A DNA stretch of 50,569 nucleotides from Deltaproteobacteria bacterium (GTDB lineage Bacteria; Desulfobacterota; Syntrophia; Syntrophales; Smithellaceae): positions 1 to 50,569 of the forward strand of contig JAGVUJ010000279.1 of assembly GCA_019136325.1 (NCBI GenBank). The letters are read 5' to 3'. The position numbers were made by a program, and so were the translations under genes. How positions within the stretch are numbered: position 1 is the stretch's first letter; each line of letters starts with the position of its first letter. The notes beneath the pieces are model-generated. The model saw nothing but the letters and a program-made list of their open reading frames with translations. It searched no databases and was not told where the DNA came from. Below are positions 1 to 50,569 of the stretch, piece after piece.

Positions 1-769
1 CTTGAATAAATGTAAGTATTGACGGCTGACGGTGAGGGTATCCGGTCTGTTTTTAAGCTTTAGAACACCACGACCGGTGAAGGAGCGGGCGACATTTTCA
101 ATCCGGGACACATTAACAATTGTGCCGCGGTGAATTTGCCAGAACTTTTGCGGATCAAGTTCCCGGCTTAATTCTTTGATGCTTTTTTTAATCAGCGCTT
201 CTCCTTCCGCGGTTATTACCAGAGTATATTTGTCCCCGGACTGAAAATAATCAATCTCTTCGACGGAAATAAGACGAACGCAGTCTTTGTGTTGCGTTTT
301 AATCCATCGCAGATAACGATCCGTACGGGGATTGTCCGGCAAGCCGGCAAGTACGTGTGTGATTATTCGCGTCAGGCCTTCCGAGGGTTCCGGTGATGAT
401 TGAAGTTGTTTCTTTAAACGATGAATGGTTTGCAGCAATCGCTCTTTTGTCACCGGTTTCACCAGATTTCACCAGATAATCCACCGCTTCCCGCTCGAAT
501 GCCTCGACGGCGTACTGATCGAAAGCGGTGACAAATACAATATGGCATACACCGGCGATCTTCTTGGCCACATCCAGGCCGGAAAGACCGGGCATTTTAA
601 TATCCAGAAAAGCGATATGCGGAGCAAAATCGTCTATCAGCTTCATCGCTTCTTTGCCGTTGATTGCCTCACCGCAAATTTCCAGTTGCGGCCAGATTTC
701 GGCAAGCATTCGTTTGAGATACGTTCTCAGTTCTTTTTCATCGTCGGCAATGATGGCTTTATATATCAT
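1..769 (-). pseudogene. LytTR-family response regulator, frameshifted, runs off window start
   Basis: Read on the minus strand from ATG 769, residues 1-101 form a receiver (REC) domain: acidic pocket IADDE near the start, phospho-acceptor Asp in FLDIKMPGLSG, the conserved Thr in FVTAFDQYA, and the Lys of DYLVK. Directly after this, a 10-bp tandem duplication (457-476) shifts the frame, so the uninterrupted ORF ends at 299 after a nonsense tail. Without one repeat copy the frame continues as KPVTKERLLQTIH..., then an LytTR DNA-binding domain (DYFQSGDKYTLVI, FWQIHRGTIVNVSRI, LTVSRQYLHLF) to the window edge. Its start overlaps the end of the upstream histidine kinase gene by 11 nt, so the two form one operon. 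As read, the protein would keep its receiver but lose DNA binding. A sequencing or assembly error cannot be excluded. Confidence 0.85.
457..476. repeat. 10-bp perfect tandem duplication causing the frameshift
   Basis: The ten bases TTTCACCAGA occur twice back to back (457-466 and 467-476) inside the response regulator gene. Removing one copy restores the expected D-Y-L-V-K-P junction of a receiver domain followed by an intact LytTR domain, so the duplication is the lesion. It looks like replication slippage. Confidence 0.9.
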
Positions 770-1838
770 TGATTGGCACCTCGATGATTGCCCGAACGCC
801 GCAAGGATCGTTCTCTTCGATGATTAATCGGCCTTTTTCTCCGAAAAGCAAATGAAGGCGTTCCCGCACATTCGCAATACCCAACCCGGGTTTGTCTAAA
901 TCGGAAAATCCCAGCCCGGTATCCGCCACGTCAATTTTTAAAACATTATTTTCTTCAATGGCCCGGATGATGATTTCTCCCCCTTCCACTTTCGGTTCCA
1001 GGCCATGCTTCAGGGCATTTTCGACCAGGGGCTGCAACAGCATTGGCGGAAAAGATTTTTGCCGGAGGTTATCCGGAACGTCAATCGTATAAGTCAACCG
1101 GTCGTCCATTCTGATTTTTTGGATATCAAGATACGCTTTGATCATTGAAATCTCCTGAGACAGCGTTGTTTTTTCCGGCAAGGTTCGGGATAAGGACGTG
1201 CGCAGGTAGTTCGTCAAATCCAGCAGCATGGATTTGCCCTTGTGCGGACTGGTATCGATCAGACTCAAAATATTGGAAAGGGTATTGAATAAAAAATGCG
1301 GTTCTATCTGCGCCTGCAGCATTTTGAGGTTGGCGGCAAGATATTCTTTTTCCATGGCCGTGCGCCTTATTTTTTCCTGCTCGATCATGGTGTTATGATA
1401 TCGGGTTGTTATTTTTGTTATAAAAAAATAAAGATCGATAAAGCTAAAGATAATGCCGGCAATAACAGCCTGAAGGCCGAGGTTATGCGTCCACAAATCC
1501 AGACTGGTATTCAAGAAATATTGCAGGATGAAAATGCTGATTTGCAGTCCGATAAACACCGAGCAGCAAATGGCGACGCCGGCAATAAACAAAAATAATG
1601 TCCATGAACGCGGCCTGAAGATCAATAAAGAAAAAAAGACGGTTAAACTGCCGGTGATGCCGATGGATTGCACCAGCACAAAATTGGTCAGAAAGTCTTT
1701 AATGGGGCCGATGATGGTGACCGCAAGCGCAATCAGGAGACAGATGATAATATTAATAATAAAATCTGTTAAAACATTGTTAACGTTCAGCCAATATTTA
1801 AAAACATATTCCGTCTCGTATCGTTCTTCCATCGTCAT
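759..1838 (-). CDS. LytS/YehU-type sensor histidine kinase
   Basis: This 359-residue membrane histidine kinase has about four hydrophobic segments in residues 25-140. A His_kinase (PF06580-type) module follows, with the phospho-acceptor motif HFLFN at residues 181-185 (His181) preceded by QAQIEP. The ATPase part has N-box LVENALKHG (Asn274), DTGLG at 306-310 and GLGIANVRERL at 318-328. Histidine kinases of this family pair with LytTR response regulators, and the next gene downstream, overlapping by 11 nt, is such a regulator, although frameshifted here. No extracellular sensor domain is visible, so the signal is probably sensed in or near the membrane; its nature is unknown. The start could be ATG 1838 or the second ATG 6 nt later. 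Confidence 0.92.
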   Translation of the reverse strand: MTMEERYETEYVFKYWLNVNNVLTDFIINIIICLLIALAVTIIGPIKDFLTNFVLVQSIGITGSLTVFFSLLIFRPRSWTLFLFIAGVAICCSVFIGLQISIFILQYFLNTSLDLWTHNLGLQAVIAGIIFSFIDLYFFITKITTRYHNTMIEQEKIRRTAMEKEYLAANLKMLQAQIEPHFLFNTLSNILSLIDTSPHKGKSMLLDLTNYLRTSLSRTLPEKTTLSQEISMIKAYLDIQKIRMDDRLTYTIDVPDNLRQKSFPPMLLQPLVENALKHGLEPKVEGGEIIIRAIEENNVLKIDVADTGLGFSDLDKPGLGIANVRERLHLLFGEKGRLIIEENDPCGVRAIIEVPINDI

Positions 1839-2092
1839 GTCGTCTCTTCAACAAGGATCAGATTTCTGTGAATGTGTTTTGCATTGCCGGATCTCATTTT
1901 ATCACAATTCGCGATGATGAACTAAGAGAGAATTTCAGCGCCGGGTATTTAAGGCACGTTGTCGATGGTATCAGGATATCTTCTGCCGTCACTTCAATGT
2001 GGTGTCTATTTTTTCATTCCATGGCAACATACGGGAAATCCATGGAATCGAGGTCACGCTGTTCTCCGAAATAGCGTAAAAACCCCGGCATT
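1839..2092. other. Intergenic region with a 9-bp inverted repeat
   Basis: The spacer lies between the radical SAM stop and the histidine kinase start, both on the minus strand. It holds one perfect inverted repeat, ATTCCATGG at 2016-2024 and CCATGGAAT at 2040-2048, separated by 15 nt. No T-run follows on the minus strand, so it does not look like a terminator and could be an operator or mRNA stem. No convincing small gene was found. Confidence 0.4.
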
Positions 2093-3937
2093 TCATAAAA
2101 AATCCTTTATATACGTGTTGAAAATTTTCTTTATTCGGGGATTGTTCTCCCGGTTATATAATCTTTCAAATGATCCTTTCAGCCATTTTGTGGAATGAGC
2201 AATATCCTGATAGAGCTCCCGGTAGGTGCTCGAGCCCAATTGAAATCCCATCCCCGCAAATGCATCGATGGCCTGTTCTTTCATGCTGAGCGAACCGGTG
2301 GATGTTGGATGGTTCCATGCTTTCAGGGCCATATAAAAACCGAATTTCAAGGCGTTGTAGTAAGAAGCGACTGTTTTTACAGTGTCATGCAGCGTATAGA
2401 AGGCAACCAGTGGGCTGTTATATAAAGAATCCGGGAGTCTTCGATTGCTTTCCGTCAGATCAGCGATGGAAAGGGAACAGAAATAATCCATGCTGCCGGG
2501 AGATCCGTAAATTAATTCATCCTTCTTCATGCTTTCAATGAAATCCAGCGAGCCGGGTAAACTGCTCAAACAGGTGGGCTGGATGCCTATCTTATTTTTT
2601 ACACAAAACTCGGCTATTTTCTTGCCGGAATGATCATCCAGTGAATGAAAATAGTCGTAAGGCATTCCGAACATGAAAGCTCCGTGAATGGAAATGCCGT
2701 AATCCTGAATTTTCCTGATTCGTGACGAATAGTATTCCTCAACCGTTGTTTTTGTTTTCTTGATTTTTGAAACGACGTTTTTTCCGATCAGTTCCAGATT
2801 CCGTATATCCAGCGATTCCAGACCGAGAAAAAAATGTGACGCGCCGGAACGTCTCAATTTATCCAGAAGCTTCTCATCATCGGCAACTTCGATGCTGACC
2901 TGGGCGAAATAGTTGACAGCCAGAGGACTTTCAATCATCTTGTCGAGTATATTGTGCAGAGCTTTCCCGCCGACAAGAAGATTGTCCGGGGAAATAAAGT
3001 AAAACCGGTTTTTAAAATTGGTTCCGTTTTTCTGTTTTGCCATAAGCTCATTTACAAAATCACCCGGCGATCGGGCTGTAAATTTCCTTTTTTCCTTCGG
3101 AAAAGATGATATGGAACAGAAGCTGCACGAAAAGGGGCATCCGAGAAAAGGCGTGGAGACGTTTGTTTCGATCATACGTGAAAGTATCGGACCGGCGATC
3201 GGGAGTTTGTTGATAAAGGCAGGTCTCATTTTTGGAAGCTCGCTGACCCGGGAACATCCCCAGGCGCCGTCATTAATCGGCGTTTCTCCCTGATATTCCT
3301 TTTTTAAACAGGATTGATCAATATCAGAAATAATTTCTTTGATGATCATCTGATCGCCCGCGCCGATAACCTGCGCAACGCGTTCCGGATGGGTCAGGAT
3401 ACCGCGGAGGTAAACATCGATATCCAGCGGACTTGTCGATACATGGATGCCACCGATGACGACCGGAATGCCAACCCTGTTTAAAACAAGGGTTGCGGCA
3501 CAGGCGGCCGGAAAACTCGCGCTCATGGCTGTGATAAAAACAGCCGCCGGTTTTTTGCCTTCCCGGGAGATGATCTGTCCGATCGTTCTGCGATGATCAT
3601 CCGCCGCGATCACTTTTGCGGTTTGGTCCGTTCGGCTGATTTGATTGGCGATATAGTATAAACTGTACGATTCGATCGCCAGCTGTTCCATCAAGCCTTT
3701 TCGCAAGAGGTTTTTGTTGAAGGTGAGGAATTGCGTATAGTTTGCTTCGCGGCATGTCTCCAGGTTTTTCCCCGTCAAATATTCCACGATATCGGTTATC
3801 GTAAAATGCTTCTCGCCGATTTTCTCCATCAGATTGACGGTCGATGGATTGTACACAATATAGTATTTATTGAAATCACCGAACGTATCGGTGTCAGGAA
3901 CAGGTTGTTGATCCGATAAGTTATTTGATCTTGGCAT
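2093..3937 (-). CDS. B12-binding-domain/radical SAM protein
   Basis: The protein has 614 residues from ATG 3937. The middle contains a cobalamin-binding-like Rossmann segment (VFITAMSASFPAACAATLVL, then VVIGGIHVS). This is followed by a radical SAM core with the 4Fe-4S motif C-x3-C-x2-C (LGCPFSCSFC, Cys267, Cys271, Cys274) and later FYFISPDNLLVGG and HFFLGLESLD strands. Such proteins (BchE/HpnP-like class) use S-adenosylmethionine and often cobalamin for radical methylation or ring chemistry. No substrate can be assigned. The ORF extends to a GTG at 3994, but ATG 3937, preceded by AGAGG, looks better. The SCP2 lipid-binding gene lies upstream on the same strand about 170 nt away, which weakly suggests a lipid-like substrate. 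Confidence 0.85.
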   Translation of the reverse strand: MPRSNNLSDQQPVPDTDTFGDFNKYYIVYNPSTVNLMEKIGEKHFTITDIVEYLTGKNLETCREANYTQFLTFNKNLLRKGLMEQLAIESYSLYYIANQISRTDQTAKVIAADDHRRTIGQIISREGKKPAAVFITAMSASFPAACAATLVLNRVGIPVVIGGIHVSTSPLDIDVYLRGILTHPERVAQVIGAGDQMIIKEIISDIDQSCLKKEYQGETPINDGAWGCSRVSELPKMRPAFINKLPIAGPILSRMIETNVSTPFLGCPFSCSFCSISSFPKEKRKFTARSPGDFVNELMAKQKNGTNFKNRFYFISPDNLLVGGKALHNILDKMIESPLAVNYFAQVSIEVADDEKLLDKLRRSGASHFFLGLESLDIRNLELIGKNVVSKIKKTKTTVEEYYSSRIRKIQDYGISIHGAFMFGMPYDYFHSLDDHSGKKIAEFCVKNKIGIQPTCLSSLPGSLDFIESMKKDELIYGSPGSMDYFCSLSIADLTESNRRLPDSLYNSPLVAFYTLHDTVKTVASYYNALKFGFYMALKAWNHPTSTGSLSMKEQAIDAFAGMGFQLGSSTYRELYQDIAHSTKWLKGSFERLYNRENNPRIKKIFNTYIKDFL

Positions 3938-4104
3938 TGATAACCCATACCTCTGAATGGGCATACATCGATTCCGGCATGAGCCATTCCACACGCATCA
4001 ATGCCGTAGAGAGACCTGATGTTTTACTGAATTTAGCAATCAGGCATGACTGTGTCTTTTAAAATCGTTGCCAAACTGCGCGAACCGGCAATGGAGATGT
4101 ATTT

Positions 4105-4698
4105 CTACATCAGGGTTTGCAGTTTCATCAGCAATACCATACTACCGCTGAACTTGAGCTTGCCATTCATAAACAAGCCGATGCCGGAGGCCGATTTGTT
4201 CATCAGTTGCAGCGCGTCCAGCATATCAATGTGAACCGTTACAACAGGTTTCTCCTCGTCATTAAAGATCAGCTTGAGGGGAAGCACGCCGCCGTCTTTT
4301 TTTCTCAAATTCATGTTCACCGTGCCGTTCATGGACATAAAGGCATCATAATGCTTGGCATCGATGAGCGCGAGTGGATTACCCGTGAAATCATCGGCCA
4401 GTTCATTGAACTTGCCGGTAACGGCATCACGCCAGTCTTTTTCGGAAACGACTAAGGTAAAATGAGGCTCGTTAATGGAACCTTTTGTTATTTCCAGATC
4501 CCCTTCGTTCCTGAACGTCACGGAATAAACGTTGCCTTCAATGTCGAATTGCATCTTGAAATAACCGCCGGTCAGGAATGAGAAGTCCATGAGGCCCAGC
4601 AGTTCTTTCGTCTGGTTGAACTGATCCGGCACAAATTTAGTAAAGAAATCATCAACGCTAATATCTTCCGGCGCCTTAGGTATAATCGATTGCCACAT
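4105..4698 (-). CDS. SCP2 sterol-binding-domain protein
   Basis: This 197-residue protein has no signal peptide. From about residue 60 it resembles the SCP2 lipid-transfer fold: a beta-sheet region (GNVYSVTFRNEGDLEITKG), a helical stretch around FNELADDFTGNPLALIDAK, and the family's typical C-terminal segment NGKLKFSGSMVLLMKLQTLM. SCP2 domains bind fatty-acyl chains, sterols or other hydrophobic ligands; the ligand here is unknown. The start is supported by AAAGGAG about 9 nt upstream of ATG 4698. It may be co-transcribed with the radical SAM gene that follows. Confidence 0.75.
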   Translation of the reverse strand: MWQSIIPKAPEDISVDDFFTKFVPDQFNQTKELLGLMDFSFLTGGYFKMQFDIEGNVYSVTFRNEGDLEITKGSINEPHFTLVVSEKDWRDAVTGKFNELADDFTGNPLALIDAKHYDAFMSMNGTVNMNLRKKDGGVLPLKLIFNDEEKPVVTVHIDMLDALQLMNKSASGIGLFMNGKLKFSGSMVLLMKLQTLM

Positions 4699-5205
4699 AA
4701 TATATTCTCCTTTATTGCTGTAGTAACGATAATATTTCTTTTACATTTTCACCCTGCCTGCTGTTTAACGACACGTTCTATTTTTAAAGTGAGTTAATTA
4801 TCCACATATATATCGCATATAGTAAACACCTTGGCGACAAATGGTCCGACAAGCCGACAAAAGGGTAATAATCGGAACCGAATGATCATCATTCACGACG
4901 ATTGATGTGCAAAATATCTCTTAAAATTCTGTTAATCTTCACGTTGGAAAAATGGAGCGAATTCATGAAATATGACTATTGCAGGCGTCGCCCCGCAATA
5001 TTTGCCGGTTGATTCCACGAACGTGGCTGACGGGAGACGACGAGAGGTTCGCCTTTCAGGTAAAAAGTGCCCTCAATGCCAATAATGTCTCTTTTTTGGT
5101 TCCCAAATGAATATTTCGTCCAAATCCAGTTGACAGACGGGCCTTCTCTCAATATACTCCCGCAGCAAAATTGCCTTACCAACTATCAAGGAGAGACGTT
5201 TAAAA
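4699..5205. other. Divergent intergenic region (507 bp)
   Basis: The region separates the minus-strand SCP2 gene from the plus-strand purine operon. The right end carries the purO promoter (5130-5158), and the far left carries the SCP2 ribosome binding site. In between I see no riboswitch I can name. A 68-codon minus-strand frame at 4976-5182 overlaps the purO promoter and has no recognisable domain, so it is not called. Confidence 0.5.
5130..5158 (+). promoter_or_regulatory. Sigma70-type promoter of the purO operon
   Basis: TTGACA at 5130-5135, a 17-bp spacer, and TATACT at 5153-5158. Transcription would start near 5165, giving a leader of about 40 nt that contains the AAGGAG ribosome binding site of purO. 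The match to the consensus is nearly perfect. Confidence 0.8.
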
Positions 5206-5937
5206 ATGAAAGAAAACTTATACGGATATCTGGCCGGAAACGAATATCCCGGACGCGGCATCTGCATCGGGAAAGCGCCCGGTGGAAACAAGGCCATGAT
5301 TGCCTACTTTATTATGGGCCGCAGCACCAACAGCCGCAACCGCGTTTTCGACCCCATTGACGGCGGCATTCGCACCAAGGCGGCCGACCCTTCCAAAATG
5401 ACCGACCCACATCTGATTATTTACAATCCGGTGCTGACGTTTGACAAGACAACCATCGTGACCAACGGCGACCAGACCAACACCATCTATGATTTTATGT
5501 CCCGTAACGAGTTTCCCCATTATGCTTTCGAAGCGGCGTTGAACACCCGCACATTTGAGGACGACAAGCCCAACTGGACCCCGCGTATTTCCGGTGTTGT
5601 GAACATGAAGACCGGCGCATATAAACTCAATATTTTAAAAAGTGACAACGGCGACGAAAACAGCGTGCAGCGTTTTACCTTCGACTATTCACAGCCGCTG
5701 GCCGCGGAGGGACACTTTATCAGCACGTATAAATGCAACGGGAATCCGATTCCGAGCTTTACGGGCGAGCCGATATGTGTTGCGGTGGATGAAGAAGACC
5801 CCGCCAAATATGCTGCCAAGCTCTGGGAAGCACTCAACGAAGACAACAAGGTGAGCCTGTTTGTGCGCGCCATCGATCTCAAAACGCAAACCTGTAAGGA
5901 CATCATTGTTAATAAATACAAAGCAGTGGAGGGATAA
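5206..5937 (+). CDS. purO: IMP cyclohydrolase, archaeal PurO-type
   Basis: This 243-residue protein belongs to the PurO-type IMP cyclohydrolase family (PF07826). That family closes the ring of FAICAR to IMP, the last step of purine synthesis, and is best known in archaea. The hallmark is an early GRSTNSRNRVF segment (residues 38-48), comparable to the GRS.NS.NRVF signature, then FDPIDGGIRTKAADPSKMTDP and a conserved D-N-G-D region. It is unrelated to the bacterial cyclohydrolase that forms the N-terminus of PurH. The next gene, 3 nt downstream, is the missing other half: a stand-alone AICAR transformylase. The start has AAGGAGAG upstream and a strong promoter at 5130. Confidence 0.88.
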   Translation: MKENLYGYLAGNEYPGRGICIGKAPGGNKAMIAYFIMGRSTNSRNRVFDPIDGGIRTKAADPSKMTDPHLIIYNPVLTFDKTTIVTNGDQTNTIYDFMSRNEFPHYAFEAALNTRTFEDDKPNWTPRISGVVNMKTGAYKLNILKSDNGDENSVQRFTFDYSQPLAAEGHFISTYKCNGNPIPSFTGEPICVAVDEEDPAKYAAKLWEALNEDNKVSLFVRAIDLKTQTCKDIIVNKYKAVEG

Positions 5938-5940
5938 ATT

Positions 5941-7119
5941 ATGAACGAAATACAACTAAAATACGGCTGCAATCCCAACCAGAAACCGGCCCGGATTTTT
6001 ATGGCGGACGGCGGCAATCTGCCTGTAGAGGTATTAAACGGCAAGCCCGGCTATATTAATTTTCTGGACGCATTTAACAGCTGGCAGCTCGTAAAAGAAC
6101 TCAAGGAAAATACCGGCATGGTGGCCGCGGCCTCCTTCAAGCACGTCTCTCCCGCCGGCGCGGCATTGGGTTATCCCCTGGATAGAGTGTTGCGCAAGAT
6201 GTATCATATCGATTCCAAAGTTAAACTTTCCCCGCTGGCCTGCGCCTATGCGCGCGCCCGCGGCGCCGACCGTATGAGCAGTTTCGGCGACTGGATAGCG
6301 CTTTCCGATGTTTGCGACGTGCCCACGGCAAAAATTATTAAAAATGAAGTGACCGACGGCATTATTGCACCCGGCTACGAATCGGAAGCTCTGGAAATTT
6401 TAAAATCCAAGAAGGGCGGTAACTACAATGTTGTTAAAATCGATTCCCACTACGTGCCCGTTTCATTGGAGCATAAACAGGTTTACGGCATTACCTTCGA
6501 ACAGGGGCGCAACGATTTAAAAATTGACAATCGCATGCTCGAAAATGTCGTTACGGAAAACAAGACACTGACCGCTGCTCAAAAACGCGACCTGGTGCTG
6601 AGCCTGATTACGCTGAAATACACGCAGTCCAACAGCGTCTGCTACGTGCAGGACGGTCAGGTGATCGGCGTCGGCGCGGGGCAGCAGAGCCGCATCCACT
6701 GCACAAGACTGGCCGGACAGAAGGCCGACAACTGGCAGCTGCGCCATATGCCCAGGGTCCTGAATCTGCCTTTCCGCGATGATGTCGCCAAACCCAACCG
6801 CGATAACGCCATTGATGTTTATCTCGGCGACACACCGGAAGACGTGATCGGCAATGAGGTCTGGGCCCAAACTTTTACGAAACAGCCCAAACCCCTGACC
6901 AAAGCCCAAAAGCAGAAATGGCTGAGCAAGGTCACCGGCGTTTGCCTGGGCAGCGACGCGTTCTTCCCCTTCGGCGACAATATCGAACGCGCCCGCCGCA
7001 GCGGCGTGACGGCGATTGTCGAACCGGGCGGTTCCATTCGCGATCAGCAGGTGATTGACACCTGCAACAAATACGGCATCGTTATGGCCTTTTGCGGCCT
7101 GAGATTGTTCCACCATTAA
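5941..7119 (+). CDS. purH: AICAR formyltransferase, stand-alone PurH C-terminal domain
   Basis: The 392-residue protein matches only the AICAR transformylase half of bifunctional PurH: LKYGCNPNQKPARIF near the start, the catalytic Lys-His pair in SFKHVSPAGAA (Lys67-His68), SDAFFPFGDNIERA, and PGGSIRDQQVID near the end. It transfers the formyl group from 10-formyl-THF to AICAR, giving FAICAR. The usual N-terminal cyclohydrolase (MGS-like) domain is absent; PurO, encoded 3 nt upstream, supplies that step. Normal PurH is about 510-530 residues, so this is a natural split form, not a truncation, because the domain is complete at both ends. Confidence 0.92.
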   Translation: MNEIQLKYGCNPNQKPARIFMADGGNLPVEVLNGKPGYINFLDAFNSWQLVKELKENTGMVAAASFKHVSPAGAALGYPLDRVLRKMYHIDSKVKLSPLACAYARARGADRMSSFGDWIALSDVCDVPTAKIIKNEVTDGIIAPGYESEALEILKSKKGGNYNVVKIDSHYVPVSLEHKQVYGITFEQGRNDLKIDNRMLENVVTENKTLTAAQKRDLVLSLITLKYTQSNSVCYVQDGQVIGVGAGQQSRIHCTRLAGQKADNWQLRHMPRVLNLPFRDDVAKPNRDNAIDVYLGDTPEDVIGNEVWAQTFTKQPKPLTKAQKQKWLSKVTGVCLGSDAFFPFGDNIERARRSGVTAIVEPGGSIRDQQVIDTCNKYGIVMAFCGLRLFHH

Positions 7120-7142
7120 ACTGAAAAATGATGGAGAAAAGT

Positions 7143-8393
7143 ATGGAAAGTATGAAAGACTTGCAGTTGCGTTACGAATCCCTCAAGGGGCTCGGGTTGC
7201 AACTGAATATTGAACGCGGCCAGCCGGGAGACGATAATTTTAATTTGTCGAACGCGCTGCTCGGCAATGTAACGGAAAAGGACGTCAAAACCAAAAGCGG
7301 TTTTGATGTTCGCAACTATCCCGGCGGCGTTCTGGGCCTGCCGGAGGCCCGCGAATTATTTTCCGGCATTTTGGGCGTCAAGCCGGAAGAAATGATCGTG
7401 GGAAACAATTCCAGCCTGCAAATTATTTCACATGTGCTGATGTGGGCGCTCCTGCGGGGGCTGGTGGGAAGTCCCGCGCCGTGGTGCAAAGGTCAGCCCA
7501 AAATGATTGTCACCGTACCCGGCTATGACCGGCATTTCACGCTCCTTTCCGAACTGGGATTCGAGATGATCCAGGTCAGAATGACCAAAGAAGGGCCGGA
7601 TATGGACGAGGTGGAAAAAACGGCCGCGGCGGACGCAAACGTCAAGGGAATTATATTTGTGCCCACCTATTCCAATCCCGGCGGCGAGACGGTTTCCGAC
7701 AAAACCGTGGCAAGACTGGTCGCCATGAAAACAGCCGCTCCGGATTTCACCATTTTTGCCGACGACGCCTACGTCGTTCATCATCTGGTTGACAATCCGG
7801 TCAAACCGAAGAATTTTCTGCGTGCCTGTGAGGAGGCGGGGAATCCCAACCGGGTCTATCTCTTTGGCTCAACATCCAAGATCACCTTTTCGGGCGCGGG
7901 TGTCGGGTTTATGGCGACCAGCCCGGCCAACCTGGCGTATATTGCCAAACTTTTCGGAACCATGTTCATCGGACCCAACAAATTGGAGCAACTGCGCCAT
8001 GTCAAGTTCCTCGGCAGTTATCCGGGCGGAGTGGCCGGCATCATGAAGGAACATGCAAAACTGCTCAAACCCAAATTTGACATCACGGATAAAGTGCTCT
8101 CCCGGGAACTGGACGGGACCGGGTTGGCGGCTTGGAGCAAACCGGCAGGCGGTTACTTTATCAGTCTGGATACGACAAAGCCGGTTGCCAAACGGGCGGT
8201 GGCGCTTTGTAAGGAAGCGGGTGTCGCCATTACGCCGGCCGGCGCGACGTTTCCTTTCGGCAAGGATCCCAGGGATTCCAATATCCGGATTTCCCCGACC
8301 CGGCCGCCTGTTGCCGAATTGGAAAAAGCCATCGAAATTCTTGCTGTGTGCATAAAACTGGCTTCGGCGGAATACGACAGCGCCAGGACATAA
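7143..8393 (+). CDS. Aspartate aminotransferase-like PLP enzyme, type Ic
   Basis: This fold-type I PLP aminotransferase resembles the AspT/type Ic family (PF12897). Seen are GNNSSLQIISHVLMW (phosphate-binding region), FVPTYSNPGGE, FADDAYVVHHL (Asp and Tyr for the pyridine ring), the PLP-binding Lys in GSTSKITFSGAGVGF, and a C-terminal IRISPTRPP carrying the carboxylate-binding Arg. The likely reaction is aspartate/2-oxoglutarate transamination. The frame opens at ATG 7128, but GGAGA sits 6 nt before ATG 7143, so that start is preferred (416 residues). It follows AICAR transformylase by about 20 nt and is probably co-transcribed; aspartate also feeds purine synthesis. Confidence 0.85.
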   Translation: MESMKDLQLRYESLKGLGLQLNIERGQPGDDNFNLSNALLGNVTEKDVKTKSGFDVRNYPGGVLGLPEARELFSGILGVKPEEMIVGNNSSLQIISHVLMWALLRGLVGSPAPWCKGQPKMIVTVPGYDRHFTLLSELGFEMIQVRMTKEGPDMDEVEKTAAADANVKGIIFVPTYSNPGGETVSDKTVARLVAMKTAAPDFTIFADDAYVVHHLVDNPVKPKNFLRACEEAGNPNRVYLFGSTSKITFSGAGVGFMATSPANLAYIAKLFGTMFIGPNKLEQLRHVKFLGSYPGGVAGIMKEHAKLLKPKFDITDKVLSRELDGTGLAAWSKPAGGYFISLDTTKPVAKRAVALCKEAGVAITPAGATFPFGKDPRDSNIRISPTRPPVAELEKAIEILAVCIKLASAEYDSART

Positions 8394-8420
8394 CGGCAGC
8401 TTTTCCATTATTAAAATATT

Positions 8421-8462
8421 TTGTCATTCCGCCATCCCGATGTGTCGGGGTGAAGAATCTTA
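8421..8462. repeat. Short REP-like hairpin between aspT and cysK
   Basis: The stem CATCCCGA/TCGGGGTG (8433-8440 and 8445-8452, loop TGTG) is flanked by GTCATTCCG and GAAGAATCTT, resembling small dispersed extragenic palindromes common in many genomes. There is no T-run, so it is a weak terminator at best. Confidence 0.4.
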
Positions 8463-8496
8463 AAAGCTGATACGATTTCAATATGCGAGACTATCA

Positions 8497-9384
8497 ATGT
8501 TAACGGATAACATCCTCAATCTGATAGGCAATACGCCGCTCATCCAGCTCAAAAATTCGCGCATTTTCGCCAAAGCTGAATTCCTGAATCCGGGGGGAAG
8601 CATCAAAGACCGTGTTGCCTTATCGATGCTGGAAGGCGCCGAGCGCGACGGGAAATTAAAACCGGACACGATCATTGTTGAACCCACCAGCGGGAACACC
8701 GGCATCGGCGTGGCGCTTGTCGGACGGCTAAAGGGATACCGTGTAATGATCGTGATGCCCGAGAACATGAGTGAAGAGCGCAAGAAACTCATTGAGGCGC
8801 TGGGCGCTGAATTGATTTTAACGCCCGCCGAAGAAAGCATCGGAGGGGCTGTGAAAAAAGTCGCTGAACTGGCGGCATCGAATCCGAACGTGTATGTGCC
8901 GCAGCAATTTGAAAATCCGGACAACCCGCGCGTGCACTACGAAGAAACCGCGCGCGAATTATGGCGTCAGATGAACGGGGTAATCGATTGTTTCGTTGCG
9001 GGCGTCGGAAGCGGCGGAACCCTCCAGGGCATCGGAAAGTTTCTTAAGGAGCATCGGCCCGACGTTCGCATTATAGCTGTAGAACCGAAAAACGTTTCCG
9101 CGTTGCTTGGCCACGAGCCGGGTTTGCACCAAATACAGGGAATCGGCGATGGCTTTATTCCCGCCGTACTCGATGTCAATCTGGTGGACGACGTTATTGA
9201 AGTCACCGATGAAGCCGCCATCGAAACGACACGTGACCTGGGAAGAAGCATGGGGCTCCTGGTCGGCATTTCATCCGGAGCGAATGTCTGGGCCGCGCGT
9301 CAGTTGGAGAAAAAATATCCGGGTAATATTGCAACGGTGCTTCCCGACCGTGCCGAACGGTATTTCAGCACAGCGCTGTTGTAA
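8497..9384 (+). CDS. cysK: Cysteine synthase (O-acetylserine sulfhydrylase family)
   Basis: This 295-residue fold-type II PLP enzyme makes cysteine from O-acetylserine (or a related ester) and sulfide. Motifs: GNTPLI at 11-16, PLP lysine in GGSIKDRV (Lys37), substrate loop TSGNTG (64-69), the phosphate-binding glycine loop GVGSGGTLQG, SSGAN, and the typical PDRAERYFST end. Length is at the short end of the family (about 300-310) but both ends are intact. Whether it is CysK- or CysM-type cannot be decided. It lies about 100 nt after the aminotransferase gene and may be the last gene of that operon. Confidence 0.9.
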   Translation: MLTDNILNLIGNTPLIQLKNSRIFAKAEFLNPGGSIKDRVALSMLEGAERDGKLKPDTIIVEPTSGNTGIGVALVGRLKGYRVMIVMPENMSEERKKLIEALGAELILTPAEESIGGAVKKVAELAASNPNVYVPQQFENPDNPRVHYEETARELWRQMNGVIDCFVAGVGSGGTLQGIGKFLKEHRPDVRIIAVEPKNVSALLGHEPGLHQIQGIGDGFIPAVLDVNLVDDVIEVTDEAAIETTRDLGRSMGLLVGISSGANVWAARQLEKKYPGNIATVLPDRAERYFSTALL

Positions 9385-9389
9385 TCGCT

Positions 9390-9516
9390 TAATTCCATTC
9401 CAATTCAAACGCTGCCTTTGTTGGCTGCGTCGTCGGCGTCCTCAACGTATTAGTTATACGCCTCCGGCGCCTCCTCCTTGCCGCCGCGGTATCATCATTG
9501 AATTGAAATGGAATTA
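9390..9516. repeat. 127-bp element bounded by 19-bp inverted repeats
   Basis: The left arm (9390-9408, TAATTCCATTCCAATTCAA) and right arm (9498-9516) are reverse complements with one mismatch. The interior is GC-rich, with GCTGCGTCGTCGGCGTCCTC and CGCCTCCGGCGCCTCC segments that are partly complementary to each other. It begins 6 nt after the cysK stop. No transposase is present. It could be a non-autonomous mobile or REP-type repeat, or a large transcript stem-loop. Confidence 0.6.
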
Positions 9517-9647
9517 CAAAGCGTGTTATCATTTCAGCATGCTTCTGGCGGATCATGGTGCCCTTAGGGTAAACCCAGAAATAAAAAATAAATTTGCGAA
9601 AGAAAAAACGGGCGTTTCAAAAAGACTCGCCTTGTATTAAGAGTTTC

Positions 9648-10133
9648 TTATCTTACTTTCACATATCCCGGCATTGACCAAATACCTTTAGGAACATTGG
9701 TTTCTTTTCCTATTTTGAGATATGCACATCCAAGATAGTCTTTTTCTGTTTTAAACAAAACATAGCCATTAGGATCGAAAAGAGCACCTGGGAAATCAAC
9801 CAAATTATTATACCAATGTCCATCACAATGATAAAGGGCATGTCTAGCTCCAACTTTCCATTCTCTATTCAATCTATTACCTGACATGCCACGAGGAAAT
9901 GAAAGTTTGTTATTTATTTGCGTTTTTGAGTATCCCATAGATGCCTCCTTTACGGTTGATTGAATGTTTTTCTTCCCAATAAAGTCATTTTTATTTTCCA
10001 AAATAGGCTGAACGTTGGAATCATCAAGACCGGCCAACCTTCGAAGTGTTGAGTTAGGCGTGTCCTCAAAAGCACGTGCATGTTTTTGTAACCAAGCATA
10101 AACCTCATCATCTATCCTTATTACTGGGGACAT
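9648..10133 (-). CDS. SeqA/RHH-like N-terminal domain protein with unknown C-terminal domain
   Basis: The 161-residue product starts with a stretch similar to the N-terminus of SeqA and other ribbon-helix-helix proteins: IRIDDEVYAWLQKHA, then TPNSTLRRLAGLDD (residues 5-38), where the first strand and two helices are expected. A linker follows, and then a domain (residues 65-161) rich in aromatic residues (WKVGARHALYHCDGHWYNNL, FDPNGYVLFKTEKDYLG) that I do not recognise. The gene is clearly more AT-rich than its neighbours and lies between an inverted-repeat element and a toxin-antitoxin pair, so it was probably acquired. It is perhaps a DNA-binding or restriction-associated accessory protein; no function can be assigned. 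Confidence 0.6.
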   Translation of the reverse strand: MSPVIRIDDEVYAWLQKHARAFEDTPNSTLRRLAGLDDSNVQPILENKNDFIGKKNIQSTVKEASMGYSKTQINNKLSFPRGMSGNRLNREWKVGARHALYHCDGHWYNNLVDFPGALFDPNGYVLFKTEKDYLGCAYLKIGKETNVPKGIWSMPGYVKVR

Positions 10134-10341
10134 ATTACCTCCTTATGTTGATTTTGTAACAGTGTAACATAGTTTATTTGCTATGTCAATATTTTACTAA
10201 GTATTTTGATATAAGAGGGATATTCACTTGATCATTAATGATTGATGAAAAGAAATGAGGCAAGAAAATTAGGGATATACATGATAAGTTTTGCCAAGAG
10301 AGAAAACGTAAAAAAATCGGAACAGGTAGACTGAATTGAAC

Positions 10342-10644
10342 CTATCCAGCCATTCTCAAGGGATGGACTTCGTGGAAAACCTTTTTAGCCAAAGTGTCTT
10401 CTGCTTTATCCATATCAAAGCGACTCTGCAAATTGGTCCAATACCGTGGTTCCTGACCGAAATACCTGCCCAATCTGAGTGCGAGTTCCGCATTGACGGG
10501 ACGTTTGCCGCTGACAACATAGCTAATGCGCATGGCCGGAACACCTATATCATGCGCCAGCCGATACTGAGAAAGCTCCAGCTCATCCAATAATTCTTTT
10601 AAATAAACACCCGGGTGAACGGGTTTGATACTTTTTTTAGCCAT
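10342..10644 (-). CDS. higA: HigA-type antitoxin, XRE family
   Basis: This 100-residue HigA/VapI-type antitoxin starts with the signature HPGVYLKELLDELELSQYRLAHDIGV, followed by the helix-turn-helix (about residues 22-60: AMRISYVVSGKRPVNAELALRLGRYFG) and QEPRYWTNLQSRFD. It should bind and neutralise the HigB toxin encoded 11 nt upstream in the same transcript, and repress the shared promoter via the palindrome at 10945-10965. The start has AAGGAG 7 nt upstream. Toxin-first order is typical of higBA. Confidence 0.9.
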   Translation of the reverse strand: MAKKSIKPVHPGVYLKELLDELELSQYRLAHDIGVPAMRISYVVSGKRPVNAELALRLGRYFGQEPRYWTNLQSRFDMDKAEDTLAKKVFHEVHPLRMAG

Positions 10645-10655
10645 AATGAATCTCC

Positions 10656-10937
10656 TTAGTGGTAATCAACAATCTCAACTTTTTCGGCATTGCCATTATG
10701 CCAAACAAAACAAATACGCCATTGATCGTTGATTCTTATGCTCCATTGCCCCTGCCGCTTTCCTTTTAATGCTTCCAGGTGATTGGATGGCGGCAAACGC
10801 AAATCCTCAACATTGATTGCCGCGTCCAGTGCATTGAGTTTCATGAAAGACCGCTGCTGAATAACAATAGGAAATTTATTGGAATGTTCACGATGAAATA
10901 TCTTTTCGGTCTCACGGCAACGAAACGATTTAATCAT
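10656..10937 (-). CDS. higB: HigB/RelE-type toxin
   Basis: This 93-residue protein is of the HigB/RelE superfamily, ribosome-dependent mRNA endonucleases: FRCRETEKIFH at the start, LEALKGKRQGQWSIRINDQWRICFVWHNGNAEKVEIVDYH at the end, including the conserved R-I-N-D-Q-W-R-I-C-F signature. It pairs with HigA immediately downstream. The ATG at 10937 has no visible Shine-Dalgarno; the predicted -10 box ends 6 nt upstream, so the transcript may start at or next to the ATG (leaderless). Confidence 0.9.
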   Translation of the reverse strand: MIKSFRCRETEKIFHREHSNKFPIVIQQRSFMKLNALDAAINVEDLRLPPSNHLEALKGKRQGQWSIRINDQWRICFVWHNGNAEKVEIVDYH

Positions 10938-10943
10938 GGGTAG

Positions 10944-10972
10944 ATAGTAAACAAATAGTTTACTAATGTCAA
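10944..10972 (-). promoter_or_regulatory. higBA promoter with overlapping palindromic operator
   Basis: On the minus strand: TTGACA (10972-10967), a 17-bp spacer, and TACTAT (10949-10944). A perfect inverted repeat TAGTAAAC-N5-GTTTACTA (10945-10965) fills the spacer and the -10 box. That is what is expected of an operator bound by HigA, giving autorepression. Confidence 0.75.
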
Positions 10973-11000
10973 GCCGATTTTTATAACGTAAAATGTAGTA

Positions 11001-12080
11001 TCACAAAACTTCTGCTAAAACCGTTCTGTCAATCTTCGATAAGGGCAATTTTTTTAAATCGTTCTGCGAGGCCCAGCGCCAGTTTTGGCAGGCGAGTGGT
11101 TTGGGGGTGCCTTTCAGCAAACGGCATTCGTAGGCGTGAAGGGTTACGCGAAAGTGCGAGTAGGTATGGTTGACAGAAGCCAGGTATTTTCCTGGCCGGA
11201 TAGAGATGCCGAGTTCTTCTTTCACACTGCGTCTCAAACTTTTTTCCGATTCTTCATTTGCTTTAATAAAACCGCCGGGGAGTTTCCACAAGGAGGCAAG
11301 CAAACCTGAAGCCGGTCGCTGGACAACCAGCAACATGTCCTTTGAATTTCGGATAACGGCGGCAGCCGCCTGCCGATGCGGGATTGCAGGAGTCTTTTTC
11401 GTAATCGGTAAAATGTTTTGAAAATCGTGACGTCGCGCCTGGCATAGATTGCCTATAGGACAGCGGGAACAATCCGGATTCTTTGGTTTACAAATTGTCG
11501 CTCCCAGATCCATCAGGGCCTGGTTGAAATCGCCTGGATGTTTGATGGGAATCTGCGATGCGGCGAGCTTCTGCAATTGCTTTTGTTCCTGAACGTCGTC
11601 CACCGGTTTGCGGATGGCAAATACACGGCACAAAATCCGGCGGACATTCCCGTCCACGGCGGGCAGAGACTTTCCATAGGCAATGCTTAAGATGGCCCCG
11701 GCAGTGTATTCACCGATACCGGGGAGTGTTTTTATTTCTTCCAGATTATCGGGGATTTTTCCACCGAACTTTTCCACGATCTCTTTAGCGGCAGCATGAA
11801 TATTTCTTGCCCGAGAATAGTAACCCAGATTTTCCCAGGTTTTGAGCACGTCTTGCAACGGAGCGCGGGCGAGCGCAGTAACGGTAGGAAAGGTTTTCAG
11901 AAAACGATGATAGTAGGGAATCACCGTATCAACCTGGGTCTGCTGGAGCATGATTTCCGAAATCCAGATACGGTAAGGATCGCCGGTTTTCCGCCAGGGA
12001 AGAGAGCGTTGATTGTGTTTATACCAACCCAGCAGTCGGCGGCTCAAAACATTTTTAATTTTTTCGGCGTCCTTCATCAT
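11001..12080 (-). CDS. mutY: A/G-specific adenine glycosylase MutY
   Basis: This 359-residue base-excision repair enzyme removes adenine mispaired with 8-oxoguanine. HhH-GPD domain: LPWR, catalytic Glu42 in SEIMLQQTQV, helix-hairpin-helix LPGIGEYTAGAIL, Asp143 in AVDGNVRRI. The 4Fe-4S cluster is C197-x6-C204-x2-C207-x5-C213. A C-terminal NUDIX-like 8-oxoG recognition domain (about 235-359) contains KLPGGFIKANEESEKSLRRSVKEELGI. No strong ribosome binding site precedes ATG 12080, and a terminator hairpin ends only about 15 nt upstream, so translation may be inefficient or initiation unusual. Confidence 0.95.
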   Translation of the reverse strand: MMKDAEKIKNVLSRRLLGWYKHNQRSLPWRKTGDPYRIWISEIMLQQTQVDTVIPYYHRFLKTFPTVTALARAPLQDVLKTWENLGYYSRARNIHAAAKEIVEKFGGKIPDNLEEIKTLPGIGEYTAGAILSIAYGKSLPAVDGNVRRILCRVFAIRKPVDDVQEQKQLQKLAASQIPIKHPGDFNQALMDLGATICKPKNPDCSRCPIGNLCQARRHDFQNILPITKKTPAIPHRQAAAAVIRNSKDMLLVVQRPASGLLASLWKLPGGFIKANEESEKSLRRSVKEELGISIRPGKYLASVNHTYSHFRVTLHAYECRLLKGTPKPLACQNWRWASQNDLKKLPLSKIDRTVLAEVL

Positions 12081-12090
12081 AGCGGCCGAG

Positions 12091-12122
12091 AAAAGGCGGT
12101 TGGAAAACTTGTTCCAACCGCC
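12091..12122 (-). terminator. Intrinsic terminator of the cytochrome gene
   Basis: A perfect 11-bp stem (12095-12105 with 12112-12122) with a 6-nt loop is followed on the minus strand by TTTTCT. It lies between the cytochrome stop (12166) and the mutY start (12080). Confidence 0.8.
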
Positions 12123-12165
12123 GACGTGTTATCAGAGAAAGAGGATGAGATGCGTGGAATAATCA

Positions 12166-12561
12166 TTATATTTTTCCTTTATCACGTATTTTAACGTGAC
12201 ACTCCCCGCATTTCGCCTTAATTTCACCCAGCTTTGTTTTTACAGTTTGCGCATCGCCTTTGGCAGCCGCTTTTGATAGTTCTTTCGCCAGCGCGGCTGA
12301 ATCCATCGTTATTTTCTTGGCCAGAGGATTGTCCAGTTTTTCGGCCGTCTTGCCTGTCTCTGCCGCCATTTCATCGGCATCTTTAATGATTGCCTTGAAA
12401 TTTTTCGCCTCAAGATTTTTGTTCATGGCTGTCAACGAAGCCGCGCGGGCCTGCATGATCTTCTGGACAGGACGTAGTTCCTGTTTTTTATCCTCAGCGG
12501 CGTAAGCTGAAACTGCGATGATAAAAATTGCAACAGAAAGAAGCATCATAAATTTTTTCAT
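12166..12561 (-). CDS. Periplasmic cytochrome c'/c556-like protein
   Basis: The 131-residue precursor has a Sec signal peptide (MKKFMMLLSV to about AYA, residue 22) and a mature four-helix-bundle-like sequence rich in Ala and Lys. A single C-terminal haem c site CGECH lies close to the end. Haem placement at the C-terminus is typical of the cytochrome c'/c556 fold. It probably acts as a periplasmic electron carrier or gas/ligand-binding protein. ATG 12561 is chosen because AGGAGG sits 6 nt upstream; an upstream in-frame ATG at 12567 abuts the Shine-Dalgarno. A terminator follows at 12091-12122. Confidence 0.85.
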   Translation of the reverse strand: MKKFMMLLSVAIFIIAVSAYAAEDKKQELRPVQKIMQARAASLTAMNKNLEAKNFKAIIKDADEMAAETGKTAEKLDNPLAKKITMDSAALAKELSKAAAKGDAQTVKTKLGEIKAKCGECHVKIRDKGKI

Positions 12562-12567
12562 AAGCAT

Positions 12568-12928
12568 CCTCCTTTAATCAATTTTTTTGCCTTATAACAT
12601 ATAAGGTGAGATCAAATCTATTGATATTATTTCTCATACCTTTTTGTCTTGACATATTCATAGGCAATCTTTACAGTTTATGAGGCTCGCTGAGAACATA
12701 CGCAGTGATAGTTGTTCCTGCCATCTGAATGTGGCGGGATAATGCGCTCTCGGATTTTCCCGGCGCTACGTTTCGAAAAACAAAGGTTCTTTAAAGCATA
12801 AGGGATCGTGAGGCAGGCTGAACGATAGCGAAGCGTAAGTAGAACTACTCACGGTATATCGGGATTGGAAATTATCCCCGCAGCCTTGCGCAGGGGGAAT
12901 CACCTTTACATCTTAACAGGAGATTAAA
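12568..12928. other. Intergenic region (361 bp), mostly leader of the cyclophilin gene
   Basis: After the divergent start of the cytochrome gene there is a promoter-like pair at 12649-12677, then about 245 nt before the cyclophilin ATG. The leader contains local hairpin potential: CCTGCCAT/ATGTGGCGGG near 12720, and TCCCC/GGGGGA near 12875-12897. It matches no riboswitch class I recognise. No ORF was accepted. Confidence 0.45.
12649..12677 (+). promoter_or_regulatory. Putative sigma70 promoter upstream of cyclophilin
   Basis: TTGACA at 12649-12654, a 17-bp spacer, TACAGT at 12672-12677. The -35 is perfect and the -10 is 4 of 6. It would give a 5' leader of about 245 nt. Confidence 0.45.
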
Positions 12929-13462
12929 ATGGCAAACGATTTAAAAGCGGTTATTGAAACCAGTAAGGGAACAATTCATTTGACACTTTTTGCGGATCAG
13001 ACACCGGTTACCGTCGGGAACTTTATCAATCTGGCGCGACGCGGTTACTATAATGGCTTGAAGTTTCACCGGGTGATTCCGGATTTCATGATTCAGGGCG
13101 GGTGTCCCTTCGGCGACGGCCGCGGCGGACCCGGCTACAGGTTTCAGGATGAATTCGTCAAAGAATTGCGTCACAGCAAGCCCGGCATTTTTTCGATGGC
13201 CAATGCCGGACCGCAGACCAACGGCAGTCAGTTTTTTATTACCCATGTACCAACCCCCTGGCTGGACGGCAAGCACACGGTATTCGGCGAAGTGGTCAGC
13301 GACGCCGACCAGAAAGTGGTCAATCAAATTGCCCAGGGCGATAAAATTGTTTCCGTAACCATTGAAGGCGACTTTACGGAGCTTATGGATAAAATGAAAC
13401 CGATTATAGAAAAGTGGAACGCTGTCCTGGATGAAAATTTTCCGAAACTTTTAAACGTTTAG
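12929..13462 (+). CDS. Peptidyl-prolyl cis-trans isomerase, cyclophilin type
   Basis: This 177-residue single-domain cyclophilin without a signal peptide is therefore cytoplasmic. It has the family core [29 protein letters not shown] (catalytic Arg in FHRVI), [23 protein letters not shown] and [11 protein letters not shown]. It accelerates proline isomerisation in protein folding. The ribosome binding site AGGAGA precedes ATG 12929. About 20 C-terminal residues after the cyclophilin core ([19 protein letters not shown]) form an extra helix. The gene is preceded by an unusually long leader. Confidence 0.92.
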
Positions 13463-13501
13463 ATTTATAAAAACATTAATAAAATATGGGGTGGGGTCAT
13501 C

Positions 13502-14551
13502 GTGAGAAATGTAGTCACAACGCCTGAAAGAATGGTGGAAAAAGACGGGAAAATTAACTTCGGAACATTTCGCGCGCCTTTTACCAACGTCAATATTCTT
13601 GATGTGCCGTTTAACGAGTCGCGCAAAGCTTCCTCCTGGTGGAAGAGTTTCCGCCTGAAGGAATGGCAGCATTTCGGCGTCATTACGCCCTCGCATTATT
13701 TCGGCATGGTCATCTTTGACGCCAAATTTATGGGCGTTTCCTTTTTTTATGCGTATGACAGAAAAGAAAACAAACGCTTTGAACACAGCGTGCAGTTGCC
13801 GGGAAAATCTTCGCGCGTCGCTGCGCAGGTCTATGATGATTTTTGCGAATTCAAAAAGGGCGGCTATTATCTGCGTTTTGAAAACAAACTCAAAGACGGG
13901 TTTCATAAAATCATCGTGGATATCAAGGGCGTGAAAAATATTCCTGCGGTTCAAGGCGAGATAACCGTATTCGAAAATTTAAAAAGCATAGAGCCGCTTG
14001 TTCAGGTCTCTCCGGTTACGCCATTCCGGCCTTTTTACACACATAAATTCGCCGCGTCCGCCGGGGGAGAACTCCTGCTGGGCTCGCAAAAAGTTATCAT
14101 CAACAAAAAGGAAGATGTCGCCTTGATGGATGAACAGAAAACCTACTATCCGTATGTCAGTTTCTGGAAGTGGGCGACAGCCGCCGGGTACAACGAGTAC
14201 GGAGAATTGATGGCCTTCAATCTCTGCCAGAACATGATTGCCGATGACGAAGATTACAATGAAAACTGCATGTGGGTGGACGGCAAAATATACTGTTTGA
14301 AAGCGGCGCGCTTTAAATTTGATGAAAAAAACGTCCTGCATCAGTGGGAAGTCAGGACGAATGATGGCTTCATGGAATTACTGTTTACTCCGTCAGGGGA
14401 ACGGGCCGAGAAAATCAGCGTCGGGCTGATCGGATCCGATTTCCACCAGCCGTTCGGCATGTACAACGGTCGGTTCAAAGACGAGAACAACAGAATATAT
14501 CCGCTGACCAATCTGTTCGGACTGGCCGAGCATCACGTGACAAGATACTAA
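13502..14551 (+). CDS. DUF2804 family protein
   Basis: The 349-residue protein appears to belong to the DUF2804 family (PF10974): a beta-rich sequence with RLKEWQHFGVITPSHYFGMVIFDAKF, PFRPFYTHKF, a central DEQKTYYPYVSFWKWATAAG motif like the family's conserved D-x-x-x-x-x-P-x-x-x-x-W-x-W-A block, and LGLI/GMYNGRF near the end. Function is unknown; some relatives have been likened to lipocalin-like carotenoid hydratase-type folds. The frame begins with GTG 13502 behind GGGGT; ATG 13532 is an alternative. It overlaps the convergent nitroreductase gene by 4 nt. Confidence 0.75.
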   Translation: MRNVVTTPERMVEKDGKINFGTFRAPFTNVNILDVPFNESRKASSWWKSFRLKEWQHFGVITPSHYFGMVIFDAKFMGVSFFYAYDRKENKRFEHSVQLPGKSSRVAAQVYDDFCEFKKGGYYLRFENKLKDGFHKIIVDIKGVKNIPAVQGEITVFENLKSIEPLVQVSPVTPFRPFYTHKFAASAGGELLLGSQKVIINKKEDVALMDEQKTYYPYVSFWKWATAAGYNEYGELMAFNLCQNMIADDEDYNENCMWVDGKIYCLKAARFKFDEKNVLHQWEVRTNDGFMELLFTPSGERAEKISVGLIGSDFHQPFGMYNGRFKDENNRIYPLTNLFGLAEHHVTRY

Positions 14552-15408
14552 TGGTTCCCGACCCAGGTTGCGATGTATTCAAGTTTTTTAGCCGCGCCCC
14601 CTGAACCGGGATCATTCACTGTCCAAATGCCCTTCAAGCCTTCTTCTTCTGCCGCCAGCGCAAAATGGCACATGGCGATGCCGATATCCACACGCTGTAA
14701 ATCCGATTTCATGAAGGATAATTGTTTCAGGCCGGGCAGGCGTTTGATGTAAAAATGAAACAGGTTCGATTTGGATTCCATAATGATTCGCCAGGGCTGG
14801 AAGTTATTGGCCGAAGGCGCAAGGCGGACCATTTCGAGCGGTGTGGCGTAACGTCCGGCTTGTTCAATGGAAAGAGGGTTGCCGTCTTTGTAAAACAATG
14901 AGCTCCAGGGTTTGCGATTATTCGCTCCGGCAGATGTTCGAATGACGGAATCCATTACCGAGAGTTTTGTAACGGCATAACCGACCGGCGTTACGGCAGG
15001 CAGGACTTCGTCGGGTTTTAAAGCGATCTTCTGCGCAAAACCGCCGGTATTGAATGTTCCGCCCAGCCAGCAAGTGCCCAGTCCCAGATCGGTTGCCTTC
15101 AAAATGATTTTCTCCATGAGGTAGCCGAAGTCTTCCAGGTTGTAAGGTTTCTTTTCGACGGCGCCGACGATAAATCCCGCGGGATTTTTTATCATTCCAT
15201 AGGTGATCAGACCTTTGAGGGATTCCTTGTCCTGTGCCGTTGCCGCGATCAAGATAAACCGCGATTTCGTTCCGAAGGGTCCTGATGTGTTTTCCGAAAG
15301 AAATGCATTCAATGATGCCTCTTTTTCTTTTTCAACCGGTTGATCCGTGTAACTGCGAACGGATTTACGCTGTCGTATAATGTCCGTTATGCGTTTGTTG
15401 AAGAGCAT
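14548..15408 (-). CDS. Nitroreductase family protein, TM1586-like tandem form
   Basis: This 286-residue flavin-binding nitroreductase-fold protein is of the putative TM nitroreductase type (PF14512). RQRKSVRSYTDQPVEKE at the start is the canonical FMN-binding entry. DLGLGTCWLGGTFN follows in the middle. A second half contains LAPSANNFQPWRI, and the ending is YIATWVGNH. The substrate is unknown; members reduce quinones, nitro compounds or act as flavin-dependent redox enzymes. AGGAG lies 6-7 nt before ATG 15408. It ends in a 4-nt convergent overlap with the DUF2804 gene. Confidence 0.85.
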   Translation of the reverse strand: MLFNKRITDIIRQRKSVRSYTDQPVEKEKEASLNAFLSENTSGPFGTKSRFILIAATAQDKESLKGLITYGMIKNPAGFIVGAVEKKPYNLEDFGYLMEKIILKATDLGLGTCWLGGTFNTGGFAQKIALKPDEVLPAVTPVGYAVTKLSVMDSVIRTSAGANNRKPWSSLFYKDGNPLSIEQAGRYATPLEMVRLAPSANNFQPWRIIMESKSNLFHFYIKRLPGLKQLSFMKSDLQRVDIGIAMCHFALAAEEEGLKGIWTVNDPGSGGAAKKLEYIATWVGNH

Positions 15409-15454
15409 CGTATTCTCCTTGTTTCCTGAAATGATTGTTTGTCACACCGGCGTA

Positions 15455-16579
15455 TCATGATCTGCCGATAACGTTTTCTCCCAACATTATTCCCGACCGT
15501 TCAATGTATCTGTAAGCCATCAGTGATACCGCGATCAGCAAAAGAAGCGTCAGCAGAAGCGACACGACGTATCCTACGATATCCGCCGGCATGATATCGT
15601 ATATCCGGTGATAAACGGGAATGATGGTGAAAATGATGAGCGGATGGAAAAGATACATCGAATAACTGATCTTGCCCAGATAAGCGGTTTTGGCGTTGAC
15701 CAGAAAGCGGAAAGGATTCAATGCCAGTCCCAGCACAAGCAATGAAAAACAGATGCCGTGCAGAATCGTCCTGCCCCAGAGTAAATTCTGCATACTTTCG
15801 GTAAGCAGGAGGCCGTAAAACAGGACAAAGGCCAGGATCGATATCGTTCCATAGAGTTGTCGGGATTTCCATGTCGTTTTGATCATGTAATCAAAAAACA
15901 GCCGATAAATTATAATGCCGCAGATGAATACCGGCAAGTGCTGGAGAAAACCGAAGCCCCAAACGAAGCCGACATCCTCCGCATTCAGGTATCCGATCGC
16001 TACGCCGTAGTTTTTTATGACATACGACCATCCCCACGCGATCAGAACGGATGCGACAAACAAAGCCAGCGCTCCATGGAGATTGCGGATGTATTTGTGG
16101 ATTGCCGGAAAAATCAGGTACAGCAGGGCAATGACACCGACAGTCCAACTGGCCCATACAAATCCGGTTATGCAGCATGGCGCCAGATTAAACAAAAGCG
16201 AGGCGTTGATCAGAATTTCCCATGCCGGATGCAGCACATGAAAGACAACAGCATCGCGAATCCAATAGATCACCATCAACATATAAAACAAAGGCGCGAT
16301 CCGGAAAAAACGCCGGATGTAAAAGTTGCGCAGAAGCTGTTTCTCTTTCGAGCGCTTGTCCATGGCATAGGACAGGGAGAACGCGCTCAAGACAAAAAAG
16401 AGGCTGACGCCGGCGTCGCCGCCGTTGATTAAAAACGGGGCAATCCATTCGGGAATTGCGAGATTAGGTTGAGGAATCAGGATCAGGTGACTGATGATCA
16501 CATAGATGATTGCAAAGCAGCGCAGGGAATCCAGAAAGTCAAGGCGTACGTAAGGCTCTGTCGTAGAATGGTTTGACAT
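15455..16579 (-). CDS. Acyltransferase 3 family membrane protein
   Basis: From ATG 16579 the product has 374 residues and about ten hydrophobic segments. It matches the acyltransferase 3/OafA family: RLDFLDSLRCFAIIYVIISHL at the start with the conserved His, NGGDAGVSLFFVLSAFSLSY, KNYGVAI... and a C-terminal LGKISYSMYLFHPLIIF. Such proteins O-acylate cell-surface sugars, lipopolysaccharide, or secreted glycans. No glycan locus is nearby, so the target is unknown. GGAG sits 6 nt upstream of ATG 16579, which is preferred over the upstream frame start at 16606. Confidence 0.9.
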   Translation of the reverse strand: MSNHSTTEPYVRLDFLDSLRCFAIIYVIISHLILIPQPNLAIPEWIAPFLINGGDAGVSLFFVLSAFSLSYAMDKRSKEKQLLRNFYIRRFFRIAPLFYMLMVIYWIRDAVVFHVLHPAWEILINASLLFNLAPCCITGFVWASWTVGVIALLYLIFPAIHKYIRNLHGALALFVASVLIAWGWSYVIKNYGVAIGYLNAEDVGFVWGFGFLQHLPVFICGIIIYRLFFDYMIKTTWKSRQLYGTISILAFVLFYGLLLTESMQNLLWGRTILHGICFSLLVLGLALNPFRFLVNAKTAYLGKISYSMYLFHPLIIFTIIPVYHRIYDIMPADIVGYVVSLLLTLLLLIAVSLMAYRYIERSGIMLGENVIGRS

Positions 16580-16679
16580 GAAACGCTCCGGATGTGCAGG
16601 GCGCATTTGCCGGATAACCCAACGGTTGCAACATACGCCATTAACGTTATGGCGGATTGTTCGTGAAACAATCCCCGGT

Positions 16680-18008
16680 CTATTCTTTTCGTACCGTCTT
16701 CATGTGATCGATGCGCTTCTGGATGAGCGCATCCGTGCCGATGTCTTCGCGATAAGCGACCGGACCTTTGACGGCTTTAACGCCTTCCTCGGCAATTTTG
16801 CGGGCATCCGCCAGATTATCGGCAATGCCGACAATGCCGATGGCGCGTGAAGAGCTTAAATACAAGCCGTCATCCTTCTGATCCACGGATGAATAATAAA
16901 GCCTGGCCCGGCCCACATTTCCCACTTCAATTTTCGCCCTGGATGAGGCGGCATCGGGATGGTCGGCGGGCAGGCCGTAGCCTTTCGGCACCACATATTT
17001 GCAGACCGTGGCTTTCCTGTCGAACTCAATTTTTATCTGATCCAGCGTTCCGGCGATGATGTGCCGGCAAACATCCACGAAATCGGTCTTGAGCAGCGGC
17101 AGAATATTCATGGCTTCGGGATCGCCGAACCGCGCGTTGTATTCCAGGAGCTTGACGCCGTCCTTCGTGGCGATGAAACCACCGTACATGACGCCTTTAT
17201 AGAGACTGCCTGTCTCTTGGAAAAGTGCCGTCGCGACCTGACGGGTGATTTCCAGCCCATCCTGTAGATCCTGCGGTTTCAGGAAAGGCATCGAATGATC
17301 GGCCAGTGAATACGACCCCATGCCGCCGGTGTTGGGTCCCTTGTCGCCGTCGAATCTTCTTTTATGATCCTGCACCAGCGGCGTGGCAACGACATTTTTC
17401 CCGTCGCACAGGCACTGCAGCGAAAATTCTTCCCCGTCGAATTTTTCTTCCACCACCAGGGAAGCGCCTCCGGCCAGTATCTGTTCGCAAAGATTCAACG
17501 CTTGCTTCTTCGTTTCAAAATGATCTCCCTGAACCTGCACGCCTTTGCCGCCCGTCAGTCCGTCCGGTTTCAAAACGATGCCTTCCAGTTGATTGAGAAA
17601 ATCTTCGACGCCATCGAGCGTTTTAAATACTTTGAACTGCGGATTGCCGGGAATATTGTATCGACTGACCAGATTCCGGGTAAAAGACTTGGACGTTTCC
17701 AGACGGGCCAGCGTTTTTGTCGGCCCTACAGCGGGAATGTTTACCGCAGCCAGAGCGTCCGCGACCCCGTTGTTCAGAGGATCTTCCGGTCCGATCACGG
17801 CAAATTCGATTTTATTTTCCGTCGCGAATTCGGTGATCGCATCAAGGTCAGCGTAAGAACCCAGCATGGCTTTTTCTGAAAGAGACGCAATGCCCGGATT
17901 GTTGGATTTCATAAAAGCGAATAACCGGGGTTTTTGTGAGGAACGCGTGATGGCTTCCGCCAGTGCGTGCTCGCGGGCGCCGTTTCCGATGAGTAATATC
18001 TTGGGCAT
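16680..18008 (-). CDS. purD: Phosphoribosylamine-glycine ligase
   Basis: The 442-residue GAR synthetase catalyses the second step of purine synthesis, with an ATP-grasp fold. Seen: N-terminal MPKILLIGNGAREHALA, AVIGPEDPLNNGVADAL, ATP-grasp LKPDGLTGGKGVQV, EEFSLQCLCDGK, GPNTGGMGSYS, and metal-binding LLEYNARFGDPEAMNILPLL. ATG 18008 has GGAGA upstream and lies downstream of a good promoter (18039-18067); the longer frame to 18137 would start upstream of that promoter. It is separate from the purO-purH operon but belongs to the same pathway. Confidence 0.95.
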   Translation of the reverse strand: MPKILLIGNGAREHALAEAITRSSQKPRLFAFMKSNNPGIASLSEKAMLGSYADLDAITEFATENKIEFAVIGPEDPLNNGVADALAAVNIPAVGPTKTLARLETSKSFTRNLVSRYNIPGNPQFKVFKTLDGVEDFLNQLEGIVLKPDGLTGGKGVQVQGDHFETKKQALNLCEQILAGGASLVVEEKFDGEEFSLQCLCDGKNVVATPLVQDHKRRFDGDKGPNTGGMGSYSLADHSMPFLKPQDLQDGLEITRQVATALFQETGSLYKGVMYGGFIATKDGVKLLEYNARFGDPEAMNILPLLKTDFVDVCRHIIAGTLDQIKIEFDRKATVCKYVVPKGYGLPADHPDAASSRAKIEVGNVGRARLYYSSVDQKDDGLYLSSSRAIGIVGIADNLADARKIAEEGVKAVKGPVAYREDIGTDALIQKRIDHMKTVRKE

Positions 18009-18038
18009 GAAAAAATCTCCTGATCGTTGTGTTGTGTG

Positions 18039-18067
18039 ACTATATAAAAAGAACGCTGAATAATCAA
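18039..18067 (-). promoter_or_regulatory. purD promoter
   Basis: On the minus strand: TTGATT (18067-18062), a 17-bp spacer, TATAGT (18044-18039). Start of transcription is expected near 18032, about 24 nt before the purD ATG at 18008. This supports the shorter purD reading. Confidence 0.65.
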
Positions 18068-18154
18068 CAAAGAAGGCATGGTTTATTTTTTTTCTATAAT
18101 CTGATAAATTGAAACCGTAAGCAACATCAACGAACATGAGAGGCGGGGAAATCC

Positions 18155-19426
18155 TTGGGCTGGAATTCTGATATTGTTGTTCTGATCATTCTATTCGGAC
18201 TCTCCGGATTTTTTTCTTCGGCGGAGGCCGCTCTGCTTTCGCTGCGGGATTTGCATCTGCACAAGATGAAGCAGGATAACTATCCGTTTTTCAATTATGT
18301 CGTTAAATTGCTTTCCAATCAGCGCAGGCTGCTGATTACGATTGTGACCAGCAACGAAGTGGTCAATGTCAGCATTTCCATTCTGGCGGCCTCTTTTTTC
18401 ATCGGACTCTTCGGTTCCAGCGGTCAGTGGGTTTCCATCGTTTTCACGACGGTTGTTCTGCTTTTTGTCGGCGAAGCCATTCCCAAAACATTCGGCGTTA
18501 CCTATCCGATGCAGATTTCTTCATTGGTTTCTCCGCTGCTGACGGCGATCTCACGCCTGGAATATCCGATCGTTTCGGCTCTGGAAAAGGTTTCCGGTCT
18601 TTTCCTGTTGCGTTACGGTTCGAACGACAAAGCCGAAGAGTCGGACGTCCTGATGGAGGAGGAATTTAAAACGCTGATCGATGCCGGCAGTCTGGAAGGC
18701 GTCGTGGATGAAGCGCAGAAAGAATTAATCAATAAAATATTTGAACTGGGCGACAGGCCGGTGACGGATATCATGGTGCCCCGCGTGGATATGTTCTGCC
18801 TGCCCCTGGACATGCCGGTTGACGACATGATTCGGTCCATCGCCGCGGCCCGACAGGAACGTGTTCCCGTTTATCGGGAAGACAGAGATGATATTGCCGG
18901 CATTTTATTCGCGCGTGATCTGCTCAATAATGTCTGGCGCGGAAAAACGCAAAGCGGCATTATCAGCCTTCTGGCCAAACCGTATTTTGTTCCCGAACAG
19001 AAAACGGTGAACGGTCTGCTGCATGATTTTCAAAAAAAATTTTTACAAATTGCCATTGTGGTGGATGAATACGGCGGGGTTTCCGGCATGATTACGCTGG
19101 AGCATATCCTGGAGCATATTTTTGAGGAGCCGGAGAACGATGAAGACCTGGCGTGCGACGGATGCGAAAAACTCGATGAAAATTCAATGATCGTTCCCGG
19201 GACTATGTCGGTCGAGCAGTGCAATAAACTTCTCGAAGCCGAATTGCCCGAGGATGAATTCGATACCATCGGCGGGCTGGTGCTTCATCTGTTCGGCAAG
19301 ATGCCGCAGAAAGGCGAAGAAGTGCGTTCAGCCGGATATGTATTCTGCGTGAGTGACGTCGGCAAAACAAGAATATTGAAGGTCAGAATTACGAAAGAAC
19401 CGGTTGAGGAACCCGAAGAGTCATGA
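18155..19426 (+). CDS. CNNM/CorC-type membrane protein with DUF21, CBS pair and CorC_HlyC domains (copy 1)
   Basis: The 423-residue protein has an N-terminal DUF21/CNNM membrane domain (GLSGFFSSAEAALLSLRD, three to four membrane helices to about residue 140), then a CBS pair (starting near PVTDIMVPRVDM, with RQERVPVYREDRDDIAGI and VVDEYGGVSGMITLEHILE), then a C-terminal CorC_HlyC domain (DEFDTIGGLVLHLFGKMPQKGEEV). The family is linked to Mg2+/Co2+ efflux or homeostasis. The start appears to be TTG 18155 behind GAGGCGGGG. It overlaps the next gene, a paralogue, by 4 nt. Confidence 0.9.
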   Translation: MGWNSDIVVLIILFGLSGFFSSAEAALLSLRDLHLHKMKQDNYPFFNYVVKLLSNQRRLLITIVTSNEVVNVSISILAASFFIGLFGSSGQWVSIVFTTVVLLFVGEAIPKTFGVTYPMQISSLVSPLLTAISRLEYPIVSALEKVSGLFLLRYGSNDKAEESDVLMEEEFKTLIDAGSLEGVVDEAQKELINKIFELGDRPVTDIMVPRVDMFCLPLDMPVDDMIRSIAAARQERVPVYREDRDDIAGILFARDLLNNVWRGKTQSGIISLLAKPYFVPEQKTVNGLLHDFQKKFLQIAIVVDEYGGVSGMITLEHILEHIFEEPENDEDLACDGCEKLDENSMIVPGTMSVEQCNKLLEAELPEDEFDTIGGLVLHLFGKMPQKGEEVRSAGYVFCVSDVGKTRILKVRITKEPVEEPEES

Positions 19427-20703
19427 GTATATATTTAATCGTCGCGGCCATATTATTCTGTTTGATGCTGGAAATGCTTTATTCCGGCGGCGAAGTGGCG
19501 CTTTTTGCTTCCGATATCAATAAACTGAAAAATCGCGCGCATCAGGGTTCGAAAGCCGCCAACCGGGCTGTCGAGCTCAAAGAAAAACCGGAATGGTTTA
19601 TTTCCACCGCTCTGGTCGGGACCAATCTCGCGATTATCATCGCTTCGACGCTGATTACAGGTCTTATGATATCGTTTTTCGGACAGGCTCGGGGCGAACA
19701 AATCGCTTTTCTGATTATGATCCCGACGCTTTTTCTGATGATTATTGCCCGTAGCGTTTTTCTGTATTATGCGGAAACCATGGCGGTGCGGGTCGCTTAT
19801 TTTATCCGTTTTTCGTCGATCATTTTTTATCCGATTGCGTTTGTGATAGCGGCGGTTTCCCGAAGCACGGTGCATTTGTCGTCCGACAGCAGAAGCGGAC
19901 AAACCTCGCACATTACCAAGGAAGGACTTAAATACATTCTGGGTGAAAAAACCAAAGGCGGTGATATCCTGACCCGGGAAAAGGAAATGGTCAGCCGTGT
20001 TTTTGATTTTTCAGAACTGACGGCGATGAAAATCATGGTTCCGGTTTCCGCCCTGACGGCACTGCCGGCTTCGATGAAAATTTCAGAGGCGATAGGCGTT
20101 GTGGCCGACAAAAAATACATGCGCATTCCCGTTTATGAAGATACGGTATACAACATCGTCGGTATCCTGCACTACTTCGATCTTTTTGAAATGCTCCTCA
20201 AAGACAGGCAGAAAGGGGAAGGCGTCGGCGAAGCGACGGTTGCATCCTGCATGCGCAAAGATGTCTTTTATGTTCCGGAAACAAAAAAGGTCAGCGAATT
20301 GCTCGCGGCAATGCAGAAAAAAGACGAGCAGATGGCCGTGGTCGTTGATGAATACGGCGGCGCGACCGGCGTGGTCACCATAGAGGACATTGGCGAAGAA
20401 ATTGTCGGAACGATTGATGAGTATGTGGCGGGAGAAAAACTTTACAGACAGATTGCCTCCGGCCGATATCTGGTATCGGGACGTCTGGAGATGGGCACGT
20501 TGCGGCAATTGACAAAAGTCAAACTTCCCGAAGGCAACTATGAAACCGTCGGCGGTTTCCTCATGCAGCAGATGGGCAGGATTCCCCAGCGCAAAGAGCG
20601 TTATCAATTCGGCGGCATTACGTTTATCATTGAAAATGCCGATCAGAAATCGATTAAGGAAGTGATGATCATAGCGCCGTACATTCAGGAAATAAATAAA
20701 TAA
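19423..20703 (+). CDS. CNNM/CorC-type membrane protein (copy 2)
   Basis: This 426-residue paralogue of the preceding gene has the same domain order: DUF21/CNNM (MLYSGGEVALFASD, membrane helices to about residue 150), CBS pair (MKIMVPVSALTAL, YMRIPVYEDTVYNIVGI, VVDEYGGATGVVTIEDIGE) and CorC_HlyC (GNYETVGGFLMQQMGRIPQ). It starts by an ATGA overlap with copy 1, implying translational coupling and possibly a heteromeric complex. The two are clearly diverged, so this is an old duplication. The likely role is divalent-cation (Mg2+) handling at the inner membrane. Confidence 0.9.
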   Translation: MSIYLIVAAILFCLMLEMLYSGGEVALFASDINKLKNRAHQGSKAANRAVELKEKPEWFISTALVGTNLAIIIASTLITGLMISFFGQARGEQIAFLIMIPTLFLMIIARSVFLYYAETMAVRVAYFIRFSSIIFYPIAFVIAAVSRSTVHLSSDSRSGQTSHITKEGLKYILGEKTKGGDILTREKEMVSRVFDFSELTAMKIMVPVSALTALPASMKISEAIGVVADKKYMRIPVYEDTVYNIVGILHYFDLFEMLLKDRQKGEGVGEATVASCMRKDVFYVPETKKVSELLAAMQKKDEQMAVVVDEYGGATGVVTIEDIGEEIVGTIDEYVAGEKLYRQIASGRYLVSGRLEMGTLRQLTKVKLPEGNYETVGGFLMQQMGRIPQRKERYQFGGITFIIENADQKSIKEVMIIAPYIQEINK

Positions 20704-20722
20704 TGAAGGGAAAGTTGATCAG

Positions 20723-21460
20723 GTGAACGAAACGAAATTTTGTGCGTTGATATTAGCGGCGGGAAAGGGCACCCGCATGCAATCGGATAAGGCCAAGGTT
20801 CTTCATGAATTGAACGGAAAGCCCCTGCTGCATTATTCCATCGAAGCGGCAAAAGCGGCTGGTGCGGAAAAGATTGTGGCGGTGATCGGCCATCAGGCGG
20901 AGAGAGTCAGGGAAACATTTACCGCCAACGGCTGTATTTTTGTCGAGCAGAATCCGCAGTTGGGAACGGGGCACGCTGTTTTGCAGGCGAAGGATGTATT
21001 GTCGAATTATGATGGGCTTACCGTTATTCTTTGCGGCGACGTGCCGCTTTTAAAATCTTCAACCATTCAATCGCTGATTGATAATCATCATACCCACTGC
21101 GCCGCAATTTCCGTCTTGACGACCATTCCCCCTCCGCCGCATGCCTATGGCCGCATCGTCAAAGATGACCGGGGGAATGTGTTGAAAATAGTGGAGCACA
21201 AAGACGCCACGGAAGAAGAGAAGAAAATCGGAGAAATCAACACCGGCATTTACTGCGCGGATACAAAATTTCTTTTTGACGCTTTGGGAAAAGTGACTAA
21301 CAACAATCAACAGGGCGAATATTATTTGACGGATATAGTCGAGATCGCTGTCCGCGAAGGGAAAAAGGTCAAGTCGTTTATTGCTGACGATTACGTTGAG
21401 GTGATGGGAATCAACACGCTGGAAGAACTCGCCCGCGCGGAGAAACACCTCCTGACATGA
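20723..21460 (+). CDS. Nucleotidyltransferase equivalent to GlmU N-terminal domain only
   Basis: The 245-residue sugar-nucleotidyltransferase has the GlmU uridylyltransferase signature LAAGKGTRMQSDKAKVLHEL (residues 11-30), GTGHAVLQAKD, metal-binding LCGDVPLL, and YGRIVKDDRGNVLKIVEHKDA. GlmU is normally about 455 residues with a C-terminal left-handed beta-helix acetyltransferase; this protein stops right after the first domain (YVEVMGINTLEELARAEK). It could make UDP-GlcNAc from GlcNAc-1-P if another enzyme supplies the acetylation, or it may be a paralogue. The start is GTG 20723. Its stop overlaps the dus start by 4 nt. Confidence 0.85.
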   Translation: MNETKFCALILAAGKGTRMQSDKAKVLHELNGKPLLHYSIEAAKAAGAEKIVAVIGHQAERVRETFTANGCIFVEQNPQLGTGHAVLQAKDVLSNYDGLTVILCGDVPLLKSSTIQSLIDNHHTHCAAISVLTTIPPPPHAYGRIVKDDRGNVLKIVEHKDATEEEKKIGEINTGIYCADTKFLFDALGKVTNNNQQGEYYLTDIVEIAVREGKKVKSFIADDYVEVMGINTLEELARAEKHLLT

Positions 21461-22437
21461 TGAACCTCATTCAAACAGCCGCAAAAAAAGGAGCATTGCT
21501 TGCGCCGCTCGCGGGAATTTCCAATCTTCCTTTCCGCTTACTGGCTCGTGAGCAGGGTTGCGCATTGGCCTACACAGAGATGATCAGTTCTAACGGTCTT
21601 ATCCGCAAAACGGCCAAGACGTACGAGTATCTGAAAAGCTGTGCTGATGACCGTCCGCTGGGTGCACAGATTTTCGGAGCCGATCCGGAAATTATGGCTG
21701 AAGCCGCCCGCATTGTCATGGATCACGGCGTCGATTTGATTGATATCAATATGGGCTGTCCGGTCAAAAAAGTGATCAAGGCCGGTGCCGGTGCAATTTT
21801 AATGAAAGATCCCGCCCTGGTTGCCCGGATAATCGAAACAGTCAAAAAAGCCGTTAAAATTCCGGTTAGTGCAAAGATTCGTTCCGGCTGGAATCGCTCT
21901 TCGATCAACGCAGTGGAAATTGCCAGGACGATTGAGGATTCCGGCGCCGATGCGATTACTGTGCATGCCCGCACAGCCGACCAGGGTTACAGCGGTCATG
22001 CCGATTGGAAAATAATCGCTTCCGTTAAAAAAGCCGTTAAAATTCCGGTGATTGGCAACGGTGATATCCAGCAGCCGCAGGATGCGGTCAATATGCTTGC
22101 TGAAACTGACTGCGACGCCGTGATGATCGGCCGCGGAGTATTAGGCAACCCATGGATTTTTAAAGGTGTTTCGCAAATATTAGGCGGGATGACAATAGAC
22201 TGCCTGCCGTCGCTTAATCAACGGTTGGAAATGATTGAAAATCACTGGAAAATGGAATCCGAATTGCTGGGAGTAAAGCTGGCCGGAAAGAGTTTTCGTA
22301 AACATATCCTCTGGTATACCAAGGGTTTAGACAATTCGCATAAATTCCGGGAACTGGCCGGCAAGATAAATAATGAACAGGAAATGATTGATAATTTAAA
22401 AAAATATTTCCAGTCCCTGGAAGACTCCCGAGATTAA
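21457..22437 (+). CDS. dusB: tRNA-dihydrouridine synthase, DusB-like
   Basis: The 326-residue FMN enzyme reduces specific uridines in tRNA to dihydrouridine. It shows the TIM-barrel start LAPLAGISNLPFRLLAREQGC, catalytic Cys101 in INMGCPVKKVIKAGAGAILMKD, TVHARTADQGYSG, PVIGNGDI and IGRGVLGNPWIFK, then a helical C-terminal domain (FRKHILWYTKGL). The ATG at 21457 overlaps the preceding stop (ATGATGA); ATG 21460 is equally possible. It is the last gene of the CNNM-glmU'-dus run; a new promoter follows at 22447. Confidence 0.93.
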   Translation: MMNLIQTAAKKGALLAPLAGISNLPFRLLAREQGCALAYTEMISSNGLIRKTAKTYEYLKSCADDRPLGAQIFGADPEIMAEAARIVMDHGVDLIDINMGCPVKKVIKAGAGAILMKDPALVARIIETVKKAVKIPVSAKIRSGWNRSSINAVEIARTIEDSGADAITVHARTADQGYSGHADWKIIASVKKAVKIPVIGNGDIQQPQDAVNMLAETDCDAVMIGRGVLGNPWIFKGVSQILGGMTIDCLPSLNQRLEMIENHWKMESELLGVKLAGKSFRKHILWYTKGLDNSHKFRELAGKINNEQEMIDNLKKYFQSLEDSRD

Positions 22438-22446
22438 AATAATGAC

Positions 22447-22475
22447 TTGACATTAAATCTATAAATTGGCATAAA
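22447..22475 (+). promoter_or_regulatory. Putative promoter of the zapB-like/zapA/6S segment
   Basis: TTGACA at 22447-22452, a 17-bp spacer, CATAAA at 22470-22475 (TAAAAT lies 2 nt further on with a 19-bp spacer). The leader before ATG 22494 would be very short but includes AAGGA. Confidence 0.45.
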
Positions 22476-22493
22476 ATAAGGAAAAAGAAACTT

Positions 22494-22769
22494 ATGGAAA
22501 ATCATACTTTATTTAATGAAGGAAGGGTGAATTCTATCGTGGAACTGGAAAAATTTGCGAAACTGGAAGAGAAAATTAAAACTATTGTTAATGAAAAAGT
22601 TTCTTTTAAAAAACAAATTCAGACATTGGAGGATACATTAAAAGATAAAGAGGCGGAAATAGAGAAGTTAAATGGTAAAATAAAGGTATTGGATGAGGAA
22701 AGGAACAGCGTACGCGCAAGGGTGGATTCACTGCTTGATTTAATTGCAGATGTAGATGCAGCAAAATAA
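22494..22769 (+). CDS. ZapB-like coiled-coil cell division protein
   Basis: The 91-residue protein is almost entirely helical, with a heptad pattern from about residue 18 (LEKFAKLEEKIKTIVNEK) to 85, and is very rich in Lys and Glu. It is directly upstream of zapA (18 nt). Size, coiled-coil nature and position suggest a ZapB-type partner that links ZapA to other division or chromosome factors at the FtsZ ring. The primary sequence is low-complexity, so the assignment rests largely on context. Confidence 0.6.
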   Translation: MENHTLFNEGRVNSIVELEKFAKLEEKIKTIVNEKVSFKKQIQTLEDTLKDKEAEIEKLNGKIKVLDEERNSVRARVDSLLDLIADVDAAK

Positions 22770-22787
22770 GCTTCCAGGGCGTGTGTT

Positions 22788-23066
22788 TTGAAAAACAGTT
22801 ACAACATAACAATATTGGGCCAGGAACTTTCCGTGATAAGCGATTCGGAAGATGAGCAGGTGGCCGAAGTTGTTCAGTTTTTAAATAAAAAAGTTGATGA
22901 GATTTTACACTCCGGCAACGGTTTGAAAGCATTGAACGTTGCCATCCTGGCAGCTTTAAACATTTCAGAGGAACTGTTGAGATTAAAAAAAGTTAACCAT
23001 GAGCTTTGTGATCAACTGGAAAACAGAGCCGAAAAATTAATTCAACTTATTGAGGAAGCAAAGTAA
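22788..23066 (+). CDS. zapA: Cell division protein ZapA
   Basis: This 92-residue protein matches ZapA: an N-terminal beta-hairpin domain with YNITILGQELSVISDSEDEQVAEVVQFLNKKVDEI, then ALNVAILAALNISEELLRLK and a C-terminal coiled coil. ZapA bundles FtsZ filaments at mid-cell. The start is TTG 22788. The gene is followed by the 6S RNA, the classical zapA-ssrS arrangement of many proteobacteria, and then by rny. Confidence 0.88.
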   Translation: MKNSYNITILGQELSVISDSEDEQVAEVVQFLNKKVDEILHSGNGLKALNVAILAALNISEELLRLKKVNHELCDQLENRAEKLIQLIEEAK

Positions 23067-23080
23067 TAACTTGTTTTATC

Positions 23081-23276
23081 AGCCCCTGCGATGTGCGTGA
23101 TTAACATTTGTTTTTGAGCCAACATTTTTGACCTTGGGACCTTATCCTTGATTGTGGTGTGCATGTCCGCTTTTTCCTGAGCTGGTCGGGAAGCAGAAAG
23201 CCTGAAACAACCAATACCGGTGCCCACTTTGTAAAAAGGTTCAAAAAAAGTGATTAACACGGCATAGGCGGGGGTT
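23081..23276 (+). ncRNA. ssrS: 6S RNA
   Basis: The approximately 195-nt region directly after zapA has the architecture of 6S RNA, the regulator that binds the sigma70-RNA polymerase holoenzyme by mimicking an open promoter. The 5' segment CCCCTGC, then ATGTGCGTG (23083-23099), can pair with the 3' segment CACGGCAT, then GCGGGGG (23258-23274), to form the long closing stem with small internal mismatches and a bulge. The interior is less structured, as expected for the large central bubble. Location after zapA is strong support. The ends are approximate. The RNA ends in GGGGGTTTTC, a plausible termination site. Confidence 0.72.
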
Positions 23277-23551
23277 TTCATGTCCCGCATCTTCATTTTC
23301 CGTCTTTTGAAAATAATCAATCAGAGGTACGAATCCCGCTTTGCGGGATAATTCGTCCAACAAATTTCAGCGCGCTACGCTTCTGAAATTTGGGACTCAT
23401 TACAAATTCTCACGGTTTTGTGTCCGAACAACAGGATACAAACAGTGAGGTTTAAATATAGCTCAACCGGAGAAAAGTTATTTTCATGATAACGGCAGTA
23501 ATCGAGTCGGAAAATGGATTTTCCGGAGGGGCACCAAGGAGGTAACACGAT
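23277..23551. repeat. Two hairpins between 6S RNA and rny
   Basis: The first hairpin is built on ACGAATCCCGC and GCGGGATAATTCGT (about 23331-23357, loop TTT, 3-nt bulge). The second is a perfect 10-bp inverted repeat CAAATTTCAG/CTGAAATTTG (23361-23370 and 23383-23392). Neither has a T-run. They may be extragenic palindromes or leader structures of rny. No gene was found here. Confidence 0.55.
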
Positions 23552-25120
23552 ATGTTTAATGCCAGTTTTTTATCAGTGCTGGTTTTGGTTGTAGCGGTTG
23601 TTTCGGGTATCATCATCGGCTTTATTTTAAAGCAGTCCATTGCCGCCAAGGAAATCAGATCATCGAAAAATCTGATGGCGCGCATGGCGGAAGAGGCCAA
23701 GAAAGAAGCGGAAACCATTAAGAAGGAAGCGGTTCTTCAGGCCAAGGAAAATCTTCTGAAAATGAAGGCTGAATTTGATACTGAAGCAAAGGAAAGAAGA
23801 AACGATTTCGAAGCGAGAGAAAAACGCATCCGGGCGAAAGAAGAAAATCTGGATAAAAAGACCGATGCGTTGTCGCAGAAAGAATCGTCCATTGAAGGCC
23901 GGGAAAAATCAATCAACAGTAAAGAGCAGTCGCTGGAAGACAAGCGCCGCAGGTTGGACGCCGCCATCCATGAGCAGCAGGAAAAGCTGGAAAAGATTGC
24001 CGGTATTTCCACGGAAGAGGCGAAGCAGTTATTGATTCAATCCATGGAAGGGGAAGCCAAACAGGATGCGGCAGCACTGGTCCGGAAGATTGAGGACGAA
24101 GCCAAGCTGACGGCGGACAAGAAAGCTCAGGAAATTATTTCGTACGCGATTCAGCGATATGCCGGAGACGTGGTGGCGGAAAAAACGGTCTCCGCAGTCA
24201 GTCTGCCCAGCGAGGAAATGAAGGGACGCATCATCGGCCGCGAAGGTCGGAACATTCGCGCGATTGAAGCGGCCACCGGTATCGATTTGATTATCGATGA
24301 TACGCCGGAAGCGGTGGTGTTGTCGAGCTTCGATCCGGTTCGACGGGAAGTGGCGAGGATATCGCTGGAGCGCCTGATTCAGGACGGGCGTATTCATCCC
24401 GGCCGCATCGAAGAAATTGTTAAAAAGGTCAGAACGGAAGTCGAACAGATAGTAAGAGAAACGGGAGAAAAAGCGTCTTTTGATGCCGGTGTTCATGATA
24501 TTCATCCGGAGATCATCAATCTGCTTGGCTCTTTGAAATACCGCACCAGTTATTCTCAAAACGTTCTCCAGCATTCCATTGATGTTGCGTATCTGACCGG
24601 CATTATGGCGTCGGAACTGAAAATGAATGTCCGGGAAGCGAGACGCGCCGGGCTTTTGCACGATATCGGCAAGGCGATAGATCATAAGGTCGAAGGAACG
24701 CACGCGGCGATCGGCGCCGATTACGCCAAACGCTTCGGTGAGCATCCCCGCATTGTGCAGGCGATAGCCACTCACCACGATGACGGCCGCAACAACACGC
24801 TACTGGGTGTTCTGGTGCAGGCAGCTGACACCCTCTCGGCCGCGAGACCGGGCGCGCGCCGTGAAATGCTGGAAACCTACGTCAAGCGCCTGGAAGGTCT
24901 CGAAAAAATCGCCAATTCCTTTAACGGCGTTGATAAATGTTTCGCCATTCAGGCTGGCCGTGAAATACGCATTCTTGTGGAAAATGAAAAGATATCCGAG
25001 AATGACGCCACGATGCTGTGCAAAGATATTTGTAAGAAGATCGAAGCCGAGCTGACATATCCGGGACAGATAAAAGTTACCGTCATCAGGGAAACGCGCG
25101 TTTCCGATTTCGCGAAATGA
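23552..25120 (+). CDS. rny: Ribonuclease Y
   Basis: This 522-residue membrane-anchored endoribonuclease initiates mRNA decay. It has an N-terminal transmembrane helix ([16 protein letters not shown], about residues 8-25), a long Lys/Glu-rich coiled coil to about residue 190, a KH RNA-binding domain ([21 protein letters not shown]), and an HD metal-dependent phosphohydrolase domain with [12 protein letters not shown] and ATHHDDG. Length is standard. AAGGAGG lies 9 nt before ATG 23552. It is followed by ymdB, a gene pairing conserved in many bacteria. Confidence 0.97.
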
Positions 25121-25152
25121 TTTTTCAAAAGCGACGAGAGGAAAAGTAATCC

Positions 25153-25941
25153 ATGAAAATATTGTTTATCGGTGACATTATCGGAAGTCCGGGAAGGATG
25201 GCGATCAGAGAGCTTCTGCCTCCGTTAATTTCCAAGAAAAAAATTGACTTTGTCATCGCCAATTGTGAAAATGCCGCTGCCGGATTCGGTGTAACCCGGA
25301 AGAACGTAGAAGAGCTTTTCAGCTATCAGATTGATGTGCTGACCTCGGGCAACCATATCTGGAATAAAAAAGAAGTTCTGGAATTTATCGGAGATTTTGA
25401 AAGACTCTTGAGGCCGGCCAATTATCCGGCTGCGGCTCCGGGTGCGGGATCTGTGCTGATCCCTCTTAAAACCGGAGAATATGTGGGCGTGCTTAATGTG
25501 GCCGGACGGATTTTCATGCAGCCGATCGATTGTCCTTTTGCGGCGGCTAAAAACAAAGTCGCCGAATTGAGAGAAAAAACGAAAATCATTATCGTGGATA
25601 TTCATGCCGAAGCGACGTCCGAAAAGAAAGCGCTGGGCTGGTATCTGGACGGTGAAGTCTCCGCTGTCCTGGGCACTCATACCCATGTGCAGACGGCTGA
25701 CGAAGAAGTGCTGCCGCAGGGAACGGCGTATATCAGCGACGCGGGCATGACAGGGCCTTTTGATTCCGTGATCGGTATCAAAAAAGAAATCATTATCGAG
25801 AAATTTTTAAATCAGATGCCCAACAAGTTCGATCTGGCCAAAGACGATATCCGGATGCAGGGCGTGATCGTGAATGTCGACGCGGCCAGCGGCAAGGCTA
25901 GTTCCATTGAACGAATCAGCATCAAGCTGAAAGATTCATAA
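25153..25941 (+). CDS. ymdB: YmdB-family metallophosphoesterase
   Basis: The 262-residue protein is of the YmdB/TIGR00282 family: MKILFIGDIIGSPGR, metal-ligand motifs ANCENAAAGFG, TSGNHIWNKKE, IIVDIHAEATSEK and LGTHTHVQTADE. Homologues have phosphodiesterase activity on 2',3'-cyclic nucleotides and affect RNA levels and developmental behaviour. The gene follows rny by about 30 nt and precedes tyrS by 12 nt, so it is probably co-transcribed with both. Full length. Confidence 0.93.
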   Translation: MKILFIGDIIGSPGRMAIRELLPPLISKKKIDFVIANCENAAAGFGVTRKNVEELFSYQIDVLTSGNHIWNKKEVLEFIGDFERLLRPANYPAAAPGAGSVLIPLKTGEYVGVLNVAGRIFMQPIDCPFAAAKNKVAELREKTKIIIVDIHAEATSEKKALGWYLDGEVSAVLGTHTHVQTADEEVLPQGTAYISDAGMTGPFDSVIGIKKEIIIEKFLNQMPNKFDLAKDDIRMQGVIVNVDAASGKASSIERISIKLKDS

Positions 25942-25953
25942 GAGGCAAATTTG

Positions 25954-27240
25954 ATGAAAAGCGCCTATGAAATTTTAAAAGAAAGAGGTTTCATCGAACA
26001 GGTGACCGATGAAACGTTGATTAAAGAACTTTTCGCAAAAGGACCGGTCACCTGTTACATTGGTTTCGATCCCACGGCGACCAGTCTGCATATCGGTTCT
26101 CTGGTGCCGATCATGGCGCTGGCGCACATGCAGAAAAACGGCAACAAGCCCATCGCACTGGTCGGCGGCGGCACGGGCCTCATCGGCGATCCCAGCGGGA
26201 AAACCGAAATGCGTCAGGTGCTTACCCGTGAACAGATTGACTATAATGCTCAGTGCCTGGGAAAACAGCTTTCCCAGTATCTCGATTTTTCGGATAACAG
26301 AGCGCTTCTTTTGAACAACGCCGATTGGCTGACGAAGATAAACTACATTGAATTTTTAAGGGATATCGGTCGTCATTTCAGCGTCAACAGGATGCTGGCG
26401 GCGGAGAGCTATAAAATCCGAATGGAAAAGGGCCTGAATTTCATTGAGTTTAATTATATGGTTCTTCAGGCTTATGACTTCTTCTATCTGTTCCAGAATC
26501 ATGGTTGCGCATTGCAGATGGGCGGCAACGACCAATGGGGCAATATGCTGGCCGGCACGGAACTCATCCGCAAAGTTGCCGCCAAGGACGCTCATGCCGT
26601 AACGTTTCCGCTGATTACGACATCGCTCGGCCAGAAGATGGGAAAAACGGAAAAAGGGACCATCTGGCTGGACGGCAGCCTGACCAAACCTTATGAATAT
26701 TATCAGTACTGGGTGAATTGCGACGATGCCGATCTGGAGAGATTTCTAAAATTCTTTACCTTCCTGCCGCTGAAAGAAATCGGCATTGTGAAAAATTTAA
26801 AGGATGCCCAACTGAATATGGCTAAAGCGGTCCTGGCCTTTGAAGCGACAAAGATTACTCACGGAGCAAAAGCCGCTGAAGATGCCTGGCGCGCGTCGGT
26901 GGAGGCGTTTCATTCCCGTCCGGTGGACGCGGCGTTGTTTCCGTCCAGTGCGATTCCCCGCGAAGCGGCAGCCAGCGATACATCAGCCATTCCCCGCCAT
27001 AAAATATCCCGCAAGGAACTGGAAGCAGGCGTCCAGATTTGTGCGACCTGTGCCAAATCGGGGTTGACCCAATCCATTTCAGAAACCAAACGTCTGATCG
27101 AGCAGGGCGGAATTTACATCAATGACCGGCAGGTAAAATCCATTGATGAAAAGTTGACCGTAGCTGATTTCGGCGGCAGCAATGAATTGCGCGTGAGAAA
27201 AGGGAAGAAAAAATATCTGATCATAGAAAAAGAAAATTAA
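25954..27240 (+). CDS. tyrS: Tyrosyl-tRNA synthetase
   Basis: The 428-residue class I aminoacyl-tRNA synthetase charges tRNA-Tyr. Seen: FDPTATSLHIGSLVP with the HIGH-like HIGS, GGGTGLIGDPSGKTEMR, YMVLQAYDFFYLF, MGGNDQWGNMLAG, the KMSKS-like KMGKT loop, and a C-terminal S4 RNA-binding domain (ETKRLIEQGGIYINDRQV). ATG 25954 is chosen over the overlapping TTG 25951. An Ala/Pro-rich linker at about residues 325-350 separates the catalytic and S4 parts. A weak A/T-rich hairpin with a T-run follows the stop. Confidence 0.96.
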   Translation: MKSAYEILKERGFIEQVTDETLIKELFAKGPVTCYIGFDPTATSLHIGSLVPIMALAHMQKNGNKPIALVGGGTGLIGDPSGKTEMRQVLTREQIDYNAQCLGKQLSQYLDFSDNRALLLNNADWLTKINYIEFLRDIGRHFSVNRMLAAESYKIRMEKGLNFIEFNYMVLQAYDFFYLFQNHGCALQMGGNDQWGNMLAGTELIRKVAAKDAHAVTFPLITTSLGQKMGKTEKGTIWLDGSLTKPYEYYQYWVNCDDADLERFLKFFTFLPLKEIGIVKNLKDAQLNMAKAVLAFEATKITHGAKAAEDAWRASVEAFHSRPVDAALFPSSAIPREAAASDTSAIPRHKISRKELEAGVQICATCAKSGLTQSISETKRLIEQGGIYINDRQVKSIDEKLTVADFGGSNELRVRKGKKKYLIIEKEN

Positions 27241-27299
27241 TCTTTTTGAAAAGACTTTTTTGTGTGATCAATCTCTTTGTTCTCAGCAGCATATAAAAA

Positions 27300-29390
27300 A
27301 TGCAAAAAAAAATTGAGATAAAAAAGAAACCTTTTCATTTCCGGCGTTCAAACGCTCAAAGAAAATCAAAAATAAAAGAGCATCTATCTTATTTCAAGCC
27401 CGAAATTGCCTCTTCCCTGAAAAATGTTTTAACGAAGATCGGTAAACCAAAGACCTCTCCGTTTGTGCCCGATGAGTTTCAGGTTCAGGCGCTGGAAGCC
27501 ATTAAAAAAACAGATTGCCTGGTCATTGCGCCGACCGGTTCGGGCAAGACCTGGATCGCGCGCGAAGCGATTTTATCCGTCATGGAAAAAGGCGGACGCG
27601 CCTGGTACGCCTCGCCGCTGAAGGCGCTCTCCAACTCCAAATGGATCGAGTTTGGTCTGCATTTCGATCCCGAAAATGTAGGCATTATTACCGGCGACAC
27701 CAAGGAAAACACCGAAGCGCCGATCATTGTCGGTACCACCGAAATTCTGCGCAATCAGCTCTACGATGCCATGCATCAGGGGAAAGACTTGGACTGTGAT
27801 CTGGTTATTCTGGACGAGGCGCATTTTCTGGGTGATGCCGAGCGCGGCGTGGTCTGGGAAGAAATCATGATTTATCTTCCCACGCGGATTAATCTGCTGC
27901 TTTTGTCGGCGACTATCGGCAACGGCGAAGAAATTGCCTGCTGGCTGGAATCCATCCGTAAAAAAACCTGTGTGGTGATTACGGAGGAAAAACGTCCCGT
28001 CCCCCTGTATCCTCTTTTTCTGCATCCCTCCGGCTGTCTGCATTCTTTTCTGGACGGCAAAAAAGTTTCAACGCCTGTTGCCGATTTTATCAGAAAAACA
28101 AACGAGAGAAGATTACGCGGCGGCTCAATGCCTGATTATATCGGCATTATCAGGATTCTGGAACGGTTCAATCTTTTGCCTGCAATATTTTTTCTGAAAT
28201 CACGTGCGGAATGTGACGCCGCTCTCACGGCGCGGGGAACACTTTCGTCCCCGGAAAATTCCGTGGGATTTAATGACTCTCTTTATGATCTGCTGGATCG
28301 CTTTCCGTCGCTGAACAATCATCGGCAATTAAAAGCGTTACGCTCCCGGGGACTCGCCGCTCATCACGGCGGACAGTTGCCGGCATGGAAAATGCTGGTC
28401 GAAGAAATGATGAATGGCGGACATTTGCGCGTGATCTTTGCCACATCCACTATCGCCGCAGGCGTGAATTTCCCGGCCAGAACCATCGTCCTTTTCAATT
28501 CGGATTTATTCAACGGCAATGATTTCGATCCGCTGACGGCTACAGAATTCCGCCAGATGACGGGACGCGCGGGCCGACGCGGGCAGGACAATATCGGTTT
28601 TATGTTGACAATTCCCGGAAAATTTATGGATTTGAATCACGTCCGGCGTCTGTTGTTTCAAAAACCCGAAGAAATTTTCAGCCGGCTGAAAAATGATTTC
28701 GCGATGGTTTTGAATCTGCTTCTGTCGCAGACGCCGGAGGATATTCGAAAAATATTCGAGAGGTCGTTCGCCGCTTATCAGCAGAACATCCGGCATCACG
28801 GCGCGGATGTTTCCGCGGAAAAAACGCTCTGGAAGGATTTTTCGCGGCACTTTAAATTTTTGCAGAAAGAAGGATTTGTGGATGAAACCGGAGCGCTGAC
28901 CGAAGACGGGCATTGGGCTTCCAAACTGCGTCTGGATTATCCGCTGCTGGTGGCGCAGTGCCTGCGGGAGAATGCGTTTCCTCAAGATAATGAAAAACTG
29001 CTTGCGGCCGTTGTCGCTTTTTTCGCCTATGATCGTGACGATGATATGAAAATGACGGTAAAAGATTTGCCGTCGAAACTGACGTTATCGTTCAAAAAGG
29101 TTGCTCTTGCCGCACGGCCGCTTATCCGTCGCTTGGAAGATGCGGGTTTTCCGGTAGTAAAACTCCATGCCGCCGCAGGGACCGCTATTTATTACTGGGC
29201 GCAGGGGCATAGCTGGGATTCGGTTATCAAAGCTACGGGAATCGCGGAAGGCGATATGGCAACGCTGGTCTTGCGCACGGCGGACAATCTGCGTCAGATT
29301 GCCTCGCTCAAAGACACATATCCTGAAATTGCCGATTACGCGTATAAGGCACGGGAAATAATATTGCGGGAACCGGTCCTTTTCCTGTAA
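27300..29390 (+). CDS. Ski2-like DEAD/DEAH-box helicase
   Basis: The 696-residue superfamily 2 helicase has Walker A APTGSGKT (77-84), Ia YASPLKALSNSK, Walker B DEAH (172-175, LDEAHFLGDAERG), motif III LLSATIG, a C-terminal RecA domain with HHGGQLPAWK, FATSTIAAGVNFPARTIV and motif VI QMTGRAGRRGQDNIG, then a helical C-terminal region. It resembles HelY/Ski2-type RNA helicases. The specific role is unknown; the following gene, uvrB, starts only 11 nt away, so co-transcription with DNA repair is likely. The N-terminal 30 residues are highly basic. Confidence 0.9.
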   Translation: MQKKIEIKKKPFHFRRSNAQRKSKIKEHLSYFKPEIASSLKNVLTKIGKPKTSPFVPDEFQVQALEAIKKTDCLVIAPTGSGKTWIAREAILSVMEKGGRAWYASPLKALSNSKWIEFGLHFDPENVGIITGDTKENTEAPIIVGTTEILRNQLYDAMHQGKDLDCDLVILDEAHFLGDAERGVVWEEIMIYLPTRINLLLLSATIGNGEEIACWLESIRKKTCVVITEEKRPVPLYPLFLHPSGCLHSFLDGKKVSTPVADFIRKTNERRLRGGSMPDYIGIIRILERFNLLPAIFFLKSRAECDAALTARGTLSSPENSVGFNDSLYDLLDRFPSLNNHRQLKALRSRGLAAHHGGQLPAWKMLVEEMMNGGHLRVIFATSTIAAGVNFPARTIVLFNSDLFNGNDFDPLTATEFRQMTGRAGRRGQDNIGFMLTIPGKFMDLNHVRRLLFQKPEEIFSRLKNDFAMVLNLLLSQTPEDIRKIFERSFAAYQQNIRHHGADVSAEKTLWKDFSRHFKFLQKEGFVDETGALTEDGHWASKLRLDYPLLVAQCLRENAFPQDNEKLLAAVVAFFAYDRDDDMKMTVKDLPSKLTLSFKKVALAARPLIRRLEDAGFPVVKLHAAAGTAIYYWAQGHSWDSVIKATGIAEGDMATLVLRTADNLRQIASLKDTYPEIADYAYKAREIILREPVLFL

Positions 29391-29401
29391 TATAAAAGCA
29401 T

Positions 29402-31396
29402 ATGGAAAGACTTTCAATCACAACTGATTTCGTTCCGGCGGGAGACCAGCCGCAGGCGATTGACAATCTGGTGAAAGGCCTGGAAAAAGGCAGGGAGCAT
29501 CAGGTACTTTTAGGTGTTACGGGTTCCGGCAAAACGTTTACCATTGCCAATGTCATCGAACGCGTTCAGCGTCCGGCGCTGATTATCGCCCATAACAAAA
29601 CGCTGGCGGCGCAATTATACGAAGAATTCAAGGGGCTCTTCCCGGAAAACGCCGTGGAATATTTCGTCAGTTACTACGATTACTACCAGCCGGAAGCGTA
29701 TCTGCCGGTTACCGATACCTATATTGAAAAAGATTCCGCCATCAATGAGGAAATCGACAAACTGCGCCATGCCGCGACGCACGCCCTTTTGACGCGGCGC
29801 GATGTCATCATTGTCGCCAGTGTGTCCTGCATATACGGTTTGGGTTCGCCGGATGCCTATATGGGAATGATCGTTCAACTGGAAACAGGTAAGGAATTTC
29901 CGCGCGATGAACTTCTCAAAAGACTGGTGGAAATTCAGTATGAAAGAAATGATATCGACTTCCATCGCGGAACGTTTCGCGTGCGCGGTGACATCGTGGA
30001 AATATTCCCGCCTTATGAAGACGAGCAGGCGTTGCGTGTGGAATTCTTCGGCGACACGATTGAATCCATGTCGCTGATTGATCCTTTGCGAAGCAGGAAA
30101 ATCAATTCGGTCGGCAGAACAGCTGTTTATCCCGGCAGTCACTATGTTTCTTCACGTGAAAATCTTCAGAGAGCGATCACCGACATTCGTGCGGAACTGG
30201 CGGCCACTCTGGCTGAATACAAAGAACAAAACCGGCTGCTGGAGGCGCAAAGACTGGAGCAGCGAACCAACTTTGATTTGGAAATGATGGAGGAGATGGG
30301 TTATTGCCAGGGCATAGAAAATTATTCCCGTCATTTGACCGGGCGCAAACCCGGCGAACCGCCGCCGACCCTGATGGAATATTTGCCGGAGGATGCGCTG
30401 ATCATCATTGATGAGAGCCATGCGACGCTGCCCCAGCTGGCCGGCATGTATCGCGGCGACAGGTCCCGCAAGGAAACGCTGGTCAAGTACGGATTTCGAC
30501 TGCCTTCGGCGCTGGATAACCGGCCGCTGCGTTTTGACGAATATGAAGCGCTGACCAATCAGAGAATCTATATTTCGGCAACGCCCGCGCAGTATGAAAT
30601 GGCCAAAACACAAGGTATCCGTGTCGAGCAGATCATCCGTCCCACCGGACTGATGGACCCGGAAATCGAGGTCAAACCCGCCCAGCATCAGGTTGACGAT
30701 TTGCTGGCGGAAATCAGAGAGAGGATAGAAAGAAACGAACGCGTGCTGGTGACAACGTTGACCAAACGCATGGCGGAAAATCTGACGGATTATTACGCCG
30801 GTCTGGATATCAACGTGCGCTATCTGCATTCCGATGTGCATACGCTGGAACGCGTGGAAATCATCCGGGATTTGCGCCTGGGTGCATTCGATGTCCTGGT
30901 CGGCGTAAATCTGTTGCGGGAGGGACTGGATATTCCCGAAGTATCACTGGTGGCCATTCTGGATGCGGATAAGGAAGGATTTCTGAGGTCGGAACGCTCT
31001 CTGATTCAAACCAGCGGACGCGCGGCGCGCAATGTCGCCGGGAAGGTCATCATGTATGCCGATAAAATCACCAAATCCATTCAGGCCTGTCTGGATGAAA
31101 CCAAACGGCGTCGGATTCTTCAGCAGAAATATAACGAAGAGAACAACATCACTCCGGAATCGATTAAAAAATCCATCAGCCATGTTCTGGGTTCTATTTA
31201 TGAAGCGGATTATATGACCGTGCCCACCGGCGTCAAAGAGAAAAATGTTCCGCTCAAGGAAGAAGATTTGCCGTCATTGATCGCCCAACGGACTAAGGAG
31301 ATGAAGCAGGCGGCGAAAAACATGGAATTCGAACATGCAGCCGAACTGCGCGATGAAATCAAGGAATTAAATAAAATGCTGCTGGAGATGGGTTAA
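29402..31396 (+). CDS. uvrB: Excinuclease ABC subunit B
   Basis: The 664-residue nucleotide-excision repair protein verifies DNA damage and recruits UvrC. It shows Walker A GVTGSGKT (38-45), the beta-hairpin [13 protein letters not shown], the UvrA-interaction region, [23 protein letters not shown] motif as [50 protein letters not shown], and the C-terminal UVR coiled coil ([19 protein letters not shown]). Length is normal. It is downstream of the Ski2-like helicase by 11 nt. Confidence 0.97.
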
Positions 31397-31500
31397 CCGA
31401 TCCGGATCAATAGTTTATCCATATAAATTAAATCAAAAATTTTATTGAAATAATGGTAAAATAAAAAAGGTTATTACAAAAAACATAAAAGAGGCTTGCA

Positions 31501-31953
31501 ATGAAATCCATCAGGTCAGTCATATTTTTATCGCTGATATTTGTGCTTTTGTTTACCGGTTGCGAAAAAGGTTCGTCCGATTGGGTCAAGTACCATGAAG
31601 ACGACGACGGTAACGTTTATTTATATGATAAACATAAGGTGCAAGCAGACGCTGCAAATAATACGGTCGAGGTTTGGGCAAAACAAATCTATTCCGACAC
31701 AGGCAGAACGATAGAATTGCAGTCCAGAATCAAGGATGGATTGTCCATAGAAGGATATGACAAGCTTACGCACAAAATATGCCGGTATGAGATCGATTGC
31801 GGGAAAAAGGGTATCACAATATTATCCATAGGCCATTTTGACAGAGACGGTAAATCCCTGTATTTTGGCGTCGATAAGGGTGAAAAGAAAATGTTTGACA
31901 TAAAACCTGATTCGACGGCGGCCGCGCTTCAAAAGGAAGTTTGTTTGAAATAA
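31501..31953 (+). CDS. Lipoprotein, surface-adhesin E-like
   Basis: The 150-residue precursor has a lipoprotein signal (MKSIRSVIFLSLIFVLLFTGC), the Cys at about residue 21 being the lipidation site. The mature part begins SSDWVKYHEDDDGNVYLYDKHKVQ and continues VEVWAKQIYSD, a pattern like the surface-adhesin protein E family, small secreted beta-sandwich proteins whose role outside pathogens is unknown. Two Cys pairs are possible (C-x-x-x-x-x-C in CRYEIDC). It is a single gene behind uvrB with its own spacer of about 100 nt. Confidence 0.7.
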   Translation: MKSIRSVIFLSLIFVLLFTGCEKGSSDWVKYHEDDDGNVYLYDKHKVQADAANNTVEVWAKQIYSDTGRTIELQSRIKDGLSIEGYDKLTHKICRYEIDCGKKGITILSIGHFDRDGKSLYFGVDKGEKKMFDIKPDSTAAALQKEVCLK

Positions 31954-31956
31954 GGA

Positions 31957-31980
31957 TGTACATATTGTAACATATGCACA
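31957..31980. repeat. Imperfect inverted repeat
   Basis: TGTACATAT (31957-31965) and ATATGCACA (31972-31980) form a near-perfect inverted repeat (one mismatch, 6-nt centre) between the lipoprotein gene and the next gene. It could be a dimeric regulator site. This is weak evidence. Confidence 0.3.
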
Positions 31981-32056
31981 TAAAGAAAACGGTTGGTGAT
32001 TATCCCGGCGCGAAAATTAAAAAGAATGAATTATAAAACGTTTAAGGGGATTGTTT

Positions 32057-32455
32057 GTGAATAAAGTAGTGGCGAGATTGGCGGACGGAAGAATGATTAA
32101 AGGCACAACTGCCGACTTTTTCCCGGGGAAAGAAGTATTTCATGTGAGTGAAGCAAATACTCCACCCGGAACCAAGCCTCTGGAAATCTTTACCAAAGAC
32201 ATGAAAGCGTTGTTCTTTGTGAAGGATTTGGCCGGCAATCCGACGCATGTTAAAACCAATGAATTCAATTTGTCACAACCGGTGGCCGGACGTAAGATCA
32301 AAGTCGTGTTCAAGGATGGCGAAGTGCTTGCCGGCACCACAACCGGATATCAGCCCGGACGCCCCGGCTTTTTTATTGTCCCGGCGGATAGCGGTTCCAA
32401 CAACGAACGCTGCTATGTCGTTACGGCGGCCACGAAAGAGATCAGCTTTCTCTGA
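32057..32455 (+). CDS. Hypothetical protein with two related beta modules
   Basis: From GTG 32057 (AGGGGA 6 nt upstream) the product has 132 residues, no signal peptide and no membrane segment. Two similar units are visible: VVARLADGRMIKGTTADFFPGKEVFHV (residues 4-30) and IKVVFKDGEVLAGTTTGYQPGRPGFFIV (about residues 79-106). Each has an x-V-x-F/L-x-D-G-x-x-x-x-G-T-T core followed by PG. This looks like a duplicated small beta-barrel, a pattern also seen in the uncharacterised DUF6982-type proteins. No function can be given. It is followed by an amphi-Trp protein gene. Confidence 0.7.
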   Translation: MNKVVARLADGRMIKGTTADFFPGKEVFHVSEANTPPGTKPLEIFTKDMKALFFVKDLAGNPTHVKTNEFNLSQPVAGRKIKVVFKDGEVLAGTTTGYQPGRPGFFIVPADSGSNNERCYVVTAATKEISFL

Positions 32456-32509
32456 AGGCAATGACGAGCGGTGAACAATAAAAATAAACATGGATGAAAG
32501 TGAACAAAA

Positions 32510-32746
32510 ATGTCGGCAATGCAGAAGATAAAGAAACGGGATATCGAAAAAAAATATACGGACAAGGAATTTGTGTCGAAACTGAGGAGGCTTGCCGACT
32601 GTATCGAAAACGGCAATGCCTTCCGGATCCAGATTGCCGGAGAAAAAATAACCATCCCGCCGGATGCCGTCATCAACATCGAACATGAACGCGGCTCTTC
32701 GGAAGAGGAAGTGGAATTTCAGATTAAATGGAAACTGAACCGGTAA
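32510..32746 (+). CDS. Amphi-Trp domain protein
   Basis: The 78-residue protein has the small amphi-Trp domain layout: KKYTDKEFVSKLRRLADCIENGNAFRIQIAGEKITIPPDAVINIEHERG followed by EEEVEFQIKWKL, where the C-terminal E-F-x-I-x-W motif is characteristic. The domain is widespread in archaea and bacteria and its role is unknown. ATG 32510 lacks a strong ribosome binding site; ATG 32519 is an alternative. Confidence 0.75.
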   Translation: MSAMQKIKKRDIEKKYTDKEFVSKLRRLADCIENGNAFRIQIAGEKITIPPDAVINIEHERGSSEEEVEFQIKWKLNR

Positions 32747-32844
32747 TGATTTGAAGTTGTCTTTCCCCGCCTTCACCCCTATAACAAAAATGCTTCGATA
32801 AAAACAACAGATGGATCACATGAAAAACAGGAGAACGCACAATC

Positions 32845-33828
32845 ATGCTGGACTATGTCTATAATGGATCTCTGGACTGGAATACGATGTTTGTTGCGGA
32901 GAAACTTGACAGCCTTGATGCGCAAAAAACAGGAATTGCGGCTTATCTTGCCCGGGACAGCTATTATAACGATCTTCGTTACGCGGAAACGCTATTGACA
33001 CTTGGTTTCTCCGATGTCCAACTTTATTTCCACAACCATTTGCAGGCGCTGATCGGATGCCGCGATATTCGGATCCCCGAAGGAGCTATGACGCTGGTTG
33101 TGATTGTATTCCGGGGATCGGATCAAATCCAGGACTGGCTTCAGAATCTGGATATTCGTATGACGCGTTTCCTGAATAAGGAAAATTTTCCCCATCTCAG
33201 CCGATTAAAGGTTCATAATGGAATTTTTGAAAATGTTCACGATTTTGAAGACAGGGCGGAACATGTTACTTTTAAAAATGGTTCGCTGAAAGGCAACCTG
33301 CTGCAAATCCTGGAAGATGAACTTAAGCGAAAACGGTGCTTTTTCTGGATCATCGGACATAGTCTGGGCGGCGCTATGGCGACGCTCTATGCCGCGCGGT
33401 TATGCGACTATTACAGTGTTTCCCGGCACAGAATTCTTTCCCATACATTCGGCGCTCCGCCCATCGGCAACCGGTATTTTGCGGCACGCTACGGACATGC
33501 CTCTTGTCTTCGGACCAGCAAAATCAGAAAGAAGAACGATTCCCTTGCCATATTCCGTTTTGTCAATACCGAAGATCCCATCCCGGCCCCGAGGTTTGCG
33601 GATGAAAGCGCTGAGAAAGCGGAGAGCGGTTCGATTACTCAACCGCCGTATCGATTGCTGGGGTTCAAACACGTCGGAAGGGAAGTGAGATTTTCACCGC
33701 GCCAACTGCCGGGCTTTTATGAAAAGTATCAACGATTCACGGGACGACGGTATAACAGTGCCCACTTTATGAAAGTGCATTTTATGGAAGCTTACATCAC
33801 CGGGATCGATGTGTTAAATACGCGCTGA
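32845..33828 (+). CDS. Lipase class 3 family protein
   Basis: The 327-residue alpha/beta hydrolase of the class 3 (fungal-type) lipase family (PF01764) has VIVFRGSDQIQDWLQNLD (oxyanion region), the nucleophile elbow GHSLGG with Ser173, HTFGAPPIGNRYFA, catalytic Asp probably in VNTEDPIP and His probably in SAHFMKVHF near the C-terminus. No signal peptide is apparent, so it may act inside the cell on lipids or storage material. The phasin gene downstream hints at, but does not show, a link to granules. AGGAGA lies before ATG 32845. Confidence 0.88.
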   Translation: MLDYVYNGSLDWNTMFVAEKLDSLDAQKTGIAAYLARDSYYNDLRYAETLLTLGFSDVQLYFHNHLQALIGCRDIRIPEGAMTLVVIVFRGSDQIQDWLQNLDIRMTRFLNKENFPHLSRLKVHNGIFENVHDFEDRAEHVTFKNGSLKGNLLQILEDELKRKRCFFWIIGHSLGGAMATLYAARLCDYYSVSRHRILSHTFGAPPIGNRYFAARYGHASCLRTSKIRKKNDSLAIFRFVNTEDPIPAPRFADESAEKAESGSITQPPYRLLGFKHVGREVRFSPRQLPGFYEKYQRFTGRRYNSAHFMKVHFMEAYITGIDVLNTR

Positions 33829-33919
33829 ATCATATTGCGCATGACGGATAATTTACCGTGATGCATTTTAAGAAATGTTTTCTGCTATACGCAACATGCC
33901 GTCAACATTCAAAAATCAA

Positions 33920-33948
33920 TTGACACATAAAAACAACTCCCTTATATT
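33920..33948 (+). promoter_or_regulatory. Sigma70-type promoter of the phasin gene
   Basis: TTGACA at 33920-33925, a 17-bp spacer, TATATT at 33943-33948. This gives a leader of about 90 nt before ATG 34045. Confidence 0.7.
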
Positions 33949-34044
33949 GAAAAAGCCGTCAATGAATGATCAATCAGACAAATATTAGTCGTCACAACCG
34001 GTTTAAAGTAACGAAAAAACGAACCACTTGAAAAGGAGGACATT

Positions 34045-34344
34045 ATGCCGTTTGAAATGATGAAAAAAGTTATGTTGACAGGAATCGGCCTTGCTGTGAA
34101 AACCCGCTCGGAAATGGAAGCTGTGGCCAAAGACATCATCAAAAAAAGCAAGATGAGCGAGGCGGAAGGCAGAAAGTTTGTGGCCGATTTGACAAAGAAG
34201 TACGAACAGTCCAGACGGGACATGGAAAAAACAATTCAAAAGGGCATCGCCGACTACATGGCCGGCGCGGATATTGCCAGCAGGAAAGAACTCAATGCCC
34301 TTAAGAAAGAGATCGGCAATCTGAAAAAAACCCGCAAGAAATAA
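34045..34344 (+). CDS. Phasin-like polyhydroxyalkanoate granule protein
   Basis: The 99-residue helical protein resembles the small phasin/PhaI-type family: MPFEMMKKVMLTGIGLAVKTRSEMEAVAKDII, SEAEGRKFVADLTKKYEQSR, and a C-terminal KKEIGNLKK coiled-coil tail. Such proteins coat polyhydroxyalkanoate granules or act as their regulators. AGGAGGACATT precedes the ATG, and a consensus promoter lies about 100 nt upstream. After the stop there is a small hairpin (TCCGGG/CCCGGA, 34346-34360) without a T-run, so read-through to the AarF gene is possible. Confidence 0.7.
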   Translation: MPFEMMKKVMLTGIGLAVKTRSEMEAVAKDIIKKSKMSEAEGRKFVADLTKKYEQSRRDMEKTIQKGIADYMAGADIASRKELNALKKEIGNLKKTRKK

Positions 34345-34411
34345 GTCCGGGTAACCCGGATGTGCTGTCCGGCTCAAACGGTCACAGAACATTCAAGAGG
34401 ATGTCAGCAGA

Positions 34412-36109
34412 ATGTTAAGCATCAAGAAAATAGGTGTGCTGGGCCGGACGTATCGGAATTTCAGCCGCTACCGACAGATCCTCTCCATTCTTTTTCGTTA
34501 CGGGTTTGATGATTTGGTGGAAAGGCTGAAGATCGATCAGTACATAGAAATCGGTCTTCAAATGATCTCCCGTCATAAGCGTGAGAATGTCGAAAAGTTA
34601 AGCCGCGCGGAACGCATGCGACTGCTTTTTGAAGAACTCGGTCCGACCTTTATTAAATTCGCGCAGATTCTTTCCACGCGTCCCGACCTGATTCCCGCGG
34701 ACGTTATCCAGGAATTCGAAAAGCTTCAGGATGATGTTCCGCCTTTTTCATTTTCCGAAGCGAAAGAAATTATCGAATCCGAACTTGGCGGTGATCTGGA
34801 CAACTTTTTTTCTTCGTTTGAAGAAACCCCACTGGCGTCCGCCTCCATCGCTCAGGTTCACAAAGCCGTGCTTGCCGACGGCGAAATTGTCGCCGTCAAG
34901 ATCCAGCGACCGGGACTTAAAAAGATCATTGAAGTCGATCTGGAGATCATGCTCCATCTGGCGTTGCTGATGGAGAAAAATATCGAAGAGATATCTTTTC
35001 AGAAGCCCACCCGCGTCGTCGAGGAATTTGCGAGAACCCTGGAAAGGGAACTCGATTTTGGCACGGAAGCCGCCAGCATGGAGCGAGTCGCCGGCCAGTT
35101 TCTCAACGACAGAACCATTTACATTCCCAAAGTCTATTCGGACGTATCGGGTACGCGGGTGCTCACCATGGAATATGTGGACGGCATCAAGGTGTCGGAC
35201 ATAGACAGCCTTGAAAAGGCCGGTCTGGATCTTAAAAAAATCACCGCCCGCGGCGCCGATTTCGTTATGAAACAGGTTTTTGAATTCGGATTTTTCCACG
35301 CCGATCCCCATCCGGGCAATGTCTTTGTCCTGCCGAACAACGTCGTTTGCGTTCTCGATTTCGGCATGACCGGTTCCGTGGATAAACGACAACGCGCACT
35401 CTTTGTGGATATTATGGAAACGCTGGCCAGAAAGGATGCGGAAAAATGCGCGCGCCTGATGCTGGAACTTGGCGAATACGATGAAGAACCGGATGTCCAC
35501 GCTTTGGAAAAAGAAATTGATGATTTTATGGGCAGGCATCTTTTCAAATCCCTGAAAGACATTGATCTGGCCCGTCTGATTCAGGATTTGCTCGACATTG
35601 CCACGAACAATAAAATAAGAATTCCGCCGGTCATTTTTTTAATGATGAAAGCCTTTGCGGCGATGGAGGGAATCGCCCGCCTTCTCGATCCGGAATTTGA
35701 TATGATTGCCTACGCCGAACCGTTTATTAAACGGGCAAAACTGGCCCGGTATGCGCCGGAAAACATTGCTTCGGATTTATTGACGGTTGTTTCCGATTCC
35801 GTTCATGTATTTCAGGCGCTGCCCCGGGAGGTGCTGCAGGTGACCAGACTGATTCGTCAGAACAAAATGACCATCAATATGGAAATGCGATGGATCGACA
35901 CCTTTTTACGCGATCTTGATCAGGCCAGCAACCGTCTGTCCTTTTCCATTATTATTGCCGCCCTGATCATCGGTTCCGCGTATCTTCTGGCTTACAGCAC
36001 ACCGCCGCTCGTCTATGAAATATCCCTCATCGGGCTGATCGGGTTTTCCGCGGCCGCGGTTCTGGGTATTTGGCTCCTGATCGCCATCCTGAAAAAGGGG
36101 ATGCTCTGA
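34412..36109 (+). CDS. AarF/ABC1/UbiB family kinase-like protein
   Basis: The 565-residue UbiB-type atypical kinase is associated with quinone synthesis or lipid homeostasis. Seen: LGPTFIKFAQILSTRPDLIP, where the family KxGQ motif reads K82-F-A-Q85 (Gly replaced by Ala), SASIAQVHKAVL (Ala-rich nucleotide loop), VAVKIQRPGL (Lys), FFHADPHPGNVF (catalytic loop) and VLDFGMTG (metal-binding DFG). Two C-terminal membrane helices (IIIAALIIGSAYLLAY and LIGFSAAAVLGIWLLIAIL). A terminator-like hairpin follows at 36116-36146. Confidence 0.92.
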   Translation: MLSIKKIGVLGRTYRNFSRYRQILSILFRYGFDDLVERLKIDQYIEIGLQMISRHKRENVEKLSRAERMRLLFEELGPTFIKFAQILSTRPDLIPADVIQEFEKLQDDVPPFSFSEAKEIIESELGGDLDNFFSSFEETPLASASIAQVHKAVLADGEIVAVKIQRPGLKKIIEVDLEIMLHLALLMEKNIEEISFQKPTRVVEEFARTLERELDFGTEAASMERVAGQFLNDRTIYIPKVYSDVSGTRVLTMEYVDGIKVSDIDSLEKAGLDLKKITARGADFVMKQVFEFGFFHADPHPGNVFVLPNNVVCVLDFGMTGSVDKRQRALFVDIMETLARKDAEKCARLMLELGEYDEEPDVHALEKEIDDFMGRHLFKSLKDIDLARLIQDLLDIATNNKIRIPPVIFLMMKAFAAMEGIARLLDPEFDMIAYAEPFIKRAKLARYAPENIASDLLTVVSDSVHVFQALPREVLQVTRLIRQNKMTINMEMRWIDTFLRDLDQASNRLSFSIIIAALIIGSAYLLAYSTPPLVYEISLIGLIGFSAAAVLGIWLLIAILKKGML

Positions 36110-36110
36110 A

Positions 36111-36146
36111 CAAAAGCAAGGCGGCGTCAACTCAACGCCGCCTTGC
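36111..36146 (-). terminator. Terminator between aarF and the usp gene
   Basis: A perfect 12-bp stem (36116-36127 with 36135-36146) with a 7-nt loop. On the minus strand it is followed by TTTTGTT, so it terminates the usp transcript. On the plus strand there is no T-run, but the stem may also slow transcription leaving aarF. Confidence 0.7.
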
Positions 36147-36175
36147 CGACCTTGCCTGTTTATCTCCTGTCTCAA

Positions 36176-36622
36176 TCAATGCTGCACAAGGAGAACGGGA
36201 CTCTTGGTTTCCTCCATCACTTTCTCGGCAATCTGTCCCATGAGTCTCTTCAAAATTCCTGATTTGCCGTGCGAAGGCATCACGATTAAATCGACGCCTT
36301 TTTCTTCCTGTTCTTTCAGGATTTCTTTAACAGGTTCTCCCTCTCTGATATCACTGATAATTTCAATTTCCTGGAATTCGGGAAATTTTTGCAGCTCTTT
36401 TTGCATCATTTCCCTTGCCTGGATCATTGCGTTTTCTTCGGCTTTTTTAAATGTTTCCACGTCCAGACAATAATCGGCTGTGCATTGCGTTACCGGATTT
36501 GCGACGTGCAGCAGATAGACTTTCGAGTTGTATTGCTTCGCGAGCTCCAATGCCTGTTTCAACGCTTCATCGGAATAATCGGAGAAATCTGTCGGTACGA
36601 GAATTCTTTTTGGTGCAAACAT
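36176..36622 (-). CDS. Universal stress protein, UspA family
   Basis: From ATG 36622 (AGGAGGG 6 nt upstream) the product has 148 residues: FAPKRILVPTDFSDYSDEALKQALELAK, YLLHVANP, then the family end VDLIVMPSHGKSGILKRLMGQIAEKVMEETKSPVLLV. The ATP-binding pattern G-x2-G-x9-G-S/T is altered: the final Ser/Thr is Gln (M-G-Q), so nucleotide binding is uncertain. Its precise stress role is unknown. Confidence 0.88.
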   Translation of the reverse strand: MFAPKRILVPTDFSDYSDEALKQALELAKQYNSKVYLLHVANPVTQCTADYCLDVETFKKAEENAMIQAREMMQKELQKFPEFQEIEIISDIREGEPVKEILKEQEEKGVDLIVMPSHGKSGILKRLMGQIAEKVMEETKSPVLLVQH

Positions 36623-36640
36623 GACCATCCCTCCTTTCAT

Positions 36641-36994
36641 GCATGATCACCAAAATGGACAAGTTTACTCACACCAACCATCATCTTTTTTTGTTGCTTT
36701 TATCACCTCCTTTGGTTGAATATCATATTACTATTATAGACATCCGGAATGAAGAAAACAATAGACCTTGCTTTTTGTGTTCCATGATCCATCGTGCCTG
36801 TGCCGGTTCTCGTATGGAGAAAAAAGCTGATATCATTGATAAAAATAACATGACTTGATAACCGTCGCCAATTATGTAAAATAATAAAAAAGGATCGTGA
36901 AGATTGTCAGTATCTCCGTCCGGATGGACTATGGATATCAGAAAGAAAAGGGCGTTATTTTTACAACAGGCGTAAATGCTTCCGTCTTTAACGT
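36641..36994. other. Divergent intergenic region (354 bp)
   Basis: This region lies between usp (minus) and the FAD dehydrogenase (plus). On the minus strand, about 80-90 nt upstream of the usp start, is AAGGAGGTGAT (36712-36702), a perfect complement of a typical 16S rRNA 3' end, with only a 15-codon frame after it. On the plus strand a promoter-like pair lies at 36855-36882. A plus-strand frame at 36643-36858 (71 codons) lacks any domain and is not called. Confidence 0.45.
36855..36882 (+). promoter_or_regulatory. Putative promoter of the FAD dehydrogenase operon
   Basis: TTGATA at 36855-36860, a 16-bp spacer, TAAAAT at 36877-36882. It would start transcripts near 36889, leaving a leader of about 105 nt. 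Confidence 0.5.
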
Positions 36995-38323
36995 ATGCAA
37001 ACAAAAAACTATAAAATTTTAATTATCGGTTCCGGTCCGGCCGGGCTGTTCGCTGCGCTTCGGCTGGAAAAGATGGGAATGGATGCTATTGCCATCCTTG
37101 ATCGGAACCCGTATCCCGCCGGAGGGCTTCTTAACGATGGCAAACTGAACTTCGATTATCGCGTCGGCCTGGATATCGATGAGCTGCAAATCGATCGCCC
37201 GACGGCGGAAAACATGATGCTGGAGATCAAACGGATATTTACGGGATTTCCGCGCTGTCGTCAGGTTACGTTTATCGATAATAAAAAAAATCTTCAGGTA
37301 CTGGCGGATATGGCCGCCGAACACGACGCACAGTTTATTGCACCTGAACAGTGGCACTGGGGAACGGATAACGGCAGGGCGCTGGTGGATTATCTGCGGG
37401 GACATTTGAAAAACACCGATTTTCTGCTGAGTACAGAAGTCGAGTCTATTGAAAAAAAACGGGAGGGCTTCTTCCGACTGCTCTGCCGCATCAACAAAAA
37501 AAGAATGAGCTGCCGCGCGCCGGTTGTTCTGGCCGCTCCGGGACGCAGCGGCGCATACTGGTTCCGCGACATCGCCAGAGCGCTGGGCATCCGGAATAAT
37601 TTCGGTCCGATCGATGTGGGGATCCGTCTGGAACTCAACAGAAGATTCTACGACGTTGTGACCGATATCGTTTACGATCCCAAATTTATTTTCACCACGG
37701 GACGTCACGGCGATACGGTCAGGACGTTTTGCACCAATCCCGGCGGGCGGGTCCGGGTGGAACATCACGGTGATTTTAAATTGGTCAACGGTGACGCCCT
37801 TTCCGGCAAGAAAACAAAAAACACCAATTTCGCCCTGATCAACACCGTCGCCCTGACCAAACCTTATTCGGATACCACGGAATTCGGGCTGAGCATCGCT
37901 AAACAATTTTTCCTGCTGGGCGGCGGCAAGCCGATCGTCCAGCGCATCGGCGATTTCCGCGAAGGCAGGAGAAGTTCGCTGTCCACGTTCAACAGCACGG
38001 CACGGCATTTTGAAGTCTGCCGGGGGACCTGCAGCGCAACGCCCGGCGACATCACCCTGGCCATGCCCGCACGCATCATGGACAATCTGTGGGAATCGCT
38101 TAAATCACTGGATAAAATCATTCCGGGCATTCTGCATCCGTCAACGCTGATGTACGCGCCGGAAATAAAATTTTTCGATACCCATTTCCCGACCGACCGT
38201 TATCTGGAAACAAACGTCGAAGGCGTCTTTGTCGCAGGGGACGGCACCGGCAAAAGCCGCGGCATCGTGGGAGCGGCGATTTCCGGCATGATCGCCGCCG
38301 ACGGCCTGATGCGTAAACGATAA
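36995..38323 (+). CDS. FAD-dependent dehydrogenase, COG2509-like
   Basis: The 442-residue flavoprotein has an N-terminal FAD Rossmann motif ILIIGSGPAGLFAALRLEKMG (G-x-G-x-x-G, then the acidic residue in AILDRNP), a central substrate domain (VDVGIRLEL-type IDVGIRLELNRRF, FCTNPGGRV), and a C-terminal second FAD contact VEGVFVAGDGTGKSRGIVGAAISG. It resembles the uncharacterised FAD-dependent dehydrogenases of COG2509. The substrate is unknown. Signal peptidase I follows about 30 nt later and may be co-transcribed. Confidence 0.85.
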   Translation: MQTKNYKILIIGSGPAGLFAALRLEKMGMDAIAILDRNPYPAGGLLNDGKLNFDYRVGLDIDELQIDRPTAENMMLEIKRIFTGFPRCRQVTFIDNKKNLQVLADMAAEHDAQFIAPEQWHWGTDNGRALVDYLRGHLKNTDFLLSTEVESIEKKREGFFRLLCRINKKRMSCRAPVVLAAPGRSGAYWFRDIARALGIRNNFGPIDVGIRLELNRRFYDVVTDIVYDPKFIFTTGRHGDTVRTFCTNPGGRVRVEHHGDFKLVNGDALSGKKTKNTNFALINTVALTKPYSDTTEFGLSIAKQFFLLGGGKPIVQRIGDFREGRRSSLSTFNSTARHFEVCRGTCSATPGDITLAMPARIMDNLWESLKSLDKIIPGILHPSTLMYAPEIKFFDTHFPTDRYLETNVEGVFVAGDGTGKSRGIVGAAISGMIAADGLMRKR

Positions 38324-38353
38324 AAAACCGGTTTTCCCCGATGAGGAATGGCA

Positions 38354-38851
38354 ATGGACGATCGCGCTGTAAAGAAATTCTTTTTTCCGAAAATAACCGT
38401 CCGTTATCTGCTGCGCGTCGCTGTCGTTGCCGTTTCCGCTTTTATAATTTTCAAATATGTGCTCATACCGTTTCGCGTTCAGGGCGAAAGCATGTCGCCC
38501 ACCTATGTTACCGGTTCATTCAACTTCTGTTTCGCTCTGCGCTATGTTTTTTCTTTGCCCGTGCCGCCGGACGTTGTCACGATACGGATGACCGGCCGAC
38601 GATTGATGCTTTTAAAACGCGTTGTTGCCACGGCCGGTCAGAGCATTGAATTCAGAAAGGGCAGTCTTTTTGTTAACGGGACAAAAGTTGACGAGCCCTA
38701 CGTGGCGGGCAGATACGACTGGAATCTTGCCCCGGTCATCGTCAAACCGGGGCATGTGTATGTTGTGGGAGACAATCGAACAATGCCTGCCGAAGCGCAT
38801 ACCTTCGGGCAGACACCCGTCAACCGTATCGTGGGAGTTCCTTTATGGTAA
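38354..38851 (+). CDS. lepB: Signal peptidase I, short form
   Basis: The 165-residue type I signal peptidase (S26 family) removes signal peptides of exported proteins. One N-terminal membrane helix (residues 18-40), catalytic Ser46 in GESMSPT, catalytic Lys88 in LLKRVVAT, and a degenerate box E (VVGDNRTMPAEAHTFG...NRIVG). It is half the length of E. coli LepB and lacks the large periplasmic insert, as in many non-enteric enzymes. ATG 38354 has GAGG 7 nt upstream; ATG 38348 is also in frame. It overlaps the next gene by 7 nt. Confidence 0.88.
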   Translation: MDDRAVKKFFFPKITVRYLLRVAVVAVSAFIIFKYVLIPFRVQGESMSPTYVTGSFNFCFALRYVFSLPVPPDVVTIRMTGRRLMLLKRVVATAGQSIEFRKGSLFVNGTKVDEPYVAGRYDWNLAPVIVKPGHVYVVGDNRTMPAEAHTFGQTPVNRIVGVPLW

Positions 38852-39345
38852 ACAGAAAATATTTAACGGCGGGAGTAATCGTAATCGCGGCTGCTGCAAC
38901 GTTTTTGATTTTGTTTGTTGATTGGGAGGCCCGAGCGGTAAAAAAACATTTGCATTCGCTGGCAAAAGACCTGGAATGGTCAGCAGGAGAAAACGGACTG
39001 GCGGCGGCGCGTCGCATCAGACGCCTCCAGGAGGGACTGGCCGAAAACTGTCAGGTTGATATTCCGGGCTACGGAATTTCCCGATCCGTCGATAAAAAAG
39101 ATGTGCCAACGTATATGATGATGGCACGAAATTATTACAAAGACCTGTCTGTCGACCTTGAAGACATGGACGTTCAATCGATTGATCTTCCGCAGGCGCA
39201 AGCCGTTGCCACAGCCATTGTCAAGGCAACCGGCGCCGACGGTCGGAGGAACGATGCCGTCCTGGCGCTTCAGTTCAGACTGCAAAAAGTCGAAAAAAGA
39301 TGGCGGGTGACGGAGGCGACGGAAATAGAGATTCTGGAGCGATAG
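38845..39345 (+). CDS. Hypothetical membrane-anchored protein
   Basis: The 166-residue protein has one N-terminal membrane helix (YLTAGVIVIAAAATFLILFVDW, residues 6-27). The remainder is probably periplasmic: a helical part (VKKHLHSLAKDLEW), then an alpha/beta part ending VLALQFRLQKVEKRWRVTEATEIEIL, whose final curved-sheet-like strands recall NTF2-like folds. I do not recognise the family. It begins 7 nt before the lepB stop, so the two are translationally coupled and may share an envelope function. Confidence 0.75.
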   Translation: MVNRKYLTAGVIVIAAAATFLILFVDWEARAVKKHLHSLAKDLEWSAGENGLAAARRIRRLQEGLAENCQVDIPGYGISRSVDKKDVPTYMMMARNYYKDLSVDLEDMDVQSIDLPQAQAVATAIVKATGADGRRNDAVLALQFRLQKVEKRWRVTEATEIEILER

Positions 39346-39453
39346 AGGTTCTTTCCGGGAATCAGCGAAGTGAAATTCGAAGCATCAGGGGAACGATGCC
39401 GGGAACGGCAGGGTTCGGATAAAAACATGTTTGCGCTGTCAGAACGACCATGA

Positions 39454-41706
39454 TCAGTCGGCGTAAATTCTGTTCCGGCCGTGTTTCTTGGCCTGATACA
39501 TAAGCTGATCCACACGGTGAACAAAACTTTTCATGTCTTCTCTGGGGATGTACTGCGAAACACCGATGCTCATCGTCACAAGGATTTCCGTACCCGGCAG
39601 GGGAGTAAAGACTTCTTTCCCGAACTCATTCCGGATTCTTTGCGCTGTAATAATTCCTTCGTCTTTTGTCGTCATCGGCAGGATGACCGTAAATTCTTCG
39701 CCGCCGTAGCGATAAGCGGAGTCGGGATCGCGCAAACAGCGTTTAACCACCTGTCCAAGCCTGGACAGTACGTTATCGCCTTCTACATGGCCGTAAGTGT
39801 CGTTGAAGGTTTTGAATTTGTCGAGATCGAGAAGCAGCAGGGTCAACGGCTGTTCGTAGCGATTCGATCTTTCCATTTCTTTTTCAAGTTGCGCGTGAAA
39901 ATGCCTCGAGTTATAAACCTGCGTCAGGTCATCAAGGATGCTTAGCTCCAGATACCGTTGTTCGCTCTTCTGTAATGCTTCCTCGGCCAACTTGCGCTCG
40001 GTAATATCCCGGTAGTTAATAATGACGGCTTCCACCATATTATTTTTGACCAGACTGCTCCCGACGGCTTCCAGGGTGCGGTATGTTCCGTCCTTGTGGC
40101 GAAGGTGCATTTCACCATGGATGGCCGGAGCCTTGGGATCGGTGCTCAGCGCCGCAAATGAACGGATTAAAAAATCAATATCATCCGGGTGAATAAGCTC
40201 GAAGCCTCTGGCGCCGATTCTTTCCTCCGGTGTGTATCCCAGCACCAGCTCTATCGCCGGATTGATGTACGTAATGATTCCATCCAGATTAACGGAAACG
40301 ATAATGTCTGAAGAATGTTCCACAAAATTGCGGAATCTCTGTTCCTCGAATCTTAATTTTTCCTCCATTCTTTTACGTTCGGTAACGTCATGCGCGGTGC
40401 CGATGATTCCCACCACCGCATTATTTTCATCCCGGAGAAAATTGAGGGTAGTTTCCACCCACAATCGTGATCCGTCCCGGTGGATATGCTGATATTCCAG
40501 CGTTCGCGATCTTTTCAGATCCCGGCAGGGTTGTTTTTCGATTTCCAGCTCCTCCCTGAGGATGGCGATAAACCGGTTGAGCGTTTCCGGATCGACCATG
40601 GCATCAATTTTCATATTCGTGAGTTCCATGGCGTCGTATCCGGCGATGCGATAGGCGGATGGACTGACATAGGTGTAATGAAGGTTCATATCCATCGTGA
40701 AGATGATATCGGTCACGTTATCGGCGAGCAGACGGTATCTTTTTTCGCTGATGGCCAGTAACTCCTCCGATTTTTTGCGTTCGGTAATGTCGCGGATTAC
40801 GCCGACGGAATATTCTTTGCCGTCCATGGCGATCACTGATCCGCTGATATCGGCATACATTATCGATTTGTCTTTTTTGATTAAGGGAATATTCCTGGCG
40901 ATTGATAATTCGTTTTTGTTCACCTTTTCATATGTTTCGAATACGGATTGGAGTGATTCGCGGGGATGGAGGTCGGATACTCTCAGGTGCAGAAATTCCT
41001 CCTGAGTATATCCCAGCATTCGGCAGACAGATTCATTGGCGGCAACGAAATGTCCCGCGTTGACATCCAGCAGGGTAATGCCATCCGACGCGGAATCGAA
41101 TATCGTTCTGAATTTAAGCTCGGTTTCTTTCACGGTGGCAAGAGACCGGGCCACCTTGCTTTTGAGCCGGGTAATGTAGCCGCCGACAAATGAGAACCAC
41201 GGCAAAACAAGCGCCAGAATGACTAAACTCAATATGTCGATTTTATCGTCGAGGGTTCCCGGTTTGTTTTTATGGAGCATCAAGATAACAATTGCGTAAT
41301 TGACCACGGCAAATGCGGATAAAACAAGAAATTCCCGTAAATTCAGTTTAAAGAGTCCAAAAACGAAAACAACCAGATAAAGTATAAGCACAGCGCCTCT
41401 GGCCTCGTCGGCATAATACAAAATTACCATGGTCCAGACAGTGGCAATAACCATTTGGAAAAGGGTCAGGCTTGGATCCTGAAAACGCTTGCTGAATCCG
41501 GACCGCAGCATTACATAGATCAGAATATTGCTGGCAAGGATTCCTGAAAAACAACCGATCAGAACACGGATGGATATGGGGGTTATGTCTAAAATAAATG
41601 TGAAAAGCGCTATCAGGCACCATATGGAATAAGATGCGACAGCCATGAAAAATCTCTTGATTCTCAATGCCTGCGCGCGATCATCTCTGGGAAATACATC
41701 AAACAT
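39454..41706 (-). CDS. Membrane PAS-PAS-PAS-GGDEF diguanylate cyclase
   Basis: The 750-residue c-di-GMP-synthesising sensor has about six membrane helices in residues 20-185. Three PAS modules follow, at about 205-325, 330-460 and 460-590, each ending in a D-I/V-T-E-R-K PAC motif. The C-terminal GGDEF domain starts with LSILDDLTQVYNSRHF and has an active-site GGEEF (668-672). An inhibitory I-site R-x-x-D (RDPD, 659-662) lies exactly five residues upstream, so product feedback is likely. No EAL domain is present. It is a single gene on the minus strand. The sensed signal is unknown. Confidence 0.93.
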   Translation of the reverse strand: MFDVFPRDDRAQALRIKRFFMAVASYSIWCLIALFTFILDITPISIRVLIGCFSGILASNILIYVMLRSGFSKRFQDPSLTLFQMVIATVWTMVILYYADEARGAVLILYLVVFVFGLFKLNLREFLVLSAFAVVNYAIVILMLHKNKPGTLDDKIDILSLVILALVLPWFSFVGGYITRLKSKVARSLATVKETELKFRTIFDSASDGITLLDVNAGHFVAANESVCRMLGYTQEEFLHLRVSDLHPRESLQSVFETYEKVNKNELSIARNIPLIKKDKSIMYADISGSVIAMDGKEYSVGVIRDITERKKSEELLAISEKRYRLLADNVTDIIFTMDMNLHYTYVSPSAYRIAGYDAMELTNMKIDAMVDPETLNRFIAILREELEIEKQPCRDLKRSRTLEYQHIHRDGSRLWVETTLNFLRDENNAVVGIIGTAHDVTERKRMEEKLRFEEQRFRNFVEHSSDIIVSVNLDGIITYINPAIELVLGYTPEERIGARGFELIHPDDIDFLIRSFAALSTDPKAPAIHGEMHLRHKDGTYRTLEAVGSSLVKNNMVEAVIINYRDITERKLAEEALQKSEQRYLELSILDDLTQVYNSRHFHAQLEKEMERSNRYEQPLTLLLLDLDKFKTFNDTYGHVEGDNVLSRLGQVVKRCLRDPDSAYRYGGEEFTVILPMTTKDEGIITAQRIRNEFGKEVFTPLPGTEILVTMSIGVSQYIPREDMKSFVHRVDQLMYQAKKHGRNRIYAD

Positions 41707-42020
41707 GAATCATGCCTTTATAATCCTGAATTGACAGAGAATGCCTTTAATAATTTTTAACATAGATTCGCCCAGAGTTCAACAAGTCATGGAAAATGGG
41801 AAAGGGTGTCGTCGGGTGATGATGAAAATATCCGGTAAATCAGAATGAAATGGCCTTTTTATTTGGATTGGTGAGCCGGACACGCGCCTGAAAGCGACGG
41901 CTTTCCGATAGTGAACCCGCTGATTATTTTGATTGAATGATCTCCATCTGTGATAAAATGCCAACAGGTAAATAAAATACTTTATAATTGACAAATTATT
42001 AGATAATAACAGGAGGCGTA
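41707..42020. other. Divergent intergenic region (314 bp)
   Basis: This lies between the diguanylate cyclase (minus) and the DUF3795 operon (plus). A perfect TATAAT at 41983-41988 could be the -10 of the plus-strand operon (start near 41995), but its -35 is poor. An isolated TTGACA at 41988-41993 has no -10 at the right distance. No riboswitch or small gene was recognised. Confidence 0.4.
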
Positions 42021-42362
42021 ATGGAAACGATGATTGCTTATTGCGGTATTATTTGCACGAAGTGTCCGGTTTATCTGGCGACACAAGCCGACGATGACAA
42101 GGCCCGGGAGGATGTGGCCCAACGCTGGTCGACGCAATACGGTCTGCACATCAAACCTCAGGACGCAACCTGTGACGGTTGCCTGAAAATGAACGGACGG
42201 CTTTTCAGTCACTGTCGCGTCTGCGGCATCAGGACCTGCGGCATGGAGAAAAAGGTCAGCACATGCGCTGCCTGCGCCGATTATGCCTGTGCGCAGTTGA
42301 AAGCGTTTCATTCCGTCGCGCCGCACGCCGGCCGGATGCTGGAAAAGCTGCGCGAAGAATAA
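42021..42362 (+). CDS. DUF3795 zinc-ribbon-like protein
   Basis: The 113-residue Cys-rich protein matches the DUF3795 pattern: YCGIICTKCPVYLAT at the start (C-G-x-x-C-x-x-C), CDGCLKMNGRLFSHCRVCGIRTC in the middle and CAACADYACAQLK towards the end, 11-12 Cys in all. It probably binds zinc or an Fe-S cluster; function is unknown. AGGAGG precedes ATG 42021. The selenoprotein ArsC gene begins 17 nt after its stop, so it is the first gene of that operon. Confidence 0.85.
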   Translation: METMIAYCGIICTKCPVYLATQADDDKAREDVAQRWSTQYGLHIKPQDATCDGCLKMNGRLFSHCRVCGIRTCGMEKKVSTCAACADYACAQLKAFHSVAPHAGRMLEKLREE

Positions 42363-42379
42363 ATGAAAAAGGAACATGT

Positions 42380-42724
42380 ATGAAGGTTGACTTGTTCTGC
42401 TGGACGAAGTGAACGACGTGCCGGAAGGCGGGAGAGTTTCTCTCGCGGAAGAGGGTGGAAGTTAAAGCAAGAGACTTTTTCCAGGAGCCGTTCACGCGCT
42501 CGGAAATTGATGAACTTTTACAGGGTAAATCCGCATCGGAAATGTTCAGCTTCCGTTCGCCCCGTTTTAAAGCATTGGGGCTGAGTCAGGAAAAACTTGC
42601 GGATCAGGATCTGGTTGATCTTATGCTCCAAGAGCCTCGCCTGATTCGTCGTCCGGTGGTGAGAATAGGCAAAAAGGTTTATTTCGGCGCGGACAGCAAG
42701 ATGCTATCGCAGATATTGAAATAG
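42380..42724 (+). CDS. ArsC/Spx-family selenoprotein, in-frame TGA read as selenocysteine
   Basis: The frame from ATG 42380 to TAG 42724 encodes 114 residues of the ArsC/Spx/YffB family (PF03960) if the TGA at 42410-42412 (codon 11) is translated. The N-terminus then reads MKVDLFCWTK-U-TTCRKAGEFL, with Sec exactly at the catalytic Cys of the family's C-T-x-C-R-K-A motif and the partner Cys at 14. Downstream the family pattern continues without a break: EPRLIRRPVVRIGKKVYFG, with the Arg pair used for substrate binding. The length equals normal family members. The part after GTG 42455 alone (89 residues) would lack the active site. A hairpin 20-32 nt after the TGA is a candidate SECIS. GGAA lies before the start. 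The substrate (arsenate, glutaredoxin-like disulfide or other) is unknown. Confidence 0.85.
42410..42412 (+). other. UGA codon predicted to encode selenocysteine
   Basis: This is codon 11 of the ArsC-family frame; the flanking protein sequence on both sides matches the family with no frame change, and Sec would replace the nucleophilic Cys. Confidence 0.8.
42415..42448 (+). promoter_or_regulatory. Candidate bacterial SECIS element
   Basis: Immediately after the UGA, GAGAG (42432-42436) pairs with CTCTC (42440-42444) around TTT, with two further G-C/C-G pairs beyond a G-G mismatch. If the closing pair opens, the loop starts with G, as bacterial SECIS loops require. The loop lies about 24 nt from the UGA, inside the usual window. 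It is not verified by folding. Confidence 0.45.
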
Positions 42725-42748
42725 TGAACCCGAAAAGGCTGATGCCGC

Positions 42749-43216
42749 ATGGCGAAGATGGACAAGATAATTTGTTTTAGCGTAGGGTTATCGACACAGG
42801 ATATCGAACAAGGCAGGGCCTCGTTTGAAGGCATGAACAGGCAAGTTCCGGTACCGGAGGTGATTGCCGTGACTCAACCCATGCTGGGTTTGCGGGTGGG
42901 CGACGTACTGGAGGGTATGATTGAAGGGTCGGAAGGGAACACACATGGCGAATGGAAGGCTTCGGAAATAAAATTGTCTCCTTCCGCCGGCAAGTACCGG
43001 GTGGTTATTGTTCATACACAGGAGCGCGATTGGGTCTTGCGGGTGATGAGAAGCTTCAAAGCGGTGCTGCCCGATCCGCAGAACATTATTTTTGCCGTGA
43101 TAACGGAGACGGCCCTGAGCTGGACATTTGAGGATTATATCGGTCATCTTGGTAAAGAGCACGAGTCCATGCAAAACCGCAGAACTGAAAATAATCCTGA
43201 TATGAAAAAGATTTAA
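42749..43216 (+). CDS. DUF3783 domain protein
   Basis: The 155-residue protein has an N-terminal part ([35 protein letters not shown], residues 7-40) that I do not recognise. A C-terminal DUF3783-like domain (about residues 85-142) contains [20 protein letters not shown] and [26 protein letters not shown], including the conserved A-V-x-T-E-T-x-x-x-W. Function is unknown. It lies 24 nt after the selenoprotein gene and 25 nt before paaK. ATG 42749 or 42758 may be the start. Confidence 0.78.
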
Positions 43217-43241
43217 TTGTATTGGCAGGAGCGCACAAACG

Positions 43242-44549
43242 ATGATTTATAATGAAGAATATGAAACGCTGCCCCGGGAAGCGCTGGAGGCGTTGCAGCT
43301 GAAAAGATTACAACAGGTGATCACCCGAGTTTATCATAACGTCGGTTTTTATAAACAATCTTTCGATAAGGCGGGCGTCAGACCTGACGATATCAAAACG
43401 CTGGATGATTTGCAGCGATTTCCCTTTACCACCAAACAGGATCTGCGGAACAATTATCCTTTCGGCATGTTTGCCGAGCCGATGAGCAATATCGTTCGTT
43501 TGCACGCATCGTCCGGAACAACGGGGAGTTCCACCGTTGTCGCCTATACAAAGCGCGACATCGAGAGCTGGGCGGAACTGGTTGCCCGCTGTTTTGCCGC
43601 GGCGAATCTGACCAAGGGCGATATTATTCACAATGCCTACGGTTACGGTCTTTTTACCGGCGGATTGGGCATTCACTATGGCGCGGAGAAAATCGGGGCC
43701 AGCGTAATTCCCATGTCCGGCGGCAATACCAAGTGGCAGTTGATGATCCTGCAGGATTTCGGCCCGACGGCCATCTGCTGCACGCCTTCCTACGCGCTGA
43801 ATCTGGCGGAGCAGGGCGGAGCGCTGGGGGTGGACGTCCGGTCTCTGAAACTGCGCGTGGGCATTTTCGGAGCCGAACCCTGGAGCGAACAGATGCGCCG
43901 GCAGATCGAAGAGGCTTTCGGCATCAAGGCGATGAATATTTACGGTCTTTCCGAGATCATGGGTCCCGGTGTATCCATGGAATGCAGCGAAGCTCAGGAA
44001 GGCATGCATGTTTTTGAAGATTATTTTCTGGTGGAAACCATCAATCCGCAAACGGGCGAGGTCCTGAAACGGGGCGAGCAGGGTGAACTTGTTTTTACAA
44101 CGCTGACGAAAGAGGCTTTCCCCCTGATACGTTACCGGACGCGGGATATTTCCCGGCTGATTACGATACCGTGCCGCTGCGGACGAACGTTTCACCGCAT
44201 GGATCGCGTTATGGGCCGCAGCGATGATATGCTCATCATTCGCGGCGTCAATGTTTATCCTTCGCAAATCGAATCCGTTCTGATTAATATCGAAGGCCTG
44301 GAACCTCATTATCAGCTTGTTGTAGAACGCACGGGTACGCTTGACACCCTGGAAGTTCAGGTGGAAGTGACGGAAGAACTGTTTGCCGATGCCGGCGAGG
44401 TAAAGGTGCTGCAGCAGTTGGAAAAACAATTGATTAAGGATATGAAGGAGTATCTGGGCATTACGGCCAAGGTCAAACTGGTGGAGCCCAAAACCATTGA
44501 GCGTTCGGAAGGCAAGGCCAGTCGCGTCATCGACAAACGAAAATTATGA
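43242..44549 (+). CDS. paaK: Phenylacetate-CoA ligase family adenylate-forming enzyme
   Basis: The 435-residue PaaK-type AMP-forming acyl/aryl-CoA ligase activates an aromatic acid (phenylacetate in the type enzyme) to its CoA thioester. Motifs: ATP loop [14 protein letters not shown] (residues 90-103), [68 protein letters not shown], and a C-terminal catalytic Lys region ([13 protein letters not shown]). No other paa genes are near, so the physiological acid is uncertain. In anaerobes paralogues serve aromatic degradation and indolepyruvate-derived acids. Confidence 0.93.
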
Positions 44550-44607
44550 GGAAGGTCGTTGAGAGTTCTATTACATTTCACATTTCTATTTCTGGAGGTT
44601 AATGTTT

Positions 44608-45369
44608 ATGCAGCCGGTTAAAATCATGCCTTGTCTGGATATGAAAAACGGCAAGGTGGTTAAAGGCGTTCATTTTGTTGATATCAAGGAAGCGGGCGAT
44701 CCGGTGGAAAACGCCGCCTTTTATCAGGCGGAAGGCGCCGATGAACTGGCAATGCTCGATATTGCCGCTACGCTGGAAAATCGCAAGACGCGTCTGGAAT
44801 GGGTGAAAAATGTTTCTAAGGTCATTAAAATCCCTCTGACCGTCGGCGGGGGCATTGCCTCGCTTGAAGATATCGATATGGTTTTGTCGGCCGGCGCTTC
44901 CAAGGTTTCAATGAACAGCGCGGCGGTGAAAAATCCCGGGCTGATCCGACAGGCGTCTGATAAATTCGGCAAGGAAAAAATAACCGTGGCCATTGACGCG
45001 AAAAGAAACGCGCAAATGCCCTCTGGTTTCGAACTGGTCGTTTCCGGCGGAACGTTGCCGGTCGCCCAGGATGCCATTGCCTGGGCGAAAACCTGTCAGG
45101 AAATGGGCGCGGGTGTCATTTTACCCACAAGCATGGATGGAGACGGCACCAAAGCCGGCTATGATATTCCCTTCACCCGAGCGATTGCCGACGTGGTGAC
45201 ATTGCCGGTGGTGGCTTCAGGCGGAGCTGGTAAACTGGAAGATTTTTACGAAGCGGTGGTCCAGGGCGGCGCGACGATACTGCTGGCGGCTTCGGTCTTT
45301 CATTTCCGCCTGCTGAAAATTCAGGATGTGAAAAAATATCTTCGTGGCAGGGGGCTCACCGTAGCGTAA
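44608..45369 (+). CDS. hisF: HisF-family (imidazole glycerol phosphate synthase cyclase) protein
   Basis: The 253-residue TIM-barrel protein aligns along its whole length with HisF. Both catalytic aspartates are present (Asp11 in MPCLDM, Asp130 in VAIDAK), as are the two phosphate sites (TVGGGI, ASGGAG). Of the four ammonia-gate residues known in Thermotoga HisF (R5, E46, K99, E167), E46 and K99 are kept, Arg5 is Lys, and Glu167 is Val. The glutaminase partner HisH and all other his genes are absent here. It may be the cell's HisF displaced from its operon, or a paralogue that uses free ammonia or another substrate. ATG 44608 (GGAGG 9 nt upstream) fits HisF starts better than ATG 44602. Confidence 0.85.
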   Translation: MQPVKIMPCLDMKNGKVVKGVHFVDIKEAGDPVENAAFYQAEGADELAMLDIAATLENRKTRLEWVKNVSKVIKIPLTVGGGIASLEDIDMVLSAGASKVSMNSAAVKNPGLIRQASDKFGKEKITVAIDAKRNAQMPSGFELVVSGGTLPVAQDAIAWAKTCQEMGAGVILPTSMDGDGTKAGYDIPFTRAIADVVTLPVVASGGAGKLEDFYEAVVQGGATILLAASVFHFRLLKIQDVKKYLRGRGLTVA

Positions 45370-45417
45370 TAAGCGATCCGGTGGTTGTTCGGTGGAATAG
45401 ATTTCACGAGGTCGGAT

Positions 45418-46617
45418 ATGGCCAGCAGGAATAAAAATGCTCTACGCAACAGAAAGCATGATCTTCGCAAACTTGTTCTAATGATGAACAGGCAGAATAA
45501 GAGGTTCTGGCCACCGCTTGATCCGGTACTCAAAATGATTGACCTGGTTATCGAGCCGGAAGAGCTCGATCTGCTGCTGAAAATGGGCACGGATTTATAC
45601 TCCTTTGAGCAGGTTGCCGCGCTCAGCGGCATGGGTCGTGAAAAGTTCAATGTCATTTTTGAATCTCTGAAGAAAAAAGCATTTATAGGCATAAAAAATC
45701 CTGAAACACCCGAAGAACAATATACACTGCATCCTTTTGTTGTCGGCTGGTTTGAAGGTCAGGTATCCTATCTGATCGGCAAACCTGAAGAAAAGGAATT
45801 CGCTCAACGGTACATGAGCTTTTTGAATGATTTGCCCCGATATAATTTTTTCCCTCTCCGTAATATCATGAATGCCATCGGCCGGCATGCTCAGATATCC
45901 AATCAGAGTGTCGGCATCGTGCGCGAATCCAGGGACGGCAAAGGGAAATCCCGGATTGTTATTGACGAAAAAATCATCGTGCCGGATTCTAAAATTTTTC
46001 CCACAAGCACCATTAATGATTTGATCATGGAGTATGGAAACAAGAGCATCATCGGCCAGTTCAAAGCCTGCATGTGCCGGCAGATGACGGTCAATACCGA
46101 TGATCCGTGCCGACTGAAGATGCCTGATGACGTCGGCTGTATGGGGTTTGGAGAAGGGATTAAAACATATCTGAAATACGGATATATGCGTCGGGTCGAC
46201 AAACAAGAGGCTTTTGACATTATTCAAAAGGCAAGGGATTGCGGCGCTGTCCATACGGTATTTCACGAAACGGACGATACAAAACTGCCGCAGATCGGCC
46301 TGTGCAACTGTTGCTGGGACTGCTGCGGAATTTTCCGTACATATAACATGGGCGCCACTCCCTTGCGTTATCGTTGTTATTACATTGCGAAAGTTAAAAC
46401 TCCTTCAGAATGCGCGGGATGCGGAAAGTGTGAAAAATACTGTCCGACATCGGCAATAAAAGTGGCGGCGAAAAAAATTGAGATGGACGCCAATAAATGC
46501 ATCGGATGCGGCCAGTGTGTTCATCAGTGCGTACATTCGGTTCTTGAACTTGCGGAGAACAGGCGGACGGCATTCCTGTCGATGCTGAAAAAATCGGAGG
46601 CGAGAATTACCGTCTGA
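45418..46617 (+). CDS. Ferredoxin-like 2x[4Fe-4S] protein, paralogue of the gene at 49930
   Basis: The protein has 399 residues from ATG 45418 (GAGGT upstream). The N-terminal half is helical with a winged-helix-like stretch (TDLYSFEQVAALSGMGREKFNVIFESLKKKAFIG). The middle has a Cys pattern C-x-C-R...C...GCMGFG followed by CNCCWDCCG. The C-terminus carries two classical 4Fe-4S motifs: C332-x2-C335-x2-C338-x3-C342-P and C361-x2-C364-x2-C367-x3-C371. It probably acts as a cytoplasmic electron-transfer or redox-sensing protein. A related gene lies 3.3 kb downstream, and an FmdE-type gene follows directly. Confidence 0.85.
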   Translation: MASRNKNALRNRKHDLRKLVLMMNRQNKRFWPPLDPVLKMIDLVIEPEELDLLLKMGTDLYSFEQVAALSGMGREKFNVIFESLKKKAFIGIKNPETPEEQYTLHPFVVGWFEGQVSYLIGKPEEKEFAQRYMSFLNDLPRYNFFPLRNIMNAIGRHAQISNQSVGIVRESRDGKGKSRIVIDEKIIVPDSKIFPTSTINDLIMEYGNKSIIGQFKACMCRQMTVNTDDPCRLKMPDDVGCMGFGEGIKTYLKYGYMRRVDKQEAFDIIQKARDCGAVHTVFHETDDTKLPQIGLCNCCWDCCGIFRTYNMGATPLRYRCYYIAKVKTPSECAGCGKCEKYCPTSAIKVAAKKIEMDANKCIGCGQCVHQCVHSVLELAENRRTAFLSMLKKSEARITV

Positions 46618-46665
46618 TGATTCGTGTTTTACCTTCAGGATACAAGGATTTTAAGAGGAAAAGGA

Positions 46666-47283
46666 ATGTCCGAATTAAACAGTAACGATAAGATGTCGGA
46701 AGATCTGAAAAAATGCGTCGATTTTCACGGGCATATTTGTCCCGGCCTGATCTATGGTTATCGCGTGGCCAGGGAGGCGTTGACATTAATGAATATCCGG
46801 CATTCTTGTGACGAAGAGGTTGTCGCCGTCTGTGAAAACGACTCCTGTGCCGTGGATGCCCTTCAGGTGCTGCTGGGAACCGCGGCGGGCAAAGGTAATT
46901 TGATTATTAAAAACTACGGGAAAAATGCTTTTACGGTATTAAGCCGCTTCCATCGCCGGGCGTATCGATTTTCTCGTAACACGCAGTACCATTATGCCGG
47001 TGCTGATCGGAAAGCGTTTGTGAAATTGGAAGCAGCCGTGAACGCCGGCACGGCATCGGAAGAGGATAAAAAGAAGCTGAAAGATATGAAGATCAATGAT
47101 CTGCTGACGCGTCCGTTCGAAGAAATTTTTATCACGACGGAAGTGCCTTATGAAGAACCTCGTTTCGCCCCGCTTGCACCTTCGGAGCCTTGCGCCATTT
47201 GCGGCGAAATGACCATGGCGACAAAAATGACCGGACTGCCGGACGGGCGGAACGTTTGTATTCCCTGTGCGGGGAAACGTTAA
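46666..47283 (+). CDS. FmdE-family protein with C-terminal zinc ribbon
   Basis: The 205-residue protein has the FmdE domain (PF02663): KKCVDFHGHICPGLIYGYRVA (Cys17, His21, His23, Cys25), CENDSCAVDALQVLLG, GKGNLIIKNYGKNAFTVLSR. A C-terminal C-x2-C ... C-x2-C zinc ribbon follows (CAICGEMTMAT and NVCIPC). FmdE is named after a formylmethanofuran dehydrogenase subunit, but bacterial homologues occur without that complex and are linked to molybdenum/tungsten or Fe-S redox enzymes. Here it follows a ferredoxin-like protein. ATG 46666 with AGGAAAAGGA upstream is preferred over the longer frame from 46624. Confidence 0.88.
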   Translation: MSELNSNDKMSEDLKKCVDFHGHICPGLIYGYRVAREALTLMNIRHSCDEEVVAVCENDSCAVDALQVLLGTAAGKGNLIIKNYGKNAFTVLSRFHRRAYRFSRNTQYHYAGADRKAFVKLEAAVNAGTASEEDKKKLKDMKINDLLTRPFEEIFITTEVPYEEPRFAPLAPSEPCAICGEMTMATKMTGLPDGRNVCIPCAGKR

Positions 47284-47372
47284 ACAACAAAGTCGAAAAA
47301 CGTTTGACATATATCGGACGTATATATTACGTTTGGCAACACAAGATGAAATCGCTTTAAGGAGGTTTGTTT

Positions 47373-47672
47373 ATGAAAAAAACATTTATCGTCGTTCTGG
47401 TTATGGCGGGAATATTAACGGCTTCAACGATTTACGCAGCAAGCCTTTTCGGCATGGTGTCCGATAAAGCCGGCAAACCGGTGGAAGTCAAGGTGACGCT
47501 CAAAGATGACAAGGGCGCACAGGTAGGCCAGCCCGTGACCACGGATAAAAAGGGCGCTTATACCTTTAAAGATATCAAACCGGGCTCTTATGTTGTTGTC
47601 GTCGGAGCTAAAGATGAGGGGAAAGTTTTTGTCGGTCCCGGAGAAACCAGACGGGATTTCAGCCTGAAGTAA
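47373..47672 (+). CDS. Secreted carboxypeptidase-regulatory-like (Ig-fold) protein
   Basis: The 99-residue precursor has a signal peptide (MKKTFIVVLVMAGILTASTIYA), then one beta-sandwich repeat of the carboxypeptidase-regulatory-like/CnaB type: LFGMVSDKAGKPVEVKVTLKDD, GQPVTTDKKGAYTFKDIKPGSYVVVVGA, ending KVFVGPGETRRDFSLK. It is periplasmic or exported, and its role is unknown. AGGAGG lies 7 nt before ATG 47373. It probably heads an operon with the two downstream envelope genes. Confidence 0.82.
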   Translation: MKKTFIVVLVMAGILTASTIYAASLFGMVSDKAGKPVEVKVTLKDDKGAQVGQPVTTDKKGAYTFKDIKPGSYVVVVGAKDEGKVFVGPGETRRDFSLK

Positions 47673-47694
47673 ATTTGCCAGCGAGGGTCTAAAC

Positions 47695-48714
47695 ATGTGT
47701 GATGAACAGCACCCCAAATCTGAAGAGCCGCCCAAAAAGAAGGATCTGTGGGATATTATGCAGGCGTTGGGTCCGGCGCTGATTGCCGCCACGGTGGCCA
47801 TTATGGGATCCATATACAGTTATCAGCAGGCTCAGATGACCAAGGCTTCCGAAATGCGCGAGGTCTATACCAAGATTATGACGGAGCGTGAAAGTTCGGA
47901 TAATAACATCCGCGCCAGTATGTTTCAGATGCTTTTTAACGCGATGTTCGATAAGGATATCAACTCTGCCGGCACGCCGGACAATATCAGCCTGATCAAA
48001 AAGAGAGTGATGTTTCTCGATGTCCTCTCCCGCAATTTCGATACGGTCGATATCAAACCTCTTTTTGAAGAACTTGACGGCGAGTTAACCAAGAAAATTT
48101 ACAACGATAACGTTTATTCCGACGGCGCTCAGAAAGACTACTTTGCCATGCGTTCCGAACTGCGGCGTATCGGCAGAAATCTTTCCGTCAAGCAGCTCAA
48201 CGCCCTGGCGTCGCTGCCGGGCACGGTGGTCAAGAGTATCGTGTTGCTTGAAGACAAGGATAAGAATCTGATGGTGATGCAGGATGACAGCGCCGCCAAC
48301 GGTAATGGCGATACCATTCCGGTTGAAATTAAAGCGCAGAGCCTTGATGACGGCAAGGTGGAAATCTCGCTGGAGTATCAAAAAACCAAAGTCTCCGATA
48401 AGGGTTTCAAGGCGCCTTCCTTTATTATTACCTTTTATGATATGCCTTATATCGACAACAGCGTTATCGACAAGGATATGCGCGTGGGTGTTGTGCTCAC
48501 GAAATACGCTACCACAAAAGATCTTGATTTATTTCGCGACCGTATTGACAAACGGCTGATCAAGGATTACGAAGACCTCAAATCCGGCGGAATTTCCAAA
48601 TATGCTGAACTGAGACTGATTAAATTTCCGGCCAAGTACACCGGACATCGAGATCGTCCGTATCTGCAGGAGATTTTGCAGGATCTCGTCGAAGATGGGA
48701 GTGCCTCGAAATAG
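47695..48714 (+). CDS. Hypothetical membrane-anchored protein
   Basis: The 339-residue protein has a short charged N-terminus, one membrane helix (ALGPALIAATVAIMGSIYSY, about residues 25-44), and a long soluble remainder. The first part is helical (TKASEMREVYTKIMTERESSDNNIRASMFQMLFNAMF) and the later part beta-rich (IPVEIKAQSLDDGKVEISLEYQKTK, APSFIITFYDMPYIDNS). I do not recognise a family. It lies 22 nt after the secreted Ig-fold gene and has GAGGG upstream. Orientation of the soluble part cannot be decided from the sequence alone. Confidence 0.72.
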   Translation: MCDEQHPKSEEPPKKKDLWDIMQALGPALIAATVAIMGSIYSYQQAQMTKASEMREVYTKIMTERESSDNNIRASMFQMLFNAMFDKDINSAGTPDNISLIKKRVMFLDVLSRNFDTVDIKPLFEELDGELTKKIYNDNVYSDGAQKDYFAMRSELRRIGRNLSVKQLNALASLPGTVVKSIVLLEDKDKNLMVMQDDSAANGNGDTIPVEIKAQSLDDGKVEISLEYQKTKVSDKGFKAPSFIITFYDMPYIDNSVIDKDMRVGVVLTKYATTKDLDLFRDRIDKRLIKDYEDLKSGGISKYAELRLIKFPAKYTGHRDRPYLQEILQDLVEDGSASK

Positions 48715-48820
48715 AAATGGCTGTTGTGTCGGAGAAAATGGATGCTTCTTCGGTAAAGATGTGGAAAACAGTTAACCGGTTTTTAAAATTTTCAGGATCC
48801 GATTGAAGGAGGACTGTTCG

Positions 48821-49687
48821 ATGAAAAAAAATTTACGGATATTGATGGTTTTGTTTTTTGTTTTTGCTTTTTGGGCCTGTATTCCTGTACCCGTGCCCGT
48901 AGGCACGACAACGACAACCATCTATGAAGAACCGTATGGGAATGAATACGACGACTCATACGTTTATGATGATTACGTCGACGTTCCGATTGTTTTCGGA
49001 GAACCGATGTACTACGCGCCTCCGATAGCCGTCTCCTTTGCTTTCGATTATTTTACCTATGAAAGCGCCGGCGGTTTCGTGGATGTTGTTTTCTGGAGAG
49101 GCGGACACCGCTATCATCGTGAGCCGTGGTACGATAAAGGAAGACGAATTTCACCGAATGATATACGGACGGGGAAACAACATTACAGGGTTAACCGTCG
49201 GGAGTTTACCGAGCATCGGGAGAAATTACGCCGCAATCATAATATTTCGCATCCGGATGCCTACTACAAACTGGAACGGTATAAGCAAAAGGAAAAACAG
49301 AAACGCCTGGAGGACCGTTATAAATATGAACGGGAAATGCGCGAGCAGAAAGAAAAGCAAAGACTGATTGAAGAGCGTAACAAGCGCGAGCTGGAGATGC
49401 GTAAACAGAAAGAGAAACAACGGTTTGAAGAGGAGCGCAACAGGCAGGAACTGCAGAAGCGCGAACAGCAGGAAAAACAGCGCCGTCTGGAAGAACGATA
49501 TAAACAGGAAAGGGAAAGAAACAAGCTGGAAGAAAAAAAGATCGAGGAACGTAATAAAAGAGATCGCGAAATACAAAAGCAGAAAGATAAACAGAAGCGG
49601 GAGCGTTATAAAAAAACAGAAAAGGAAAAAGAGGAAGATTCACGGAAAGTTCCGCCATCGCCTCCGCGCACGCCGTTAGTCTACTAG
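48821..49687 (+). CDS. Putative lipoprotein with long charged repeat helix
   Basis: The product has 288 residues from ATG 48821 (AAGGAGG upstream). The signal sequence ends in FAFWAC, a plausible lipobox, followed by Pro-Val repeats and a Tyr/Asp-rich stretch. A compact part (YYAPPIAVSFAFDYF... WRGGHRYHREPW) follows. Residues about 150-270 consist almost only of Lys, Arg, Glu and Gln in repeats of 20 residues that begin EKQ(R/K)-x-x-E-E/D-R, at least four in a row. Such ER/K sequences form stable single helices or coiled coils and could span the periplasm. The C-terminus is Pro-rich. A strong terminator follows. Confidence 0.8.
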   Translation: MKKNLRILMVLFFVFAFWACIPVPVPVGTTTTTIYEEPYGNEYDDSYVYDDYVDVPIVFGEPMYYAPPIAVSFAFDYFTYESAGGFVDVVFWRGGHRYHREPWYDKGRRISPNDIRTGKQHYRVNRREFTEHREKLRRNHNISHPDAYYKLERYKQKEKQKRLEDRYKYEREMREQKEKQRLIEERNKRELEMRKQKEKQRFEEERNRQELQKREQQEKQRRLEERYKQERERNKLEEKKIEERNKRDREIQKQKDKQKRERYKKTEKEKEEDSRKVPPSPPRTPLVY

Positions 49688-49727
49688 AATACCGTTTCCC
49701 GGCAAGGCTTGAATAGAACTCATCGAC

Positions 49728-49764
49728 AAAGCGGCATCTCAACATGTTGAGATGCCGCTTTTTT
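49728..49764 (+). terminator. Strong intrinsic terminator (34-bp perfect palindrome)
   Basis: Positions 49728-49761 form a perfect 34-bp palindrome (arms AAAGCGGCATCTCAACA and its complement) ending in six T (49759-49764). The mirrored A-run upstream means it could also end transcripts from the other strand. Confidence 0.9.
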
Positions 49765-49827
49765 GTAAAGACGTCATTTTGACATTTGAAAATACGGCGA
49801 AATGCTTGTGTTGATTGGATAAATAAA

Positions 49828-49856
49828 TTGACATTAGCCGGGAACTTCCATATCGT
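49828..49856 (+). promoter_or_regulatory. Putative promoter of the last gene
   Basis: TTGACA at 49828-49833, a 17-bp spacer, TATCGT at 49851-49856 (4 of 6). It would begin transcripts near 49863, about 65 nt before ATG 49930. Confidence 0.5.
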
Positions 49857-49929
49857 CTGTGACACAGTTGAAATAGTCGATGACGTAAAATAATATTTTT
49901 TGCATTAATATTCGCAAAACGGGGGGATC

Positions 49930-50569
49930 ATGGGGCATTGGGCAGGGAAAGATGTTCTTTATCGCGAGTTGGGCAAAAAAATAGACGGACTGACCGTTAA
50001 GGTGCCGTGGAATGAAAATTTTCACGCGATTTTGAAAGAGCTTTACACTGTCGAAGAAGCCGACTTGATCGTCAGGATGCCCTATCGTTTATCACCTTTT
50101 AAACGGATTAAAAAAATCACTAAAATTGAAGAAACAAAACTGCGCAAACTTCTCGACGGACTGTGTGCAAAGGGCTTGATTCTGGATATTGAGATGAAGG
50201 GCGATTATTTTTATATGATATCACCCATGGTCATCGGTGTTTTCGAGTTCACGATGATGCGCACCGGAGGTCATCTCAATTCCAGGCAATGGGCAAAACT
50301 ATTCAACGCTTATATGCATGGTGAGCAATCCTTTATGGCTGCCAATTGTGTCGAAGGTGATCAGGTTTCCATTCTGAGAGCTCTGCCGCACGAGGGGACG
50401 GTCGCCGAAGAAGATTTTGTCGAAGTGCTGGATTATGAGAAGGCGTCTTCTTATGTCGAAAGTTCAAACCGTTTCAGCATAGGACTGTGTTCCTGCCGTC
50501 ATGAAAAATATCATCTCGAAGAAAAGAAATGCGATATCCCGCTGGAATCCTGCGCTTCATTCGGGATGG
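49930..50569 (+). CDS. Ferredoxin-like Fe-S protein, partial (cut by window end)
   Basis: The frame opens at ATG 49930 behind GGGGGG and runs uninterrupted for 213 codons to the window edge. It resembles the gene at 45418: a helical N-terminal domain with a winged-helix-like part (YTVEEADLIVRMPYRL, KLRKLLDGLCAKGLI), then a Cys motif GLCSCRHEKYHLEEKKC ... ESCASFGM, equivalent to C-x-C-R ... C ... C-x-x-F-G in the paralogue. By analogy, two 4Fe-4S motifs should follow beyond the window. It starts a new transcription unit after the terminator at 49728. Confidence 0.85.
   Translation, partial: MGHWAGKDVLYRELGKKIDGLTVKVPWNENFHAILKELYTVEEADLIVRMPYRLSPFKRIKKITKIEETKLRKLLDGLCAKGLILDIEMKGDYFYMISPMVIGVFEFTMMRTGGHLNSRQWAKLFNAYMHGEQSFMAANCVEGDQVSILRALPHEGTVAEEDFVEVLDYEKASSYVESSNRFSIGLCSCRHEKYHLEEKKCDIPLESCASFGM

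Follow-up and report, generated by a model that had tools for sequence, protein, structure and literature searches.

This locus raises the question of whether an in-frame TGA at codon 11 of an ArsC/Spx-like gene ends translation or is read as selenocysteine (Sec), and of what the resulting protein would do. The gene and its surroundings in the window, by which we mean the whole 50,569-nucleotide stretch analysed, are collected in the table. As the original prediction had it, one frame runs from ATG 42380 to TAG 42724 with a single internal TGA. Translated with TGA as Sec, it yields a 114-residue protein whose residue 11 is U, within CWTKUTTCRKA, and under translation table 11 the same frame yields only the 89-aa ORF from GTG 42455. 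The expectation that standard gene callers would report this tail and miss the active site agrees with the protein database, where record P0002 is the 89-aa form starting at that GTG. With C substituted for U, the Pfam ArsC family (PF03960) matches residues 9-108 (E 9.8e-17, 61.5 bits against a gathering cut-off of 24), and the similarity thus spans the TGA, as had been proposed. Across a sample of 29 hand-picked clade sequences, window included, the third codon position accounts for 53.8% of the nucleotide differences in codons 2-10, the first for 17.7% and the second for 28.5%, against an even spread over the three positions (34.2, 33.4 and 32.4%) in a control stretch 5' of the ATG. Judged by this substitution pattern, the part of the frame between ATG 42380 and the TGA is coding sequence.

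Table. Features of the predicted selenoprotein gene and its immediate neighbours in the window
Feature	Position	Strand	Remarks
ArsC/Spx-like selenoprotein gene (predicted)	42380..42724	+	114 residues and stop TAG
In-frame TGA, codon 11, predicted to be read as Sec	42410..42412	+	First Cys place of CxxC
Cys14 codon, second residue of the U-x-x-C pair	42419..42421	+	Cys in 78/78 mapped loci and 72/72 aligned members
89-aa ORF from GTG 42455	42455..42724	+	Product of standard gene calling; without active site
A-G-G-A 5' of the ATG	42370-42373		Read from sequence
SECIS-like hairpin	42428..42446	+	7-bp stem, 42428-42434 with 42440-42446; 5-nt loop AGUUU, 42435-42439
DUF3795 gene directly upstream	42021..42362	+	Pfam PF12675
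DUF3783 gene directly downstream	42749..43216	+	Pfam PF12646

Relatives of the gene speak directly to the meaning of the TGA. A scan of one genome per species with a 24-protein alignment as query matched 152 stretches, 91 of which encode a relative; 80 were kept. The codon-11 column is readable in 78 of these loci, the exceptions being L038 (damaged 5' part, in-frame TAA) and L079 (N at the column), and it holds TGA in 76 and Cys (TGT; L070, L080) in two; all 78 retain the motif's second Cys. Because 76 of 78 readable relatives have TGA in the exact column, a chance origin of the codon is excluded. The claim that the TGA stands in the place of the nucleophilic Cys, which was to be checked against homologues, is upheld by these DNA-verified relatives, all of which have either TGA or Cys there.

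Wider searches gave the same picture. In the order to which the genome of Smithella locus L001 (G001) belongs, 35 of 155 genomes matched with E up to 1e-10, and, counting TGAs per match and not position by position, 34 of the 35 have one TGA; the remaining genome, G149 (by its coordinates the L038 genome), has one TAA. From the class that includes G006 (genome of Dehalococcoidales locus L015), 393 genomes were drawn; 62 of them matched with E up to 1e-8, 55 with the TGA form and seven with Cys. Nine genomes of this class have a row lacking TGA, one of them being G019, the genome of L080. The other eight were fetched together with eight more picked by hand. Six of the TGA-less rows are Cys genes (L103-L108), the TGA of G228 lies just outside the match, and the broken gene of G025 has its TGA in a second row. 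Of the later-fetched loci, L110 was unmappable, and L111 was left out of the count of new genes because it is the L053 gene again.

A fold of the sequence 3' of the TGA had been put forward as a further check, and comparison of the TGA genes reveals a conserved, covarying hairpin there, in which nucleotides +16 to +22 from the TGA pair with +28 to +34 (16-34 nt 3' of the TGA). The complete 7-bp stem is present in 61 of 77 TGA genes, window included, with a mean of 6.53 of 7 pairs. The 16 genes with an incomplete hairpin retain 6 pairs (eight genes), 5 (three), 4 (one), 3 (two), 2 (one) or 1 (one), the weakest being L073 and L077, with 1 and 2 pairs. When each codon was redrawn from the synonymous codons pooled over the same genes, the mean fell to 3.88 pairs, the highest of 1000 trials was 4.35 and at most five complete stems arose. 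Over 76 distinct rows, the covariation score (0.443 versus 0.263 shuffled), the proportion of paired cells (93.4% versus 84.1%) and the number of cells with both sides changed (71 versus 23.8) were reached in none of 500 shuffles, and all three are lower in slid registers. Two of the five measures, pairs with two-sided change (4 versus 3.1) and further pair types (9 versus 8.5), are not above the shuffles, and on them the true register is matched or surpassed by some slid ones. RNAalifold recovers six of the seven stem pairs unasked. In an independent test on the later-fetched loci, all eight new TGA genes (L109, L112-L118) have all seven pairs. None of the eight Cys genes has a complete hairpin: the six later ones (L103-L108) have 1-4 pairs, L070 has 2 and L080 has 1. 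Within the window's own 51 nt the hairpin is the centroid and not the minimum-energy fold, and the energy does not stand out (z -0.58); single-sequence folding does not single out the hairpin, whereas comparison does.

The machinery for Sec insertion was sought in 20 relatives' genomes, chosen through their loci (18 TGA, 2 Cys). selA, selB and selD are over cut-off in 20/20, a count that includes a partial selA in G002 and, in G004, a selB recognized only together with its in-frame neighbours. tRNA-Sec is also over cut-off in 20/20, at 65.9 bits or more in 19, in which it is convincing; the G004 match is weak, with 50.2 bits where secondary hits elsewhere also score 47-55 bits. In 19 of the 20 genomes (G001-G020) selD itself has one in-frame TGA.

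Because the TGA occupies the site of the reactive Cys and has 3' of it a conserved hairpin of the kind that marks selenocysteine genes, a full-length Sec protein is very probable, and we consider it very highly probable that the window gene is a true selenoprotein gene.

The structure model of the window protein (mean pLDDT 93.3) gives a confident prediction of a Spx/ArsC-type fold. By Foldseek E-value the best match is Spx (3gfk; query TM 0.78, 32% identity); the ArsC-family proteins 3rdw and 3f0i reach a query TM of 0.86. Among 72 aligned members (alignment A3, from which L028, L038, L042, L048, L051, L052, L076, L078 and L079 were left out), residue 11 (U/C), C14, R31, E42, S60, P61, E85-P86-R87-L88 and R90-R91-P92 are invariant. 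On the basis of motif and fold, we interpret the protein as a selenol-based thiol/selenenylsulfide oxidoreductase. UGA codon 11 would be read as Sec within a 114-residue protein of ArsC/Spx fold, the SECIS hairpin behind it recruiting SelB with Sec-tRNA, and U11-x-x-C14 would form a redox couple within one protein. The selenolate would attack a disulfide or other oxidised substrate, Cys14 would resolve the adduct as a selenenylsulfide, and a cellular reductant would re-open it. That the Sec form would be a much stronger reductant than the Cys form is an expectation from general chemistry. We put the probability of this whole explanation, a SECIS-driven 114-residue Sec protein with a U-x-x-C redox couple, at about 0.75; as to activity, a selenol-based thiol oxidoreductase is most likely, the cycle being predicted from motif and modelled fold, and arsenate reduction is not indicated.

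Two other functions have to be weighed against a thiol oxidoreductase. The protein might be a regulator of Spx type that binds RNA polymerase and uses a selenenylsulfide as its redox switch. Spx proteins are its closest solved relatives by sequence, as they are by Foldseek E-value, with U11 aligned on the first Cys of CxxC, and the best NCBIfam model is TIGR01617, named for the RNA polymerase-binding Spx/MgsR. R59, which aligns on a Spx residue that we take to be Arg60, is Arg in 54 of 72 members. Yet the window scores 72 bits on TIGR01617, below the cut-off of 75.05, and 61 on the Spx model NF002459, for which 123 are needed; R59 is not invariant; and the window protein ends at residue 114, where Spx chains have 131-132. 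Relatives fall on both sides of the TIGR01617 cut-off (L001, 80, and L013, 77.4, above; L041, 58.7, and L050, 54.2, below). We therefore consider a regulator unlikely. It is equally improbable that strict anaerobes act on RNA polymerase through a selenenylsulfide (U-x-x-C) switch with Sec as its sensing residue, a switch passed between Smithellaceae-type bacteria and Dehalococcoidales.

The second possibility, an arsenate reductase with a Sec nucleophile, seems no better founded. Pfam places the protein in the ArsC family, E. coli ArsC structures match the model with a query TM of 0.83-0.84, and in an older survey the Sec forms were read as a sign that selenium takes part in arsenate reduction (PMC1088965). 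Against this, the window reaches 52.3 bits on the arsenate reductase model TIGR00014 (cut-off 106.05), and the scanned window neighbours include no ars-type gene. E. coli ArsC also has a third Arg in its active site, presumably Arg107, that lacks a counterpart here, residues 102-106 being almost free of Arg in the 72 members.

The gene neighbourhood was considered as operon evidence for function and set aside, as neither the DUF3783-like nor the MutS-/MutL-like neighbours name a substrate. A relative of the upstream DUF3795 gene lies near the gene in one other locus (L004), and a DUF3783-like gene (a blastp relative) is found 0.3-2.3 kb downstream in seven others. In the window the DUF3783 gene is followed by an AMP-binding (phenylacetate-CoA-ligase-like) gene and a histidine-biosynthesis-type gene. 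The seleno-ArsC gene of 17 Chloroflexota loci has a MutS-like gene on one side and a MutL-like gene on the other, all on one strand, and in L049 it is 2 kb behind the MutS-like gene; the Pfam names of MutS and MutL were confirmed in L050 only (L050:5824-13050). An oxidoreductase gene (NAD- and FAD-binding) precedes mutS at Chloroflexota loci.

The statement that Sec-containing ArsC-like proteins have come out of metagenome surveys proved right, such proteins being described in print (PMC1088965, PMC2398784). The Sargasso Sea arsenate reductase selenoprotein has a UxxS motif (PMC1088965), and the Global Ocean Sampling (GOS) selenoproteome describes an ArsC 1 with UxxS and an ArsC 2 with UxxC, the latter assigned to cd03032 (PMC2398784); both forms also appear in tables of PMC9312934 and PMC13188914. 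As described, the UxxS proteins (PMC1088965; ArsC 1 of PMC2398784) share with our gene the ArsC family, a Sec nucleophile and a SECIS element, but their motif lacks the resolving Cys. GOS Arsenate reductase 2 is closer, with Sec, UxxC and a Spx-type ArsC subfamily, and differs in being known from marine sequences; likened by description only, it may be a marine branch of one and the same family (PMC2398784). The arsenate reductase-like selenoprotein of NF041106 is likewise an ArsC-family protein with Sec in UxxC (PMC13188914, Table 1), but the window scores 36 bits on this ArsC family selenoprotein model, below the curated cut-off of 85, which none of the 72 members reaches (best L072, 44.9 bits, E 1.5e-11). 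Bacillus subtilis Spx (PDB 3gfk, 1z3e) resembles the window protein in fold and aligns its CxxC with UxxC, and differs in having Cys for Sec, about 32% identity and a longer C-terminal end. Among deltaproteobacteria, Desulfotalea psychrophila and Desulfuromonas acetoxidans have ArsC-like selenoproteins that are alike by description only, and the selenoprotein list given for Syntrophus aciditrophicus in the same source names no ArsC-like protein (PMC1794560). The terms arsenate and ArsC are absent from the main text of PMC12013277, and among the matches listed in the open-licence literature we found no paper on the gene in Smithella, Syntrophales or Dehalococcoidia. Since Sec-containing ArsC-like proteins, UxxC included, are already in print, what we describe is a new clade (Syntrophales and Dehalococcoidia) of a known kind of selenoprotein. 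It is a coherent Sec-dependent clade with a conserved SECIS of its own, and none of the NCBIfam models searched matches it.

A quick tree built from 87 rows places the window in a supported set of 38 rows (support 99), all with TGA, comprising deltaproteobacterial rows, mostly of Syntrophales type, with 12 mostly Dehalococcoidia rows nested inside (97), a single-contig chromosome (L015) among the latter. This nesting suggests gene transfer between the Syntrophales-type and Dehalococcoidia groups, in a tree with few columns, several long branches and 38 of 83 inner branches weak. Four changes between Sec and Cys are needed on the same tree, two of them forced by well-supported branches. With a clean hairpin and, in one class, pairs of related genes in Sec and Cys form, the clade offers a good case for asking why some lineages keep Sec and others exchange it for Cys.

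That the TGA is a true stop, either because the gene is decaying or because the 89-aa tail from GTG 42455 is the real product, is much less probable than either functional alternative. The tail is what gene callers report, and a few relatives are interrupted. Such relatives had been named as a possible sign of decay; they do occur but are rare, at four of the 80 loci (an extra TAG in L028 and L042, damage to the 5' part in L038, a frame break in L052). The column itself, however, is TGA and never TAA or TAG in the 76 of 78 relatives, with coding constraint 5' of the TGA and a conserved hairpin 3' of it.

The interrupted copies differ in kind. In L028 and L042, both Dehalococcoidia loci, a TAG replaces the nearly invariant Trp8 codon three codons 5' of the Sec TGA (L028:10022-10024, L042:7913-7915), and hairpin and tail are intact despite it; 3' of the extra TAG, most differences between the two genes are still at third codon positions. 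Pyrrolysine was considered for this TAG and rejected, no PylS being over cut-off in 10 genomes; as TAG moreover ends local ORFs (3/12 in the L028 locus and 4/16 in the L042 locus), it seems to be a normal stop codon. A blast screen of these loci for additional in-frame stops was too noisy for use. L038:9184-9486 is a damaged copy with an in-frame TAA and no recognisable active-site part, and L052:3623-3853 a damaged copy with its frame break 3' of the active site.

Database records bear on how TGA is decoded. Among the best 120 of 421 database proteins, 103 do not align over column 11, and the active site is therefore missing from those records; the clade is widely misannotated, the database holding mostly the fragment without the active site. 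The 17 protein records that cover the column have W (nine), C (seven) or S (one). The W forms (P0006, P0010, P0012, P0014, P0017, P0021, P0029, P0030, P0034) are metagenome proteins and probably derive from code-4 gene calls, because their contigs are at most 1,215 bases long. These nine W records are what favours a reassignment of TGA to Trp or another residue in these genomes, and with the likely code-4 origin of the records, only TGA or Cys in DNA-verified relatives, TGA ending ordinary ORFs in relatives' loci (e.g. 6/19 in L001) and Sec machinery in relatives' genomes, we regard it as highly implausible and far behind the Sec reading.

Further selenoproteins in the window were sought with two TGA read-through screens, which gave 11 and 16 low-overlap candidates, none of which showed a Sec context that convinced on visual inspection. 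The first screen admitted only frames with one TGA between TAA/TAG stops, and the second probably lost the known gene to its overlap filter; as neither recovered the known ArsC/Spx-like gene, both are insensitive and say little. Elsewhere in the window, a 6S RNA is found at 23080-23278 (+) with 90.8 bits.
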